Source of the DNA: Comamonadaceae bacterium
GTDB lineage: Bacteria; Pseudomonadota; Gammaproteobacteria; Burkholderiales; Burkholderiaceae_C
Length of the DNA stretch: 64,000 nucleotides
Assembly (NCBI GenBank): GCA_947450645.1
Contig: CANFWH010000002.1
Coordinates: forward strand, 62,001-126,000
Direction of reading: 5' to 3'
Under the pieces are notes generated by a model. It had not been told where the DNA came from, searched no databases, and saw nothing but the letters and a program-made list of their open reading frames with translations. Positions 1 through 64,000 of this stretch are shown piece by piece (position 1 is the stretch's first letter; every line of letters begins with the position of its first letter). A program made the position numbers and the translations under genes.

Positions 1-496
1 ATAACAACATTCCCGCAAGAATTGCATATTGCGCAGCGCCATGCAGCGTGCCAAACTCGATGCCGTGCGTAATGCCGTGAAAAAAGGCAAAGCCTCCCAC
101 AAAGCCTACGCCCATCGAAGCAGGCAGTTGCACACGCCCGGCAACCAGTAGGCCTAGTGCTACAACAGATACCGCGACTAGCCATTCAGCAGCACTCATA
201 GACACGCCTGCCATACCCGCGCTTGCCCCCACCAGCAGCATCAACGCAAACGCCAGCGGCGCAAGCCATACGCGCCTTGCCGTTTGTGCACTCCACACAC
301 CAACGGACAACATCACAAGCAAGTGATCAAGCCCCGTCAATGGATGGACAAATCCCTGCATAAATGCAGCCGCTAAACCACCATCAACCGAGCCAATAAG
401 ATGCCAGCCTTCACGCGCCATCACTACGTTTGGCATCACGCAAAGCAACAAGGCAAAACCCGCCACTATTTTTCCAAACGAATGAGGTCGCATCAT
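1..496 (-). CDS. ureJ: HupE/UreJ family membrane protein (partial, C-terminus off the window)
   Basis: Inner-membrane protein of the HupE/UreJ family, which is found in urease and hydrogenase operons and is thought to transport nickel. About 165 codons are visible, and the C-terminus lies beyond base 1. The N-terminus is a signal-like hydrophobic segment followed by the family motif HPLTGLDHLLVML and a second motif, FHGITHGIEF. These histidine/aspartate-rich membrane segments are the presumed metal ligands. Two adjacent ATGs lie behind an AAGGAA ribosome site; the first (base 496) was taken. The gene is 14 bp downstream of ureA on the same strand, consistent with a ureA-ureJ operon serving nickel-dependent urease. 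Confidence 0.85.
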   Translation of the reverse strand, partial: MMRPHSFGKIVAGFALLLCVMPNVVMAREGWHLIGSVDGGLAAAFMQGFVHPLTGLDHLLVMLSVGVWSAQTARRVWLAPLAFALMLLVGASAGMAGVSMSAAEWLVAVSVVALGLLVAGRVQLPASMGVGFVGGFAFFHGITHGIEFGTLHGAAQYAILAGMLL

Positions 497-510
497 TATT
501 CCTTCATCAA

Positions 511-813
511 TTAAATAATAGGTTGGTGCACAGTCACCAGTTTGGTGCCGTCAGGAAAAGTGGCTTCGATTTGTATATCGGGAATCATTTCTGCGATGCC
601 ATCCATCACGTCATGCCGCGTTAAAACAGTGCGTCCTTCGCTCATTAACTGTGCGACGGTTTTGCCATCGCGCGCACCCTCCATCACCGCTGCACTAATT
701 AAAGCAATAGCCTCGGGATAGTTGAGCTTAAGGCCGCGTGCCTTGCGACGCTCCGCTAGCAGGGCGGCCGTGAAGATAAGCAGCTTGTCTTTTTCGCGTG
801 GGGTGAGTTCCAT
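511..813 (-). CDS. ureA: urease subunit gamma
   Basis: Gamma subunit of nickel urease, which hydrolyses urea to ammonia and carbamate with UreB and UreC (not in this window). The 100-residue product starts [11 protein letters not shown] and ends with the family's conserved [15 protein letters not shown], exactly the usual UreA length. The frame extends six codons upstream to a TTG, but the canonical start is the ATG at 813. No Shine-Dalgarno sequence precedes it. This fits the sigma-54 promoter match at 827-842, which would start transcription only about 3 nt before the ATG. ureJ follows on the same strand; ureD, normally directly upstream of ureA, is displaced to 6.5-7.4 kb. Confidence 0.95.
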
Positions 814-826
814 ATGACGTAGTTTA

Positions 827-842
827 TGCAATTCACATGCCA
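827..842 (-). promoter_or_regulatory. candidate sigma-54 (-24/-12) promoter for ureA-ureJ
   Basis: Read on the minus strand this is TGGCAT-GTGAA-TTGCA. It matches the RpoN consensus TGGCAC-N5-TTGCW at every fixed position except the last base of the -24 box, with exact GG/GC spacing. Counting from the -12 C (828), transcription would begin near 816, about 3 nt before the ureA ATG. That predicts a nearly leaderless mRNA and would explain the missing ribosome site. Sigma-54 control fits nitrogen-regulated urea use. No convincing NtrC enhancer was found beside it. Confidence 0.6.
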
Positions 843-843
843 G

Positions 844-857
844 AAGGGTAAACCCTT
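844..857. promoter_or_regulatory. short palindrome between the two divergent sigma-54 promoters
   Basis: AAGGGT-AA-ACCCTT is a perfect 6-bp inverted repeat with a 2-bp centre. It lies between the minus-strand -24 box (ends 842) and the plus-strand -24 box (starts 865). The position suits a regulator acting on both ureA and urtA, but I do not recognise it as the site of a named factor. There is no T-run, so it is not a terminator. Confidence 0.35.
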
Positions 858-864
858 AATTAAG

Positions 865-880
865 TGGCATAGGAGTTGCT
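865..880 (+). promoter_or_regulatory. candidate sigma-54 (-24/-12) promoter for urtABCDE
   Basis: TGGCAT-AGGAG-TTGCT matches the RpoN consensus TGGCAC-N5-TTGCW with a single change (C to T in the -24 box) and correct spacing. The predicted start near 891 leaves a leader of about 47 nt containing the AAAGGAAA ribosome site of urtA. Urea transporters are commonly under NtrC/sigma-54 nitrogen control. The matching element on the other strand at 827-842 strengthens the case. Confidence 0.7.
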
Positions 881-937
881 TTGAAGAAATTGCCCTCTTT
901 TTGGGGTATCTCATTTTCTTAACTTAAAGGAAACATC

Positions 938-2209
938 ATGATGAAGCGTCGTTTTACTCTAAAGGCTCTTGCTGTTGCTTCTGCATTAGCAAGCCTGGCG
1001 GCTCTGCCGTCGTATGCGCAGTCCAAGGACACCATCAAGGTTGGCGTGTTGCACAGCCTGTCTGGCACGATGGCCATTTCTGAGACTGTGCTTAAAGACA
1101 CTGTTTTAATGGCCATTGATGAGATCAATGCCAAGGGTGGACTGCTTGGCAAGAAATTAGAACCTGTGGTCGTTGACCCAGCTTCTAACTGGCCATTGTT
1201 TGCTGAAAAAACCAAGCAACTGATTACACAAGACAAAGTCTCGGTCATCTTTGGTTGCTGGACTTCGGTGTCACGCAAATCAGTCTTGCCAGTCGTCGAA
1301 GAATTGAACGGCCTCTTGTTTTACCCTGTTCAATACGAAGGTGAAGAACTGTCTAAAAACGTGTTCTACACTGGCGCAGCACCCAACCAGCAAGCCATTC
1401 CAGCGGTTGACTACTTAATGAGCAAAGACGGCGGCGGCGCAAAGCGCTGGGTGCTCCTCGGTACAGACTATGTGTACCCACGTACAACTAACAAAATTTT
1501 GCGCGCTTATCTGCATACCAAAGGCGTGAAAGATACGGACATTAGCGAAGTCTATACACCGTTTGGTCACTCTGACTATCAGACCATTGTTGCTGACATT
1601 AAAAAGTTCTCTGCTGGTGGCAAAACGGCTGTGGTCTCCACCATCAACGGTGACTCCAATGTTCCTTTCTATAAAGAACTGGGCAACGCTGGTTTGAAAG
1701 CTAAAGACGTGCCCGTGGTGGCGTTCTCAGTGGGTGAAGAAGAACTACGCGGCGTGGACACCAAACCACTCGTTGGTCACCTAGCCGCATGGAACTACTT
1801 CATGTCGATTAAGAACCCAACGAATGATGCCTTCATCAAAAAATGGTCAGCTTATGCCAAAGCTAAAGGCATTGCGGGACACAAAGACAAGCCTTTGACC
1901 AACGACCCAATGGAAGCGACTTACATCGGCATCAATATGTGGGCACAAGCGGTGAAGAAGGCCGGTAGCACCGACACCGATAAAGTGATTGCGGCAATGG
2001 CAGGTCAAAAGTTCCCCGCACCATCAGGCATCATGTCTGAAATGGATCTGAAAAACCACCACTTACACAAGTCGGTGTTCATTGGCGAGATTAAGGCTGA
2101 CGGTCAGTTCAACGTGGTTTGGAAAACACCTGGTCCAGTGAAAGCCAAGCCATGGTCTCCGTACATTGAAGGTAACGCAGGCAAACCTGACGAGCCAGCA
2201 AAGAAATAA
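938..2209 (+). CDS. urtA: urea ABC transporter substrate-binding protein
   Basis: Periplasmic binding protein of the urea importer, in the Leu/Ile/Val-type (type I) fold family. The product has 423 residues. A Sec signal peptide (MMKRRFTLKALAVASALASL, cleavage near SYA-QS) is followed by the UrtA opening KDTIKVGVLHSLSGTMAISE, in which the LHSLSGTMA segment is typical of urea and amide binders. A strong AAAGGAAA ribosome site precedes tandem ATGs at 938 and 941. It heads urtABCDE, with 12 bp to the urtB ATG, and is probably driven by the sigma-54 promoter at 865-880. Confidence 0.95.
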   Translation: MMKRRFTLKALAVASALASLAALPSYAQSKDTIKVGVLHSLSGTMAISETVLKDTVLMAIDEINAKGGLLGKKLEPVVVDPASNWPLFAEKTKQLITQDKVSVIFGCWTSVSRKSVLPVVEELNGLLFYPVQYEGEELSKNVFYTGAAPNQQAIPAVDYLMSKDGGGAKRWVLLGTDYVYPRTTNKILRAYLHTKGVKDTDISEVYTPFGHSDYQTIVADIKKFSAGGKTAVVSTINGDSNVPFYKELGNAGLKAKDVPVVAFSVGEEELRGVDTKPLVGHLAAWNYFMSIKNPTNDAFIKKWSAYAKAKGIAGHKDKPLTNDPMEATYIGINMWAQAVKKAGSTDTDKVIAAMAGQKFPAPSGIMSEMDLKNHHLHKSVFIGEIKADGQFNVVWKTPGPVKAKPWSPYIEGNAGKPDEPAKK

Positions 2210-2221
2210 TAATTGGTCTCC

Positions 2222-3814
2222 ATGACGATTGAAAAAATCTTTGCAACTGGATTACTGGTGGCGCTTAGTGCCGCCAGTTTTTTAGCTCCTAGCTACGCGC
2301 TCACCACGCCCGAGGCAACAGCCTTGGCCGTAGGTGAGACGGACGCTCGCATTGCCGCTTTGTCGAAAGCTGTGCAAACAGCCGACGCGCAAACGGCAGC
2401 TTTTATTCAAGCCTTGGCTGACGACAACGTCAAAGTCAGCGAAGGCAAAGTGTTTGTCATCAAAGATGGCAAAACCACAGACCCACTATCAGGCAACGAA
2501 CTGCCTGCACCCACATCGCTAGATGATGTCGTGAACAACAACCGTATGCGGGCTGAAATTGATAACGCATTGGCCGCGCTCAAACTGTTTTCTAAAGACG
2601 AGGCCGATCGACGCGCCGCCATTAAATCTTTGCAAGGCGAAGCCGACGAGAGTAAATTAGAGTTGATTGAAAAAGCCTACGCCGCCGAACCCAATCCACA
2701 AATCAAACAAGCGCTAGGCATGGTTCGTGCAGCCGTCTTGCTGGGCAGCGCGGATGCAAAAAAACGCCTAGAAGCCACGCAGATGTTGGCCTTCAGCAAT
2801 AGTCCCACCACCAAAACTGCGTTGATTGAACGCATCAAAATTGAAGAAGATACAGATGTAAAAATTGCACTTAAAGCCGCGCTAACGCAAGTAGAAGCAG
2901 GCCTTGTATGGGGCGAGCGTCTTGCTGCTATTTTTTCTGGCTTAAGCCTCGGTTCGATTCTTTTGCTGGTGGCGCTTGGGCTGGCTATCACTTACGGGCT
3001 GATGGGCGTCATCAACATGGCGCATGGCGAGTTGATGATGATTGGTGCTTATGCCACTTACGTGGTGCAAGCACTTTTCTTAAAGTATTTTCCTGCCGCG
3101 TTTGATTGGTATTTACTAGCTGCTGTACCTGTCGCTTTTGCAGCGGCAGCTTTGGTGGGCGCGGCTTTGGAGCGCAGCGTGATTCGCTTTTTATATGGTC
3201 GTCCGCTAGAGACGTTGCTCGCCACTTGGGGCATTAGCCTCATGCTGATGCAGCTAGTTCGCACGATTTTTGGCGCGCAAAACGTTGGCGTTGAAAACCC
3301 CAGCTGGATGAGTGGTGGCATCACCCTGATGGGCAATTTACAACTCCCTTGGAATCGCATCATCATCATTGCATTCGCTGCAGCTGTGCTGCTGGGAATG
3401 GCTTTTTTAATTGGCAAAACACGGCTTGGCCTGTTTGTACGTGGCGTCACGCAAAACCGCCCCATGGCCGCGTGCATGGGCGTGAACACCGCCCGTATTG
3501 ATACGTATGCATTCGCGCTGGGTTCTGGCATTGCAGGCCTTGCTGGCTGCGCGCTCAGTCAAATTGGTAACGTAGGACCTGATCTTGGACAAAGCTACAT
3601 CGTGGACGCTTTTATGGTCGTGGTACTGGGCGGCGTGGGACAACTAGCTGGCACGGTTTACGCAGCGCTTGGACTCGGCATTTTGGGTAAATTTTTAGAA
3701 GGCTTTGCAGGGGCTGTCTTGGCAAAAATTGCTGTACTGGTCTTTATCATCATCTTCATTCAAAAGCGTCCGCAAGGTATTTTTGCAATGAAGGGAAGGA
3801 GCGCTGAAGCTTGA
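2222..3814 (+). CDS. urtB: urea ABC transporter permease UrtB
   Basis: Inner-membrane permease of the LivH class, about 530 residues. It is longer than ordinary LivH because UrtB carries an N-terminal signal-like helix and an extracytoplasmic region (about residues 30-225, Ala/Lys/Glu-rich helices) before the membrane domain. The membrane core begins near SLGSILLLVALGLAITYGLM and contains the family motif GVINMAHGELMMIGAY. The frame opens at a TTG (2213), but the ATG at 2222 gives a proper signal peptide and was preferred. It overlaps urtC by 4 bp. Confidence 0.92.
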   Translation: MTIEKIFATGLLVALSAASFLAPSYALTTPEATALAVGETDARIAALSKAVQTADAQTAAFIQALADDNVKVSEGKVFVIKDGKTTDPLSGNELPAPTSLDDVVNNNRMRAEIDNALAALKLFSKDEADRRAAIKSLQGEADESKLELIEKAYAAEPNPQIKQALGMVRAAVLLGSADAKKRLEATQMLAFSNSPTTKTALIERIKIEEDTDVKIALKAALTQVEAGLVWGERLAAIFSGLSLGSILLLVALGLAITYGLMGVINMAHGELMMIGAYATYVVQALFLKYFPAAFDWYLLAAVPVAFAAAALVGAALERSVIRFLYGRPLETLLATWGISLMLMQLVRTIFGAQNVGVENPSWMSGGITLMGNLQLPWNRIIIIAFAAAVLLGMAFLIGKTRLGLFVRGVTQNRPMAACMGVNTARIDTYAFALGSGIAGLAGCALSQIGNVGPDLGQSYIVDAFMVVVLGGVGQLAGTVYAALGLGILGKFLEGFAGAVLAKIAVLVFIIIFIQKRPQGIFAMKGRSAEA

Positions 3815-4908
3815 ACACACCCTTGCTATCACGCAAAAGTTGGAGCGCGTTCTTTGTTGCACTGATCATCATTGGGGTCATTGCGCCCGTGCTTAATTTG
3901 CTTGTTCCCGCTGGCAGTCTCTTTCACATGAGCGACTTCGCCGTCTTGCTCGTTGGCAAAATCATGTGCTATGCGATTTGCGCACTCGCCATGGATTTGA
4001 TCTGGGGTTACACAGGTATTTTGAGCCTAGGCCATGGTGTATTTTTTGCGCTAGGCGGCTACATGATGGGCATGTATCTCATGCGCCAAATTGGCACAGA
4101 CGGCAACTACAAAAGCAACCTGCCCGACTTCATGGTGTTCTTGGATTGGAAGACGCTGCCATGGCATTGGACGTTCTCGAATAGTTTTGTCGCCACGCTC
4201 ATTTTGATCGTCGCTGTACCAGGTTTGATTGCGTTTGTGTTTGGATTTTTTGCTTTCCGTTCACGCATCAAAGGCGTGTACTTCTCCATCATTACGCAGG
4301 CTATGACTTTCGCTGCCATGCTGCTTTTTTTCCGCAATGAAACAGGCTTTGGCGGCAACAACGGCTTTACCGATTTCAAGCGTATTGCAGGCATTCCGAT
4401 TGCCACGCCCTCTATGCGTATGACGCTTTTTGTTTTGACTGGACTCACCTTGCTCGGCTTCTTTTTGTTTGCCCGCTGGCTAGTCACGAGCAAGTACGGA
4501 CGTGTGCTACAAGCCATTCGCGATGCCGAAACCCGCGTGATGTTCTCAGGCTACAACCCCATTGGCTACAAGCTCAGCATCTGGGTCATCTCTGCCGTGA
4601 TGTGTGGCATAGCGGGTGCGCTGTATGTGCCGCAAGTGGGCATCATCAATCCAGGCGAGATGTCACCCGCCAACTCGATTGAAATGGCCGTCTGGGCGGC
4701 AGTCGGCGGGCGCGCTACCTTGATTGGCCCCATAGTTGGCGCTTTTATTGTGAACGGCGCTAAGAGTTGGCTGACGGTGGCGGCTCCCGAATTTTGGCTT
4801 TATTTTTTAGGCGCGCTGTTTATTGGTGTGACGCTGTTTTTGCCCAATGGCGTTGTGGGGCTGGTTAAAAAAATACAAACCAAAATGGCAAGTGGGAGCG
4901 GCGCATGA
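3811..4908 (+). CDS. urtC: urea ABC transporter permease UrtC
   Basis: Second membrane permease of the urea importer (LivM class), 365 residues with multiple hydrophobic segments. It carries the motif YTGILSLGHGVFFALGGYMMGMY, characteristic of LivM/UrtC proteins. The start is a TTG overlapping the urtB stop (TTGA). It is preceded by GGAAGGAG at suitable distance, so translational coupling is likely. Its own stop overlaps urtD through ATGA. UrtB and UrtC together should form the transport channel energised by UrtD and UrtE. Confidence 0.93.
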   Translation: MNTPLLSRKSWSAFFVALIIIGVIAPVLNLLVPAGSLFHMSDFAVLLVGKIMCYAICALAMDLIWGYTGILSLGHGVFFALGGYMMGMYLMRQIGTDGNYKSNLPDFMVFLDWKTLPWHWTFSNSFVATLILIVAVPGLIAFVFGFFAFRSRIKGVYFSIITQAMTFAAMLLFFRNETGFGGNNGFTDFKRIAGIPIATPSMRMTLFVLTGLTLLGFFLFARWLVTSKYGRVLQAIRDAETRVMFSGYNPIGYKLSIWVISAVMCGIAGALYVPQVGIINPGEMSPANSIEMAVWAAVGGRATLIGPIVGAFIVNGAKSWLTVAAPEFWLYFLGALFIGVTLFLPNGVVGLVKKIQTKMASGSGA

Positions 4909-5798
4909 CACCCGACTTGATGGCAAAAGGCACGGAATTAGCCGAAGCGCATGCCATTCTTGAAGCGCAAAAGCAACACGGTCAAACGGCTTCGGGCGGG
5001 CGCGGTGCTGGATTTTCTCGTATGCACAAGCTGGGCGAAGTGGATATCACACACGGTCGCATTTTGTATTTGGAAGACGTCTGCGTGAGCTTTGACGGCT
5101 TTAAAGCGATTAACAATTTATCACTCGATATTGCCCCGGGCGAGCTCCGCTGCATCATTGGTCCTAACGGCGCAGGCAAGACCACAATGATGGACATCAT
5201 CACAGGCAAAACACGTCCCGACTCAGGCACGGTCTTCTTTGGTAGCACGATTGATTTGTTGCGCTACAAAGAGGCTGACATCGCTCAAATGGGTATTGGG
5301 CGCAAGTTCCAAAAGCCAACCGTGTTTGAGCAACTGACCGTATTTGAAAATCTAGAGCTGGCTCTTAAAACAGACAAATCAGTCAAGTCATCCATGCTTT
5401 TCAAGCTTGATAGTTTGCAAAGCGATAGGCTGGCTGAGATTCTGTACACGATCCACCTAAGCCCAGAGCAGACAAGGCTTGCGGGCAATCTAAGTCATGG
5501 GCAAAAACAGTGGCTAGAGATTGGCATGCTGCTCATGCAAGACCCTAAACTACTCTTACTAGACGAGCCTGTGGCAGGAATGACAGACGAGGAAACGGCA
5601 CGCACAGCAGAACTCTTTTTAACCTTGAAGGGCAAACACTCCTTGATGGTGGTGGAGCACGACATGAGCTTTATTAAAGCCATTAGTGGCGACACGGGCA
5701 TCGTCACGGTGCTGTGTGATGGCTCGGTTTTGGCGCAAGGCTCACTCGATCAAGTGCAATCTGACGAACGAGTCATTGAAGTTTATTTGGGACGCTAA
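4905..5798 (+). CDS. urtD: urea ABC transporter ATP-binding protein UrtD
   Basis: Cytoplasmic ATPase of the LivG class, 297 residues. The first 50 or so residues are an extension before the nucleotide-binding domain, which starts at ILYLEDVCVSFDGFKAI. Visible motifs are Walker A GPNGAGKTT, signature LSHGQKQWLEIGM and Walker B LLLLDEP. The start ATG overlaps the urtC stop and has GGGAG upstream. It forms a heterodimeric motor with UrtE. UrtD proteins often have such a leader relative to LivG, so the length is normal. Confidence 0.93.
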   Translation: MTPDLMAKGTELAEAHAILEAQKQHGQTASGGRGAGFSRMHKLGEVDITHGRILYLEDVCVSFDGFKAINNLSLDIAPGELRCIIGPNGAGKTTMMDIITGKTRPDSGTVFFGSTIDLLRYKEADIAQMGIGRKFQKPTVFEQLTVFENLELALKTDKSVKSSMLFKLDSLQSDRLAEILYTIHLSPEQTRLAGNLSHGQKQWLEIGMLLMQDPKLLLLDEPVAGMTDEETARTAELFLTLKGKHSLMVVEHDMSFIKAISGDTGIVTVLCDGSVLAQGSLDQVQSDERVIEVYLGR

Positions 5799-5801
5799 AA
5801 A

Positions 5802-6518
5802 ATGACGTATCCAGCAATGAATTCCATACTGAGCGTATCCAATATCAATCAGTACTATGGCGGCTCGCACATTCTGCGTGATGTGAGTTTGCAGGCCGAA
5901 CTTGGCAAGGTCACCGTCGTGCTGGGGCGCAATGGCGTGGGGAAAACGACACTGCTCAAAAGCTTGATGGGGATTGTGCCCATTCGCGCTGGCAACATCG
6001 AATTTGACGGCAAGCCCATTCAAAACGTCACCTCGTATGACCGCGCTAGAGCAGGTATCGGGTTTGTACCGCAAGGACGTGAAATTTTTGCACGGCTGAC
6101 CGTGGAAGAAAATCTGCGTATGGGACTTGCGTACAAGAGCGCAAGTACGCCGATTCCTGCGGAATTGTTTGAGCTCTTCCCAGTTCTAAAACAAATGCTC
6201 TCTCGGCGCGGTGGCGATTTATCGGGTGGTCAACAACAACAACTAGCCATTGCGCGCGCCTTGGCAGCTAAACCCAAACTTCTCATCTTGGATGAGCCCA
6301 CTGAAGGCATTCAACCCAACATCATCAAAGACATTGGGCGCGTGATCCGTATGCTGGCGGATCGTGGTGACATGGCCATTTTGCTAGTCGAACAGTATTA
6401 CGATTTTGCCGAAGAATTAGCCGATCACTATGTAGTGATGGAGCGAGGCGCGGTCATTGCCAGTGGACCAGGCAGTGAGATGCAAGCGAAAAACATTCGC
6501 AGCATGGTGGCGATTTAA
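5802..6518 (+). CDS. urtE: urea ABC transporter ATP-binding protein UrtE
   Basis: Cytoplasmic ATPase of the LivF class, 238 residues. Motifs in order are Walker A GRNGVGKTT, signature LSGGQQQQLAIAR and Walker B LLILDEPTEGIQPNI, the last typical of UrtE/LivF. The start at 5802 lies 3 bp after the urtD stop; an in-frame ATG at 5817 is a possible alternative because homologous sequence begins near ILSVSNINQYYGG. It is the last urt gene and converges with ureD, with 9 bp between stops and no clear terminator. Confidence 0.92.
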   Translation: MTYPAMNSILSVSNINQYYGGSHILRDVSLQAELGKVTVVLGRNGVGKTTLLKSLMGIVPIRAGNIEFDGKPIQNVTSYDRARAGIGFVPQGREIFARLTVEENLRMGLAYKSASTPIPAELFELFPVLKQMLSRRGGDLSGGQQQQLAIARALAAKPKLLILDEPTEGIQPNIIKDIGRVIRMLADRGDMAILLVEQYYDFAEELADHYVVMERGAVIASGPGSEMQAKNIRSMVAI

Positions 6519-6527
6519 ATCACTGGT

Positions 6528-7361
6528 TTAAGTCGCCCAGATTCGGGGCGCGTGCAAATCACCAAGCTGCCAAAGCTGCGCACGCCAAACATTCCTGATG
6601 CCACGCAAAAGATCCATCGCGGGTTCGACTACAGGCGATAAAACGCGTACAACTACCACATGCGGATGCGGGCTCGTTACACCAACTGTGGCTGCCAAAG
6701 CATGCTGGAAAGCCATATTCCGCGCGGCTTCCAACAGTGCCTCTTTGCGAGATCTAGCAATCGGATGGCCTGCCACAAAGAAAAGTGACGCGATGCATTT
6801 GTGACCCGCAAGTCCGAGCGGGCTGTCTAACAGTTTTGCATCGCTAGCTGCAATCACGCCTCGCTCTAGCCATTGATTTTTAAGCTCAATATGTTGCAAG
6901 AACTCGCCTTGTAAAAACGGTAAATTGGCATTTGGCAAGCCCAGCGCCGACACGTCCCATCCAATTAACTCGCTGCTCGCTGCAAGATCCATCACCAGTC
7001 GGTTTTCGGCCACGCAACCGCTATAACAAAGAGCCTCCAGTGGCAACCACTCCAACCGCGCCTCAGCAGCAAGTTCAATCTTTGTGCTTTGCAATGCTCT
7101 AGCACCTTCTGAGCGATAAAAACGTGTCGCTCCTGGCGTCGTCAAGAGTCCATGAGCGCCTTTGGCGACTTGAATGCCGATTTCTAAGGTGTCACCGCCC
7201 ACCAAGCCGCCAGGCGGGTGCACGAACACGTTATGACAAACGACATCACCTTCTGGATAGTGACTTTGCAGAATACGCAAAGGCCCCGAGTGCACATGAC
7301 GGCACACAGTTTTTTGATCTTCAAGTTGGTATTTAAGTTGAAGTTGCGCGTGCCAAGTCAT
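6528..7361 (-). CDS. ureD: urease accessory protein UreD
   Basis: Urease maturation chaperone (with UreF, UreG and UreE) that helps load nickel into the apo-urease active site. The 277-residue length is normal for the family. Family signatures include GPLRILQSHYPEGDVVCHN and HPPGGLVGGDTLEI near the N-terminus. It is not adjacent to ureA: urtABCDE lies between them in the opposite direction. Upstream, its ATG is only 23 bp from the mature 3-prime end of a tRNA-Val gene on the same strand, with GAAGG as ribosome site, so it may be expressed from the tRNA transcript. Confidence 0.93.
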   Translation of the reverse strand: MTWHAQLQLKYQLEDQKTVCRHVHSGPLRILQSHYPEGDVVCHNVFVHPPGGLVGGDTLEIGIQVAKGAHGLLTTPGATRFYRSEGARALQSTKIELAAEARLEWLPLEALCYSGCVAENRLVMDLAASSELIGWDVSALGLPNANLPFLQGEFLQHIELKNQWLERGVIAASDAKLLDSPLGLAGHKCIASLFFVAGHPIARSRKEALLEAARNMAFQHALAATVGVTSPHPHVVVVRVLSPVVEPAMDLLRGIRNVWRAQLWQLGDLHAPRIWAT

Positions 7362-7384
7362 GGCGAGCCTTCAAAAAAGAAATT

Positions 7385-7459
7385 TGGTGGGTAATGCAAG
7401 TTTCGAACTTGCGACCCCTGCAGTGTGAATGCAGTGCTCTACCCCTGAGCTAATCACCC
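7385..7459 (-). tRNA. tRNA-Val (CAC anticodon)
   Basis: Folds as a complete cloverleaf on the minus strand with CCA encoded. The acceptor is GGGTGAT paired to ATTACCC (one G-U), the D-arm GCTC/GAGC, the anticodon arm CTGCA-TTCACAC-TGCAG giving anticodon CAC, and the T-arm GCAAG-TTCGAAA-CTTGC. The discriminator base is A. It reads valine codon GUG. It sits immediately upstream of ureD on the same strand. Confidence 0.95.
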
Positions 7460-7560
7460 CAAGTCTTAAATTATAGCTTTATCCCTAGGGGTTTTCACTC
7501 AAACCAGCCCTAGAGATGTTGCATAGAATAATTTCTTTGCCCTCCATAGGAAATTCGAAG

Positions 7561-8481
7561 ATGAAAAAACTCAATCCCATCGCGACGCTTGTGCTTGGCG
7601 CAGCCTTGATTGCTGCTCTTAGCACTAGCTTTGTTTATGCCCAAACCAACGACACGCTCGCAAAAGTTAAAGCTTCTGGCGCGATCACGATGGGCGTTCG
7701 TGACTCATCAGGCGCACTTTCATACACATTAGGCGATGGCAAATTTGCCGGCTTCCATGTCGAAATTTGCCAGCGGATCATCGCCAATGTAGAAAAAGCG
7801 GTAGGTAAAAAACTGGAAACCAAATATCAATTGGTAACCTCACAAAATCGCCTTCCACTCGTACAAAACGGAACTGTTGACATCGAGTGTGGATCAACCA
7901 CCAATAATGCAACACGTCAAAAAGATGTGTCTTTTCTCTCTACCGTTTATATGGAGCAGGTTCGTATCGCGGTCAAAGCGAAGTCCAACATTACTAGTAT
8001 CAAACAGTTAGATGGCAAAAATGTAGCGACTACAACGGGCACCACCTCAGTTCAATTACTACGTAAGAACGAGCGCGCGACAGGCGTTGATTTCAAAGAA
8101 ATTTACGGCAAAGACCATGCAGATAGCTTCTTGTTACTTGACTCCGACCGTGCCGATGCTTTTGTGATGGATGCCACGATTTTGATTGGCAACATCATGA
8201 ACTCTAAAAATCCAGCCGATTTCAAAATCGTGGGGGAGGTGTTGAGCATCGAGCCCATTGGCATCATGGTTCGCAAAGACGATCCCGCGTTCAAAAAGAT
8301 TGGTGACGACACGATTGCGGCTCTAGTCAAGTCTGGTGACATGCAAAAAATTTATGACAAATGGTTTACTAAACCTATTCCACCTAAAAATGTAAACGTC
8401 AATATGGCTTTAACTGCTGAAACTAAGGCCGCTTGGACGAACCTGTCTGACAAGCCCAACGAAGACTACCAAAAGAAATGA
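7561..8481 (+). CDS. gltI: glutamate/aspartate-type ABC transporter substrate-binding protein
   Basis: Periplasmic binding protein of the SBP_bac_3 (GltI/DEBP) family, about 306 residues. A signal peptide (MKKLNPIATLVLGAALIAAL, cleavage near VYA-QT) precedes a mature domain with GVRDSSGALSYTLGDGKFAGFHVEIC and the closing MQKIYDKWFTKPIPP, both typical of GltI. The frame is open from 7516, but the ATG at 7561 has AGGAAATTCGAAG before it and starts the signal peptide. It is followed by a hairpin and then gltJKL, so it is likely the most abundant product of the operon. Confidence 0.92.
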   Translation: MKKLNPIATLVLGAALIAALSTSFVYAQTNDTLAKVKASGAITMGVRDSSGALSYTLGDGKFAGFHVEICQRIIANVEKAVGKKLETKYQLVTSQNRLPLVQNGTVDIECGSTTNNATRQKDVSFLSTVYMEQVRIAVKAKSNITSIKQLDGKNVATTTGTTSVQLLRKNERATGVDFKEIYGKDHADSFLLLDSDRADAFVMDATILIGNIMNSKNPADFKIVGEVLSIEPIGIMVRKDDPAFKKIGDDTIAALVKSGDMQKIYDKWFTKPIPPKNVNVNMALTAETKAAWTNLSDKPNEDYQKK

Positions 8482-8517
8482 GACAGGAATAAAGCGGGCA
8501 CGTGAATGGGCTCAACT

Positions 8518-8554
8518 AACCTCGCAAGGTCACAAGCTCTGCGAGGTTTTTTTG
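8518..8554 (+). terminator. rho-independent (probably leaky) terminator between gltI and gltJ
   Basis: AACCTCGCA (8518-8526) pairs perfectly with TGCGAGGTT (8540-8548) across a 13-nt loop and is followed by a run of T. It lies between the binding-protein gene and its permease genes, where a partial terminator would give excess binding protein over permease. The first gltJ codon is 18 bp downstream, with no room for an obvious new promoter. Confidence 0.75.
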
Positions 8555-8571
8555 TTTAAGAGAGAATCAAT

Positions 8572-9288
8572 ATGGATTTCAAAATTTTGTTGGGTGACGA
8601 CGGTAGTGGTCGCACCTATATTGAGTGGCTCATGCAAGCTTGGGGTTGGACGCTGGCCGTAGCAAGCTGTAGCTGGGTCATTGCCATGCTATTCGGAACC
8701 CTGGTGGGTACGGCTCGCACGCTACCCGCAAGTCCTTGGCTCACACGTATTGCGAACGTATGGGTTGAGCTCTTTCGCAATATCCCAGTGCTCGTGCAAG
8801 TGTTCTTGTGGTACTTTGTGGTGCCCAAGATGTTCCCTGTGTTTAAACAGATTCCTAGTTTTTTGCTGATTGTTTTTGCCCTCGGATTTTTTACTTCGGC
8901 ACGCATTGCCGAGCAAGTGCGCTCGGGCATACAAGCACTGCCAAAAGGACAGCGCTATGCCGCGATGGCGATGGGCTTCACCACGTTTGAGACCTACCGC
9001 TATGTGATTCTCCCGATGGCTTTTCGCATTGTGCTACCACCGCTGACTAGCGAGTCGATGAATCTTTTGAAGAACTCGTCCGTGGCGTTTGCGGTCTCTA
9101 TTGCCGAGCTCACCATGTACGCCATGCAAGTCGGCGAGGAAACGTCAAAACCGACCGAGATTTATTTGGTGGTCACGATCCTCTACGCACTCTCAGCCTT
9201 TGCGGTTAACCGCGCCATGAGTTTTGTTGAAAAACGGATGCGCGTACCTGGTTTTGTTGCAGTTGGCAATGTTGGCGGAGGGCACTGA
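8572..9288 (+). CDS. gltJ: glutamate/aspartate ABC transporter permease GltJ
   Basis: Inner-membrane permease of the HisM/GltJ amino-acid family, 238 residues. The cytoplasmic EAA-type loop reads EQVRSGIQALPKGQRYAAMAMGFTTFETYRYVILPMAFRI. The N-terminus lacks a signal peptide and begins with a short cytoplasmic-type stretch before the first helix. It ends 2 bp before gltK. With GltK it would form the channel for the GltI-bound amino acid. It is downstream of the 8518-8554 hairpin. Confidence 0.92.
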   Translation: MDFKILLGDDGSGRTYIEWLMQAWGWTLAVASCSWVIAMLFGTLVGTARTLPASPWLTRIANVWVELFRNIPVLVQVFLWYFVVPKMFPVFKQIPSFLLIVFALGFFTSARIAEQVRSGIQALPKGQRYAAMAMGFTTFETYRYVILPMAFRIVLPPLTSESMNLLKNSSVAFAVSIAELTMYAMQVGEETSKPTEIYLVVTILYALSAFAVNRAMSFVEKRMRVPGFVAVGNVGGGH

Positions 9289-9290
9289 TC

Positions 9291-9959
9291 ATGTTTAACC
9301 TTGACTTCAGTTTTTTAACATGGGATATGTTCAGCAAATTTGTGCTGCACGGCTTGGTGTTCAGTGTGGAACTCACCGTCATCGCCACACTAGGCGGCAT
9401 TGCACTTGGCACGGTACTGGCACTCATGCGTTTATCTGGCAAACGTGCGCTTGAGGCACCCGCAACCATCTATGTCAACGGCATTCGAAGCATCCCACTG
9501 GTCATGGTGATTTTGTGGTTCTTCTTACTCATTCCATTCATTATTGGACGCCCAATTGGTGCTGAAATTTCTGCCACCATTACCTTCGTGGCATTCGAAG
9601 CGGCCTACTTCAGCGAGATCATGCGGGCAGGCATTCAATCGATTGCACGTGGCCAAATTTTTGCTGGGCAAGCGGTAGGGTTTACCTACGCGCAAAACAT
9701 GCGTGTCGTGGTATTGCCGCAAGCCTTTCGCAATATGCTACCTGTGCTACTGACGCAAACCATCATCCTATTTCAAGACACGTCTTTGGTCTATGCCATT
9801 GGCGCGTATGACCTGCTCAAAGGATTTGTCACAGGTGGGAAAATTTATGGCCGTGTCGAAGAGGTCTACATCTTGGCCGCTCTCGTTTACTTTGCTATTT
9901 GCGTGAGCTTATCATTTGCGGTGAAGAAACTTCAAGCCAAAATTGCCATCATTCGTTAA
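9291..9959 (+). CDS. gltK: glutamate/aspartate ABC transporter permease GltK
   Basis: Second amino-acid permease (HisM class), 222 residues. Its EAA loop includes [43 protein letters not shown], and the conserved helix [16 protein letters not shown] is typical of GltK. It lies between gltJ (2-bp gap) and gltL (23-bp gap), giving the usual gltIJKL order. Confidence 0.92.
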
Positions 9960-9982
9960 TCAAAATTGAAAAGATATTTATC

Positions 9983-10720
9983 ATGATCGAACTCAAAAAT
10001 GTCTCCAAGTGGTACGGCAAAACGCAAGTACTCAACAGCTGTAGCGTCAACATTAAAAAAGGCGATGTTGTTGTTGTATGCGGTCCATCGGGGTCAGGCA
10101 AATCGACTCTCATTAAAACCATCAATGCACTAGAGCCCTTCCAGCAAGGCGAAATTTTTGTTGACGGTGCAGCGGTGCATGACAAAGCAACGGATCTGCC
10201 CAAGCTACGTGCGCGCGTGGGCATGGTATTCCAAAGCTTCGAACTATTCCCGCATTTATCAGTCACAGAGAATTTGACTATTGCGCAAATCAAAGTGCTC
10301 GGACGGTCACAAGAAGAGTCGCTAGCCAAAGGCCTTAAATACCTTGACCGCGTCGGCTTGTTGGCACACAAAGACAAGTTTCCAGGTCAGCTCTCTGGCG
10401 GTCAGCAGCAACGCGTGGCGATTGCACGGGCGCTGTGCATGGATCCGATCGTGATGCTCTTTGACGAGCCCACATCTGCGCTTGATCCAGAGATGGTCGG
10501 CGAGGTGCTAGATGTGATGATGAGCTTGGCCGTTGAGGGCATGACCATGATGGTCGTGACACATGAAATGGGTTTCGCGCGCAAAGTGAGCAGCCGCGTC
10601 ATCTTTATGGATGTGGGCGGGAAAATTTTAGAAGACTGCTCAAAAGATGAGTTTTTTAATCACCCAGAAAACCGCCAACCACGCACCAAAGAATTCTTAA
10701 ACAAAATTCTGGCACATTGA
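9983..10720 (+). CDS. gltL: glutamate/aspartate ABC transporter ATP-binding protein GltL
   Basis: Polar-amino-acid ABC ATPase of about 245 residues, starting [17 protein letters not shown] at the ATG at 9983; the frame stays open further upstream inside gltK. Walker A is GPSGSGKST, the signature [15 protein letters not shown] and Walker [16 protein letters not shown], the last typical of GlnQ/GltL. It closes the gltIJKL operon. No hairpin terminator is visible before mscL. Confidence 0.93.
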
Positions 10721-10783
10721 TTTTTCCCCTCACGACTTTTCACCTAAACTAGCCACTTCATTTTTAAACTAAGGAATGTTTTT

Positions 10784-11206
10784 ATGAGTATTGCCAGCGA
10801 ATTTAAAGCCTTTGCTCTCAAAGGTAATGTGATGGATTTAGCGGTCGGTGTCATCATTGGCGGCGCGTTTGGCAAGATTGTGGATTCGCTAGTCGCCGAC
10901 ATCATCATGCCAATCGTTGGCATGGTCTTCGGTAAGCTCGATTTCTCTAGCCTTTATGTTGTACTTGGCAGCGTACCTGCGGGTACAGTCAATACTCTGG
11001 CTGACCTTAAAAAAGCTGGCGTGCCTGTTTTTGCTTATGGCAACTTCATTACGGTTGCAGTTAATTTTGCGATTTTGGCTTTCATCATCTTCATGATGGT
11101 CAAACAAATGAATCGTTTGAAAGCCGCTGAACCAGCACCTGCGCCAGCGCCAACCCCTGAAAACATTACGCTGCTTCGTGAAATTCGCGATAGCTTAAAG
11201 AAGTAA
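10784..11206 (+). CDS. mscL: large-conductance mechanosensitive channel MscL
   Basis: Homopentameric inner-membrane channel that releases solutes under hypo-osmotic shock; 140 residues, the usual size. It starts [33 protein letters not shown], the hallmark amphipathic helix plus first membrane helix. The second membrane helix is near [16 protein letters not shown], followed by an Ala-Pro-rich linker and the C-terminal helical bundle ([11 protein letters not shown]). AAGGA lies before the ATG. Its last 41 bp overlap the 3-prime end of pdxA on the other strand, and its terminator lies inside pdxA. Confidence 0.95.
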
Positions 11207-12155
11207 ATTCACGAGCTTTTTGCAGCGCATAAAGCAGACCCCTAGGGTCTGCTTTTTTTGTGCCTGCAATATCAAACGCAGTGCCGTGGTCGGGGCTAGT
11301 ACGAATGATAGGTAAGCCCAGCGTGACGTTCACGCCCGCATCGAGTCCAAGGTATTTGACTGGGATCAGTCCTTGATCGTGGTACATCGCAATCACCGCA
11401 TCAAACTCATCTTGTGCGACTGTTTTTCTTGCCCGCATAAAAATCGTATCAGGTGCAAATGGCCCACTAGCACCTATGCCTAGGCGCTTAGCGGCCTCTA
11501 TGGCTGGCGAAATGATATCCAATTCTTCGCGTCCAAATAACCCTCCCTCACCCGCATGGGGATTGAGTCCTGCAACCGCAATGCGTGGATGAGGGATGCC
11601 CGTCCGCACCAAAAAATCATGCGTGATTTGAATCGTTTCAACTATCCCGTACATGCTAAGTGAGTCCAAAGCTTCGCGCAGCGGGACATGAATACTCACC
11701 AACACCGTGCGCAACTCATCATTCGCCAGCATCATGCGCACGGGCGGGTTGCCGCACAACGCTTGCAGCATTTCGGTATGACCTGGATAAGGAATACCCG
11801 CTAACGCCAACGCCTCTTTGTGCAGTGGTGCGGTCACAATTGCACAGACCTCTCCTCGCAAAGCCGCATGGGCTGCGGCTTCCACGGCCTTTGCGGCTGC
11901 AAGCCCCGCTGCGCCTGACACGCAGCCATAGGACGGTAGCGAATTTGCATCAAACGGCTCGCCCGCTTGCATCACCGGCATCGCGCTGTGATCCACACCC
12001 ACCAGCTCACATGCACGGCGCATCACCAGTGTGTCGCCGTAAATCACCGTGCCTTGCATGGCAGTCGCATGGTCGCGATACAGCATGGCAATAATCTCAG
12101 GCCCAATGCCTGCGGGATCTCCCATGGTGATGGCAATTTTTTTCATGCTGCACAT
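11166..12155 (-). CDS. pdxA: 4-hydroxythreonine-4-phosphate dehydrogenase
   Basis: NAD-dependent, metal-requiring enzyme of de novo pyridoxal phosphate synthesis. The frame gives 329 residues, or 326 if the second ATG at 12146 ([18 protein letters not shown]) is used, which matches the family start better. Visible motifs are [17 protein letters not shown] (metal histidine), [13 protein letters not shown] and [13 protein letters not shown]. It directly follows the Nif3-like gene (TAAATG junction). Oddly, its 3-prime end both overlaps mscL and contains the mscL terminator hairpin within conserved codons ([12 protein letters not shown]). Confidence 0.93.
11231..11259 (+). terminator. strong rho-independent terminator of mscL, embedded in pdxA
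   Basis: AAAGCAGACCC (11231-11241) and GGGTCTGCTTT (11245-11255) form a perfect 11-bp stem with a 3-nt CTA loop, followed by TTTT. It starts 25 bp after the mscL stop. The whole element lies inside the pdxA coding region on the opposite strand, where it encodes the KADPRGLL segment. Confidence 0.88.
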
Positions 12156-12920
12156 TTAGGCTGGATTGTCGATATCGATGAACTCGTGCTGCAAGCCAAA
12201 ATGCGCCGCCGCATGCGCCGCCACCGCTGACCCGCCATAGCGCTCGCTGGCGTGATGACCGCACGCGATGTACGCCACACCCATCTCACGCGCGTAGTGC
12301 GCTTGTGGCTCAGAGATTTCGCCTGTGATGTACGCATCCGCGCCTGCCGCAATCGCCGACTCAAAATAGCCTTGCGCGCCGCCTGTACACCAAGCTACTT
12401 TTTTGATCGCGCGATTCGCATCCCCAATAACGGTGATCTCACGGTGAAGTCCAACTCTCACTTGCGCGCAAAGCGCACCTAAGTTACTCGCGCCACTTGT
12501 GCCCAGCCACACCATGTTTTGCTCACCGCACTGCCGAGGCTGGGAAGCCATATCCAGTAAGGGCTGCAGGCCAATCACCTTGGCGATCTGGGCGTTATTG
12601 CCAAGCGTGGGGTGCGCATCCAGCGGCAAGTGATACGCAAACAAATTGATGTTGTGCTCCATCAATGCGCCCAGACGCTGGCGCATCCAACCCGTGATGC
12701 GCGTCTCGCCGCGCCAAAAAAGACCGTGATGCACAAAGATCGCATCAGCCTTAGCATCAATCGCAGCCTCAATCAGCGCAAGGCTTGCGGTCACGCCCGA
12801 CACGATTTTATTGACCTCGCGCTTTCCTTCGACTTGCCAGCCGTTGGGGCAAAAATCTTTAAACCGCTCAGGCTGTAAAAGCGCATTAAAAAATTTATCT
12901 AATTCGTCGGATGTAGTCAT
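12156..12920 (-). CDS. Nif3-like dinuclear metal centre protein (YbgI family)
   Basis: Member of the Nif3/YbgI family of hexameric toroid proteins with a dinuclear metal site; the biochemical role is unsettled. About 254 residues starting MTTSDELDKFFNALLQPERF, with an AAGGA site upstream; the frame is open to 12959. Family motifs are FCPNGWQVEG, DAIFVHHGLFWRGE (metal His-His), NLFAYHLPLDAHPTLGNNAQ and, at the end, TGEISEPQAHYAREMGVAYIACGHHASERYG. It is immediately upstream of pdxA and divergent from the DegS-like gene. Confidence 0.88.
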   Translation of the reverse strand: MTTSDELDKFFNALLQPERFKDFCPNGWQVEGKREVNKIVSGVTASLALIEAAIDAKADAIFVHHGLFWRGETRITGWMRQRLGALMEHNINLFAYHLPLDAHPTLGNNAQIAKVIGLQPLLDMASQPRQCGEQNMVWLGTSGASNLGALCAQVRVGLHREITVIGDANRAIKKVAWCTGGAQGYFESAIAAGADAYITGEISEPQAHYAREMGVAYIACGHHASERYGGSAVAAHAAAHFGLQHEFIDIDNPA

Positions 12921-12983
12921 TAGCGATAATTCCTTCTCAATCGATACTTCCATTCTCACAGAGAAACTTTATAGAGAACGCCC

Positions 12984-14183
12984 ATGCGCAAATTTTGGCT
13001 CTTATTTTCGCAAACCGTCACCATTGCTTTGGCGCTATATTTTGTTGCCGCTACGCTCAAGCCCGAGTGGCTAGGCCGTACAGGCCATATAGGCACTAGC
13101 GTTGGCGGAGTATCTCTCTTGGAGGCCACGTCCAGTAATGCCTCTGGTCCAGTCACTCCAGCGGCAGGCTCGCTAGCAGCAGCGGCTAAACGCGCCTCGG
13201 CAGCCGTCGTCAGTATTAACACTAGTCAAAAACGCCGCGCCAATCAACGTGCAAATGATCCTTGGTTTCAGTTCTTTTTTGGTGGCAAGCAAGGCGATGT
13301 GCCGCAAGAGGCCGAGCAACAAGAGCAAATGGGACTGGGCAGTGGCGTGATTGTTTCGCCTGATGGCTACATCCTCACCAACAACCATGTCGTAGAAGGT
13401 GCGGATGAAATCGAAGTGATTTTGAATGACAGCCGCCATGCCACAGCCAAAGTGATTGGCACCGATCCCGAAAGTGACTTAGCCGTACTCAAGATCACGC
13501 TGGGTAACTTGCCCGTGATTGTGCTGGGCAACTCCGATCAAGCGCTGGTGGGCGACACGGTTCTCGCTATTGGTAACCCATTTGGCGTGGGACAAACTGT
13601 GACCAGCGGCATCGTCAGCGCACTGGGGCGCAATCACTTGGGCATCAATACGTTTGAGAACTTTATTCAAACCGATGCGGCCATTAACCCTGGCAATTCA
13701 GGCGGAGCGCTGGTGGATGTGAATGGCAATTTGCTAGGTATCAATACCGCTATCTATTCGCGCTCGGGCGGCTCGCTGGGTATTGGTTTTGCCATCCCTG
13801 TCAGCTTAGCCAAGCAAGTGCTGCAAGACATTGTGAAAGACGGCGCGGTGACGCGTGCATGGATTGGGGTCGAGCCGCAAGATTTAACGCCAGAGATCGC
13901 GGAAGCCTTAAAAATCAGGCCGCTCGGGACTTCTGACGATACAGCAGGTGTCGTGATTACAGGCGTTATGCAAGGCGGTCCTGCTGATAAAGCGGGCATC
14001 AAAACAGGCGACATCATGGTCAGTGTTGCGGGCACAGCCGTGGGCAATACCGTGCAAGCGATTGCCACCATTGCAGAACAAAAACCCAATGTGCCGACGA
14101 CGATCCAAGTCGTACGCAACGGAAAAACAGTCAATTTAAATGTGACGCCAGGCACAAGACCGAAGCCAAAAATCAAACGTTAA
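12984..14183 (+). CDS. DegS/AlgW-type periplasmic serine protease (trypsin-like plus one PDZ)
   Basis: HtrA-family protease of 399 residues, anchored by one N-terminal membrane helix (FSQTVTIALALYFVAATL). The trypsin-like domain shows the catalytic triad in NNHVVEGAD (His), SDLAVLKI (Asp) and NPGNSGGALV (Ser). A single PDZ domain follows (about residues 290-390: GVVITGVMQGGPADKAGI). One PDZ plus a membrane anchor is the DegS/AlgW layout, implying regulated cleavage of an anti-sigma factor in the sigma-E response, whereas DegP/MucD has two PDZs. It sits next to tatC, as in many Burkholderiales. Confidence 0.9.
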   Translation: MRKFWLLFSQTVTIALALYFVAATLKPEWLGRTGHIGTSVGGVSLLEATSSNASGPVTPAAGSLAAAAKRASAAVVSINTSQKRRANQRANDPWFQFFFGGKQGDVPQEAEQQEQMGLGSGVIVSPDGYILTNNHVVEGADEIEVILNDSRHATAKVIGTDPESDLAVLKITLGNLPVIVLGNSDQALVGDTVLAIGNPFGVGQTVTSGIVSALGRNHLGINTFENFIQTDAAINPGNSGGALVDVNGNLLGINTAIYSRSGGSLGIGFAIPVSLAKQVLQDIVKDGAVTRAWIGVEPQDLTPEIAEALKIRPLGTSDDTAGVVITGVMQGGPADKAGIKTGDIMVSVAGTAVGNTVQAIATIAEQKPNVPTTIQVVRNGKTVNLNVTPGTRPKPKIKR

Positions 14184-14206
14184 AAATGGAAAAAGACCCA
14201 TAAGCC

Positions 14207-15010
14207 TTATTCTGCTTGGCTTGCAGCAGGCTCATCTGCTGATTTTTTGGGCCTCACCCAAAACACACAAGCCCAAATACCAATCTCGTAGAGCAAGCAC
14301 ATCGGCACGGCGAGCGCTAGCTGCGAGACCACATCAGGCGGGGTCAAAATCGCCGCGACGACAAACGCGACAACGATGAAGTAGCCACGAAAATCTTTGA
14401 GTTTCTCAACACTGACCATGCCCAACTTAACCAAAAGAATCACCACGATAGGCACTTGGAAGGCAATGCCGAAAGCAATGTAGAGACTCAAAATAGACTC
14501 GACATAACTGGCGATGTCTGGCGTAGCGGCCACGCTGGAGGGTGTAAATTTTTGGATAAACGTAAACATTTTGTCCAGCACAAAAAATTGCACGAAAGCA
14601 ATGCCCGCATAGGCTAGAAGGCTACCAAAGATAATGAGCGGCAGTGCAAAATTCTTTTCGTGACTATAAAGTCCAGGCGCAACAAATCGCCAAATTTGGT
14701 ACATGAGCCAAGGCAACGCCAGGAGTACGGCCGCCATCATCAGCACTTTGAGCGGCACAAAAAATGGTGAGAACACACCGACTGCAATCAGCTTCGCGCC
14801 CGCTGGCATGTGTGCTTGAATTGGCTTTGCAATGGCATCAATGAGGCCACTAGGACCTGGCCAAATGGATAGCGCGATCACGCACACGACGAGACCATAA
14901 ATACAGTACATCAAACGATCACGCAGTTCAATGAGGTGTTGCACAAACGGTGCTTCGGTACCCGCTAGTTCATCGGCCTTCTCAGCAGATTTTTCAGTTG
15001 AATCAGACAT
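14207..15010 (-). CDS. tatC: Sec-independent protein translocase subunit TatC
   Basis: Polytopic core of the twin-arginine translocase, which exports folded proteins. About 267 residues with six hydrophobic segments. It has the signature FVQHLIELRDRLMYCI at the N-terminus, FSPFFVPLKVLMMAA, the conserved loop YQIWRFVAPGLYSHEKN, and RGYFIVVAFVVAAILTPPDVVSQ. The ATG at 15010 is preferred over the TTG one codon upstream. It is the last gene of the hisF-to-tatC minus-strand block. Downstream it converges with the DegS-like gene. Confidence 0.95.
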   Translation of the reverse strand: MSDSTEKSAEKADELAGTEAPFVQHLIELRDRLMYCIYGLVVCVIALSIWPGPSGLIDAIAKPIQAHMPAGAKLIAVGVFSPFFVPLKVLMMAAVLLALPWLMYQIWRFVAPGLYSHEKNFALPLIIFGSLLAYAGIAFVQFFVLDKMFTFIQKFTPSSVAATPDIASYVESILSLYIAFGIAFQVPIVVILLVKLGMVSVEKLKDFRGYFIVVAFVVAAILTPPDVVSQLALAVPMCLLYEIGIWACVFWVRPKKSADEPAASQAE

Positions 15011-15014
15011 CAAA

Positions 15015-15515
15015 TTATTTCAATTTAGGTCGATAGCGCGCCACGCGAGCCGCGCCAGATAAGGCTTGGCGGCGCACACCGCTTCTCGCCTTAAACCACT
15101 GCGGCATGGCGGATTGCTTGACTCGCCACTTCTTTTTAGGGTGTTTATATTCCAACGGCACTTGAAAATCATTGCCATAGTTGGAAGTAGCTGAGCCGCT
15201 GCTATCGTTATTCGATGTAATCGAATTGGTGATGGAGCCTGCTGTGGCTTGCCAATCTTTTTCAAAATCGCTCAGATTGGTTTGCACTGCGCCTGACACA
15301 TCCCGCGCCGCCTTCTCCATCTCTTCTTTCATTTTTTTGAGCTCATCCAGCTCCATTGAACGATTAACCTCTGCCTTCACATCCGCCACATAGCGTTGCG
15401 CTTTGCCAATCAAAGCACCTACCGTTCGTGCCACACGCGGTAATTTCTCTGGCCCAATGACAACCAGAGCTACCACACCAATGACGGCGAGCTTAGAAAT
15501 ATCAAGATCAAACAC
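15015..15515 (-). CDS. tatB: Sec-independent protein translocase subunit TatB
   Basis: Tat substrate-receptor component, 166 residues. A single N-terminal membrane helix begins [33 protein letters not shown], whose [10 protein letters not shown] hinge is diagnostic of TatB. An amphipathic helix and a long, basic, low-conservation tail follow. It lies 4 bp upstream of tatC and 21 bp downstream of tatA. Confidence 0.93.
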
Positions 15516-15536
15516 TAGCGAATCACGTCGTTTTGT

Positions 15537-15752
15537 TTAAACTTTTTCTTTAGCCTGCACGTCAATCGCGTCAGGCCGCGTAGCAGGAGCGCTCGTAGAA
15601 GCATCGTCTGCCGTACCTTGCTTCATACCGTCTTTAAAGCCCTTAACCGCACCACCTAAATCTTGTCCAATGTTTTTGAGTTTCTTCGTGCCAAAGACCA
15701 AAACAACAATCACCAAAACAATAAGCCAATGCCAAATTGAAAACGAACCCAT
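15537..15752 (-). CDS. tatA: Sec-independent protein translocase subunit TatA
   Basis: Pore-forming Tat subunit, 71 residues: [21 protein letters not shown] membrane helix, [13 protein letters not shown] hinge, amphipathic helix and a charged tail. The ATG at 15752 has GGAG seven bases upstream; a TTG four codons earlier is only a frame extension. It sits first in tatABC, 44 bp downstream of hinT. Confidence 0.93.
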
Positions 15753-15796
15753 ATTTTTCTCCAAAGAAATGATAATTTGATTTTAGCCCGTTAGGC

Positions 15797-16162
15797 CTAG
15801 CCTCTTAGCCAAGGTCGCGGACCGCCCATCACATGCCAATGCAAATGTTGAACTTCCTGACCACCATTCTTACCCGTGTTGGTGACGATGCGATAGCCCC
15901 CCGCAGGATAAGGCTCACAGCCCGCCTCTAGCGCCAGTTTAGGAATCAAAACTATCATGCGTCCCATCAACGCGGCGTCATCATTTGTCAGATGCGCCAT
16001 AGATGCGATATGCCGTTTAGGAATCACTAAAAAATGAATCGGCGCCCAAGGGTTGATGTCATGGAACGCTAAAACTTCATCGTCTTCGTACAGCTTTTTA
16101 GCTGGGATTTTGCCTTCAATGATTTTGCAGAAAACGCAATCAGGGTCATGCGCGGGGCTCAT
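15797..16162 (-). CDS. hinT: HIT-family (histidine triad) nucleotide hydrolase
   Basis: Small cytoplasmic HIT protein of 121 residues, predicted purine nucleoside phosphoramidase. It has the opening DCVFCKIIEGKIPAKKLYEDDEVLAFHDI and the triad motif QHLHWHVMGG near the C-terminus. The CxxC in CVFC is common in HIT proteins that bind zinc. Its start overlaps the stop of the preceding membrane-protein gene (ATGA). It lies in the conserved his-hinT-tat block. Confidence 0.93.
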   Translation of the reverse strand: MSPAHDPDCVFCKIIEGKIPAKKLYEDDEVLAFHDINPWAPIHFLVIPKRHIASMAHLTNDDAALMGRMIVLIPKLALEAGCEPYPAGGYRIVTNTGKNGGQEVQHLHWHVMGGPRPWLRG

Positions 16163-16521
16163 TGCGGCATCCTATCGTTACTAAAGCGCAGCCATCCCTT
16201 GATGCAACGATACAAATACCAAAACAAAATAATCGACCAAGCCATTGCCCCAGGAAAGTAAAGCAAAAAATACAAAGGCGCGGTCACAAAGCACCACAGC
16301 ACCGTCCACCAAAAGGTACGAATCATGTAGCCGTGATGCTCACGGAACAAGCCGTCCGTCTCATCGCTACGCGCAATGTAATTCACGATGAGCGCAATCA
16401 CCGCCAACGTGCCCGCACTTGCCCACGCCACGGTGTGCATGCCATACAAAATGTGCATCACGGTGCGGTTGCTACTCGTGCTCATCTGATTTTTCTCTTG
16501 CATATCAATAACCTCATTCAT
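16159..16521 (-). CDS. small membrane protein, DUF4870-like
   Basis: A 120-residue integral membrane protein of unknown function with about three hydrophobic segments (near [41 protein letters not shown] and [19 protein letters not shown]). The order resembles DUF4870-like proteins commonly encoded between hisE and hinT in Burkholderiales. It overlaps hisE (ATGA) and hinT (ATGA), so the three are translationally coupled. A GGAG site lies before the ATG. Confidence 0.8.
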
Positions 16522-16928
16522 TTGAAACTCTCCTCTTTGGCGCGTTCAGCCACTTTGCGCAGCGCCTTTTCATCAAGCCCCGACAAGCCCACGCGGCGCG
16601 TGAGTTCCGCAACCACGTCCGCAGGCGAGAGCCCGTAATGCGTCAGCGCAATCATGCTGTGAAACCACAAATCGGCCACTTCACCCACTAATTTCGTCTT
16701 GGCGACACTCGTAGAAGCCACGTCCTGCTTGGCCTGCGCGGCATCTACATCTTTTGCGGCCATCACAGTTTCAGTCGCTTCTTCGCCAATTTTCTTCAAG
16801 AAAGCATCAGGCCCTTTGGCAAGCAATCGCGCCACATAGCTCGTCTCGGGGTCACCGCCGTTGGCGGGTTTTCGAGTCTCGAGCACCCTTGCCAACTCAC
16901 TCAAAGTATCAGTTGCAGAATTCGTCAT
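16518..16928 (-). CDS. hisE: phosphoribosyl-ATP diphosphatase
   Basis: Second step of histidine synthesis, hydrolysing PR-ATP to PR-AMP. About 136 residues from [20 protein letters not shown]. MazG-like helical motifs are visible: [16 protein letters not shown] and [17 protein letters not shown] (metal-binding acidic residues). The frame is open upstream into hisI; the ATG at 16928, just after the hisI stop, was chosen. HisE and HisI are separate genes here rather than fused. Confidence 0.93.
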
Positions 16929-16933
16929 TTTGA

Positions 16934-17341
16934 TTATTTTTTCTTTGTGTAAATCGTCTCTGGATCTTGCAACACAGGCTCCACATCCGCCCATGCACCC
17001 TCTTTGTATTGCTTATAAAAACAAGCGTGCCTTCCTGTGTGACAAGCAATCGACGGGTCATGTCCTGTTTGTGTAACTTTGAGTAGTACCACGTCGCAAT
17101 CGCAATCAAGCCGAATGTCATGCACCGTTTGCACATGACCCGACTCTTCTCCCTTAAACCACAACTTGTGACGCGAACGACTGAAATACACCGCCCGCTT
17201 AAGCTCCACGGTCTTTTGCAAAGCCTCGCGGTTCATCCACGCAAACATCAGCACATCACCAGTGGATTGCTCTTGGGTAATGACGGGAACGAGGCCTTTG
17301 TCGTCCCACTTCACTTGATTTAAAAATTTAGTTTGCGGCAT
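16934..17341 (-). CDS. hisI: phosphoribosyl-AMP cyclohydrolase
   Basis: Zinc and magnesium cyclohydrolase, third step of histidine synthesis, 135 residues. Motifs are [46 protein letters not shown] (Zn/Mg ligands) and [11 protein letters not shown]. The ATG at 17341 is preceded by GGAGAGGAATT, an excellent ribosome site, although the frame is open well upstream. It sits between hisF (19 bp upstream) and hisE. Confidence 0.94.
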
Positions 17342-17360
17342 ATCAATTCCTCTCCAATAC

Positions 17361-18122
17361 TCAAAGCCTAACAGGAATTCCACGCTCGGCCATAAATGCC
17401 TTTGCTTGCCCAACCGTGAACTCACCGTAATGAAAAATACTCGCCGCCAGCACCGCGTCGGCGCGCCCGAGCTGGATGCCATCTGCTAGATGCGCGAGCG
17501 TGCCCACGCCGCCCGATGCAATCACGGGTACAGTCACGGCATCGCTCACGGCACGGGTCAACTCTAAATCAAAGCCCGATTTCGTACCGTCTTTGTTCAT
17601 GCTGGTCAGCAAGATCTCGCCCGCGCCAAGCGCCGTCATGTGCTTCGCCCAAGCCACCACGTCAAGACCTGTGTTTTTTCGGCCCCCGTGGGTATAGACA
17701 TCCCAGCCCGTGCCCGCTTCATTGGCTTTTGCATCAATAGCAACAACGATGCACTGCGAGCCATACTTGGCGCTCGCCGCACGAATGAGTTCTGGGTCTG
17801 CCACAGCTGCCGAGTTAAAGCTTACTTTGTCCGCGCCAGCATTCAGCAAACGTCTCACGTCTTCAACCGAGCGAACGCCGCCGCCTACCGTCAAGGGAAT
17901 AAAAACCTGCGAAGCCACGGCTTCAATGATGGGAAGAATCAAACCACGCGCATCGCTGGTCGCGGTGATATCTAAAAACGTCAATTCGTCCGCGCCTTGG
18001 TCGTTGTAACGCGCTGCAATTTCCACGGGATCACCCGCATCGCGCAGTTCAACAAAATTGACGCCTTTGACCACGCGGCCACCCGTGACGTCTAAGCAGG
18101 GAATAATTCTTTTTGCAAGCAT
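17361..18122 (-). CDS. hisF: imidazole glycerol phosphate synthase subunit HisF
   Basis: Cyclase subunit of IGP synthase (partner HisH), 253 residues, TIM barrel. It starts [23 protein letters not shown] and has the phosphate-binding motifs [29 protein letters not shown] and [17 protein letters not shown]. The catalytic aspartates are in PCLDV and [10 protein letters not shown]. It is the first visible gene of the minus-strand his-tat block and is divergent from argB with only 34 bp between starts. Confidence 0.96.
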
Positions 18123-18126
18123 CTGA

Positions 18127-19020
<894 letters not shown>

Positions 19021-19033
19021 TTCCTCTGTCAAG

Positions 19034-19807
19034 CTACACAAACCACTGAATCACCAACCCATTCAGCGACACCACAATCAGCGCCGCCACAATGTCCACC
19101 AGTGTTTTTTGACTCAGGCGTTTTTGCAATCGAATGGCCAGTGGCAGCGATGCGTAGCCGCCCACCAACATGCACAGCAGATAGATCCACTGCACCGCGC
19201 CAGATAAGGCATAAAGCAAGCTGGAGGAGCCCATCAACGCCATGCTGATTACGCCCGAAGTGGCAATCGACTCGGCAGCGGACAGTGTGCCCAGCGACAA
19301 GAGCGCGGGCACTACCAGCACGCCACCGCCCACGCCTGAGGCTCCGATAAAAAAACCAGAAATGGCTGACAGCTTTGCCAGTCCTAGTTTGCGCATACCT
19401 GCCTTGAGTTTTTCAGAATAAAGCGAAGTCAGCGCAAGCAAGCAAGCGACAACGACCAAAGCGCGAACAGCAGTATCAATCGGGGCGTGAAAGCTAGGTA
19501 TCCATTTAGGAATAAAACTTGCCAGGCCCGCACTCAAAGCCACGACTGGCAAGGCGTAGAGCACAAAACGTTTAAGAGCTGGTGCGTTAATGTGACCGCT
19601 GCGCCAACTGCTCATGACGCTGCCCAAACGAAACAGCACCGAAAACAAACTCGCCGTTCCGACCGCCTGCGCCCCAGTTAAATTAAAAATCACCATGAGG
19701 CTTGGAACCAGTAAAACCCCTGCACCAACACCTGAAATGTGGATGAGTCCACCCACCACAAAGCCAAAGGCCAGTAGCTCTAAAAGCAGAGTGGTATTTG
19801 GCATCAT
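19034..19807 (-). CDS. TSUP (TauE/SafE) family anion permease
   Basis: Integral membrane protein of the sulfite exporter TauE/SafE (DUF81) family, about 257 residues with seven to eight hydrophobic segments. The two repeat halves show HISGVGAGVLLVPSLMVIFNLTGAQAVGTASL and SGFFIGASGVGGGVLVVPALLSLG, the family's glycine-rich signatures. Tandem ATGs lie at 19807/19804; the frame extends to a TTG at 19828. It is 10 bp downstream of the ferredoxin gene, so co-transcription is likely. The substrate is not determined; sulfite or sulfonate is typical of the family. Confidence 0.87.
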   Translation of the reverse strand: MMPNTTLLLELLAFGFVVGGLIHISGVGAGVLLVPSLMVIFNLTGAQAVGTASLFSVLFRLGSVMSSWRSGHINAPALKRFVLYALPVVALSAGLASFIPKWIPSFHAPIDTAVRALVVVACLLALTSLYSEKLKAGMRKLGLAKLSAISGFFIGASGVGGGVLVVPALLSLGTLSAAESIATSGVISMALMGSSSLLYALSGAVQWIYLLCMLVGGYASLPLAIRLQKRLSQKTLVDIVAALIVVSLNGLVIQWFV

Positions 19808-19817
19808 GCGGGACGGA

Positions 19818-20093
19818 TTACAAATCAAGAGTGAGCGAAGCGCCCTTGGCTCTGGAGCAGCAAATCATCATCGACAGCCCTTGCGATTTTTCAAAATTGG
19901 ATAGCACGCTATCGCGATGATCGATCTCGCCCGCCAAGACTTTGGTTTCGCAGGTGCCGCAAACGCCTTGCTGGCAAGAGCTGGCGACGGCAATGCCTTC
20001 TAACTCCAACACTTCTAGGATGCTGGCATCCGCTGGAATATCAAAAATTTTACCTGTGCGTTCTAAAACGACTTGGAAGGCGGTGTCAGTCAT
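19818..20093 (-). CDS. stand-alone plant-type [2Fe-2S] ferredoxin
   Basis: A 91-residue protein from MTDTAFQVVLERTGKIFDIP. The cluster ligands are C-x4-C-x2-C in SCQQGVCGTCETKV plus a distal Cys in MMICCSRAKG. The sequence looks like the C-terminal ferredoxin third of phthalate-dioxygenase-reductase/VanB proteins (DHRDSVLSNFEKSQG is typical) without the FMN and NAD domains. It is divergent from the TauB-like gene and so lies next to the catabolic cluster with the Rieske oxygenase, which it may serve as electron donor. The frame extends upstream to 20186, but the ATG at 20093 fits the family. Confidence 0.85.
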   Translation of the reverse strand: MTDTAFQVVLERTGKIFDIPADASILEVLELEGIAVASSCQQGVCGTCETKVLAGEIDHRDSVLSNFEKSQGLSMMICCSRAKGASLTLDL

Positions 20094-20144
20094 GTGAGCG
20101 TTTTCCCTAGACAATAAAAGCAATTTAAAACAACTATCCAACTT

Positions 20145-20948
20145 ATGATAACTGACATGAGCTCTGCCAATGCTATCGAATTTCAATCTGTTTCCAAACG
20201 CTTCGTCAACACTGCGCGCGGCACTGATGTACTCGCCGTCCGAGATGTGAGTTTTGCCATTGGGCGCGGCGAGGTTGTTTCCATTATTGGCCCTTCGGGC
20301 TGCGGCAAAAGTACACTGCTAAATATGGGCTCAGGCCTTGCCCCGCCTAGCTTGGGCGAGGTATACGTGGCAGGCGAACTCGTCATCCGCCCCAACCCAC
20401 GCGTCGCCTTCATGTTGCAAAAAGATTTGCTCATGCCTTGGCGAACGATTAACCAAAACATCGAATTTGGACTTGAAGTCAGGGACGTTGCCAAAGCCGA
20501 ACGGGTCGCCATCTCAAACAAACTGATCGCGCAGTGCCGTCTCACAGGATTTGGCGCAAGCTATCCGCATCAGTTATCAGGTGGGATGCGTCAGCGTGCA
20601 GCGCTGGCACGCACGCTGGCGGTCAACCCCGATGTGCTACTCATGGACGAGCCGTTCTCAGCCTTAGATGCACAAACCAAGATGATCCTTCAGCAGGATT
20701 TGGCACGTGCCGTCAAAGCTGAGAACAAAACTGTGCTCTTTATTACGCATGATTTAGTCGAAGCCGTTGCGCTATCCGATCGCATCTTGGTGATGAGCGA
20801 GCGCCCTGGCACCATCATCGACACCCTCACCGTTGATCTGCCTGAACGCGACAACCCCATGCAGCGCCGCAAGCATCCACGCGTGGGCGAGTTCGTCGGG
20901 CGCTTAATGGATTTACTCAAGTTAGATGAATCCACCACCGTGCATTAA
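20145..20948 (+). CDS. nitrate/sulfonate/taurine-type ABC transporter ATP-binding protein
   Basis: ATPase of the TauB/SsuB/NrtD class, 267 residues. Walker A is GPSGCGKST, the signature LSGGMRQRAALARTLA and Walker B VLLMDEPFSALDAQT, with the family's H-loop FITHDLVEAVALSDRI. The start is 20145, or 20157 if the second ATG is used; neither has a good ribosome site. It is the first gene of the long plus-strand catabolic cluster, with its binding protein and permease next. Confidence 0.9.
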   Translation: MITDMSSANAIEFQSVSKRFVNTARGTDVLAVRDVSFAIGRGEVVSIIGPSGCGKSTLLNMGSGLAPPSLGEVYVAGELVIRPNPRVAFMLQKDLLMPWRTINQNIEFGLEVRDVAKAERVAISNKLIAQCRLTGFGASYPHQLSGGMRQRAALARTLAVNPDVLLMDEPFSALDAQTKMILQQDLARAVKAENKTVLFITHDLVEAVALSDRILVMSERPGTIIDTLTVDLPERDNPMQRRKHPRVGEFVGRLMDLLKLDESTTVH

Positions 20949-20980
20949 ATTTTTATTGTTTTTACTAGGAGAACCTTTCC

Positions 20981-21976
20981 ATGATTCGCAGAAACTTCAA
21001 GCGTGTAGCCGTTGCTCTATCCATAAGCCTCTTGCTAGGTATCGCCGCGCAAAGCCACGCCCAGTCTGCCCCGCAAGAGATCACTTATCTACTGCCAGCG
21101 CCAAGCGTGCTTCCTGCCTTCGCTCCGTGGATGCTGGCGCAGGCCAAGGGTTATTACGCGGCTGAAGGCCTCAATGTCAAATTCGTTGCGGGACGCGGCG
21201 GCGTGGATGTGGCCAAGCAAGTAGGGGCTGGCAATGCAGTGATTGGCGGCGCGATTGGCGACACGCCCATCATCGCGCGCGCGCAAGGCATCCCTGTGAA
21301 GGCCGTTGCCGTGCTGGGTGCGGGATCGCTCATGCAACTCGTCACGCACAAAGACGCCAATATCCAAAGCCCGCGTGAGCTGCGCGGAAAAACCATTACG
21401 ACCATTGCCTATACCGACACAACCTATTACGCGCTCTTGGGCATGATGAGTAAATCGGGGCTAACCAAAAACGATGCCGACATCCAAGCCGCAGGGCCTG
21501 CGGGCGTATGGCAGCAGTTTGCCGCCAAAAAAGCTGTCGCCATGGCAGGCGTGCCCGATTGGACAGTAAGCGCCCAAGATGCGGGAGCTGTGGTTGATAT
21601 TTTGCCTGCTGACGTGTACTTTAAAAGCATGGCACAAGCGATTTTGGCAAGTGACGAGACGATTGCCAAAAACCCACAGCTGATTCAAAAACTGGTTCGC
21701 GCCACGCTCAAAGGCATGGCCGATATCATGAAAAATCCAAAAGCGGCCGCCGATGCGTATGTGGCGTTTGTGCCCGCGCACAAAGGCAAAGAAGACTACG
21801 TGCGCCGCGTGTTTGAGCAATACAACAAGTACGTTTATGCCAACCAAAAAGTATTAGGGCAAATGGATGAGGCGCGCCTAGCGGGGCTAGAAAAATTCTA
21901 TGTTGCAAACAGCATCGTGCCAAAAGCACTGCCAGTGAAGGACTACTACACCAATCAATTTGTGGGTGGCAAATAA
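20981..21976 (+). CDS. NMT1/TauA-like ABC transporter substrate-binding protein
   Basis: Periplasmic binding protein of the SsuA/THI5/NMT1 family, 331 residues, with a signal peptide (VAVALSISLLLGIAAQSHAQ). Typical segments are AQAKGYYAAEGLNVKFVAGRGGVDVAKQVGAGNAVIGGAIGDTPIIARAQGIPVKAVAVL. An AGGAGAACC ribosome site lies upstream. Members bind sulfonates, pyrimidine precursors, aromatic acids and similar compounds, so the ligand cannot be told from sequence. The context suggests it imports the substrate of the enzymes that follow. Confidence 0.9.
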   Translation: MIRRNFKRVAVALSISLLLGIAAQSHAQSAPQEITYLLPAPSVLPAFAPWMLAQAKGYYAAEGLNVKFVAGRGGVDVAKQVGAGNAVIGGAIGDTPIIARAQGIPVKAVAVLGAGSLMQLVTHKDANIQSPRELRGKTITTIAYTDTTYYALLGMMSKSGLTKNDADIQAAGPAGVWQQFAAKKAVAMAGVPDWTVSAQDAGAVVDILPADVYFKSMAQAILASDETIAKNPQLIQKLVRATLKGMADIMKNPKAAADAYVAFVPAHKGKEDYVRRVFEQYNKYVYANQKVLGQMDEARLAGLEKFYVANSIVPKALPVKDYYTNQFVGGK

Positions 21977-21985
21977 TTTTTAACG

Positions 21986-22753
21986 ATGTCTGAAAAACTA
22001 AAAACTTATCTCTGGTCGCTGCTCGTCCTCATCGTTTTCCTAGCGGTCTGGCAATGGCTGCCGCCTGCGCTTTCCATCCCTGAGTTCGTGCTGCCCAACC
22101 TCAGTAAAACATGGGGTGAGGGTGCCCGTGTTTGGGGTGCCGAGAACATGCTGTACCACGCGGGCATCACTTCGCTAGAAGTGGTGGTGGGATTCATTTT
22201 GGGCTCGCTACTTGGCGCAGCGATGGGTTATGCGCTGGGGCTCTCACCGCGTGTTGAAGCCGTCTTGTCTCCCTATTTATTGGCCTTACAGATTGCACCC
22301 AAAGTCGCTTTCGCGCCGCTGTTTGTCATGTGGCTGGGCTATACGGTCTATCCAAAAATTTTGGTCGCCATCCTCATCGTGTTTTTCCCTGTGCTCATCA
22401 ACGTGCTCTCGGCCATGCGCAATATGGACAACGACCTCACCAACTTGGCGCGTTCGTTTTCCGCCACGCGCAGCCAAATCTTTTGGAGCGTTGAAGTCCC
22501 CACCACCTTGCCCGCGCTGTTCTCTGGATTACGCATTGCCTCTACCCTTGCTGTCATTGGCGTAGTGGTCGGCGAACTGGTCGGCGGCAACATGGGGCTA
22601 GGTTATCTACTCGTCTTCTTTGAAGGCCAAGGCAATACCGCAGGCGTCTTCGTTGTCATTGCAGCCCTGACCGCTATTGGCATTGCCGCCTATTACGCAG
22701 TGGTGGCTGCGGAGCGTAAACTCTTACATTACTTGCCGAGTCAGTCGACCTGA
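21986..22753 (+). CDS. SsuC/TauC-type ABC transporter permease
   Basis: Inner-membrane permease of 255 residues with about six membrane segments. The cytoplasmic EAA loop is near NLARSFSATRSQIFWSVEVPTTLPALFSGLRIA, and PKVAFAPLFVMWLGYTVYPKI is the family signature. It starts 9 bp after the binding-protein stop and ends 8 bp before the SDR gene, so transporter and enzymes look like one operon. Confidence 0.9.
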   Translation: MSEKLKTYLWSLLVLIVFLAVWQWLPPALSIPEFVLPNLSKTWGEGARVWGAENMLYHAGITSLEVVVGFILGSLLGAAMGYALGLSPRVEAVLSPYLLALQIAPKVAFAPLFVMWLGYTVYPKILVAILIVFFPVLINVLSAMRNMDNDLTNLARSFSATRSQIFWSVEVPTTLPALFSGLRIASTLAVIGVVVGELVGGNMGLGYLLVFFEGQGNTAGVFVVIAALTAIGIAAYYAVVAAERKLLHYLPSQST

Positions 22754-22761
22754 TACTCGAT

Positions 22762-23529
22762 ATGAACATGCTCACCAACCACCGCATCCTCATCACAGGC
22801 GCAGCAAGGGGTCTGGGCGAAGCCTTTGCCTATGCTGCTTTGCAAGCAGGTGGGCGCGTGGTACTCACCGATATTTTGGACGAGCGCGGCGCCGCATTAG
22901 CGATTGAATTAAACGCCAAGTTTGAAGGACGTGCTAAGTACTTACACATGGACGTGAGCGATAGCGCGTCCGTCAATTCGGCGATGTCTGAAGCTACTCT
23001 ATGGCTCAGCGGATTGGATGGACTCGTTAACAATGCCGCTATTACCAACTCGGGAGGCAAGGCGATGGAGGCGATAAACGAGGACGTGTGGGACAAGGTG
23101 ATGGCAGTCAACGTTAAAGGAACTTGGCTTACGACTGTGGCTGCGAAGCCGCATCTAATAAGGGCTAGCGAGGAGCATGGTCTAGGGCGGATAGTGAACG
23201 TAGCCTCCGACACAGCGCTGTGGGGAGCGCCTCATTTGATGGCTTACGTGGCAAGCAAGGGCGCAATTGTGGCAATGACGCATGCCATGGCGCGTGAACT
23301 GGGCGAGCATGGCGTGACGGTGAACGCCATTGCGCCAGGACTCACTCTAGGCGAATCAACACAATACATTCCGGCGGCACGCCACGATCACTACAAAAAT
23401 GGACGCGCGATTAAGCGCGAGCAAACGGCGGATGACATCACAGCAGCCGTGCTGTTTTTGTTGTCGAAAGAGAGCGGCTACATCACGGGGCAGTTGCTTC
23501 CTGTGAATGGTGGTTTTGTGATGCATTAA
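22762..23529 (+). CDS. short-chain dehydrogenase/reductase
   Basis: Classical NAD(P)-dependent SDR of 255 residues. The Rossmann motif is ITGAARGLGEAFA, the adenine-ring motif DVSD, the NNAG-equivalent LVNNAAI, and the catalytic Ser-Tyr-Lys lies in NVASDTALWGAPHLMAYVASKG. The C-terminus is GYITGQLLPVNGGFVMH. An Asp (LTDILDERG) after beta-2 suggests NAD preference. The substrate is unknown; a ring-dihydrodiol or alcohol step is plausible in this cluster. About 22,960-23,280 uses codons (ATA, CTA, AGG, GGA) rarer in the neighbours. Confidence 0.9.
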   Translation: MNMLTNHRILITGAARGLGEAFAYAALQAGGRVVLTDILDERGAALAIELNAKFEGRAKYLHMDVSDSASVNSAMSEATLWLSGLDGLVNNAAITNSGGKAMEAINEDVWDKVMAVNVKGTWLTTVAAKPHLIRASEEHGLGRIVNVASDTALWGAPHLMAYVASKGAIVAMTHAMARELGEHGVTVNAIAPGLTLGESTQYIPAARHDHYKNGRAIKREQTADDITAAVLFLLSKESGYITGQLLPVNGGFVMH

Positions 23530-23541
23530 CGAAAGGTAAAA

Positions 23542-24054
23542 ATGGACAACACTCATTTTGAAGAGCAAATGACCAGCCGCGTGGCACGCTTTGCGACGCG
23601 GCAATACGACTGGGAGGCGCTGAAGTTTCAAGCCGACTTTGACCCGAAATACGCACGTGCGCAAATGCGTTACATGGGCACAGGCGGCACGGGCGTGGCA
23701 TCTGACAACAACACCGTGCCGGCAGAACACTTCACGTTTTCAACCATGGTGATCCCCAAGGGCAATGAAGGTCCAGCCCATATTCACCGTGACGTGGAAG
23801 AAATTTTCTTTATCCTTAAAGGCACGATGAAAGTGATTTGCGAGCTACGCGCCGAAGACGACATCACCGTGCTGGGTCGATGGGAATCGGTACTCACAGA
23901 GCGCGATCTTATTTCTGTGCCGCCAGGTGTGTATCGCGAAGAAATCAATATAGGAGACGAAGACGCGCTCATGTGCGTGATGCTAGGTTCGCCTGTGCCT
24001 GTGCGTCCGACCTATCCACCTGATTCGCCGCTAGCGAGAATTAAAAGAGATTGA
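23542..24054 (+). CDS. cupin-domain protein
   Basis: A 170-residue single-cupin protein. The first cupin motif is GPAHIHRDVEEIFFILKG (metal ligands His-x-His-x4-Glu), and the second is near DLISVPPGVYREEINIG, where the usual His is not obvious. The N-terminus (MDNTHFEEQMTSRVARFATRQYDWEALKFQADFDP) is not recognised. It could be a small metal-dependent oxygenase or isomerase acting on a pathway intermediate. It starts 12 bp after the SDR gene, and its stop is 14 bp before the next ATG. Confidence 0.82.
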   Translation: MDNTHFEEQMTSRVARFATRQYDWEALKFQADFDPKYARAQMRYMGTGGTGVASDNNTVPAEHFTFSTMVIPKGNEGPAHIHRDVEEIFFILKGTMKVICELRAEDDITVLGRWESVLTERDLISVPPGVYREEINIGDEDALMCVMLGSPVPVRPTYPPDSPLARIKRD

Positions 24055-24068
24055 GCGAGGCGAAAGTC

Positions 24069-26690
24069 ATGGGTCAAACCTTGCTTGAACGAGCGCTCTC
24101 GCTGCCATTGCAAACCATTCAAACAGGATCAGGGCGGCAGATTGAGTACCTCGATAGCGCCGCGCCGCGTATGGCAGTGGCACTAGCACAAGCCAAGCAG
24201 GATATGGCCTCGCAGCCTATTGTTACATCTACGGACGTTTATGTTTTGCTGCACGGCATTGGTTCTGGCGCGGCGAGCTGGGTGCTGCAACTAGACGCTG
24301 CCGTTCATGCAAACGGCGCACGCTTACTCGCTTGGAATGCCCCTGGCTACGGCAACAGCACGCCGCTCACAACCGACAAACCCATCGCCGCCGAATACGG
24401 ACGTGCCATGTGGGCCTGGTTGGACGCGCTGTTGCTGGATCCTGCGCGGAAAGTGCACATCATTGGACACTCGCTGGGCTGCTTGATGGCTGCTAGCGCC
24501 GCAGCCTTGAAGCCTACGCGGGTATTGACTTTGACGCTTCTCTCGCCCGCGCAAGGTTACGGCAATGCCACCGTAGAGATTCGCGATAAAAAGACCCATG
24601 ATCGATTAGATAACCTCGCCAAGCTAGGCGCAGCGGGGCTTGCCAAGGCACGCGGCGCGGCACTGCTGCGTGTTAGAGCCAGCGAACAAGAAAAAGAATT
24701 AGCGATTGACATCATGAGCCGCATCCACACACGCGGCTACACGCAGGCCACGCACATGCTGGCGTGGGCGGATATTCGCGCGAACTTGCGTGCTGTGCAA
24801 GTCCCTATCCATGTGGCCTGCGGAGCATTGGATACGATTACGCCGCCAGCAGGTGCGCGGCAGTTGGCGAATGATTTGAGTGTGCCCTATACCGAAATTG
24901 CGAATGCGGGGCATTTGCTAGCGATTGAAAATGTCGCAGCGGTAAATGAACTATTGGCATTCAGCCCCCTCTCTTCAAGCTCTATCCCGCAAGGGGAGAG
25001 AGGCCTAGTTACCGTCGGCGACCTCTGCGCCGAGTTCCTTGCTGCCATTGGCGTGCGCACCGCTTTTGGAGTCATCTCCATCCACAACATGCCGATCTTG
25101 GATGGCTTTCATACGCGTGGAAAAATTAGGTTTGTCTCCGCTCGCGGCGAAGCGGGCGCTTGCAATATGGCCGACGCTTATGCACGGGTGAATCAGCACT
25201 TGGGCGTGGTCGTCACCAGCACAGGCACAGGCGCGGGCAATGCCGCAGGTGCGATGGTCGAAGCGCTGACAGCGGGTACGCCGATGCTCCATTTGACGGG
25301 ACAAATTGAATCGCCCTATCTCGACCTCAATTTAGGTTTTATCCACGAAGCACAAGATCAACTTGGGATGCTGCGTGCTGTGGGCAAAGCCGCCTATCGC
25401 ATTAGCAAACCCGAGGAAGCGCTAGAAGTGCTACAACAAGCCGTCACCTTGGCCTTCACACCGCCTTGCGGCCCTGTGAGTATTGAGATTGCCATTGATG
25501 TGCAAAAAATGCAACTGGAACGACCTGCCGCCTTGCAAGCCATATCAGCATTGACTTTGCAGAGCCTCTTGCCTGCAGCCCAATTCCCATCTGGCTTGCA
25601 GCTCGATGCATTGGTGGAATTGCTCTTAAAGAGCAAACGTCCGCTGTTGTGGCTAGGCGGTGGTGCAAGGCAAGCGGGTGCAGCGGTCGATCGCTTAGTC
25701 AAGCTCGGATTTGGCGTCGTCACTTCCGTGCAAGGACGCGGCGTTGTGTCAGAGAATCACCCGCAAAGCATGGGTGCGTTCAATCTGCAAAAAGCAGCGC
25801 AAGATTTGTACGCGGTCTCGGATGCCATGCTGGTTGTGGGCTCGCGCTTGCGCAGCAACGAAACGCTGACCTACAAATTGCAATTACCCAAGAATCTTTA
25901 TCGCGTTGACGCAAACCCAAAGGCCTGCGATCAACACCCGTATCAAGCGCGGCAATTTATTTGCGCCGATGCCACGCTAACCTTGAATGCGTTAGCGGAC
26001 AGATTAGAGGATAAGACCGACATCGACAAGACGTGGACAGCGCAGATTCAAGCGGCGCGCGCGGCGGCTGAAGCCCAAGTGGACAGTGGCCTAGCAAGCT
26101 ATGTCACGCTTAAAAATGCGATGAAAGATTTAGTCGATGCAGCGACAAAACGTCATCCTGATTCGCCACCTGCGTGGGTGCGTGACATCACGCTATCCAA
26201 CACCATGTGGGGCAATCGCAGCGTCAATTTAACCAAGCCATGGCAAGGCGTGCATGCGCTGGGCGGCGGCATTGGCCAAGGCTTGCAAATGGCGATCGGA
26301 GCCTCCATCAACGGTACGCCTGCGGTCGCGCTGTGCGGCGACGGTGGCCTCATGCTGAACGTGGGCGAGCTAGCGTGCGCGGTGCAAGAGCGCGCGAGTC
26401 TCTTGCTCATCGTCATGAACGATCAGCGCTACGGCGTGATTAAAAACATCCAAGATGCAGACTACGGTTCGCGCCACGCGTATGTGGAATTGCATACGCC
26501 CAACTTCGCCATGCTGTGCGAAAGCATAGGCGTTCGGCATCATATTTTAAATGTGCCTGCGCAGTCAGAAGCCATACTGAATAAGGTTTGGCAGCAAGTG
26601 GAAGCTGGCAACGTCGTGATGGTGGAAGTCGATATGCAAGCCTGGGGCGAGTTCGCCGTCAAGTTTGCCGGGCCGCCGAGGAAGGTGTGA
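24069..26690 (+). CDS. fusion of alpha/beta-hydrolase and thiamine-diphosphate (acetolactate synthase-like) enzyme
   Basis: A single open frame of 873 residues carries two complete enzymes. Residues 1-297 are an alpha/beta-hydrolase: LLHGIGSGAASW oxyanion region, GHSLG with nucleophile Ser135, GALDTITPP (Asp) and NAGHLLAIE (His). Residues from about 315 on are a ThDP enzyme: FLAAIGVRTAFGVIS, the glutamate motif ARGEAGACNMADAYAR, a central Rossmann domain (RPLLWLGGGARQAGAAV) and the ThDP-Mg motif GDGGLMLNVGELACAV with the later asparagines in MNDQRYG. The linker (about residues 298-314) is encoded by a palindromic repeat-like sequence. The ATG at 24069 with GAGGCGAAAGTC is preferred over a TTG at 24051. 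The reaction is unknown: hydrolysis plus 2-oxoacid decarboxylation or carboligation is inferred. Confidence 0.88.
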   Translation: MGQTLLERALSLPLQTIQTGSGRQIEYLDSAAPRMAVALAQAKQDMASQPIVTSTDVYVLLHGIGSGAASWVLQLDAAVHANGARLLAWNAPGYGNSTPLTTDKPIAAEYGRAMWAWLDALLLDPARKVHIIGHSLGCLMAASAAALKPTRVLTLTLLSPAQGYGNATVEIRDKKTHDRLDNLAKLGAAGLAKARGAALLRVRASEQEKELAIDIMSRIHTRGYTQATHMLAWADIRANLRAVQVPIHVACGALDTITPPAGARQLANDLSVPYTEIANAGHLLAIENVAAVNELLAFSPLSSSSIPQGERGLVTVGDLCAEFLAAIGVRTAFGVISIHNMPILDGFHTRGKIRFVSARGEAGACNMADAYARVNQHLGVVVTSTGTGAGNAAGAMVEALTAGTPMLHLTGQIESPYLDLNLGFIHEAQDQLGMLRAVGKAAYRISKPEEALEVLQQAVTLAFTPPCGPVSIEIAIDVQKMQLERPAALQAISALTLQSLLPAAQFPSGLQLDALVELLLKSKRPLLWLGGGARQAGAAVDRLVKLGFGVVTSVQGRGVVSENHPQSMGAFNLQKAAQDLYAVSDAMLVVGSRLRSNETLTYKLQLPKNLYRVDANPKACDQHPYQARQFICADATLTLNALADRLEDKTDIDKTWTAQIQAARAAAEAQVDSGLASYVTLKNAMKDLVDAATKRHPDSPPAWVRDITLSNTMWGNRSVNLTKPWQGVHALGGGIGQGLQMAIGASINGTPAVALCGDGGLMLNVGELACAVQERASLLLIVMNDQRYGVIKNIQDADYGSRHAYVELHTPNFAMLCESIGVRHHILNVPAQSEAILNKVWQQVEAGNVVMVEVDMQAWGEFAVKFAGPPRKV
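24968..25003. repeat. REP-like palindrome inside the fused gene linker
   Basis: Outer arms CCTCTCT (24968-24974) and AGAGAGG (24997-25003) enclose CCC-GCAA-GGGG (24986-24996), with an 11-nt asymmetric insert on the left. The core CCCGCAAGGGGAGAG resembles a palindrome I recall as common between genes in Burkholderiales. Here it is translated in frame as the Ser/Pro-rich linker between the hydrolase and ThDP domains. Confidence 0.55.
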
Positions 26691-26726
26691 ACCTATGAGC
26701 CATTCAGCAAACATAAGGAGCAAGCC

Positions 26727-27494
26727 ATGAGTCAAGTTCTATCACACGCCCTCATCGGAACGGGGCCTGAAAAAGTCATTGTGATGGGAGGCTGGATGGG
26801 CGATCACACAGTCTTTGAACCCAGTTTTGTCTACCTCGACCAAGCCAAGTTTAGCTATTGCTTTGCTGACCCGCGAGGCTATGGCGGTTCACGCGCAATC
26901 GCTGGAAGGCACACCAATGCTGAGGTTGCGGGCGATGTCGTCGCGCTAGCCGATGCGCTGGGTTGGTCACGGTTTCATTTTGTTGGACATTCGATGATGG
27001 GCAAGGTCGCGCAATACCTGTGTTCGCATCATGGCGAACGACTCAAATGCGCGGTGGGTGTGACGCCCGTTCCCGCTATCGCTATCCCGTTTGACGAGGG
27101 CGGGCTGGCATTGTTTAGCACGGCGTGGGAAAAGCCAAAAAATCGCGGCGCAATTTGCATGATGAGCACCAGCAATCGACTCAGCAAAACTTGGGAGCAG
27201 CGCATGATCGCCGAATCGCTACTTACCACTAGGCCTGAGGCCTTCCGCGACTATTTCTATATGTGGCAAGCCGAAAACTTTGCCGACAAAATGATGGGCT
27301 GCGCCACACCTTTCCTAGCCATCACGGGCGAATTTGACCAAGGCGTGCCAACCGATGCAATCAAAGGCACCCTCATGAAATGGATGCCCAATGCCAAGTT
27401 ACACACCATCGCCAACGCCGGCCATTACCCCATGCAAGAAACACCGATTCACTTCGTGACAACAATTGAGGCGTTTATGGCGGAGCATGAATAG
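26727..27494 (+). CDS. alpha/beta-fold hydrolase
   Basis: A 255-residue hydrolase separate from the fused one. It has VIVMGGWMGDHTVF near the oxyanion position (in place of the usual HG), nucleophile motif GHSMMG, Asp in GEFDQGVPTD and His in NAGHYPMQETP. Its length and fold type are those of meta-cleavage-product or enol-lactone hydrolases. GGAG precedes the ATG in the 36-bp gap. The stop is immediately before the next ATG. It is a candidate ring-fission-product hydrolase. Confidence 0.87.
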   Translation: MSQVLSHALIGTGPEKVIVMGGWMGDHTVFEPSFVYLDQAKFSYCFADPRGYGGSRAIAGRHTNAEVAGDVVALADALGWSRFHFVGHSMMGKVAQYLCSHHGERLKCAVGVTPVPAIAIPFDEGGLALFSTAWEKPKNRGAICMMSTSNRLSKTWEQRMIAESLLTTRPEAFRDYFYMWQAENFADKMMGCATPFLAITGEFDQGVPTDAIKGTLMKWMPNAKLHTIANAGHYPMQETPIHFVTTIEAFMAEHE

Positions 27495-28292
27495 ATGCTA
27501 AACATCACCTTGGTCGGCTACGGCGCAATCGCCAAAGCCATCATCACCAGGCTGGCAAATCACGCCAAGCTTCGAATTACGCACGTCGTCGTTCGGGCGG
27601 GTAAAGTGACTAGCACGCAAGTCGAATTACAAAATCTATCGAACGGCTGTATCGCTGTAAGCCACGTCCCACAAGGCGCGGCGCTGGTACTCGAGTGCGC
27701 GGGGCACTCTGCCCTGCGCGAACACGTGATGCCTGCGCTAGCCCTGGGCGTGCCCTGCGGCATCGTGTCTATTGGTGCATTGTCCGAAACGGGTCTCGTG
27801 GAAGCCTTATCCCATGCGGCTTCCCAAGGAGGTACGCAGGTTCATTTGCTCAGCGGTGCGATTGGTGCAATTGATGCGCTGGCCTCTGCAAAGCTTGCTG
27901 GACTTACATCTGTGACTTACACGGGACGCAAACCGCCGCACGGTTGGAAAGGCTCTCCTGCTGAAGTTGTTTGTGATTTAAGCACCATCACACAACCCAC
28001 GATCCTCTTGCAAGCCACAGCCCGTGAGGCTTCGCGCCAGTATCCAAAAAACGCCAATGTCGCCGCGACGGTTTCGCTGGCAGGACTTGGGCTCGATCAC
28101 ACGCAGGTGACTTTGATTGCCGACCCTACGGTTAGCGAGAACATTCACGAAGTAGAAGCACACGGTGCATTTGGTAGTTTCAAGCTGGAAATGCGCGGTA
28201 AACCGCTTGCCGAAAATCCCAAAACGTCCATGCTGACGGTACTGTCTGCGCTTCGGTTTTTGGAAAATCAAGTGAATGCAATCACGATATAA
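27495..28292 (+). CDS. aspartate dehydrogenase-like NAD(P)-dependent oxidoreductase
   Basis: A 265-residue protein of the aspartate dehydrogenase (NadX-like) family. The N-terminal Rossmann motif is VGYGAIAKAI. The middle contains LLSGAIGAIDALASAKLAGLTSVTYTGRKPPHGW, and the C-terminal catalytic domain has the family close GAFGSFKLEMRGKPLAENPKTSMLTVLSALR. In this cluster a role in an imine/amine step of catabolism is as likely as NAD synthesis. It abuts the hydrolase gene with no gap. Confidence 0.85.
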   Translation: MLNITLVGYGAIAKAIITRLANHAKLRITHVVVRAGKVTSTQVELQNLSNGCIAVSHVPQGAALVLECAGHSALREHVMPALALGVPCGIVSIGALSETGLVEALSHAASQGGTQVHLLSGAIGAIDALASAKLAGLTSVTYTGRKPPHGWKGSPAEVVCDLSTITQPTILLQATAREASRQYPKNANVAATVSLAGLGLDHTQVTLIADPTVSENIHEVEAHGAFGSFKLEMRGKPLAENPKTSMLTVLSALRFLENQVNAITI

Positions 28293-28302
28293 CGATCACG
28301 AT

Positions 28303-29805
28303 ATGAACCAACCCGAACATCTGCAAACCTTAATAGCAGGGCAATGGCGCGACGCATCAGGCTTGCTCTACTCGACCGAATATCCATTCGATAGCTCGGT
28401 CGTTGCAACATTGCACGCGGCGACGGTAGATGATGTTGATGTTGCGGTTCGCGCCGCTGAAGCAGCACGCTTGCAGAGCGCATGGGCGGGGCTGTTGCCA
28501 CATCAGCGCGCCGCCTTCCTGCACAAAATTGCCGCTGGCATTCGCGCTCGTGCAGAAGAACTCGCGCAGTTGCAAATGCTAGATAACGGCAAACCGATTC
28601 TTGAGTGTCGAGGCTTGGTGGCCAGCGCTGCGGGCACGTTCCAATACTTCGCCGCTGTGTGCGAGACGTTTGAAGATGCCGTCACACCGCCGCGCGGCGA
28701 GTTCATGTCCATCAGCATGCATGAGCCGCTGGGCGTGGTGGGTGCGATTACGCCGTGGAATTCGCCAATTGCTTCAGAGGCGCAAAAGCTCGCGCCAGCA
28801 CTAGCGGCGGGCTGCGCTGTCGTCATCAAACCCGCTGAAATCACGCCGCGTATGGCGATTGAATTGGCACGAATCATCGACGCTGCAGGCGTTGGCATGG
28901 GTGCTGGCGGCGCAGATATTCCAAAGGCTTTAGTCAGCGTGCTGCCTGGCAAGGGCAGCGTGGTCGGCGATGCGCTCGTGCGGCATCTGCTCGTCAAACG
29001 AATTGCGTTTACGGGTGGGACAACCGTTGGCAAAGGCATTGCCAAATTGGCAGCAGAAAAGCTGATGCCCGTGTCGTTAGAGCTAGGCGGCAAATCGCCC
29101 ACGATTGTGTGCGCCGATGCGGACTTAGATCACGCCGTTGCTGGCGTGCTCTACGGCATTTTTAGCTCTTCGGGTGAGAGCTGCATTGCAGGCTCGCGCT
29201 GCTTTGTTCATGCCAGCGTTTATGACGCATTCAAAGTGCGATTGGTGGCAGGCGCACAAGCGCTCAGGGTTGGAGACCCCAGCAGTGAGTCCACACAAAT
29301 GGGGCCGCTGATTAGCAGCTCGCACCGTGCTGGGATTGAGCGTTATGTCGCCATGGGATTAGCGGAGAGCGGCAAGCTGCTCTGCGGCGGGGCACGTCCA
29401 GAAAGGCTTGCGGAGCAAGGTTATTTTTATGAACCGACTATTTTTGAAGGTCTCGCCAACACCGCACAGATGTGCCGAGAAGAAATTTTTGGCCCCGTGT
29501 TAGCACTGATTCCCTACTCGGATGATGCCGATTTAGTCCAGCAGTGCAACGACAACGAATACGGACTTGCGAGCGGTATTTGGACGAAGGATTATCAGCA
29601 CGCGCTCAAGCTGGGTAAGGCTTTGCAAACGGGCACGGTGTGGATCAACACCTATAAAGTGTTCAGCATTGCGACGGCATTTGGTGGCGTTAAAAACAGT
29701 GGTATGGGGCGCGAAAAAGGCTATGCGTCCATCATGGAATACATGACGCAAAAAAGTTTTTATTGGGGCTTGAGTGAACGGCCAAACCCATGGAGCACAA
29801 CATGA
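28303..29805 (+). CDS. NAD(P)-dependent aldehyde dehydrogenase
   Basis: Aldehyde dehydrogenase superfamily, about 500 residues from MNQPEHLQTLIAGQWRDASG. Motifs are PWNSPI, the glutamate motif ELGGKSP, the catalytic Cys in SSGESCIAGSR and the C-terminal GVKNSGMGREKGYASIMEYMTQKS. The frame is open from 28276, but the ATG at 28303 fits the family start. Its stop overlaps the next start (ATGA). It probably oxidises the aldehyde released by the ThDP decarboxylase or hydrolase to an acid; the substrate is unknown. Confidence 0.92.
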   Translation: MNQPEHLQTLIAGQWRDASGLLYSTEYPFDSSVVATLHAATVDDVDVAVRAAEAARLQSAWAGLLPHQRAAFLHKIAAGIRARAEELAQLQMLDNGKPILECRGLVASAAGTFQYFAAVCETFEDAVTPPRGEFMSISMHEPLGVVGAITPWNSPIASEAQKLAPALAAGCAVVIKPAEITPRMAIELARIIDAAGVGMGAGGADIPKALVSVLPGKGSVVGDALVRHLLVKRIAFTGGTTVGKGIAKLAAEKLMPVSLELGGKSPTIVCADADLDHAVAGVLYGIFSSSGESCIAGSRCFVHASVYDAFKVRLVAGAQALRVGDPSSESTQMGPLISSSHRAGIERYVAMGLAESGKLLCGGARPERLAEQGYFYEPTIFEGLANTAQMCREEIFGPVLALIPYSDDADLVQQCNDNEYGLASGIWTKDYQHALKLGKALQTGTVWINTYKVFSIATAFGGVKNSGMGREKGYASIMEYMTQKSFYWGLSERPNPWSTT

Positions 29806-30725
29806 TTGAAGGTATCGACAGCATTACGTATTCCACCGACGGAACGGCTGAGAACTGGGCTTTGTCCAAAAAATTCTTTTTGGATTGGGGCTTAACGCTC
29901 ATCCAAGAATCTAATAACGAAGTCGTATTTGAAACTTTGAACGGTTCGCATGTGCGCGTGCTTGCGCCCGATCATCCATCACTAGCGGGCACTGCCCCGA
30001 TGGAAGCGGGAGCCACGTTGCGCGAAGTGGTGTGGGGCGTGACTAATGCCAATTTGCTCGCAACCTTACCTGCGCAAAACCTTGATCCGCATGGCCTGCG
30101 CGTGAGATTCCAACTCAGTCAAAAACGCGCCCTTAACTTTCAAGGCTCGCCCAGCAACGCGTGGGGTGATGTGCAGCGTGTGGATGCGCCATCACCTGTG
30201 TATGAACGCGCCGTGCCAATTGAAATTGGGCACGTGGTTTTGTTTACCAATTGTCTGCCTGATGCGGTGGCGTTTTACGAGCAACTTGGCTTTACAGTGA
30301 GCGACCAATATCCGAATCGCGGCGTCTTTTTACGCTGCTCCAAAACGGGTGGACATCACGATTTATTTTTGCTGCAAGTGCCAAACAAACCTAAAGGCAT
30401 CAACCACGTGGCGTTTACCGTGCGCGATATTCACGAAGTATTTGGTGGCGGTCTTGCCATGAGCCGCGCGGGTTGGAAGACGCAGCTCGGCCCAGGTCGT
30501 CACCCGATTTCGTCGGCATATTTTTGGTACTTTGAATGCCCCGTGGGCGGCCTCATTGAATACAACGCGGACGAAGATCATCTCACTGAAGCTTGGCAAG
30601 CACGCGAATTTGAACCCAGCCCGACGCGCTTTGCGGAATGGGCGATTGATGGCGGCTTGGATGGCTACACGCGCCGCCAACCAAATGCAGAAGCGGGCGG
30701 CAAATTCTTAACGGAAAAAAGATAA
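29802..30725 (+). CDS. two-domain VOC protein, type-I extradiol dioxygenase-like
   Basis: A 307-residue protein of two vicinal-oxygen-chelate modules (about 1-130 and 138-300). The second module has the iron triad of type-I extradiol dioxygenases: His144 (GHVVLFTN), His202 (NHVAFTVRD) and Glu253 (GLIEYNAD). This supports ring cleavage of a catechol-like or hydroxylated heterocyclic intermediate. The ATG at 29802 has GGAG seven bases upstream and overlaps the dehydrogenase stop, so they are coupled. Confidence 0.85.
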   Translation: MIEGIDSITYSTDGTAENWALSKKFFLDWGLTLIQESNNEVVFETLNGSHVRVLAPDHPSLAGTAPMEAGATLREVVWGVTNANLLATLPAQNLDPHGLRVRFQLSQKRALNFQGSPSNAWGDVQRVDAPSPVYERAVPIEIGHVVLFTNCLPDAVAFYEQLGFTVSDQYPNRGVFLRCSKTGGHHDLFLLQVPNKPKGINHVAFTVRDIHEVFGGGLAMSRAGWKTQLGPGRHPISSAYFWYFECPVGGLIEYNADEDHLTEAWQAREFEPSPTRFAEWAIDGGLDGYTRRQPNAEAGGKFLTEKR

Positions 30726-30732
30726 AAGCGAC

Positions 30733-31716
30733 ATGATGAAATACAAATCAGCACTCGTGCAAGCCTTATGTGTATTGGCTTGCGGGCTAGTTTCGTTGCC
30801 TGGCCAGGCACAAAATGCAGCATCCGATAGCGGCTATCGCATTGTCTCGCCCTTCCCTGCGGGCGGCCCCGTGGACGGCCTCGCTCGTATTTTGGCGACA
30901 GGTTTATCCGAGAAATATAAGCAAGCCGCCATCGTAGAAAACTTGGTGGGCGCTGCTGGCAACATTGGCATGGACAAAGTGAAACGCGCCGCACCTGATG
31001 GTCGCACGCTGCTGGTCATTCCTGCGGGCAACCTCACCATCAATCCAACTTTGATGGCGAATTTTCCATTCAATATCGCGGAAGATTTTGTGCCCATCGC
31101 CATGCTCGCCAAAGCGCCGAATGTGCTGGTGGCTGGCGCACAAGTTCCAATCAGCAATGCGCGTGAGCTGATTGCGCTTGCCAAGGCCAAGCCTGGCACA
31201 CTGTCGTTTGCGTCGCCTGGTGTGGGCAGCGGACTCCACTTGGCGGGCGAGCTCTTCAATGCACAAGCGGGCACGGACTTGCTGCACATCCCGTACAAAG
31301 GCACGCCGCCTGCTATCAACGATTTGCTCGGCGGCGCTGTGCCACTCATGTTTAGCAATTTGCCGACCGTCTTGCCACACATCCAAAGCGGAAAACTCAA
31401 AGCGATTGGCATCACTGACAACGTGCGCTCGGACATTGCGCCTAACATCCCAACGCTTGCTGAGCAAGGCGTAAGCGGTGTGGTCGTCACCTCATGGTAC
31501 GCCCTTCTCGCGCCGCGCGGAACGCCGCCAGCCGTGGCTTCCCAGCTAGCTAAGGATGTGAAAGAGATTTTGAATCGTCCCGCGATTCGCGAGCAACTAA
31601 AGGCACAAGCGCTCACGGTCTGGACGATGCAGCCCGATGAATTGCGTGCCCATATTGCAGCAGAGACGGCAAGCTGGGCACGCATTATCAAAGCCAAAAA
31701 TATCAAAGCAGAATGA
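30733..31716 (+). CDS. Bug/TctC-family periplasmic binding protein
   Basis: Tripartite tricarboxylate transporter receptor of the Bug family, 327 residues. It has a signal peptide (ALVQALCVLACGLVSLPGQAQ) and the signatures YRIVSPFPAGGPVDGLARILA, NLVGAAGNIGMDKVKRAAPDGRTLL and LLHIPYKGTPPAINDLLGGAVPLMF. No TctA/TctB membrane partners lie in the window, which is usual for Bug proteins. It may sense or deliver the pathway substrate alongside the ABC importer at the head of the cluster. Confidence 0.9.
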   Translation: MMKYKSALVQALCVLACGLVSLPGQAQNAASDSGYRIVSPFPAGGPVDGLARILATGLSEKYKQAAIVENLVGAAGNIGMDKVKRAAPDGRTLLVIPAGNLTINPTLMANFPFNIAEDFVPIAMLAKAPNVLVAGAQVPISNARELIALAKAKPGTLSFASPGVGSGLHLAGELFNAQAGTDLLHIPYKGTPPAINDLLGGAVPLMFSNLPTVLPHIQSGKLKAIGITDNVRSDIAPNIPTLAEQGVSGVVVTSWYALLAPRGTPPAVASQLAKDVKEILNRPAIREQLKAQALTVWTMQPDELRAHIAAETASWARIIKAKNIKAE

Positions 31717-31735
31717 ATCAAAACGGAGTCATGTC

Positions 31736-33019
31736 ATGAATAGATTTTTAAACCCACACCAAGCACGCCGTCGTGCGCCAACGTCCTTTGAAGACTTGCT
31801 GGGCGATGCCATCGAGCGCGGCTTTGCCGCAGGGCATTGGGAGCTGAATGCGCTAGTCGATTATTTAAACGTCTCTGGCTCGCAGGCCATATCAGGCAAG
31901 CCTTGGACGAGCGAGTCTTTTGCGGGCTATATGGAGCAAGGGCTGCGGGACGATGCCCATAAAAATATCGCCACGCCCTATCTTGCTCCCGCCTTGCCGC
32001 CTGCACCGCCCAAGCACCTCGATCCAAAATCCGTAGAAGCGGTTTTGCAGCAAGGACTCGCAAATCTTTGGTATCCAATTTGCCCATCTGATTTCATCAC
32101 CGATAAGCCGCAGGCCTTACGCCGCTTGGGTTTGCGACTAGCCGTTTGGCGCGATGGTCAAGGAAACGTTCATGCGCTAGAAGACCATTGCCCGCACCGA
32201 GGTGCGCCGCTGTCGCAGGGAGTAAACCTCGGCGACCGCTTGGCGTGCCCCTATCATGGTGTGGAAGTGCGCTGCGATGGCATGGTGACCAAGGTACCAG
32301 CCAGCCCAGGTTGTCCGCTAGAAAACAAACGCGCAACCCAATCTTTTCATATTCAAGAAGTCGCTGGTGCAGTGTGGCTATACAACAGTGCCGACCACTT
32401 GGAAGCCCCACCACCATTGGTCTTGCCGCCAGAGCTGACGGACGACGACACCTTTGGCCGATTCATGTGCTATGCCGAGTGGAAGGGTGACTATCGCTAC
32501 GTGATCGATAACGTACTCGACCCCATGCACGGTACGTTTTTGCACAAACAGTCACACTCGATGAGCGAGGGCGACGTGCACGCCAAGTTTGACATTAGGG
32601 AGACCGAGCACGGCTTTGTGTTTGAAAAAGCAGGTCAACGCGACGTGAACTTCGACTGGACCGAATGGGCGGACACGGGCACGCATTGGATGCGGTTAGA
32701 GATTCCATATCCCAAGACAGGCGGCCCTGGCGGCAGCTTCATCATCATTGGTAGCTATACGCCGATTACGCCGACGTTATCCGCCGTCTTCTTTTGGCGC
32801 GTGCGCCGCGTGCAAGGCTGGCAGCGCCATGTGTGGCAGTTCCTGTATCGCAACAGGCTAGAAGCGCGACACTGGACGGTGCTAGAGCAAGACCGCGTGA
32901 TGATGGAAGCAATGGAGCCTGACGCCAACCAGCGTGAGCAACTCTACGCGCACGATGCAGGCGTGGTGCGCATTAGGCGTATCATGCAAAACGCGGCGAA
33001 AAAACAAATAGCCGCATAA
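31736..33019 (+). CDS. Rieske ring-hydroxylating oxygenase with N-terminal recombinase-like HTH module
   Basis: A 427-residue protein with two parts. Residues 1-75 (PTSFEDLLGDAIERGFAAGH, then LNALVDYLNVSG and SGKPWTSESFAGYMEQG) resemble the recombinase-type helix-turn-helix found elsewhere as a small separate protein; a Pro-Ala linker follows. Residues from about 105 are a phthalate/vanillate-type oxygenase. The Rieske cluster ligands are C152-P-H154 and C171-P-Y-H174, and the mononuclear iron motif is DNVLDPMHGTFLH. The ATG at 31736 follows a GGAG. It probably hydroxylates or O-demethylates the aromatic substrate; the small ferredoxin at 19.8 kb is a possible donor. Confidence 0.88.
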   Translation: MNRFLNPHQARRRAPTSFEDLLGDAIERGFAAGHWELNALVDYLNVSGSQAISGKPWTSESFAGYMEQGLRDDAHKNIATPYLAPALPPAPPKHLDPKSVEAVLQQGLANLWYPICPSDFITDKPQALRRLGLRLAVWRDGQGNVHALEDHCPHRGAPLSQGVNLGDRLACPYHGVEVRCDGMVTKVPASPGCPLENKRATQSFHIQEVAGAVWLYNSADHLEAPPPLVLPPELTDDDTFGRFMCYAEWKGDYRYVIDNVLDPMHGTFLHKQSHSMSEGDVHAKFDIRETEHGFVFEKAGQRDVNFDWTEWADTGTHWMRLEIPYPKTGGPGGSFIIIGSYTPITPTLSAVFFWRVRRVQGWQRHVWQFLYRNRLEARHWTVLEQDRVMMEAMEPDANQREQLYAHDAGVVRIRRIMQNAAKKQIAA

Positions 33020-33054
33020 GTCTGTTCAATAAACTTTTTTAAAGGGGACGCGTC

Positions 33055-33252
33055 ATGACTAAAAACGTAGGCGGAATGGATCGTTGGTTACGCATTGTTG
33101 CTGGGCTAGTGCTATTGGGGCTAACATTTAATGGCAATATTGGCACTTGGGGCTGGGTTGTGGGAGCGATCGTGCTTGCCACGGGTGTATTCAGCATGTG
33201 CGGACTCTACAAGTTGATTGGTGTTAACACCTGCAAGGTTGCTAAAGCCTAA
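33055..33252 (+). CDS. DUF2892 small membrane protein
   Basis: A 65-residue protein starting MTKNVGGMDRWLRIVAGLVLLGLTF, with two membrane helices and a short cysteine-containing end (MCGLYKLIGVNTCKV). This is the YgaP-type DUF2892 transmembrane domain without a rhodanese. AAAGGGGA precedes the ATG. The function is unknown; members are often linked to sulfur metabolism. It overlaps the next minus-strand gene by 11 bp at their 3-prime ends. Confidence 0.82.
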   Translation: MTKNVGGMDRWLRIVAGLVLLGLTFNGNIGTWGWVVGAIVLATGVFSMCGLYKLIGVNTCKVAKA

Positions 33253-34069
33253 ATCCCTCTGTACCTTGGAGCAGCGCGTCTATCAAACGCGCTGTCTCTA
33301 TGGGTCTTTCCATAGGGAACAGGTGCGATCCCTCCACCCGCTGCAAAGTGTTACCGCTTCTTGCAGCCACTAGGTTTTCTGTGCCGCCCAGTCCCACTGC
33401 ATTTAGTTCGCGCGACTGGAGTCCCCCTACAAAATGAAACGGACAGTGCAGCGGATATTTGCGTAGCATGGGCATTACGTTATCGGGGAAGTAAGCGTAG
33501 AACTTCGCTTCGATTTCGCGTTTGAATTTGAGCGTGCGTTTGCCATCCTCTGTTACCACCGTGCCGCCCTCCGCGTAATCACGTAGCACGCGCTCATCCC
33601 AATGTTTAAAAGCACGCTTGTGTTTTAAATGCGCTATCACATGATCGACGCTATCCCATGTTGTGCGTCGGCGTAGCGCCACGGATGCAGGCGGACGCTT
33701 CATGGTTTTACCAAACAGCTTGGCAAGCTTTATCGCCCACCGCTTCCAGCCGTACATAACGAACGACTCGATCATGATCATCCCGCGTGCGAGCTCAGGG
33801 CTTTGCGATGCAAGCATCAGGCTTGCCGCACCGCCGAGTGAGTGACCAATCAAAATGGGCGTTTGCTGATGCTTCGCTTTGACACTAGACACAAACTCAC
33901 GCAACTCCTCCACCACATGCGGCCAGTTGTTGGTGACGGGATACTTGGGGTTGTGACCGAGCTGATCGATGACTTCGACCGTATGACCAAGCCGCCGTAG
34001 CTCTTCAAACATCACGCGATAAGTGGAAGCGCCAAAACTATTGGCATGAGAGAAAACGAGTAGAGACAT
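33242..34069 (-). CDS. alpha/beta-fold hydrolase
   Basis: A hydrolase of about 275 residues from MSLLVFSHANSFGASTYRVMFEELRRLGHTV; the frame is open to 34108. The nucleophile is in LIGHSLGGAASLM and the terminal His in VEGSHLFPMERP. The acid residue is less clear. The substrate is unknown. It is divergent from the acetoacetyl-CoA synthetase gene (28 bp between starts) and convergent with the DUF2892 gene, so it is not part of the upstream cluster operon. Confidence 0.82.
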   Translation of the reverse strand: MSLLVFSHANSFGASTYRVMFEELRRLGHTVEVIDQLGHNPKYPVTNNWPHVVEELREFVSSVKAKHQQTPILIGHSLGGAASLMLASQSPELARGMIMIESFVMYGWKRWAIKLAKLFGKTMKRPPASVALRRRTTWDSVDHVIAHLKHKRAFKHWDERVLRDYAEGGTVVTEDGKRTLKFKREIEAKFYAYFPDNVMPMLRKYPLHCPFHFVGGLQSRELNAVGLGGTENLVAARSGNTLQRVEGSHLFPMERPIETARLIDALLQGTEGFRL

Positions 34070-34097
34070 AGCCTCCATTTTCGCCATAATTCTGTAG

Positions 34098-36146
34098 ATG
34101 AAAATCACGCCCGCGCCCTACATCCCAAACATCCGTCTCTACACCGAGTGGCTTGCCATTGAACGCAAGCTGCACTTCGACTCTTACGACGCGCTCTGGC
34201 GTTGGTCTACTACGGACATTGCTGCGTTTTGGCAATCAATTTGGGATTACTTTGAAATCCAATCACCCACACCGCACAGCGCCGTGCTGATCGACAAGGG
34301 CATGCCTGATTGCACGTGGTTTCCAGGTGCACAGGTCAACTACGCCGCGCAGGTTTTTAGGCATGTGGACGCGGCACATGCCGCAGGCTTTTTAGCCATC
34401 GTTAGCGAAAACGAACAGGGCGTCATCCGTGAGATGACATGGCCTGAGCTACGCCGCCAAGTCGCCTCAATGGCACTGCATTTGAAAGCGCTTGGCGTAG
34501 AGCGCGGTGACCGCGTGGCGGCGTATATGCCCAATATCCCCGAGACCATGATCGCAGCGCTGGCGTGCTTTTCCATTGGCGCGGTGTGGAGCGTGTGCTC
34601 GCCCGACATGGGCACTGCTGCCGTGTTGGATCGCTTTGCACAAATCACGCCCAAAGTTTTGATCGGTGTGGACGGCGTGTACTACGGCGGAAAAGCCATG
34701 GACAGAAGCGCTGTGATGGAAGAGTTGCAAGCGGCGCTGCCTAGCGTGCAAAACGTGGTTCTGCTCGCAACGCCTTATTCCATAAGGCCTGTAGCAGTGC
34801 CAAATGGGAAAGTAGCGCCATTTGATTTTGAAACCTTGACTCAAAAGTCAATCGCCGAGACGGCCAGCTTCCAACCCGAATGGCTGCCCTATGACCATCC
34901 GCTTTGGATTGTGTACTCCAGCGGCACGACGGGGCTGCCCAAGCCCATCGTGCATGGACACGGCGGCATCGTGACGGTGATGATGGCGCACAAAGTGCTG
35001 GGCAACGACATAGGCGCGAGCTATGCCACCAATTCGTGGGGCGAGCGTTTCCATTGGTATAGCTCCACGGGCTGGGTGATGTGGAACGCGCAGATGGGTG
35101 GTTTGGCGAATGGCACGACGATTTGCATTTACGACGGCAACCCGAGCGGCTCGAAAGAGAACGTCGACTGGAGCGTTCTGTGGCGCTTTGCCGCGCGGCA
35201 CAAAGTCACGTTCTTTGGTGCAGGCGCGGCATTTTTTACCAATTGCATGAAAGCGGGATTGGATGTATCAGGCTGCGGCGATTTGAGCAAAGTTAGAGCG
35301 CTGGGATGCACGGGATCGCCGCTATCAGCGGAAGTGCAAGTATGGGGAAGCGAGCAACTCAATAACAAAGTTTGGTGGTGCAACATCTCGGGTGGCACCG
35401 ATTTTTGCGGCGCGTTTATAGGCGGCAACCGCGAGCTGCCAAGCGTCCCAGGGCAAATGCAAACACGGCTCTTGGGCTGTGCGGTAGAAGCTTGGAATGA
35501 TGCGGGTGAGCCTGTGATGGACGAAGTGGGCGAGCTGGTGTGCACGCAGCCGCTGCCGTCGATGCCACTTTATTTTTTGAACGATGCGGGCAACGCACGA
35601 TACATCTCTAGCTACTTCGATATGTATAGCAAAGCCATGCCAGATGGTTCACGCAGCCCTGTTTGGCGGCACGGTGATTGGCTCAAAATTGGCGCAGACG
35701 GTGGCTGCATCATCTACGGCAGAAGCGACGCCACTATCAACCGCTTTGGCCTGCGCATGGGCACGAGCGAAATTTATAGCGCCGTCGAAGCGCTGCCCGA
35801 AGTGCTAGACAGCATGGTGGTGGATTTGGAATATTTGGGGCGCGATAGCTACATGCCGCTGTTTGTGGTGCTGCGAGATGGCATTGCTCTGGATGCCCCG
35901 CTGCGTAAGGCTTTGGAGGGTGCTATCCGCGTGGCGCTCTCCCCGCGCTTTGTACCCAACGATATCTTCCAAGTACCCGAGATTCCGCGCACGCTCAGCG
36001 GTAAGAAACAAGAGCTACCGATTAAGAAGTTACTGCTCGGTCAGCCGATTGAGAAGGTGGTCAACAAAGACGCTATGGCGAATCCTGCTTGTTTGGATTG
36101 GTATGTGGCGTTTGCTAAGGAGCGAGCCAGCACAGTAGCAACATAG
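34098..36146 (+). CDS. acetoacetate-CoA ligase (acetoacetyl-CoA synthetase)-like
   Basis: AMP-forming acyl-CoA synthetase of 682 residues, the length typical of AACS rather than benzoate-CoA ligase. It starts with the acetyl/acetoacetyl-CoA synthetase N-terminal region (YTEWLAIERKLHFDSYDALWRWS). The P-loop is IVYSSGTTGLPKPIVHGHGG, and A5/A8-type motifs include HGDWLKIGADGGCIIYGRSDATINRFGLRMGTSEIY. The catalytic lysine is in PRTLSGKKQELPIKK. It lies 60 bp upstream of boxC in the same direction. It may feed acetoacetate or another acid into CoA metabolism; the link to the box pathway is inference from position. Confidence 0.87.
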   Translation: MKITPAPYIPNIRLYTEWLAIERKLHFDSYDALWRWSTTDIAAFWQSIWDYFEIQSPTPHSAVLIDKGMPDCTWFPGAQVNYAAQVFRHVDAAHAAGFLAIVSENEQGVIREMTWPELRRQVASMALHLKALGVERGDRVAAYMPNIPETMIAALACFSIGAVWSVCSPDMGTAAVLDRFAQITPKVLIGVDGVYYGGKAMDRSAVMEELQAALPSVQNVVLLATPYSIRPVAVPNGKVAPFDFETLTQKSIAETASFQPEWLPYDHPLWIVYSSGTTGLPKPIVHGHGGIVTVMMAHKVLGNDIGASYATNSWGERFHWYSSTGWVMWNAQMGGLANGTTICIYDGNPSGSKENVDWSVLWRFAARHKVTFFGAGAAFFTNCMKAGLDVSGCGDLSKVRALGCTGSPLSAEVQVWGSEQLNNKVWWCNISGGTDFCGAFIGGNRELPSVPGQMQTRLLGCAVEAWNDAGEPVMDEVGELVCTQPLPSMPLYFLNDAGNARYISSYFDMYSKAMPDGSRSPVWRHGDWLKIGADGGCIIYGRSDATINRFGLRMGTSEIYSAVEALPEVLDSMVVDLEYLGRDSYMPLFVVLRDGIALDAPLRKALEGAIRVALSPRFVPNDIFQVPEIPRTLSGKKQELPIKKLLLGQPIEKVVNKDAMANPACLDWYVAFAKERASTVAT

Positions 36147-36206
36147 TGCATTCGATTGAATTTCAGTGGAAACATAATTCATTCACTGAACTTCAAAAGG
36201 AATGAC

Positions 36207-37889
36207 ATGACAGCCCCTGCAAACCCCATCGTTGACTACCGCACATCACCCGACCAGTACAAACATTGGTCATACAAAATCGAGGGTCGCATTGCAACGC
36301 TCAGCCTCAACATCAACGAAGACGCAGGCATTCGCCCTGGCTACAAACTCAAGTTGAACTCCTACGATTTGGGCGTGGACATTGAACTCCATGACGCGCT
36401 GCAGCGCATTCGCTTTTGCCATCCCGATGTGGCGACTGTGGTGGTGACCTCGGGCAAAGACCGCATCTTTTGCTCGGGCGCGAACATCTTCATGCTCGGC
36501 GTGTCATCGCACGCTTGGAAAGTTAACTTTTGCAAGTTCACCAACGAAACCCGCAACGGCATGGAAGACTCCAGCCAGCACGATGGCCTCAAGTTTTTAG
36601 CGGCCGTCAACGGTGCGTGTGCTGGTGGCGGTTACGAGCTGGCACTGGCTTGCGACGAAATTTATTTGGTCGATGACCGCGCATCGGCTGTGTCTCTGCC
36701 CGAAGTGCCGCTCCTTGGCGTATTGCCAGGCACAGGCGGCCTGACACGCGTGACCGACAAACGCAAAGTGCGTCACGATTTGGCCGATATTTTTTGCACC
36801 AGCGTAGAAGGCGTGCGCGGCGTGCGAGCCAAAGAATGGCGCTTGGTGGATGAGGTGATTAAGACGGCTGAATTTAGTGCAGGTATTGCCAAACGTGCCG
36901 ATGAATTGGTGACAACTTCGGGACGCGTGGCAGCCGCTGATGTGGGCAAATCTAAAGGTGTGGAATGGACACGTGTGGAGCGCGAGCTCTCAGCCGACGG
37001 CAACACGCTCAATTACAAAACCGTGCAAGTCAGCATCGACCGCGCCAAGCGCACGGTGAGCTTGACGGTGCTTGCACCCACAACCGCACAACCAACAGAC
37101 GCAGCAGGCATCGAGGCCGCTGGCGTGACTTGGTGGCCGCTGCAATTGGCGCGTGAACTGGACGATGCCATCTTGCATCTGCGCACCAACGAATCTGAAA
37201 TGGGTTTGTGGCTACTCAAATCCAAAGGTGATGCAGCTGCCGTGCTTGCGTCGGATGCCACCTTAATTGCGAACAAAACCCACTGGCTGGTTCGTGCCAC
37301 GATTGGTCATTTGCGCCGCACTTTCTCGCGCATTGATGTGTCCTCGCGTTCGTTGTTCGCGGTGATTGAGCAAGGCTCTTGCTTCGTCGGCTCGCTGTTA
37401 GAAATTGCTCTCGCCGCTGATCGCAGCTACATGTACTGCGAAGCAGGCAGCGACTCAAATCCGCACATCACCGTGAACGATTGCAACTTTGGCATGTTCC
37501 CGATGGCGACCGATCAATCGCGCTTGCAACGTCGCTTCTACGAAGAAGCGCCCGCACTAAATGCCGTGCAGGCCACGTCTGGTAAGGCTTTGACGGGTGC
37601 TGCAGCGCTTGAGCTGGGATTAGTCACCGCCGCACCCGACGATATCGATTGGGCTGATGAAGTACGTTTGGCCTGCGAAGAGCGCATTGCGCTGTCACCC
37701 GATTCACTCACAGGCTTAGAAGCTAATTTGCGCTTTAACGGCAAAGAGACCATGGTGACACGCGTCTTTGGTCGCCTCACTGCGTGGCAGAACTGGATTT
37801 TTGTACGCCCGAACGCCAGCGGCGAACGCGGCGCTTTGAAGCTGTATGGCAAAGGCGAAAAAGCTGCTTTTGATATGAACCGCGTTTAA
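36207..37889 (+). CDS. boxC: 2,3-epoxybenzoyl-CoA dihydrolase (benzoyl-CoA-dihydrodiol lyase) BoxC
   Basis: Ring-opening enzyme of the aerobic hybrid benzoate pathway, converting 2,3-epoxybenzoyl-CoA to 3,4-dehydroadipyl-CoA semialdehyde plus formate. About 560 residues, usual for BoxC, with an enoyl-CoA hydratase-like core (KDRIFCSGANIFMLG; NGACAGGGYELALACDEIYLVDD) and a second crotonase-like half. The ATG at 36207 has AAAAGGAATG upstream; the frame opens at 36156. boxB and boxA follow. Confidence 0.95.
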   Translation: MTAPANPIVDYRTSPDQYKHWSYKIEGRIATLSLNINEDAGIRPGYKLKLNSYDLGVDIELHDALQRIRFCHPDVATVVVTSGKDRIFCSGANIFMLGVSSHAWKVNFCKFTNETRNGMEDSSQHDGLKFLAAVNGACAGGGYELALACDEIYLVDDRASAVSLPEVPLLGVLPGTGGLTRVTDKRKVRHDLADIFCTSVEGVRGVRAKEWRLVDEVIKTAEFSAGIAKRADELVTTSGRVAAADVGKSKGVEWTRVERELSADGNTLNYKTVQVSIDRAKRTVSLTVLAPTTAQPTDAAGIEAAGVTWWPLQLARELDDAILHLRTNESEMGLWLLKSKGDAAAVLASDATLIANKTHWLVRATIGHLRRTFSRIDVSSRSLFAVIEQGSCFVGSLLEIALAADRSYMYCEAGSDSNPHITVNDCNFGMFPMATDQSRLQRRFYEEAPALNAVQATSGKALTGAAALELGLVTAAPDDIDWADEVRLACEERIALSPDSLTGLEANLRFNGKETMVTRVFGRLTAWQNWIFVRPNASGERGALKLYGKGEKAAFDMNRV

Positions 37890-37912
37890 TTATTTTTTAG
37901 AAGGAAATCATC

Positions 37913-39340
37913 ATGTCCGCTATCGACTACCAAGAACTGATCCCCAACAATGTCAATTTGTCAGAAGACAAAACCCTCAAGCGTGCGCTGGAGCATTGGC
38001 AGCCAAACTATGTGCAGTGGTGGAAGGACGTGGGACCTAAAGACTCGAACGAGAGCGAGGTGTACCTGCGTACTGCTGTCAGCGTTGACCCGCAAGGCTG
38101 GGCGACCTTTGGTCACGTGAAGATGCCTGACTACCGCTGGGGCATTTTTATGAACGATCAGATTGCTGATCGCAAAGTTGGCTTTGGCGAGCAACTCGGT
38201 CGTGACGTCTGGCAAGAAGTGCCCGGCGAGCACCGTGCAAACTTGCGCCGCATCATCGTCACGCAAGGCGACACCGAGCCCGCATCGGTCGAGCAGCAGC
38301 GCCACTTGGGGCTGACCGCACCGTCGATGTACGACCTGCGCAATTTGTATCAAGTCAATGTCGAAGAAGGCCGTCACCTATGGGCGATGGTGTTTTTGCT
38401 GCACAAATATTTTGGCCGCGATGGCCGCGAAGAAGGCGATGCGCTGCTTGACCGCCGCTCGGGCGATGCGAACAATCCACGCATCTTGGGTGCATTTAAT
38501 GAACAAACACCCGATTGGTTGTCGTTCTTCATGTTCACTTATTTCACAGATCGTGATGGGAAATTTCAACTTGCCGCCCTTGCAGAGAGCGCATTTGATC
38601 CGCTCTCACGCACCACTAAATTCATGCTGACCGAAGAAGCGCACCACATGTTTGTGGGCGAGTCGGGCATTAGCCGCGTCGTGCAGCGCACTTGCCAAGT
38701 GATGAACGAGCTAAAGACCGACGATCCTGCCAAGCTGCGTGCGGCTGGCGTAATTGATTTGCCCACCGTGCAGCGTTACCTCAATTTCCACTACAGCGTG
38801 ACGATTGATTTGTTTGGCGCGGACGAGTCCAGCAATGCAGCGATCTTCTACAACTCAGGTCTCAAAGGACGCTACGAAGAGACCAAACGCACCGACGACC
38901 ATCGCCTGACAAACCAAACCTACAAAGTCTTGGAAGTGAAGAATGGCACGCTGCAAGAGAAAGAAGTGCCGATGCTGAATGCGCTCAACGAAGTGCTGCG
39001 CGACGACTACATTACTGACTCTGTAGCGGGAGTAGAGCGCTGGAATCGTGTGATTACCAAGGCGGGCATTGATGCCAAGTTGACCGTGCCGCACAAAGCC
39101 TTCAACCGCAAAATTGGTGCGCTCGCAGGACTCAAGCTATCGCCACAAGGTCAGGTCGTCAGCGATGTTGAATTTGCCGCCAATCAAGACAAGTGGTTGC
39201 CAAGCGCGAGCGACCGAGCTTATGTGGCCAGCCTGATGGGGCGTGTGGTCGAGCCAGGTAAGTTTGCCAATTGGATTGCGCCACCCGCGCTGGGCATCAA
39301 CCGCCAGCCTGTAGACTTTGAGTATGTTCGCTTTCACTAA
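37913..39340 (+). CDS. boxB: benzoyl-CoA 2,3-epoxidase subunit BoxB
   Basis: Di-iron oxygenase component forming 2,3-epoxybenzoyl-CoA from benzoyl-CoA, 475 residues as in known BoxB proteins. The iron-ligand helices are visible as VNVEEGRHLWAMVFLLHKYFG and KFMLTEEAHHMFVGESG (Glu/His pairs). AAGGAAATC precedes the ATG. It sits 23 bp after boxC and 23 bp before boxA, its reductase. Confidence 0.96.
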   Translation: MSAIDYQELIPNNVNLSEDKTLKRALEHWQPNYVQWWKDVGPKDSNESEVYLRTAVSVDPQGWATFGHVKMPDYRWGIFMNDQIADRKVGFGEQLGRDVWQEVPGEHRANLRRIIVTQGDTEPASVEQQRHLGLTAPSMYDLRNLYQVNVEEGRHLWAMVFLLHKYFGRDGREEGDALLDRRSGDANNPRILGAFNEQTPDWLSFFMFTYFTDRDGKFQLAALAESAFDPLSRTTKFMLTEEAHHMFVGESGISRVVQRTCQVMNELKTDDPAKLRAAGVIDLPTVQRYLNFHYSVTIDLFGADESSNAAIFYNSGLKGRYEETKRTDDHRLTNQTYKVLEVKNGTLQEKEVPMLNALNEVLRDDYITDSVAGVERWNRVITKAGIDAKLTVPHKAFNRKIGALAGLKLSPQGQVVSDVEFAANQDKWLPSASDRAYVASLMGRVVEPGKFANWIAPPALGINRQPVDFEYVRFH

Positions 39341-39363
39341 ACATCCTCACTAGATAACTCGCT

Positions 39364-40599
39364 ATGCCACAAATCGTCATTCACCAGCATCTGATCGATC
39401 CTGAGATTTGCATTCGTTGTAACACCTGCGAGGCGATTTGCCCCGTGGGTGCGATCACGCATGACTCACGCAACTACGTGGTCAAGGCCGACATCTGCAA
39501 TAACTGCATGGCTTGCATCCCGCCTTGTCCAACGGGTTCGATTGACAACTGGCGTGACGTACCAAAAGAGCAGGCGTATTCGATTGAAGCGCAACTAGGT
39601 TGGGATGAACTGCCTGCTGCTCTAGAGGGCATATCTGCTCTGGCTTCTGAGAGCCTTGCCCCTGCAAGCGCCAGTCCATCTGGCCTAGCGGGCAATACGC
39701 AAGTGGGAAGCATCATGGCGCCCCATTCAGCGGCGACGCCTGTCACCAACACACACACACCAAAAAATCCGATCACAGCCAAAGTAGTAGGCAACCACCG
39801 CGTCACGTTGCTGGGCACATCCAGCGACACGCACCACATCGTGCTCGACTTCGGTACGCAGCAGTTTCCCGTGCTGGAAGGTCAGTCCATCGGCATCATT
39901 CCTACGGGCGTGGATGCCAGCGGCAAAGCACATTACCCACGTCAGTATTCGATAGCATCGCCGCGTAATGGCGAGCGTGCAGGCTACAATAATCTCTCGC
40001 TCACCGTGAAGCGCGTACTCGCTGATCATGACGGCAAGCCCACAGTGGGCGTGGCTTCCAACTACGTGTGCGATTTAAAAGTGGGTGACGAAGTACAAGT
40101 CACGGGGCCCTTTGGTGCAAGCTTTTTAATGCCCAATCATGCGGGCAGCAACATCGTGATGATTTGCACAGGCACAGGCAGCGCACCGATGCGCGCTATG
40201 ACCGAGTGGCGCAGACGCGAACGCACAGCGGGTACGCCGAACAGCGGCAAACTCATGTTATTTTTTGGCGCCCGAACCAAGGAAGAGCTACCGTATTTTG
40301 GTCCGCTACAAAATCTACCTAAAGACTTCATCGACATTCACTTTGCGTTTTCGCGTGCTCCCGATCCGCTAGGTCACGGCAGCAAACGTTATGTGCAAGA
40401 TGTGATGCACGAGCAAGCCAGCAGTGTGGCTGCACTGCTCAAAGATGCGAATACCTACTTTTATGTTTGTGGACTCAAGAGCATGGAAACAGGCGTGTTA
40501 GATGCACTCAAAGACATTGCCACAAGCGCGAAGCTTGACTGGGCAAGGCTTCAGGACGAGATGCGTGTGCAGGGGCGGTTGCATTTAGAGACGTATTAA
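39364..40599 (+). CDS. boxA: benzoyl-CoA 2,3-epoxidase reductase subunit BoxA
   Basis: Electron-transfer partner of BoxB, 411 residues. The N-terminal ferredoxin domain has two [4Fe-4S] motifs ([14 protein letters not shown] and [14 protein letters not shown]). A variable linker (about residues 75-140, containing an (AC)6 run at 39749-39760) follows. The C-terminal ferredoxin-NADP reductase domain has the flavin motif [13 protein letters not shown] and the NADP motif [14 protein letters not shown]. It is the last gene of boxCBA and converges with pmbA without a clear terminator. Confidence 0.95.
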
Positions 40600-40615
40600 A
40601 GCACCTTCTAAAGCT

Positions 40616-42040
40616 TTAACTTCCCGCCACCTTCATGCGGTTAATCAGCACCGAGCCAATCGTCTTCGCGCCGTAGTTGTAGGTGTCTGCACCTACGGCT
40701 TGAATCCCTAGGAACATATCTTTCAAATTGCCCGCAATCGTGATTTCGTGCACGGGGTACGCGATGCGGCCGTTCTCCACCCAATAGCCGCTTGCGCCGC
40801 GTGAGTAGTCACCCGTGACGTAGTTCACGCCCTGCCCCATGAGCTCGGTCACAAAGAGACCTGTGCCTAATTTTTTGAGCATGTCATCCAAATCGTCCGC
40901 CGCTTTTGTTTTGGTGGATGTGAGGGTGAGGTTGTGCGAGCCGCCCGCGTTGCCTGTGCTTTTCATCCCGAGTTTGCGTGCCGAATAGCTGCTCAAAAAG
41001 TAGCCTTCAACTTTGCCATCCGTGACGATTTGACGCTTTTGCGTTTGCACGCCCTCTTCGTCAAACGGCGCGCTGCCTTTGCCTTTGAGTACAAACGGAT
41101 CGTCTTCGATGTTGATATGTTGAGGCAGCACGAGTTTGCCCAAACTGCCTTCTAAAAACGTGGTCTTGCGGTACAGTGCACCGCCGCTGGTGGCTTGCAC
41201 ATAACCGCCCAAGAGCCCCACAGCCATGCTGGACTCGAACAACACGGCGCACGTGCGGGTGCTCAGTTTTTTGGCGTTGAGCCTAGAGAGCGCTCGCTCG
41301 GCGGCGTAGCGACCCACCGCCTCGGGGCTGGACATCTCAGTCGCATCGCGCATCGAGGTATGCCACGAGCCTTGCTGCATATCAGCACCCTGGCGTTTGG
41401 AGTTGGCAGCAATCGGTGCCACCGATAAGCTATGCCGCGAACTGGCGTAGCCGCCTTCAAATGCGATGTCGCTTCCACGCAAATGAGCTGCCCAAAAATG
41501 GCTTTGCTGCGCCGACACGCCTGCGCCCTCAGAATTGACCACGCGCTTGTCTGTGCCCATGGCCGCCGCCTCGCAGCTCAGTGCGAGCACGAGCGCTTGC
41601 TCGCTGGTCAAGTCCCACGGATGAAATAAATCAAGATCGGGTTGCTTGCCGTTTTTAAACGTGGCGTAGTCGCCAATCGCGGGCAAACCCGCCATATCGT
41701 CCGCCGCCGTAAAGCGGGCAATATCAAACGCCGCTTGCACGGTTTGCTTGACGGCGCTATCCGAGAAATCCGACGTGCTGGCGTTGCCACGGCGCTGCCC
41801 CACATACACCGTCACGCCTAGCGATTTGTCGCGGTTGCGCTCTACGTTCTCTAACTCACCAAGGCGGGCAGAAACCGATAGGCCGCAGCCCTCGGATGCT
41901 TCAGAAGCCGCATCGGTCGCGCCCAATTTTTTGGCATGTGCTAAGGCGCTATGCGTCAGCTCTTGAAAAAATGCGGGGGAGTAGCTAAAGCCGTGGAGCG
42001 GTGAACTTTGGAGCTTAGCTTGGAGGGATTTATTTGTCAT
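40616..42040 (-). CDS. pmbA: metalloprotease PmbA/TldE
   Basis: Partner of TldD in the TldD/TldE zinc protease that matures peptides such as microcins and degrades unfolded peptides. About 474 residues from MTNKSLQAKLQ; the frame opens at 42055. Typical stretches are ALAHAKKLGATDAASEASEG, FESSMAVGLLGGYVQATSGGALYRK and the C-terminal GNAGGSHNLTLTSTKT, GLFVTELMGQGVNYVTGDYSRGASGYWVENG. As usual for PmbA the HExxxH motif of TldD is absent. It is divergent from darP. Confidence 0.93.
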   Translation of the reverse strand: MTNKSLQAKLQSSPLHGFSYSPAFFQELTHSALAHAKKLGATDAASEASEGCGLSVSARLGELENVERNRDKSLGVTVYVGQRRGNASTSDFSDSAVKQTVQAAFDIARFTAADDMAGLPAIGDYATFKNGKQPDLDLFHPWDLTSEQALVLALSCEAAAMGTDKRVVNSEGAGVSAQQSHFWAAHLRGSDIAFEGGYASSRHSLSVAPIAANSKRQGADMQQGSWHTSMRDATEMSSPEAVGRYAAERALSRLNAKKLSTRTCAVLFESSMAVGLLGGYVQATSGGALYRKTTFLEGSLGKLVLPQHINIEDDPFVLKGKGSAPFDEEGVQTQKRQIVTDGKVEGYFLSSYSARKLGMKSTGNAGGSHNLTLTSTKTKAADDLDDMLKKLGTGLFVTELMGQGVNYVTGDYSRGASGYWVENGRIAYPVHEITIAGNLKDMFLGIQAVGADTYNYGAKTIGSVLINRMKVAGS

Positions 42041-42062
42041 GGCGTCAATTATCATTGGACTT

Positions 42063-42488
42063 ATGACTGGAAAAATGAAAAAAGGTTACTACGTCAAAGG
42101 CCACTTTGTGGCCGATGGTAGTGAGCGCGACCTAGAACTCAAGCGCGAACGCAAGGCCGAGAGCCAAATCGACCCCGACAAACCGACTCGTACCGAGATG
42201 AAAGCCGTTAGCGATGCGCTGCAAAAACTCGGCGTTCAACTGATTTCGCTAAGGGACGATTTGCTCGCCTCACTCGACTTGCCCGAAACGCTGATCAAAG
42301 CGATTGATGAGCACAACCGCATCACGCACCGCGAAGGCAAACGCCGCCTTGTGCAGTTTGTGGGCAAGCTGATGCGCAAGCTGGACGACGAGCAATTAGC
42401 GGCGATTAATGCAGCGCTACGGGATCAAGCACGCGGTGTGCCACGTATCCCGAAAGCGAAGGTTGCAGACGAGTCTAGCGATGACTGA
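42063..42488 (+). CDS. darP: ribosome-associated protein DarP/YjgA (DUF615)
   Basis: Small basic protein of the DUF615/YjgA family, associated with late 50S ribosome assembly. About 141 residues from MTGKMKKGYYVKGHFVADG; the frame opens at 42039 and another ATG is at 42075. Conserved segments are KAVSDALQKLGVQLISLRDDLLASLDLP and ITHREGKRRLVQFVGKLMRKLD. It overlaps mogA by 8 bp. The pmbA-yjgA-mogA neighbourhood is common in betaproteobacteria. Confidence 0.9.
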   Translation: MTGKMKKGYYVKGHFVADGSERDLELKRERKAESQIDPDKPTRTEMKAVSDALQKLGVQLISLRDDLLASLDLPETLIKAIDEHNRITHREGKRRLVQFVGKLMRKLDDEQLAAINAALRDQARGVPRIPKAKVADESSDD

Positions 42489-43038
42489 TCTACTTGATCC
42501 CATCAAAATCGGCATCGTCTCGTGCAGCGACCGTGCCAGCACGGGCGTGTACGAAGACAAAGGTTTGCCTGCGCTCAAAGAGTGGCTAGGCAAAGCCATT
42601 AAGAACCCGATCACGTTTGAGGCGAGACTGATCCCCGATGAGCAAGCCGTGATTAGTCAAACGCTGATTGAGTTAGTGGACGCGGGCTGCTCGCTCGTAC
42701 TCACCACTGGCGGCACTGGCCCCAGCCTGCGCGATGTCACTGTGGAAGCCACGCTGGCTGTGGCTCACAAAGAAATGCCTGGTTTTGGCGAGCAGATGCG
42801 CCAGATCAGTTTAAAGTTTGTGCCCACCGCGATTTTGTCGCGTCAAACGGCAGTGATTAGAGACAAGGCGCTCATCATCAATTTGCCGGGGCAACCTAAG
42901 GCGATTGCGGAGACCTTAGACGGCGGCATCTTTGCAGCAGTGCCGTATTGCGTCGATTTGATTGGCGGGCCGTATATCGAAACAGTTGACTCTGTGTGCA
43001 AGGCGTTTAGACCGAAGTCAGCGATCAGAACTCACTAG
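42481..43038 (+). CDS. mogA: molybdopterin adenylyltransferase
   Basis: MogA/MoaB-family enzyme adenylating molybdopterin in molybdenum cofactor synthesis, 185 residues from MTDLLDPIKIGIVSCSDRAS. The signature is LVLTTGGTGPSLRDVTVEATLAVAHKEMPGF and the close is ALIINLPGQPKAIAETLDGG. The start overlaps the darP stop. It converges with the AAA/DUF4143 gene, 19 bp apart. Confidence 0.93.
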   Translation: MTDLLDPIKIGIVSCSDRASTGVYEDKGLPALKEWLGKAIKNPITFEARLIPDEQAVISQTLIELVDAGCSLVLTTGGTGPSLRDVTVEATLAVAHKEMPGFGEQMRQISLKFVPTAILSRQTAVIRDKALIINLPGQPKAIAETLDGGIFAAVPYCVDLIGGPYIETVDSVCKAFRPKSAIRTH

Positions 43039-43057
43039 CAATAAGCAGCGCCATCGG

Positions 43058-44227
43058 TCAGCGAACTTGCAAGCCACGCCAGCCATAAACTTGCCAGTCG
43101 CTGCGCATCTGGTTATCTTGTCCACCGTAAATAACACGGCCTGTTGCTAAATGCGCACCAAAATCTTTGGCAAATTGCGCTAGTCCCTTGAAGTAATCAC
43201 CATTGACGGTTGCGCCTGCTTTGATTTCGATCGCGTGAACTTTGCCCGCTTCCGGGATGAGTAAGTCAATTTCATGTCCGAGGGAGTCACGGTAAAAGTA
43301 AAGTGGCTCGGAATCACCGTGATGCCATTTTTCTTTTAGCGCTTCCATCACGATAAAGTTTTCAAAAAGCGCACCCCACAGCGGATCCCGCGTCACTTGA
43401 TCAGCCTCGCGTAAGCCCAATAGCCACGCTGCCAATCCGACATCGTAAAAATAAAGTTTAGGACTACGAATGAGGCGCTTGCTGGTATTGGTAAACCAAG
43501 GTTGGAGCAAATAAACAATACAGCTGGTTTGCAGTAAATCTAGCCACGCTTGTGCAGTAGCATGTGCAATGCCCGCATCCATCGCCAAGTTACTGAGGTT
43601 GAGCAGCTGACCCGTTCGGCCTGCGCACAGCCTCACAAAGCGCTCGAACCGCTGTAAATCATGTACGGCGGTAAGCTCACGCAAATCACGTTCAACGTAG
43701 CTAGAAAAGTAATCTGCTAATGCTTGACTGGGATTGAGCTTGCGGTCGTGAATACGTGGATAAAAACCATTCAAGATGACTTGACTCGCCGTTTGCTTTT
43801 GGTAATTTGGGACTAAGCGGCACAACTCAGACAAGCTCATGGGTAAGAGGCGCAAGATGGCAGTACGACCTGCCAGTGATTGCGTGACACTGCGCATCAG
43901 CTCAAATTGCTGGCTACCCGTTAGTACAAAGCGGCCAGGCGTTGGATCGCTATCGACCATCGTCTGCAAATAGGAGGGTAGCTCTGGCACGCGCTGAATT
44001 TCATCAAAAATAGCTCCGCCTTGGTAGGTACTCAAGAAACCACGCGGATCGTTTTGCGCAAAGCGACGCACATCTGGATCTTCTAAAGAAACGTAGGGTT
44101 TGTTTGCACACTCTGTTTTTGCCAAAGTGGTCTTACCGCTTTGCCTAGGGCCAGTGAGCGTCACGACCGGGTACTTAGCGAGCGCTTGTTGAAAGAAAGG
44201 GGCAATGTCGCGTTGAATCATGCCCAC
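43058..44227 (-). CDS. AAA ATPase with DUF4143 domain
   Basis: A 389-residue ATPase of the widespread AAA_14/DUF4143 family, whose biological role is unknown. The N-terminal P-loop is GPRQSGKTTLAK, with Walker B near GGAIFDEIQRVPELPSYL and an arginine-rich sensor region (FVLTGSQQFELMRSVTQSLAGRT). The C-terminal DUF4143 part shows LYFYDVGLAAWLLG, GALFENFIVMEALKE and the nuclease-like YFYRDSLGHEIDLLIPEAGKVHAIEIKAG (PD-(D/E)xK-like). Such genes are patchily distributed and probably horizontally mobile. A 12-bp inverted repeat lies just upstream of its start. Confidence 0.87.
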   Translation of the reverse strand: MGMIQRDIAPFFQQALAKYPVVTLTGPRQSGKTTLAKTECANKPYVSLEDPDVRRFAQNDPRGFLSTYQGGAIFDEIQRVPELPSYLQTMVDSDPTPGRFVLTGSQQFELMRSVTQSLAGRTAILRLLPMSLSELCRLVPNYQKQTASQVILNGFYPRIHDRKLNPSQALADYFSSYVERDLRELTAVHDLQRFERFVRLCAGRTGQLLNLSNLAMDAGIAHATAQAWLDLLQTSCIVYLLQPWFTNTSKRLIRSPKLYFYDVGLAAWLLGLREADQVTRDPLWGALFENFIVMEALKEKWHHGDSEPLYFYRDSLGHEIDLLIPEAGKVHAIEIKAGATVNGDYFKGLAQFAKDFGAHLATGRVIYGGQDNQMRSDWQVYGWRGLQVR

Positions 44228-44254
44228 ATTCTAAATGAATGCCTACTCAAATTC

Positions 44255-44287
44255 CTGCAATTTCACAAAAATTTCGTGAAATTGCAG
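44255..44287. repeat. 12-bp inverted repeat upstream of the AAA/DUF4143 gene
   Basis: CTGCAATTTCAC (44255-44266) and GTGAAATTGCAG (44276-44287) are perfectly complementary around a 9-nt AT-rich centre. The match extends three more base pairs after one mismatch. There is no T-run on either side, so it is unlikely to be a simple terminator. Its place, 28 bp before the ATPase start and 26 bp after the cysE stop, suits an operator or the edge of an inserted element. Confidence 0.6.
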
Positions 44288-44312
44288 AAATTATTGCACG
44301 CTATTAAACCAA

Positions 44313-44915
44313 CTACCCCTCTAAATCTTCGTCGGTAATGCCGTAAGCCGTGAAAGCCGCGCCGCTATTGACTTCCAGCGACACACCCTCTTTCGGCATG
44401 ATGATGCGAGCAGGAATGCCCACCGCCGTTGCGCCCGCAGGCACAGGCTTAATCACCACCGCGTTGCTACCAATCTTGGCGCCATCGCCCACGGTAAAAC
44501 CACCCAGCACTTTGGCGCCCGCGCTCACGACCACGTTTTTGCCAAGGGTTGGATGACGCTTCACACCTTTGTAGAGCGACGTGCCGCCCAGCGTGACGCC
44601 TTGGTATATCGTGCAGCCGTCGCCAATCTCGGCGGTCTCGCCCACCACCACGCCCATGGCGTGATCGAAAAAGACACGTTCACCCACGATGGCACCTGGA
44701 TGAATCTCGATGCCCGTCAGCCATCGCGAAAACACTGAGAGGAAACGCCCAAACCACTTGATGCCAAAAATGTTGCTCATCCAGCAGGCATGCGCCACGC
44801 GGTGCAGCATCACGGCGTGCAGGCCTGGGTAGCACGTGAGCACCTCGAACCAATGGCGCGCTGCGGGGTCGCGCTCTAGGATGCAGGCAATGTCTTGTCG
44901 GATTCGTTTAAACAT
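44313..44915 (-). CDS. cysE: serine O-acetyltransferase
   Basis: First committed enzyme of cysteine synthesis (acetyl-CoA plus serine to O-acetylserine). 200 residues: an N-terminal helical part (MFKRIRQDIACILERDPAAR) and the left-handed beta-helix with hexapeptide repeats (EIHPGAIVGERVFFDHAMGVVVGETAEIGDGCTIYQGVTLGG). The catalytic His is in GVKRHPTLG. Compared with the roughly 250-residue Burkholderiales enzymes I recall, the C-terminal tail after FTAYGITDEDLEG is short. The stop lies beside the inverted repeat, so a truncation is possible. It is downstream of trmJ. Confidence 0.92.
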   Translation of the reverse strand: MFKRIRQDIACILERDPAARHWFEVLTCYPGLHAVMLHRVAHACWMSNIFGIKWFGRFLSVFSRWLTGIEIHPGAIVGERVFFDHAMGVVVGETAEIGDGCTIYQGVTLGGTSLYKGVKRHPTLGKNVVVSAGAKVLGGFTVGDGAKIGSNAVVIKPVPAGATAVGIPARIIMPKEGVSLEVNSGAAFTAYGITDEDLEG

Positions 44916-44924
44916 GAGTCGATT

Positions 44925-45698
44925 CTAAGAGCGCTGAGCCGCTCTGGCGATACCTCTGAGGATGTTTATTTCTTCGTCTCTCAGCTGGGCTCGATTAAAA
45001 ATTTGCTGCATTCTTGGCAGCAGCTTCATAGGTAAGTTGGGGTCTAAATAGCCAATCTCAAGCATCATCTCCTCCCAGTGTTTGAGCAATCCAGCAATCT
45101 GCTTGGCATCTGCCATTTTTTTAGATTCGACGTGTGGATTGGCGGCATCCGTCACTGGATATTCTGGCCACGTTTTGGCTTGAATCAATTGCCACTCATA
45201 CGCAATCAACTGAATCGCCGAAGCCAAATTGAGCGAACCAAACTTCGGGTTCGTCGGGATTTGCAGCGCTACATGGCAGCGGTACACGTCCTCGTTTTTC
45301 ATGCCGTAGCGTTCGGAGCCAAATAGAAAGGCAATGCCAGTGTCGATGGAGTCAATGCTTGCATCGTTGCCGGCGGTAGCTACATTCCGCGCAGCAAACG
45401 CCTCCAGATGCTCTCTGGGCGCACGGGTGGGTGGGCCAAAATCGCGCGCTGTCATTGCCGTGGCGCACAAGTGCGTCATACCGTCCAGCGCTTCGTCTAG
45501 CGTCTCCACAATGCGGCATTTGTCGAGCACATCGTTGGCGCCGCTGGCACGCTGAATGGTCTCTTCGCGGCGCAGCACGTTTCCCCAGCGCGGCGCGACC
45601 AAAACCATGTCGTCAAAACCCATGGTTTTAATGGCGCGCGCAGCCGCCCCCACGTTTCCTGCGTGGCTGGTATTCATCAAGATAAAACGTGTCTGCAT
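44925..45698 (-). CDS. trmJ: tRNA (cytidine/uridine-2'-O)-methyltransferase TrmJ family
   Basis: SPOUT-class RNA methyltransferase modifying position 32 of tRNAs in TrmJ; about 257 residues from MQTRFILMNTSHAGNVGAAARAIKTMGF. The knot motifs are FLFGSERYGMKNEDVYRCHVALQIPTNPKFGSLNLASAIQLIAYEW. A helical C-terminal extension typical of TrmJ follows. The ATG at 45698 is chosen over the longer open frame. It is divergent from suhB (46 bp) and directly upstream of cysE. Confidence 0.92.
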   Translation of the reverse strand: MQTRFILMNTSHAGNVGAAARAIKTMGFDDMVLVAPRWGNVLRREETIQRASGANDVLDKCRIVETLDEALDGMTHLCATAMTARDFGPPTRAPREHLEAFAARNVATAGNDASIDSIDTGIAFLFGSERYGMKNEDVYRCHVALQIPTNPKFGSLNLASAIQLIAYEWQLIQAKTWPEYPVTDAANPHVESKKMADAKQIAGLLKHWEEMMLEIGYLDPNLPMKLLPRMQQIFNRAQLRDEEINILRGIARAAQRS

Positions 45699-45744
45699 GA
45701 GCAATAAATCATAAAAATAGGTGGGGCAGGTAAAATGGTCGGTT

Positions 45745-46581
45745 ATGACCCCTACAAGCAACATTCACCCCATGCTCAACATCGCCGTATCTGCGGCACG
45801 TGCTGCGGGGTCCATCATCAATCGCGCCGCGCTAGATATTGAGTCGGTGCGCATTTCGCAAAAACTAGCCAACGACTTTGTGACCGAAGTCGATCAAAAC
45901 GCCGAAAAGGCAATTATCGAGACTTTGCTCACCGCCTATCCCACACATGGTATTTGGGCGGAAGAATCAGGTCAAGCGCACGGTAATAAAGATTCCGATT
46001 TCATGTGGATCATCGATCCGCTAGACGGCACGACCAACTTCATCCACGGTTACCCCGTGTACTGCGTCAGCATTGGTTTGGCGGTCAAAGACAAACACGG
46101 CAACCTCAAGATGGACCAAGCCGTGGTGTACGACCCCACGCGCAACGATTTATTTACCGCCTCCAAAGGCCGCGGCGCGTACATGAACGACCGCCGCATC
46201 CGCGTCTCCAAACGCATTGCGCTCAAAGACTGCTTGCTGACCACAGGCTTGCCATTCCGCGCAGGCGACGACCCTAAGCCAACACTCGCCATCTTGGGCG
46301 ACGTGATGACCCACTGCGTTGCTATTCGTAGAGGCGGTGCGGCAGCGCTTGATCTGGCCTACGTCGCAGCAGGATTTTCAGATGGCTACTTCGAGACAGG
46401 CCTATTCCCATGGGACGTAGCGGCTGGTTCGCTCCTCATCACTGAGGCAGGCGGCTTGGTAGGCAACTACTCTGGTGAAGCGAACTTTTTAGAAGCCAAA
46501 GAATTGGTTTGCGGCAATCCGAAGGTTTATGGGCAACTCGTGGGCGTGCTCTCGAAGTATTCGGCTTTTACGGCCAAGTAA
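45745..46581 (+). CDS. suhB: inositol-1-monophosphatase family protein SuhB
   Basis: Mg-dependent phosphatase (also an antitermination partner in enterobacteria), about 278 residues. The metal motifs are [33 protein letters not shown] and [17 protein letters not shown]. The frame opens at 45721; the ATG at 45745 ([22 protein letters not shown]) aligns with SuhB, whose MHPMLNIAV start is recognisable. It is convergent with the Bug-protein gene, 6 bp apart. Confidence 0.93.
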
Positions 46582-46587
46582 ACCTCT

Positions 46588-47577
46588 TCACTCAGGCTTA
46601 AATCCTACGCCTTTTAATAGCTCAGCGTTTTCAGCAATATAGCTGTGGACGTACTTACGAAACTCTTCGATCGACTCCGTCACGGGCTCAATGCCAAGTT
46701 GCGCAAATGCACCTGATTTAGCCAACTGTCTGACGGCATCATTAGCTGCCGTATTCAGAATTTGCAAACGATCTTCAGGTGTCCCCTTGGGAGCCCAAAT
46801 GCCGTACCACGACTCGGTGACGAATTTCGGATAACCGCTCTCTGCTGCTGTTGGCACGTTGGGCATGACGGAGCTGCGTTTAGCTGAAGTCACGATGATG
46901 GGTTTCACTCGCCCGCTCTTAGCCATGCCTTGAAGTGAAATGATGGAGTCAATCAATATTTGCGTATGCCCACCCGCGACGTCCGTCAGCGCAGGTGCTG
47001 TTCCTTTGTAAACAGCCGTCGTCAAATTGAGACTTCCCTGCTTGGCAAACATAAGCGTCCCTAGATGACTAGCTGCGCCTAGGGCGGGTAAGCCAGCCGT
47101 CCACTTGTCTGGGTTTTGCCTGGCGGCATCCATAACATCTTTGAGTTTTGCTTGCGGCAGACTTGGCGAAATCACCATAAGTAAGGGCGCCTCGCCAACA
47201 CGAGCCACATACGCAAAATCAGTCGCAGGATCGTAAGGTGGATTGGCGTTAACTTGTTTAGCTAGCGCATGGGTCGAAGCTGAGAAGAGCAGCGTTAATC
47301 CGTCTGGCGGCGAAGTCTGAACAACTTTTCCACCGATAGACCCATTAGCACCTGCGCGATTTTCAACAATCACCGTGGCATTCATATTCGTTTGCATTTG
47401 CTTAGCAATGAGGCGCGCCGCATTATCTACTCCGCCGCCTGGTGCAAACGGCACAATCATTTTGATGGTTGCACCTATAGGGTATTTGGCTTGCGCGGTG
47501 ACCACACTTGCGCACAGCAACAAAGCCAAACTCAAAACCAAACCAATCAGTTTTTTGATCGTCAAATTCATCATCAT
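46588..47577 (-). CDS. Bug/TctC-family periplasmic binding protein
   Basis: Second TctC-type receptor in the window, 329 residues. It has a signal peptide (LIGLVLSLALLLCASVVTAQA) and the signatures IKMIVPFAPGGGVDNAARLIAKQ, IVENRAGANGSIGGKVVQTSPPDGLTLLF and YKGTAPALTDVAGGHTQILIDS. It is the last gene of the LysR-linked hydantoinase-type operon, 11 bp after the small unknown subunit. That suggests it binds the substrate of HyuAB or its product; no TctAB genes are nearby. Confidence 0.9.
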   Translation of the reverse strand: MMMNLTIKKLIGLVLSLALLLCASVVTAQAKYPIGATIKMIVPFAPGGGVDNAARLIAKQMQTNMNATVIVENRAGANGSIGGKVVQTSPPDGLTLLFSASTHALAKQVNANPPYDPATDFAYVARVGEAPLLMVISPSLPQAKLKDVMDAARQNPDKWTAGLPALGAASHLGTLMFAKQGSLNLTTAVYKGTAPALTDVAGGHTQILIDSIISLQGMAKSGRVKPIIVTSAKRSSVMPNVPTAAESGYPKFVTESWYGIWAPKGTPEDRLQILNTAANDAVRQLAKSGAFAQLGIEPVTESIEEFRKYVHSYIAENAELLKGVGFKPE

Positions 47578-47588
47578 CTCCTTAAAAA

Positions 47589-47999
47589 TTAATTACGGTA
47601 GCTTGCGCCCCAAGCCCTGGATCCGCCTAGCAAGGGTGCTTCAAGCGACGGCCCATGCAGCTTGGCATACGACTCAATCGTCTTCGTCATACGCGGCAGC
47701 AACCACTCAGTCACCGCATCGCTGGCTTCACCTGCTTGGATGCGCTCTAGGATCAGGCGCACCGCCTTTTCTTGCTCAGCGATAGGGCCAGGTTGCAACA
47801 AAAAATCGACTGTTGCAGTCGCGCCTAATCGTTCGCTTTCGGCCCACAAATAGTCCGCAATATCGCGCTCAAAATCTTCCAGCGTCACGCTAATGCCACT
47901 CATGCCGCACGAGCAGCCCAGTGCAATGTGCTGAGCCGACAGCCTATGCCACAGCGCGCCCAAATAGGCGGCTTTGGCAATGGCATCACGCTCAGTCAT
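47589..47999 (-). CDS. small unknown protein after hyuB, possible third subunit
   Basis: A 136-residue protein that I do not recognise. It starts MTERDAIAKAAYLGALWHRLS one base after the hyuB stop (TGA-A-ATG), so it is translationally coupled; the frame extends into hyuB but is a shadow there. Visible features are CSCG (Cys29 and Cys31) with a nearby His24 and His18, a mainly helical acidic middle (LEDFERDIADYLWAESERLG) and a C-terminus ending LLGGSRAWGASYRN. The cysteine pair could bind a metal. By analogy with acetone and acetophenone carboxylases, which have extra small subunits, it may be part of the HyuAB enzyme. Confidence 0.75.
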   Translation of the reverse strand: MTERDAIAKAAYLGALWHRLSAQHIALGCSCGMSGISVTLEDFERDIADYLWAESERLGATATVDFLLQPGPIAEQEKAVRLILERIQAGEASDAVTEWLLPRMTKTIESYAKLHGPSLEAPLLGGSRAWGASYRN

Positions 48000-48000
48000 T

Positions 48001-49755
48001 TCAGCCAGCTCTGAGCGCATGGGTTGCAGCCGCATTGACAACGCCTTGCTCATCCAATACCACGCCATACAGTTTTTTAGCAGCCGCATAACTGACGTAG
48101 CCTTCACGCACATCGTGCGCTACCTTTTGTGCATCGCGTTTGAAAGGATTGCCAAAACCACCGCCGCCGCCAGAGAGCATCTTGTAGGCATCGCCTCGTT
48201 CCAGACGCACGTTGAAGATCTTTGCGTTCGGCAAATCGGTTTCCCATTCACCTTTGTGCCGAATCGCAATGCCATTACCCGCCGCTTCGCCGCCGCCATC
48301 CAGTCCCCAAGGCTTGCAGTGCATGCGGTCGATACGTGTTGTGACCGTGAACGGCGACAAGGCTTGCACCACCATTTCGGCACCTAGCCCACCGCGGTGC
48401 TCGCCAGCGCCAGCGCTGTCTTCTCGAATCTTGTAGCTCTCCACTAGCACAGGGTACTTGGCCTCTAACTGCTCAGTCGGGCTGTTGTGTGTATCACCGT
48501 CATTAATACAAACTGTGACCGATACGCCATCCTCCGATGATTTAGCGCCCCAGCCACCGCCAAGTGGACCAATGCCGACGATAAACAAACGTCCGTCTTC
48601 AGGAGAAATGCCGTGGATGTTCGGGAACACCAGATCGGCATGGTGGCCTGCAATCGTGCGATGCGGAATGGCAGGTGCGAGCGCTTTAAAAATTGTATCA
48701 ATCACCGTCATGGGGAAAGTCATCCATACCCGCATTGGGTAAGGCCGCTCAGCACTAATCACTGTCCCCATGGGCATGATGACTTTGAGTGAGCGAAAGC
48801 TACCATCGTTGACGGGATAGTCGGTCGGCGTCGTGAGGCACTTGTAGGCAACCTGCGCACAAGCAATGCCCGTGGTGAAACCTGAGTTATAAAAACCTTT
48901 GACTTGCTTGCTCACGTCTGAGAGATCGACCTCCATCTCGTCACCTTTGACAGTGACCTTCACACGGATCGGGATGCGTTTACCGATCTCAAGCCCGTCG
49001 TCGTCCATAAAGGATTCGGCTGTGTACACCCCGTCTGGAATCGACAGTGTGTTTTGACGCGCCACGGCTTCAGACTGATCCATGATCTGTTGAATGGAAG
49101 CTTGCACATCGTGATTGCCATAACGCTGCACCAATTCCAAAAAGCGACGCTCGCCTGTCGTCACAGCCGTAATTTGAGCGCGCAGATCACCCATCGCACG
49201 CTCTGGCAAGCGCACGTTCATGGCAATGATGTCCACCAAGTCTTGGTTGACCTTGCCAGCGCTTTGATACTTCACGATAGGGATTTGAATACCCTCCGAA
49301 AAGATGTCAGTCGTAATTTGACCCAAACTGCCGCCAACATCCAGCCAATGCGCCATGCAGCAAGTAAAACCGATGAGTTCGTTCTCGTGAAACACGGGCA
49401 TTGTGAACGTGAAGTGGTTCAAGTGACTACCTGTTGTGTAGGCATCGTTGGTCACCAAAATATCGCCTGGATGAATGTTGTCGTAACCAAAGTGACGTAT
49501 CTTGGACTTGACGGTTTCTGACATGCCCCGAATAAACATAGGCAGACCCAAGCCGATGGAAACGGTGTCGCCTTCCTTGGTAAACAATCCCACCGTGAAG
49601 TCCAGCGCCTCATAAATGATGAGGTTGTAGGCCGTGCGCATCAGGTTGGTTTTCATTTCCTCCGTCACCGCGAATAAGCCATTGCGGATGATTTCGACAA
49701 TGACGGGATCAACGACGCTAGTGGCATTGACTAATGAATCATTTTTGATACTCAT
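48001..49755 (-). CDS. hyuB: hydantoinase B/oxoprolinase family protein
   Basis: 584-residue HyuB-type subunit of ATP-dependent hydantoinase, 5-oxoprolinase or acetone-carboxylase-like enzymes. Characteristic segments are DPVIVEIIRNGLFAVTEEMKTNLMRTAYNLIIYE, PGDILVTNDAYTTGSHLNHFTF, CCMAHWLDVGG and GGLGAEMVVQALSP, with a glycine-rich end (MLSGGGGGFGNPF). Its start overlaps hyuA by 4 bp (ATGA). The true substrate cannot be read from sequence. Confidence 0.92.
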   Translation of the reverse strand: MSIKNDSLVNATSVVDPVIVEIIRNGLFAVTEEMKTNLMRTAYNLIIYEALDFTVGLFTKEGDTVSIGLGLPMFIRGMSETVKSKIRHFGYDNIHPGDILVTNDAYTTGSHLNHFTFTMPVFHENELIGFTCCMAHWLDVGGSLGQITTDIFSEGIQIPIVKYQSAGKVNQDLVDIIAMNVRLPERAMGDLRAQITAVTTGERRFLELVQRYGNHDVQASIQQIMDQSEAVARQNTLSIPDGVYTAESFMDDDGLEIGKRIPIRVKVTVKGDEMEVDLSDVSKQVKGFYNSGFTTGIACAQVAYKCLTTPTDYPVNDGSFRSLKVIMPMGTVISAERPYPMRVWMTFPMTVIDTIFKALAPAIPHRTIAGHHADLVFPNIHGISPEDGRLFIVGIGPLGGGWGAKSSEDGVSVTVCINDGDTHNSPTEQLEAKYPVLVESYKIREDSAGAGEHRGGLGAEMVVQALSPFTVTTRIDRMHCKPWGLDGGGEAAGNGIAIRHKGEWETDLPNAKIFNVRLERGDAYKMLSGGGGGFGNPFKRDAQKVAHDVREGYVSYAAAKKLYGVVLDEQGVVNAAATHALRAG

Positions 49756-51857
49756 GTGCGATCACTCCCGATAGAAATTTGAAGATTGCCGTAGAGATCA
49801 ACTGTGACGGTATCGCCCGGTTGCACTACGGTTGTAGAAGCGTGCTCCTCCACAAGGGCAGGCCCATGAAACTTATTCCCGCTTTTAAGCAGCTCGCGCT
49901 TGTAAACAGCCGTCGAGACATACTGCCCTGCACTTCGAAAGTAAACAGGCTTATGCGTACGCAATGCATGAGTCTCGGGTTGCTCACTACCTGTGGCTAC
50001 AACATTGCGTGGTGGTTTCTTCATGCGTCCCAAAACCGTGACGCGCAAGCTGACGATGTCAGCAGCCTCTTTTGGCGCGGAAGTTCCATAACGAATAGCA
50101 TGCACTTCATCAAAATGATTCTTGATAGCTGTGCGGTCTTTAGCTTCAAAAAACTGATGTGCTAAATCAACCGTCACGGCGTGCTCTTGCCCAAAATACC
50201 GCATGTCTGCCGCACGTTCAAAAACAATTTCTTCAGGGCGGATTTCAGAAGTCGCAATAGCTGCACGACCCTCGTCCTCCATGACTTTGTAGATGGCTTC
50301 AATTTCGTCAAACGACATCCCATCGAGCCTTCGAAAAACCGAACGGACATAGTCATAGCGTAAATCGCTAAACAACATGCCGTATGCCGAAAAATAACCT
50401 GGTGCGTAAGGAATGAGAACCTTGCGAATACCCAGCTCCCGTGCAATCGCAGAGGCGTGTAGCGGTCCTGCACCGCCATAAACCACCATCGTAAAACTGC
50501 CCGCGTCCAGACCACGCTCGGTTGTCACAGCTTTCACCGCATGCGACATTTGTGTGACGGCGATGCGCAAGATGCCATCAGCAGCCTTTGTGGCATCTAG
50601 TCCTAACGGCTTTGCTATCTTTTCGTCCATGGTCGCTTTCGTGCGCTCAAGGTACAAGGGCATTTCACCACCCAAGAAGTTGTGCTCATCCAAACGGCCC
50701 AAAATCAAATTGGCATCTGTCACTGTCGGCTCTAGGCCGCCGCGTCCATAACAAACGGGCCCTGGCATGCTGCCCGCAGAGCGTGGCCCCACCCGCAAAG
50801 AGTTGCCAAGCTCAAGGCGTGCAATGCTGCCACCGCCCGTACCCACTTCAAAAATATCCATCATCGGGATTTGAATTGGTAGCGCTTTTTCATAGCCACC
50901 AATCAACGCACTGCCTGTAGTCAATGGTCTACCTTCGCTAATCACCCCCGCTTTAGCCGTTGTACCGCCCATATCAAAAGCAATCGAGTCCGGCATGCCA
51001 AGCTGTGCACAAATCGCCTGCGCCCCAATCACGCCCGCGGCGGGTCCAGACTCCAACATACGAACACAGTCGCGCCTTGCATGTTCAACGGGGAACAAGC
51101 CCCCAGTTGATTGCACCGCGTAGAAATCACCCTCAAAACCCTTTTGCGCTAAGTGCTGCTCCAACTCGCCCAAGTAGGCCGATACACGAGGACCCACATA
51201 TGAGTTAGCCACCGCTGTGGATACACGTTCAAACTCGCGGTATTCCTGCGACAGCTCGTGGGATGCCGTCACAAACGCGCCTGGAATTTCTTCTTGCAAA
51301 ATGGCTTTCACTCGGCGTTCATGATCGGGATTACGGTACGAGTGCAGCAGCAGCACAGCCACCGCTTCAACATGCTTAGCCTTCAGCTCGCGTGCCAGCT
51401 CGCGGACAGCCTTTTCATCCAACGGCTTGTGCAATGAACCATCTGCACGCAACCGCTCAGATACCTCATAACGGAGCGAACGCGGCACCAGCGGCTCGTG
51501 CTTGGAGAAAAACAGGTTGTAAGCATCAGGACGGTTGACACGTCCAATCTCATAAATATCTCGGAAACCTTCGGTAATTAAAAGCGCCGTCTTCGCGCCC
51601 GTGCGCTCAAGTAATGTATTGATGGCAATGGTGGAGCCGTGCAAGAACAGATAACCGTTCGTGAGGTCAACACCAGCTTCACTCAAAGTGTTTTGAATGC
51701 CATCCACCAATTTGCCGTGCGTGGACAAGGCTTTACCAAACGATATTTTTCCAGTGGCCTCATCGAAGCACGCCATATCCGTGAACGTACCGCCAATGTC
51801 TACTGCCACGCGTAGCGAAGCTTGTTTGGATGATCCCTGTTTATTTGCCTGTGTCAT
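49752..51857 (-). CDS. hyuA: hydantoinase A/oxoprolinase family protein
   Basis: 701-residue ATP-hydrolysing HyuA-type subunit. The N-terminal acetate/sugar-kinase-like motif is RVAVDIGGTFTDMACFD, followed by LFLHGSTIAINTLLERTGAKTALLITEGFRDIYEIGR, SGPAAGVIGAQ, SIAFDMGGTTAKAGV and MVVYGGAGPLHASAIARELGI. It works as a heteromer with HyuB, phosphorylating and then opening or carboxylating a cyclic amide, imide or ketone. It follows the FAH-family gene by 12 bp and overlaps hyuB. Confidence 0.92.
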   Translation of the reverse strand: MTQANKQGSSKQASLRVAVDIGGTFTDMACFDEATGKISFGKALSTHGKLVDGIQNTLSEAGVDLTNGYLFLHGSTIAINTLLERTGAKTALLITEGFRDIYEIGRVNRPDAYNLFFSKHEPLVPRSLRYEVSERLRADGSLHKPLDEKAVRELARELKAKHVEAVAVLLLHSYRNPDHERRVKAILQEEIPGAFVTASHELSQEYREFERVSTAVANSYVGPRVSAYLGELEQHLAQKGFEGDFYAVQSTGGLFPVEHARRDCVRMLESGPAAGVIGAQAICAQLGMPDSIAFDMGGTTAKAGVISEGRPLTTGSALIGGYEKALPIQIPMMDIFEVGTGGGSIARLELGNSLRVGPRSAGSMPGPVCYGRGGLEPTVTDANLILGRLDEHNFLGGEMPLYLERTKATMDEKIAKPLGLDATKAADGILRIAVTQMSHAVKAVTTERGLDAGSFTMVVYGGAGPLHASAIARELGIRKVLIPYAPGYFSAYGMLFSDLRYDYVRSVFRRLDGMSFDEIEAIYKVMEDEGRAAIATSEIRPEEIVFERAADMRYFGQEHAVTVDLAHQFFEAKDRTAIKNHFDEVHAIRYGTSAPKEAADIVSLRVTVLGRMKKPPRNVVATGSEQPETHALRTHKPVYFRSAGQYVSTAVYKRELLKSGNKFHGPALVEEHASTTVVQPGDTVTVDLYGNLQISIGSDRT

Positions 51858-51869
51858 TTATGACTCCTG

Positions 51870-52724
51870 TTATGCCGCATCGACGACGCGGTTGCGTAAT
51901 GTCCCCAGTCCTGTGATTTCGATTTCGATCGCGTCACCCGCTTTCATGTAAACAGGCGGTTCACGGCGATCGCCCACACCGCCAGGTGTGCCCGTCGCAA
52001 TCACATCACCTGCTGAGAGCGGGGTGAAACCAGAGACATATTCAATGATCACAGGCAAGGTAAAAATTAAATCGGCAAGCGATGCGTGCTGCATCACTTC
52101 GCCGTTGAGCCTCGTCTCTAGGGTGAGGCGATTCACATCGGGGATTTCCTGTGTCGTCGCCATAAATGGTCCAAACGGCCCCGTCAATGGAAAGTTTTTG
52201 CCTGGAATCCACTGATGCGTATGACGCTGCCAATCACGCGCCGTGCCATCGTTAAAGCAGGCATAACCTGCAATGTGGTCAAACGCATCGGTTTGCTTAA
52301 TGTTTCGCCCGCCTTTGCCGATGATGATGGCGAGCTCGCCCTCAAAGTCAAACCGCGTGGTCGTTGCTGGACGCGGTAGCGGTGCGTTGTGCGCCGAGAG
52401 ACTATCCACAAATCGCGTGAAGATGGAAGGGTGCTCGCTATCCGCACGCTTGGTTTCAGCAACGTGGCTTTTGTAGTTCAAACCTACGCACAAAATCTTG
52501 CCAGGATTAGGAATGACGGGTAGCAAACGAGCCTCGCTTGCTTGCACTTTGCGTCCTTGCTGGCGAGTGACGGCGTTTAACTCACCCAGCTTATTCGCCG
52601 CAATCGCTGACTTCAAATCAGGATATTGCGCCTGAAAACTAGCAGGCACTTGTAGCCATGTCTGCTCGCTTTCCCAGACCCCATAAGTTGAATGACCACT
52701 TGACTCAAAACTAACGAAGCTCAT
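51870..52724 (-). CDS. fumarylacetoacetate hydrolase (FAH) family protein
   Basis: 284-residue metal-dependent FAH-superfamily enzyme (hydrolase, decarboxylase or isomerase of 2-oxo acids). The metal ligands lie in FDFEGELAIII (Glu-x-Glu) and CFNDGTARDWQ (Asp). The core has ILCVGLNYKSHVAET, and the end shows LSAGDVIATGTPGGVGDRREPPVYMKAGD. It is the first gene of the LysR-divergent operon FAH-hyuA-hyuB-small subunit-Bug. It probably processes the ring-opened or upstream acid of that pathway. Confidence 0.9.
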   Translation of the reverse strand: MSFVSFESSGHSTYGVWESEQTWLQVPASFQAQYPDLKSAIAANKLGELNAVTRQQGRKVQASEARLLPVIPNPGKILCVGLNYKSHVAETKRADSEHPSIFTRFVDSLSAHNAPLPRPATTTRFDFEGELAIIIGKGGRNIKQTDAFDHIAGYACFNDGTARDWQRHTHQWIPGKNFPLTGPFGPFMATTQEIPDVNRLTLETRLNGEVMQHASLADLIFTLPVIIEYVSGFTPLSAGDVIATGTPGGVGDRREPPVYMKAGDAIEIEITGLGTLRNRVVDAA

Positions 52725-52779
52725 TTCTTTTCCTTTGTTTGTGTACGGATGAGTGGGAGTCTAGGAAGATTCAATCCAT

Positions 52780-52798
52780 CTGTATAGAGTCAATTCAG
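52780..52798. promoter_or_regulatory. candidate LysR operator between the FAH gene and lysR
   Basis: A 19-bp interrupted dyad CTGTATAGAGTCAATTCAG in which 7 of 9 base pairs match around the central base. It contains a T-N11-A core (T52781 to A52793), the usual LysR-family shape. It lies in the 115-bp divergent region, 41 bp upstream of the lysR ATG, and is the best dyad there. Identification is by position and symmetry only. Confidence 0.4.
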
Positions 52799-52839
52799 AG
52801 ATTTCAGAAGTGCCATAATTAGCATATCAGGAGACGGCC

Positions 52840-53793
52840 ATGCATATCAATGATTTCAAGCTATTTCTAGAGGTAGCCGAACTAGGCAGTTTTACTAAAG
52901 TGGCTGCTGGCAGGCAGACGGTACAGTCGCACATCAGTCGTCAAATCAGCGAGCTTGAACGGTCTTGCGGCGGAAATCTGTTTCGCCGAACAGGGCGTGG
53001 TGTCGTACTCACAGAGTTTGGTCAGCATGTTGAAACCCGAGTGCGAACGTGGGTCAAAGACAGCGAAGAGCTATTTGCTGACATTCAGCAAACCTCCAAA
53101 GTGCCGATGGGCGTGGTCAAGATTGGCGTGCTTCCGTCCGCTGCACACCCACTCTTGACCCACGTGTTCAAACGTTTACATACCGAGTATCCGAAGATCA
53201 GATTGAACATCCGTGAAGGACAAGGCGGTGAGTTGGATGCCTTGCTTGACACAGCCAGTGTCGATCTCGCCATTCTTTTTCGTTACCAAAAACCGACAGG
53301 GGCGGACGAGTTTTTACTCGGGACAGCAGACACCTATTTAGTCTTTAACCCCGATCTACCGCACGCTTTCGCAGACAAGATTGATTTCAAGCGGTTAGAA
53401 AACCTGCCACTGGTATTGCCACGGAACTCATCGCACTGGCGTGCCATTCTTGACGAAACCGCTCGCAGCAAAGGCATTCATTTATCCGTTGTGCTTGAAG
53501 CGGACTCACTGCGTGTTCAAAAAGAAATCATTGCTGCAAACTCCCACCTCTATGCGTTACTAGGTTCTTTCTCAATAGACGAAGAGTGGCGCTCAGGTCG
53601 CCTGCGCGCCACCAAAATCGTTAATCCAGAGCTGAAGCGCTACGTCACACTGGCGTCTCCCAAGCAAGGGCCATCAACCGTAGCCACCCGCATCGTGGCA
53701 AAAATAATCAAAGAGACTGTCCATGAATGGAACGGGCAATTAAACATGCCGCCAAGCAGCGCCATACAAGCTATCAATAAGCGTCAACGATAA
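52840..53793 (+). CDS. LysR-family transcriptional regulator
   Basis: 317-residue LysR regulator. The N-terminal winged HTH is [56 protein letters not shown]. The effector domain begins near [27 protein letters not shown] precedes the ATG. It is divergently transcribed from the FAH-hyuAB operon, the standard layout for a LysR activator of that operon. The inducer is unknown, probably the pathway substrate. Confidence 0.92.
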
Positions 53794-53848
53794 TCTGACC
53801 ACTGTTGCTCATTGCCTTGTAGCTACCGATTTAACCTTAAAAATTGTT

Positions 53849-56479
53849 ATGGATTTATCCCATCACACCCCCATGATGCAGCAGTATCTGCGCGTCAAGT
53901 TGGAGTTCCCTGATACGCTGGTGTTCTACCGCATGGGGGATTTTTACGAGCTGTTTTTTGATGATGCCAAGCGTGCGGCGCGGCTGCTCGACATCACGCT
54001 CACGCAGCGCGGTTCGTCTGCTGGCGAGCCCATCGCCATGGCTGGTGTGCCTTTCCACGCGGTCGAGGGCTATCTTGCCAAGCTAATTCGTGCGGGTGAG
54101 TCGGTGGCGATTTGCGAGCAAATGACTGCACCCACGGGCAAAGGCATCGTCGAGCGCAAGGTGATTCGCGTGGTGACGCCCGGCACGCTGACGGAGAGCG
54201 AGCTGCTTAGCGATAAAACGGATACGGTGCTGCTCTCGATCCATGCTGAAAAATCGACGATTGGACTTGCTTGGTTGTCGCTCACACAAAACCAGATTCA
54301 ATTGGCGACTTGCAAAGCGGATGCATTGAGCGACTGGCTAACGCGTATTGCACCTTCAGAGTTGATCGTCAGTAGCGACGCCCCTGACCGCGCAAAAGAT
54401 GCTCTGCAAGCCATACTGGATAAGGCTTCCAGCAGTACCAAATTTACACTCACACAGCGTCCTGCTTGGCAGTTTGATGCGGCGCTTGGCAACCGCAAAC
54501 TGTGCGAGCAGCTCAAAGTAGCGAGCTTGGAAGCGTTCAATGCTGACGCGCCTGCGCTTGAATCGGCGCATGCGGCAGCTTCCGCGCTTTTGGCTTATGC
54601 CGAGCACACGCAAGGTCGGCTGCTCTCGCATTTACAGTCGCTGGTCGTCGCAAAAGATGGTGCATTGATTGCCCTGCCTGAAACCACGCGGCGCAATTTG
54701 GAACTGACGCAAACGCTGCGCGGCGAGACGGGCGCTGATGCACCGACGCTGTTTGCGCTCTTGGATACCTGCATGAGCGGGATGGGCTCTAGAACGCTCA
54801 AAACATGGCTGCTGAATCCCGAGCGTTCGCGCATTGCCGCGAATCAGCGCTTGGATGCGATAGAAGCGCTCGCCTCAATCTATAAGCATTTGCGTGAGCA
54901 ATTGAAAGGCATCAGCGATGTGGAGCGCATTACGGCTCGGGTGGCGCTGCGGCAAGTGCGTCCACGTGAATTGGCAGGTCTGCGGCAAACGCTGGCAGCA
55001 CTTCCCAGCCTCAGACTTGCGCCAGAAGTTTGCACAGCAAGCGCTTTGCTAAGCCATATCCAGCAAGGCCTGCAGGACAGCCCTGCCACACGCGCAGTCC
55101 ACATGCGGCTTGCAGCAGCGATTGCCGAAGAGCCTGCGCTTTTGGTGCGCGATGGCGACGTCATAGCTGATGGCTTTGATGCCGAGCTGGATGAGCTGCG
55201 AGGTATCAGCGAGAACTGCGACGCGTTTTTATTAGACCTAGAAGCACGGGAAAAAGCACGAACAGGCATCGCCAATTTGCGCGTGCAATACAACCGCGTG
55301 CATGGTTTTTATATTGAAGTCACGCAAGGCCAAGTGGACAAAGTGCCAGCGGATTACCAGCGCCGCCAAACCTTAAAGAACGCCGAGCGCTACATCACAC
55401 CCGAGCTAAAAACCTTTGAAGACAAAGCGCTTTCGGCACAAGACCGCGCACTTGCCCGCGAAAAAATCTTGTATGAACTCTTGCTGGATGAACTACAAGA
55501 CCATCTGCAAGCCTTATCCAGTGTGGCCTACAGCTTAGGTAGCTTGGATGCGCTGTGCGCTCTAACCGAGCGTTCCCAAACGCTAGAGTGGTCGCGTCCG
55601 CGCTTTGTGGACTATCCATGTTTAGAGATTGAAGCAGGTCGTCATCCCGTGGTGGAAGCGCGGCTCGCCATGAGTGGCAAGTCGTTTATCGCCAACAACA
55701 CCGCTATGTCCGCCAAGCAACGGATGCAAATCATCACGGGCCCCAACATGGGCGGCAAGTCCACCTACATGCGGCAAACGGCGCTGATTGTGCTGTTGTC
55801 CAGCATCGGCTCGTATGTGCCCGCCAGCGGTTGCACACTTGGCCCCATTGATGCGATCCATACCCGCATTGGCTCGTCAGACGATCTGGCGAACGCGCAG
55901 TCCACCTTCATGCTGGAGATGACCGAGGCCGCGCAAATCCTACGAAGCGCCACACCTGAGTCTCTCGTGTTGATGGACGAAATAGGACGCGGCACATCGA
56001 CGTTTGATGGTCTCGCACTGGCAAGCTCTATCGCCAAACACTTGCATGACCAATGCCAAGCATTTACGTTGTTTGCAACGCATTATTTTGAGTTGACCGA
56101 GTTCCCAGCTGATCACAAAGCTGCGCAAAACGTTCACGTGAGCGCAGTGGAAAATGCAGGCAAGGGAGCCATCGTCTTCCTCCACGCGATTGAAGCTGGA
56201 CCTGCCAGCCGCAGCTACGGCGTGCAAGTGGCTGCACTAGCTGGTATGCCAAACGCCGTACTGCATCAGGCACGTCATGCTCTGCAAAGCCTTGAGGAGC
56301 GTGCCTTGCAAGCAAATGATCAAAATGATTTGTTTGAAGCTGCACCCACGCAAGCCCTACAAATTGACGATGCCGCGCAGAAGCTGAAGGCGGCGTTAGG
56401 TGCGATTGATCCCGATAGCCTCACGCCGCGCGAGGCGCTGGATGCGCTGTATCGGCTCAAAAAACTGCAAGCCGATTAA
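53849..56479 (+). CDS. mutS: DNA mismatch repair protein MutS
   Basis: Full-length MutS, 876 residues. The N-terminal mismatch-recognition domain has [15 protein letters not shown], which includes the Phe-x-Glu motif. Connector, lever and clamp domains follow. The ATPase has Walker [14 protein letters not shown], Walker [17 protein letters not shown] and the His switch in [12 protein letters not shown]-terminal tetramerisation-type tail ends [17 protein letters not shown]. Its stop abuts the boxR stop on the other strand with no spacer. Confidence 0.97.
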
Positions 56480-57304
56480 TCAAGCTGCTTGCAAGCGCTC
56501 CAGCAGTAATTTGCGACAAGTTGCCAAGTCGTAATCGCTGGTATTAAAGGCAATATCCGCACGGGCATAGAGCAGCTCGCGGGTTTGCAAAATACTTTTT
56601 AAATCATCAATCGCGGCGCGTTGCGTGGTGCGCGTCGCCGCCATCGGGCGGTTGTCGCCTTGGGCGCGAACTCGGCTGAGGTGATCTAAAGGCTTGGCTT
56701 GCAGCCACACGGTGGTGCACTGCCGCAGCAAGAGTTCAAACGAATCGCCATCTGTCACCACGCCGCCTGGGGTGGCAATCACGATGGGCTCTTTTAAAGC
56801 GACGATTTCACGAATCGCTTGGCGCTCGAAACGCCTGTACGCCGCGTCGCCATAGAGGTTGTAAATCTCTGGCAGGCTAGAGCCAGCAAGGCGCTCAATC
56901 TCGCGGCTGATTTCAACAAAACGGAATCCGAGGCTCTTGGCAAGTAACGCCCCCAGCGTACTTTTGCCCGCACCGCGCAGGCCAATCAAAGCAATGCGTT
57001 GCTGGCGCTGGCTACCTGCCGCTTTGCTGCTCAGAGCCGTTGGAGACGCTTTCTCTTGCATCGTCTCACCCAGTAATTGGGGCACGGACACATCAAACGC
57101 CTTGGCAAGCTCAACCAAAATAAGCACCGAGACGTTACCCGTGCCGCCCTCTAAATTTGCCAAGTGCCGCTCGGAAATACGCGCCGCTTGGGAAAGTTGC
57201 TTGCGCGTCATGCCGATTTTGGCACGCAGCGCACGCACGCGCTCGCCAAGGGCGACTAAGAAGGGGTGGCGGCTATCCGTCATCTTTAATGCAATTTGCT
57301 TCAT
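56480..57304 (-). CDS. boxR: BoxR: XRE regulator fused to shikimate-kinase-like domain
   Basis: Repressor of the aerobic benzoyl-CoA (box) pathway that responds to benzoyl-CoA; about 274 residues. The N-terminal XRE helix-turn-helix is LGERVRALRAKIGMTRKQLSQAARISERHLANLEGGTGNVSV. The C-terminal shikimate-kinase-like fold has the P-loop GLRGAGKSTLGALLAKSLGFRFVEISREIERLAG and binds the CoA ligand in known BoxR. The start may be the ATG at 57304 or at 57283 (MTDSRHPFLV), and the frame opens at 57352. It is divergent from boxD with the operator candidate between them. Confidence 0.94.
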   Translation of the reverse strand: MKQIALKMTDSRHPFLVALGERVRALRAKIGMTRKQLSQAARISERHLANLEGGTGNVSVLILVELAKAFDVSVPQLLGETMQEKASPTALSSKAAGSQRQQRIALIGLRGAGKSTLGALLAKSLGFRFVEISREIERLAGSSLPEIYNLYGDAAYRRFERQAIREIVALKEPIVIATPGGVVTDGDSFELLLRQCTTVWLQAKPLDHLSRVRAQGDNRPMAATRTTQRAAIDDLKSILQTRELLYARADIAFNTSDYDLATCRKLLLERLQAA

Positions 57305-57323
57305 AAGGGTGCGATAGTAACAT

Positions 57324-57337
57324 TGCACAATGCTGCA
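57324..57337. promoter_or_regulatory. candidate BoxR operator TGCA-N6-TGCA
   Basis: TGCA-CAATGC-TGCA, two TGCA tandem copies exactly 6 bp apart, lies between the divergent boxR and boxD starts. This matches the operator architecture reported for the Azoarcus BoxR/BzdR family. It sits 20 bp upstream of the boxR ATG at 57304 and 38 bp before boxD, so it could control both. Recognition is by motif and context only. Confidence 0.7.
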
Positions 57338-57374
57338 TTCACTGCCGAGCACAACTCACACAAGGACAGACCCG

Positions 57375-58940
57375 ATGACCGAACTTCTCTCGAACTATTT
57401 AGGCGGCACACCCGTCATGGGCTCTGGCGCAGGCACGCCGTTATTTGACCCCGTGCTGGGCAACGAACTCGTGCGCGTCGATGCCACAGGATTGGACTTA
57501 GCCGCAGGCTTTGACTTTGCCAGACGCCAAGGTGGGCAAGCCTTGCGAGCCATGACCTACCGCGAGCGTGCCGCCATGCTTGGCGCCGTCGTGAAGGTCT
57601 TGCAAGCCAATCGCGATGCCTACTATGACATCGCCATGCAAAACAGTGGGACGGTTAAAAACGATTCTGCCGTTGATATTGACGGCGGCATTTATACGCT
57701 GGGTTACTACGCTAAATTGGGTGAGTCGCTGGGCGATCAAAAATATCTGCTGGATGACGAGCCCGCGGCTTTGGGCCGCGACAAGGAAAAGGGCGTCGCC
57801 TTTGTCTCGCAGCATATCCTCACGCCTACGCACGGGGTGGCGCTTTTGATCAATGCCTTTAATTTCCCGTCTTGGGGTCTGTGGGAAAAGGCCGCGCCTG
57901 CGCTGCTGTCTGGCGTGCCCGTCATCGTTAAACCTGGCACCAGCACAGCTTGGCTGACGCAGCGCATGGTGCGCGATGTGGTGGAAGCGGGCGTGCTACC
58001 CGCAGGTGCGCTCTCCGTCATTTGCGGCTCTAGCGCAGGTTTGATGGATCAGCTCAAAGCTTTCGATGTGGTGTCTTTTACCGGCTCAGCGGATACGGCC
58101 AAGGTCATCCGCTCGCACCCTGCGGTGACCGAACGCTCGGTGCGCGTCAATATCGAGGCCGATAGCGTGAACAGTGCTTGGTTGTTGCCCGATGCAGATG
58201 CCAGTAGCGATTCATTCAAATCTTTGGTGCGCGAAGTGGTGAATGAGATGCGCGTGAAATCGGGGCAAAAATGCACGGCGATTCGCAGGATCTTCGTGCC
58301 AGAGGCCATATACAGCGTGGCTTCCGAGGCGATTAGTGCCAAGCTTGCTCTGCTTGCAGTTGGCAACCCGCGCAACGAATTGGTGAAGATGGGCTCGCTG
58401 GTGAGCCGCGCACAATTCAATACCGTCCAGCAAGGACTTGCGCATTTAAAAACGCAAGCTGAAACATTATTTGATGGCAGCACGCTGTCACTCGTCGATG
58501 TCGATCCTGCTGTGGCCTGCGTGATGGCCCCGACGTTACTCGGCGCTCGTGACCCCAATAGCGATCTCATTCACAACACCGAAGTTTTTGGTCCTGTGGC
58601 GACGCTTGTTCCATACAAAGACTTGGCGCACGCCAAAGCTTTAATCGCACGCGGCGAGGGTTCTTTGGTCGCATCAGTTTATTCGGGCGACACGGCGATG
58701 GCCTCAGAGGCCTCACTGGATATAGCTTTCGCCCATGGCAGAGTACATGTCATTACGCCTGATGTGGCGCAGATTCATACAGGTCACGGCAACGTGATGC
58801 CTCAAACTTTGCACGGCGGTCCTGGTCGTGCGGGCGGCGGCGAAGAGCTAGGCGGCAAGCGCGGCCTTGGCTTTTATCACCGCAGAAGCGGCTTGCAAGT
58901 CTCTCAATCCATCGCCAACACCATGAAGGTTTCAACATGA
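57375..58940 (+). CDS. boxD: 3,4-dehydroadipyl-CoA semialdehyde dehydrogenase BoxD
   Basis: Aldehyde dehydrogenase of the box pathway (NADP-dependent oxidation of 3,4-dehydroadipyl-CoA semialdehyde), about 521 residues from MTELLSNYLGGTPVMGSGAGTPLFDP. Motifs are INAFNFPSWGLWEKAAPALLSGVPVIVKPG, FTGSADTAKVI, NIEADSVNSAWL and the Cys motif VKSGQKCTAIRRIF, a PaaZ/BoxD-like variant. The frame is open from 57330, but the ATG at 57375 was chosen. It overlaps bclA (ATGA). Confidence 0.94.
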   Translation: MTELLSNYLGGTPVMGSGAGTPLFDPVLGNELVRVDATGLDLAAGFDFARRQGGQALRAMTYRERAAMLGAVVKVLQANRDAYYDIAMQNSGTVKNDSAVDIDGGIYTLGYYAKLGESLGDQKYLLDDEPAALGRDKEKGVAFVSQHILTPTHGVALLINAFNFPSWGLWEKAAPALLSGVPVIVKPGTSTAWLTQRMVRDVVEAGVLPAGALSVICGSSAGLMDQLKAFDVVSFTGSADTAKVIRSHPAVTERSVRVNIEADSVNSAWLLPDADASSDSFKSLVREVVNEMRVKSGQKCTAIRRIFVPEAIYSVASEAISAKLALLAVGNPRNELVKMGSLVSRAQFNTVQQGLAHLKTQAETLFDGSTLSLVDVDPAVACVMAPTLLGARDPNSDLIHNTEVFGPVATLVPYKDLAHAKALIARGEGSLVASVYSGDTAMASEASLDIAFAHGRVHVITPDVAQIHTGHGNVMPQTLHGGPGRAGGGEELGGKRGLGFYHRRSGLQVSQSIANTMKVST

Positions 58941-60514
58941 ACGCTACTCTATTCAATTTTGCAGAGCACATTTTTTCGCTCAATAAAAGCCGCGCCAGCA
59001 AGCTCGCGTTTATTGACGACACACGCACGCTCACCTACGGCGAACTAGAGCGGCAAGCACGCCGCACAGCGGCAAGCCTTATCCAGCTTGGCCTTCGGCG
59101 CGAAGAGCGGGTGTTTGTTTTGATGCACGACAACGTGGACTGGCCCGTCGCATTTTTGGGTTGTCTATACGCAGGCATCGTCCCCGTCGCCGTCAATACG
59201 CTGTTGCCAGCGGACGATTTGGCGTACATGCTGGAACACTCTCGCTCTCGCGCCGCGATTGTGTCCGAGGCGCTCTTGCCGACGTTTAATGAGGCGCTTG
59301 CTAAGGCATCGGCCCACGAAGTCCAGCACACGCTCATTTCAAAGCCCGCCCTCTCGCAAGCCTTTCTGGATGAGGCCTGCGAGCCAATGGCAAGCCCAGC
59401 GCCCACACACCCAGACGACATCGGGTTTTGGCTTTATTCATCGGGTTCAACGGGTAAGCCCAAAGGCACGGTGCACACGCACGCCAATCCGTATCACACG
59501 ACCGAACTCTTTGGCAAAGCGGTGCTGGGTATTCAAGAGTCCGACGTGCTGTTTTCTGCTGCCAAATTATTTTTTGCCTATGGCCTTGGCAACGGACTGT
59601 CGTTCCCGCTAGCTGTTGGTGCAACGGTGATCTTGTTCGCCGAGCGTCCTACGCCCGATGCCGTATTTAAACGCTGGACGGGCGCTACGCCTGTGCTGGC
59701 AGGATTGAAACCTACCATCTTTTTTGGCGCACCCACAGGCTTTGCGGGCATGCTGGCCGCGCCCAACTTGCCTGCCAAGTCAGAGGTTGCACTGCGTATG
59801 TGCTCGTCGGCTGGCGAGGCCTTGCCACGCGATATTGGCGAGCGCTTCACAAAGCATTTTGGCGTGCAGATTGTGGATGGCATTGGCTCGACTGAGATGC
59901 TGCACGTATACCTATCCAACCGCCCAGACGATGTGCGCTATGGCACGACGGGCAAAGCGGTCGCGGGCTACGAGCTCTCGCTACGGGATGACGCTGGCAA
60001 TGAAGTGGCGGACGGCGAAGTGGGTGATCTCTACATCCAAGGCCCAAGCGCGGCGCTGATGTATTGGACGCGCCGCGATAAAAGCGCCGAAACCTTCCAA
60101 GGCGCGTGGCTTAAGAGCGGTGACAAATATGTGCGTGATGCGGATGGCTATTACACCTACTCAGGCCGCAGTGACGACATGTTCAAAATCAGCGGTCAAT
60201 ACGTCTCGCCATTCGAGGTGGAGTCCACATTGATGCAGCACAGCGCGGTGTTGGAAGCAGCAGTCGTAGCGGTTCTAGACGAAAATGGTCTGACTCGCGC
60301 CAAAGCGTATGTGGTTTTAAAAGCAGGACAGACGGCGAGCGATGCACTCAACACGGAGTTGCAAGCGTTTGTGAAATCAAAGCTTGCACCGCACAAATAT
60401 CCACGTCAAATTGAATTTATTGCCGAGTTGCCGAAAACGGCGACGGGGAAGATTCAGCGGTTTAAATTGCGTGTGGTGCCTCCGACAGGAATCGAACCTG
60501 TATCTAGCGCTTAG
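58937..60514 (+). CDS. bclA: benzoate-CoA ligase
   Basis: Activates benzoate to benzoyl-CoA (AMP-forming), the entry step of the box pathway; 525 residues. Motifs are LYSSGSTGKPKGTVHTH (P-loop), MCSSAGEALP, DGIGSTEMLHVYLSNRPDDVRYGTTGKAV, YSGRSDDMFKISGQYVSPFEVES and the catalytic Lys in LPKTATGKIQRFKLR. After FKLR the frame has no stop of its own. It continues as VVPPTGIEPVSSA through 41 bp of an antisense tRNA-Arg gene before ending. It is coupled to boxD by ATGA. Confidence 0.93.
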   Translation: MNATLFNFAEHIFSLNKSRASKLAFIDDTRTLTYGELERQARRTAASLIQLGLRREERVFVLMHDNVDWPVAFLGCLYAGIVPVAVNTLLPADDLAYMLEHSRSRAAIVSEALLPTFNEALAKASAHEVQHTLISKPALSQAFLDEACEPMASPAPTHPDDIGFWLYSSGSTGKPKGTVHTHANPYHTTELFGKAVLGIQESDVLFSAAKLFFAYGLGNGLSFPLAVGATVILFAERPTPDAVFKRWTGATPVLAGLKPTIFFGAPTGFAGMLAAPNLPAKSEVALRMCSSAGEALPRDIGERFTKHFGVQIVDGIGSTEMLHVYLSNRPDDVRYGTTGKAVAGYELSLRDDAGNEVADGEVGDLYIQGPSAALMYWTRRDKSAETFQGAWLKSGDKYVRDADGYYTYSGRSDDMFKISGQYVSPFEVESTLMQHSAVLEAAVVAVLDENGLTRAKAYVVLKAGQTASDALNTELQAFVKSKLAPHKYPRQIEFIAELPKTATGKIQRFKLRVVPPTGIEPVSSA

Positions 60515-60548
60515 GAGGCACTCGTTCTATCCATTGAACTACGGCGGC
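60474..60548 (-). tRNA. tRNA-Arg (CCT anticodon)
   Basis: Minus-strand cloverleaf with encoded CCA. The acceptor is GCCGCCG opposite CGGAGGC, with a G4-A69 mismatch; the D-arm is GTTC/GAAC. The anticodon arm AGTGC-CTCCTAA-GCGCT gives anticodon CCT, the T-arm is ACAGG-TTCGATT-CCTGT and the discriminator is A. It reads AGG codons. Its 3-prime 41 nt lie antisense over the last codons and stop of bclA. Confidence 0.93.
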
Positions 60549-60589
60549 AAAATGGTTTTTGCAATTGCGTGATTTTAGACGCTCCACAA

Positions 60590-63500
60590 CTAAGCAGTTG
60601 CTTGCGCGGTGTAGCGTATCAGCACTTCCAAGAGTTCATCTTCAGAATACGGCTTGCCCAAATATTCATTCGCGCCAAGCTCTTTGGCATGATCGCGATG
60701 TTTGTCGGCAATGCGCGAGGTAATCATCACCACTGGCAAGTGGCTCAGTCGCTCTGACGCACGAATGCTACGCAACAACTCAAAGCCATCCATGCGTGGC
60801 ATTTCTACATCCGACAATACGAGCGCTGGGATCTCTAGGCGCAGCGTATCCAAAGCTTGGCGTCCATCTGCCGCGACAACAACGCGATAACCTTCGCGCT
60901 GCAAGAGGCGCTGCAAGACACGGCGCATCGTGATGGAGTCATCCACCACCATCACCAAAGGCGCTTGAGATGCGCTTTGTGCAGCGTTTTGCATCTCGGT
61001 ATTGATTGCTTGCTCCGCCACTGGCATGGAAGCCCCATCAGCAAGCCGCGGCCCATAAACAGCGGCCAATGCGACAGGGTTGTAGATCAGCACCGTGGGC
61101 CCTGTGGGCAGTACGGTCATGCCAGACAAGCCTGGCATCTGCGCAAGCTGTGTCCCTAAGTTTTTAACCATCACCTCTTGGTTACCCAGCACCTCATCCA
61201 CATGCAGAGCAATAGTTTGACCCGCACTTTGCAAAAGCATGACGTTTTGCGTGGGCTGCTCGAGAACTGAACTAGGTGTTTTATATTGCAGTAAATGGCT
61301 GAGGCCATAAAATGGATAGGCTTGATCGCCGTGGGTAAAAGATTTTTTCTCTTGCGCTTTCAAGATTTTTTCTGGTTTCACACGCACAATGGTGCTCACT
61401 AAATTACCAGGAATGCCTGTCATTTGTGAGCCCGTGCGAACCAGCACAATTTGTGTTACGGCCGTAGTTAGCGGCAAAATTAACTTAAACGATGTACCTG
61501 TACCTTGCGTCGTGGCGACTTCGATACGCCCGCCCAGTGCCAACACTTGACTGCGGACCACGTCCATGCCAATGCCACGTCCCGCTAGCTCGGACACTTC
61601 GGCTACGGCACTAAGACCTGACATAAAGATCAACTCAGCTGGATCCGCATTGAGCTGAGACTGCCCTAATCTCGCGCGCGCCTTGCGTAGCAGGGCATCA
61701 TGGTCGATGCCATCTCCATCGTCTTGCAAACCCACAATCACGTCATTACTTTGCTGACTTAATTGAATCGTGATTTGTCCTTGTACAGGCTTGCCTTTGG
61801 CTTCTCGCTCAGCTGGTAGCTCAATACCATGGACCACGGCATTGCGTAACAAATGTTCAAAAACAGGAAGCATACGCTCCAGCACTGAGCGATCCATTTC
61901 TTGTGCGCCATTTTGAATCGTGAGCTCGATTGTTTTTCCAAGCTCGGCGCTAGTCATGCGCACGAGGCGATGCAGCCGCTCACCCACAGAGTCAAAATCA
62001 ACCATGCGTGTTCGCAACAAGTTGCGTTGTAAATCTCTGGTTTGGCGCAACTGCGCCGCCAAATCATCTTCGGTGGTGTTGAGACTACGCTGTAAGCCGC
62101 GCTGCAAAGTTGAGATGTCACTCAGCGCTTCGGCCATAAAACGCGTGAGCTCTTGCGTTCTTGTAAAGCGATCTAGCTCGAGTGGATCAAAACTATTGGC
62201 AGCGTCGATCACCTGCGCCTGACGAGACTGCATTTGTGACTCGGTTTGAAGTTCCATTTCACGCAGTTGATCACGCAGACGCTGCACTTGCAAACCCATA
62301 TCCGATAAGGTGCGCAGCGATCTGATGATTTCTGCTTCCATGCGCGACCGCGCAATCATTAGCTCACCCGTTTGGTTCACTAATCGATCCACCGTGTTCG
62401 ATTGCACGCGGATCGTCTCGCCACTCGGCACAGCGACAAAAGGCTGCGGCTGTACAGCCGATTGAACCCTCTGCTGCAAAGACTGCGTTGGCTGCACCGA
62501 TGGCGCAACCATTTGGTCATAGGCTTGCAAAAGACGAGCGAGCTGATCGTCGCTAGGCTTGCCGCTAATCGCTTCAATCTGTGACTCAAGGTCGTGTGCG
62601 CGCTCGGCCAAGGATTGTTCGCCCACCAATCTCGCGCTGCCCTTAAGCGTATGCAACGTCCGCAGAGCTTGCGCTTTATCCCAGGTACGTAATGCCGCCC
62701 CGAGCTCGGGGATAAGTTGCGCTGACTCTTCTTCGAAAATAGTCTTCACCTCTGAATCAACACTAGTAACCAAAGGAGCGGACTGAATGGGCGTCAGTTC
62801 AGTAGGCGCAGATGCAGGAGCCGGCGCTATAGGCCGTGCATCCAAATAAGCCTGTAATTTATCTATCAGCGACACATCGGTCGTTTTTAAAAACCCTGCA
62901 GCAAATTGATGGAGCAAGCGTCTGATTTCGTCTGCCGCATTCGCTAGTGTTTGCGCCAAATCAACCGAATACACCTCCTGCGTCTGAGCTCTTTCAATCA
63001 GACGTTCCGTCAATTTAGCAAGCTGCGCACAACTCTCAAAACCAACCGTTGCCGAGCTTCCTGCCAATGCATGTGCCCACGTCAATGCTTGGCTCGGAAC
63101 AGGCTGGGTCTCGTCCAAGGTCCATTCCGACAGGGCTAGCGCCAGTTGACGCGACCACTCATCAGTCTCATTGAGGTAAGCTTGATACAGTGGAATGGAA
63201 ATTTGTAGATCACCAATCGTTTTTGTTTGCGCATCGACGGCTTCATCCACTCCCAAAGGTTCAGCAGGGAGATCCAAAAAGTCAGCTGGAGGTAAATCAA
63301 AGGCGGCTGGAATGGACTGTGTGGACTCTAGAGCCTTCAGACCATCTCTTAGTGAATCTAATTGCCAATCGATGCCCGATGTGTCGAGTGCCGAGCCATT
63401 GGCTGCATGCTGCGCTTGCATATGATGCGTCCAATCTTTCATGCGCACTATTTGATCGGCGCAAAGCTGAAATGCGCCTGAGCTGAGCTGTTGCTGCTGT

Positions 63501-64000
63501 GCGAGCTTATCGTTGAGATATTGCTCCAACAGCCAAGCCGACTCACCAAAATCGGGCAAGCCAACAACCCTTGCACCGCCTTTTAAAGTATGAAAGGCGC
63601 GCCGAATCGCGATCAAAGTTTCAACATGTTCAGGTTGCTCAGATAGTTGCACAAGATCGAGATGCGCTTGTACGAGCACCTCTTGCGCCTCCATTAAAAA
63701 GATGTACTCGATAGATTCCTCTTGCTCTGACTCCGGCATAGCCATTCGCTCAGGCACAGGGTGCGCTAAGGATGATGCCGCTTGATAAGCCAGTTCGGGC
63801 TTATGTGCCCACATGCTCAGCATAAGTCCAAGGCCTGCCAAATCAGCGGCGAGTTGCTTTTGCATGGGTGCATCCATGATCTGCGGACTTTGTATCAACG
63901 CTTCTATTTTTGTTTCAACAGGTAAAGCGGCATTGGCAAAATCCTCCAGCTTCAAGGAGCGTGCAATCTCACGTATTTGCTGCAATTTGGATGGTACAAG
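60590..64000 (-). CDS. ChpA/PilL-type hybrid chemotaxis histidine kinase (partial, N-terminus off the window)
   Basis: CheA-like kinase for type IV pilus/twitching-type chemosensing; at least 1,131 residues are visible and the frame is open to the window edge, so the N-terminus is missing. In order: an Hpt domain (RRAFHTLKGGARVVGL), a degenerate Hpt-like repeat (LTWAHALAGSSATVGF), a third Hpt (LRTLHTLKGSARLVGE), a dimerisation region, the ATPase (LQDDGDGIDHDAL; ELAGRGIGMDVVRSQV; GTGTSFKLILP), a CheW-like domain and a C-terminal receiver (VMVVDDSITMRRVL; VLSDVEMPRMDGF; LGKPYSEDEL). The receiver at the end is the PilL/ChpA layout. It is downstream of tRNA-Arg on the same strand. Confidence 0.88.
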   Translation of the reverse strand, partial: LVPSKLQQIREIARSLKLEDFANAALPVETKIEALIQSPQIMDAPMQKQLAADLAGLGLMLSMWAHKPELAYQAASSLAHPVPERMAMPESEQEESIEYIFLMEAQEVLVQAHLDLVQLSEQPEHVETLIAIRRAFHTLKGGARVVGLPDFGESAWLLEQYLNDKLAQQQQLSSGAFQLCADQIVRMKDWTHHMQAQHAANGSALDTSGIDWQLDSLRDGLKALESTQSIPAAFDLPPADFLDLPAEPLGVDEAVDAQTKTIGDLQISIPLYQAYLNETDEWSRQLALALSEWTLDETQPVPSQALTWAHALAGSSATVGFESCAQLAKLTERLIERAQTQEVYSVDLAQTLANAADEIRRLLHQFAAGFLKTTDVSLIDKLQAYLDARPIAPAPASAPTELTPIQSAPLVTSVDSEVKTIFEEESAQLIPELGAALRTWDKAQALRTLHTLKGSARLVGEQSLAERAHDLESQIEAISGKPSDDQLARLLQAYDQMVAPSVQPTQSLQQRVQSAVQPQPFVAVPSGETIRVQSNTVDRLVNQTGELMIARSRMEAEIIRSLRTLSDMGLQVQRLRDQLREMELQTESQMQSRQAQVIDAANSFDPLELDRFTRTQELTRFMAEALSDISTLQRGLQRSLNTTEDDLAAQLRQTRDLQRNLLRTRMVDFDSVGERLHRLVRMTSAELGKTIELTIQNGAQEMDRSVLERMLPVFEHLLRNAVVHGIELPAEREAKGKPVQGQITIQLSQQSNDVIVGLQDDGDGIDHDALLRKARARLGQSQLNADPAELIFMSGLSAVAEVSELAGRGIGMDVVRSQVLALGGRIEVATTQGTGTSFKLILPLTTAVTQIVLVRTGSQMTGIPGNLVSTIVRVKPEKILKAQEKKSFTHGDQAYPFYGLSHLLQYKTPSSVLEQPTQNVMLLQSAGQTIALHVDEVLGNQEVMVKNLGTQLAQMPGLSGMTVLPTGPTVLIYNPVALAAVYGPRLADGASMPVAEQAINTEMQNAAQSASQAPLVMVVDDSITMRRVLQRLLQREGYRVVVAADGRQALDTLRLEIPALVLSDVEMPRMDGFELLRSIRASERLSHLPVVMITSRIADKHRDHAKELGANEYLGKPYSEDELLEVLIRYTAQATA

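Follow-up and report, generated by a model that had tools for sequence, protein, structure and literature searches.

A hydrolase and a thiamine-diphosphate enzyme fused in a genus of small-genome Burkholderiales, with a joint that looks like a palindromic repeat

How do two enzymes that relatives encode as separate genes come to be one chain, and what does the chain do? This question is raised by a gene of a Comamonadaceae bacterium (assembly GCA_947450645.1, contig CANFWH010000002.1), which we analysed within a stretch of 64,000 nucleotides, hereafter the window. The gene, 24069-26690 (+), is a single uninterrupted reading frame of 873 amino acids, and its product consists of an alpha/beta-hydrolase half, a linker (about residues 299-312) and a complete thiamine-diphosphate (ThDP) enzyme. 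Along this chain, Pfam placed Abhydrolase_1 at residues 59-288 and TPP_enzyme_N, M and C at residues 315-432, 513-642 and 711-853. The ThDP half belongs to the NCBIfam family PRK07064/NF005470, with 740.9 bits over residues 314-872 against a curated cut-off of 495. In the hydrolase half we found GHS(135)LG, D255 and H282, and the serine, aspartate and histidine are invariant in all 25 rows of the hydrolase alignment. A glutamate and a GDG...N motif are general to ThDP enzymes. The ThDP half has RGE(361), GDG at 757-759 and N784, and the corresponding positions of alignment A1 (E48, G444-D445-G446 and N471) do not vary in any of its 11 rows. A preliminary description of this DNA had claimed a one-chain fusion with complete motifs in both halves, and the open frame, the domain assignments and the motif check all uphold it.

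Structure prediction of the 873-residue chain agreed with this layout. AlphaFold2, run with a 24-row alignment, returned two confident domains (mean pLDDT 84.9 and pTM 0.66 for the whole chain) and a stretch between them, residues 299-310, with pLDDT below 50; residues 1-299 alone reached a mean pLDDT of 94.6. The linker had been named as the place where a stop or frameshift could undo the fusion. We looked for an in-frame stop at 24,960-25,010 and found none, and two other genomes of the genus are likewise fused. The genome is a draft of 76 contigs, which would leave room for an assembly or sequencing artefact, but the recurrence of the fusion in two other genomes with different linkers makes an artefact hardly credible. 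We conclude that the fusion is real, neither a sequencing error nor a product of chance.

We then asked how widely the fused form is distributed. The window's own genome (G000) and four further genomes of the same genus (G001-G004) measure 2.1-2.6 Mb. The fusion is present in three of the five, the window's, G004 (854 residues) and G002 (860 residues), and every carrier among the five has the fused form; G001 and G003 (78% complete) gave no match to the gene at E 1e-60. Named genomes were scanned with the ThDP half as query, and the counts rest on the best 80 loci. Hydrolase and ThDP enzyme are encoded separately in 68 of these, with an IclR gene intervening in 67 (L122 is the exception). A hydrolase was not seen in 11 loci, three of which extend no more than about 1 kb upstream, and the single fused locus, L046, is the same contig as in G002. 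The record of L046 is labelled 'Cytophagales bacterium isolate MAG19', a label that looks wrong. L066 and L067 are without a detectable hydrolase and have the cupin gene directly 5' of the ThDP gene; the neighbourhood of L067 additionally holds a LigB-type protein and a FAD monooxygenase. A further set of 11 scored loci comprised eight separate (L034-L040 and L042), two fused (L032 and L033) and one without a hydrolase (L041), leaving outside the score three more (L043-L045) that had been picked for a hydrolase match alone. The two sets overlap, since L033, L035 and L036 are repeats of L046, L051 and L060.

Across the family, PRK07064 is present in 37 of 399 genomes (38 matches). Among these 37, the only frame of at least 840 residues outside the three congeners is in G085 (944 residues), yet its two genes are separate. 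Of 72,556 records in a plasmid collection, 18 matched at E 1e-80 and none reached 80% query coverage. No fusion outside the genus was found in the named loci, family genomes or plasmid records examined. Among what was searched, the fusion thus appears confined to one genus of small-genome Burkholderiales, and the earlier judgement that it is unusual holds: it occurs in three of five genus genomes and at no other examined locus. The same description had reasoned that homologs always encoded as two genes would speak against a fusion. Almost every relative seen does have two genes; in the window and its two congeners, however, the fusion is genuine.

Table 1. Features of the fused gene and its surroundings, in window coordinates
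Feature	Position	Strand	Basis
ABC transporter: ATPase, NMT1-type binding protein, permease	20145..22753	+	Pfam
SDR oxidoreductase	22762..23529	+	Pfam
Cupin protein	23542..24054	+	Pfam Cupin_2; G004 counterpart 92% identical
Alpha/beta-hydrolase half (aa 1-298)	24069..24962	+	Pfam Abhydrolase_1; motifs Ser135/Asp255/His282; AlphaFold2
REP-like palindrome, read in-frame as linker (about aa 299-312)	24963..25003	+	nhmmer; pLDDT
ThDP enzyme half, PRK07064/NF005470 (aa 314-873 and stop)	25008..26690	+	NCBIfam; Pfam; motifs Glu361, GDG 757-759, Asn784
Second alpha/beta-hydrolase, PcaD-like, score below that family's cut-off	26727..27494	+	Pfam/NCBIfam
Aspartate-dehydrogenase-family protein	27495..28292	+	NCBIfam PRK13303.1-2, 342 bits vs cut-off 226
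Aldehyde dehydrogenase	28276..29805	+	Pfam Aldedh
VOC/extradiol-dioxygenase-like protein	29790..30725	+	Pfam Glyoxalase
TctC-type solute-binding protein	30733..31716	+	Pfam
HTH_62 domain fused to Rieske oxygenase alpha subunit	31637..33019	+	Pfam HTH_62, Rieske, VanA_C

The fused gene lies in an operon (Table 1) whose usual order elsewhere is cupin, hydrolase, IclR, (SDR), ThDP enzyme and aspartate dehydrogenase, followed by aldehyde dehydrogenase. G140 lacks an IclR gene at this place: its hydrolase gene overlaps the ThDP gene by ATGA, and the latter is truncated where the contig ends. The ABC transporter also lies upstream of the SDR gene in G023, G047, G062, G085 and G081; it was not seen in the operon stretches from G002 and G004. 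The PcaD-like hydrolase gene, which in the window stands between the fused gene and the aspartate dehydrogenase gene, is absent from that position in both congeners, and its first 58 residues found matches in 6 of 99 other genomes at no more than 50% identity. The junction of cupin and hydrolase is a 14-base gap in the window, whereas the two genes overlap in G002 and G004. The VOC protein has weak NCBIfam matches to HpaD and to catechol 2,3-dioxygenase, both scoring well under the cut-off, and a search of it for an extradiol signature pattern gave no match.

The operon holds a second fusion. The HTH_62-Rieske protein, whose real start may lie downstream of 31637, contains the Rieske ligand motif. 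HTH_62 and Rieske genes are close together in 33 of 88 loci and fused in three of these (L032, L033 and L046, the last two being one contig), with the window as an additional case; among the 88 loci tested, this fusion too occurs only in this genus. Judged by its gene content, the operon looks like one of ring catabolism. It is widespread in Burkholderiales and Pseudomonas, and a similar cluster lies around PA3502-PA3514 in Pseudomonas aeruginosa. Literature searches turned up no assigned substrate, and in the open-licence PMC literature we found no paper on such a gene cluster or on a hydrolase-ThDP fusion; an aspartate dehydrogenase paper does not use the terms "gene cluster" or "operon" (PMC5554190).

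What joins the two halves? We built an nhmmer model from 20 copies of the CCCTCTCC...GCAAGGGGAGAGGG palindrome, all from other genomes. Its top-scoring site in the window is 24963-25003 (20.4 bits, E 2e-5), the linker itself; the runner-up scored 2.4 bits, and the best score across 30 windows shuffled in 2-base blocks was 6.0 bits. The copies had been selected by their core, and the independent part of the match is the left arm. The 19-base core, with at most one mismatch, is present in 12 of 100 genomes. The window's own genome is one of them and has a single copy, and copy numbers in G008, G112 and G117 are 10, 12 and 7. Read backwards, the core pattern has one match across all 100 genomes. 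We also considered a selected RNA structure in the linker and rejected it, as its folding stability is not unusual (z -0.08 vs shuffles). REP repeats are associated with the RAYT transposase. On these matches, the window's joint looks like a palindromic DNA repeat translated as protein.

A rival reading is that this one long frame yields two polypeptides, through internal initiation or through cleavage by a protease within the linker. The repeat contains GGGGAGAGAGG, which is purine-rich and resembles a ribosome-binding site, and candidate in-frame starts exist in all three genes: TTG at residues 283 and 296 in the window, ATG at residue 284 in G004, and GTG at residues 247 and 273 (273 being the ThDP domain start) and TTG at residue 250 in G002. 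However, neither the window gene nor G002 has an ATG between the halves, and from the repeat to the ThDP domain the window has no ATG, GTG or TTG at all, the next being a GTG at residue 329, within the domain. Internal starts would also leave unexplained the total lack of stops in three species. Reinitiation at the joint is unlikely, and we consider two polypeptides from this frame, by whichever route, very improbable.

The linkers of the window, G004 and G002 have no sequence in common. In G004 a different repeat makes up the linker (C3:20468-20590), present there as an inverted pair whose members score 76.5 and 48.5 bits. With model R1 of this repeat at E 0.01 we obtained 29 matches in G000, 28 in G004, 12 in G001, 4 in G002 and 2 in G003, none of them inside the window; among 35 genomes outside the genus, five had one marginal match each and 30 had none. 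The core pattern of the repeat has 16 matches in G000 and 14 in G004, and the backward pattern has none in either and one in G002. Its first hairpin carries compensatory changes, double-sided in 4 of 13 predicted pairs. The repeat has the features of the REP type: a short palindrome, many copies, and often inverted pairs. In the G002 linker no repeat was recognised by eye, and model R1 did not list it. A third palindrome, with 110 matches in the G002 genome, is read in-frame in the ThDP part of the G002 protein, where it separates the central domain from the C-terminal one.

The G004 repeat is also found in-frame in other genes of the genus. We inspected its context in 17 stretches, covering 19 of 30 core matches; nine of these stretches have a frame that stays open over the entire 1.4 kb, and in-frame placements were taken from 12 longer stretches. 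UvrA has three copies in a 1902-residue frame (G000) and one in an 1868-residue frame (G004). Further in-frame copies, from stretches L149-L152 of G004 and L153 of G000, lie in RecG, in a molybdopterin oxidoreductase resembling formate dehydrogenase and nitrate reductase, and, in both genomes and in opposite orientations, in an OHCU decarboxylase/amidohydrolase fusion (L151 in G004, L153 in G000); an RNB-domain protein has an in-frame partial copy. The two long UvrA frames, L154 2986-8691 (1902 residues, G000 C2) and L148 910-6513 (1868 residues, G004 C3), are each matched by UvrA models at three places, a double-UvrA-like arrangement. These data do not distinguish a repeat that caused the fusion from one that entered an already tolerant linker afterwards, although for the G004 repeat a later guest is favoured because the same repeat is read in-frame in UvrA and RecG.

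The two halves of the fused genes do not appear to tell the same history. The ThDP halves of the three genes form a single clade with support of 100 (FastTree). In a hydrolase tree of 35 rows chosen from 79, the window's half clusters with L084, L088 and G067 (support 100/99), whereas those of G004 and G002 cluster with L085 and L087 (99/92); another hydrolase tree likewise sets the window's half apart (98). Comparing the window with G004 gives, for the hydrolase half, dN 0.55 and a dS of 3.5 that is near saturation; the values are dN 0.059 and dS 0.70 in the ThDP half, and dN 0.057-0.09 and dS 0.87-1.4 in the cupin, SDR and aldehyde dehydrogenase genes. Between G004 and G002 the hydrolase values are dN 0.224 and dS 1.08. 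Synonymous divergence is saturated only in the hydrolase half among the operon genes compared. The far greater divergence of the window's hydrolase half, the trees and the differing cupin junction suggest that there were two fusions, or that the hydrolase was replaced. Against this, an AU test on the same 35 rows did not reject the three hydrolases as one clade (lnL 13.5 lower, p 0.163), and the window's hydrolase branch is long.

These observations invite a broader idea, that intergenic palindromic repeats served the genus as ready-made in-frame joints, with more than one fusion (one in the window, one in the ancestor of G002 and G004) drawing on different hydrolase lineages and, at least in the window and G004, using repeats as linkers. 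We hold this to be doubtful. If true, repeats that elsewhere lie between genes would turn into peptide linkers within newly formed multidomain enzymes.

We next considered the chemistry. Against solved sequences, the hydrolase family matches HsaD-type C-C hydrolases best (E 3.6e-24), an esterase following closely (2.1e-23). A comparison by fold ranks the first C-C hydrolase only at 37, after an unassigned hydrolase, haloperoxidases, esterases and a PHB depolymerase. The meta-cleavage-product C-C hydrolases have a Ser-Asp-His triad, as the window does (S135, D255 and H282), together with a GNSMG-type motif (Asn before the nucleophile) and a Trp after the catalytic His, where the window has H134-S135 and H282-L283. 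We therefore rejected a bona fide C-C hydrolase, because the signature residues are missing and the sequence and fold matches are mixed. The ThDP half has its closest counterparts in acetohydroxyacid synthases, JanthE and BbmA.

We think it probable that the gene encodes one bifunctional chain, derived from two formerly separate enzymes of one catabolic operon and serving consecutive steps. The ancestral order would have been cupin, hydrolase, IclR, ThDP enzyme, aspartate dehydrogenase, aldehyde dehydrogenase, VOC and Rieske, all separate. In the genus the hydrolase frame runs through a linker, in the window a repeat-like palindrome, into the ThDP frame; no IclR gene lies between the two, and it was presumably lost from that place. 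The hydrolase half may open or cleave a ring-fission product or an ester, the tethered ThDP domain would decarboxylate or carboligate the released 2-oxo acid, and aldehyde dehydrogenase would oxidise the aldehyde; the tether would set a 1:1 ratio of the two activities. The preliminary description had proposed this order of hydrolysis, ThDP step and aldehyde dehydrogenase. It is plausible because the operon has Rieske-oxygenase and extradiol-like genes, and it fits the conservation of the operon, the chemistry being read from sequence. Channelling, also proposed there, gained no supporting result: the linker is predicted to be disordered and differs among three species, and separate genes are usual. 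A specialised channel is made less likely by the lack of common linker sequence, and the relatives that keep the genes separate indicate that tethering is not needed.

The fusion could also be neutral: a small genome, losing genes and becoming more compact, would have joined co-transcribed genes, leaving two independent enzymes on a string. The HTH_62-Rieske fusion of the same operon, likewise seen only in this genus among the loci tested, the unrelated linkers and predicted disorder of the window's, the repeats read in-frame within several proteins and the genome sizes of 2.1-2.6 Mb all accord with such a history. Retention in three species despite dS of 0.70-0.93 in the ThDP half argues the other way, and we regard neutrality as quite possible though not the better explanation. 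The bifunctional chain remains the reading we prefer. In either case the locus is a good one for studying how enzyme genes fuse, being a tractable and apparently recent fusion. Unfused genes exist alongside adjacent but separate ones (G140) and three fused versions whose joints differ, so the benefit of tethering is directly testable. The most interesting part is the repeat-like linker, as palindromic repeats read in-frame are suggested as a concrete source of inter-domain linkers. Repeats inside genes, uvrA included, are already known (PMC3733652). New here are the match of the window's linker to a repeat family, the repeat-pair linker in G004 and the palindrome inside the ThDP part of G002.

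Among known systems, the closest neighbourhood is that of Caballeronia sp. NK8 plasmid pNK84. Its annotation runs from ferredoxin, an HTH protein, Rieske alpha subunit, SDR, cupin, hydrolase and IclR to SDR, ThDP enzyme, aspartate dehydrogenase, aldehyde dehydrogenase, VOC and FAD oxidoreductase, and its ThDP enzyme, of PRK07064/NF005470, and most of these neighbours resemble the window's. On the plasmid, however, the hydrolase, IclR, SDR and ThDP genes are separate, whereas the window has one chain with neither IclR nor a second SDR between. HsaD and BphD, which are meta-cleavage-product C-C hydrolases, share the triad, and the HsaD type is the best profile match; the window's hydrolase differs in that GHSLG stands in place of a GNSMG-type motif and the His is not followed by Trp, and other folds rank higher.

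MenD is a ThDP enzyme and MenH an alpha/beta-hydrolase. PHYLLO, a menF-menD-menC-menH fusion of algae and plants described as derived from a bacterial operon, thus also has a ThDP enzyme and an alpha/beta-hydrolase within one chain (PMC2412073). It differs in its enzyme families, in that the ThDP part precedes the hydrolase part, in having at least four modules and in being a nuclear gene. The window's ThDP half is not MenD: PRK07064 lies far above its cut-off, and MenD is absent among the best 25 of the 66 families listed. The lumichrome cluster of Nocardioides simplex, described as combining ThDP decarboxylation, Rieske and extradiol dioxygenases, a cupin and ring catabolism, shares ThDP enzyme, Rieske, extradiol-type and cupin genes with the window (PMC12746152). 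That description gives the cluster a two-subunit LumK/LumL, a P450 and a xanthine-oxidase-like enzyme of its own, none of which we identified in the window's operon, and a lumichrome/riboflavin pathway was rejected for the window on this difference in composition. Finally, intragenic REP and Rickettsia palindromic elements are, like the window's linker, palindromic repeats read in-frame in proteins, many of them DNA-repair proteins and UvrA among them (PMC3733652). Unlike the intragenic elements as described there, the window's repeat joins two enzymes that are separate elsewhere.
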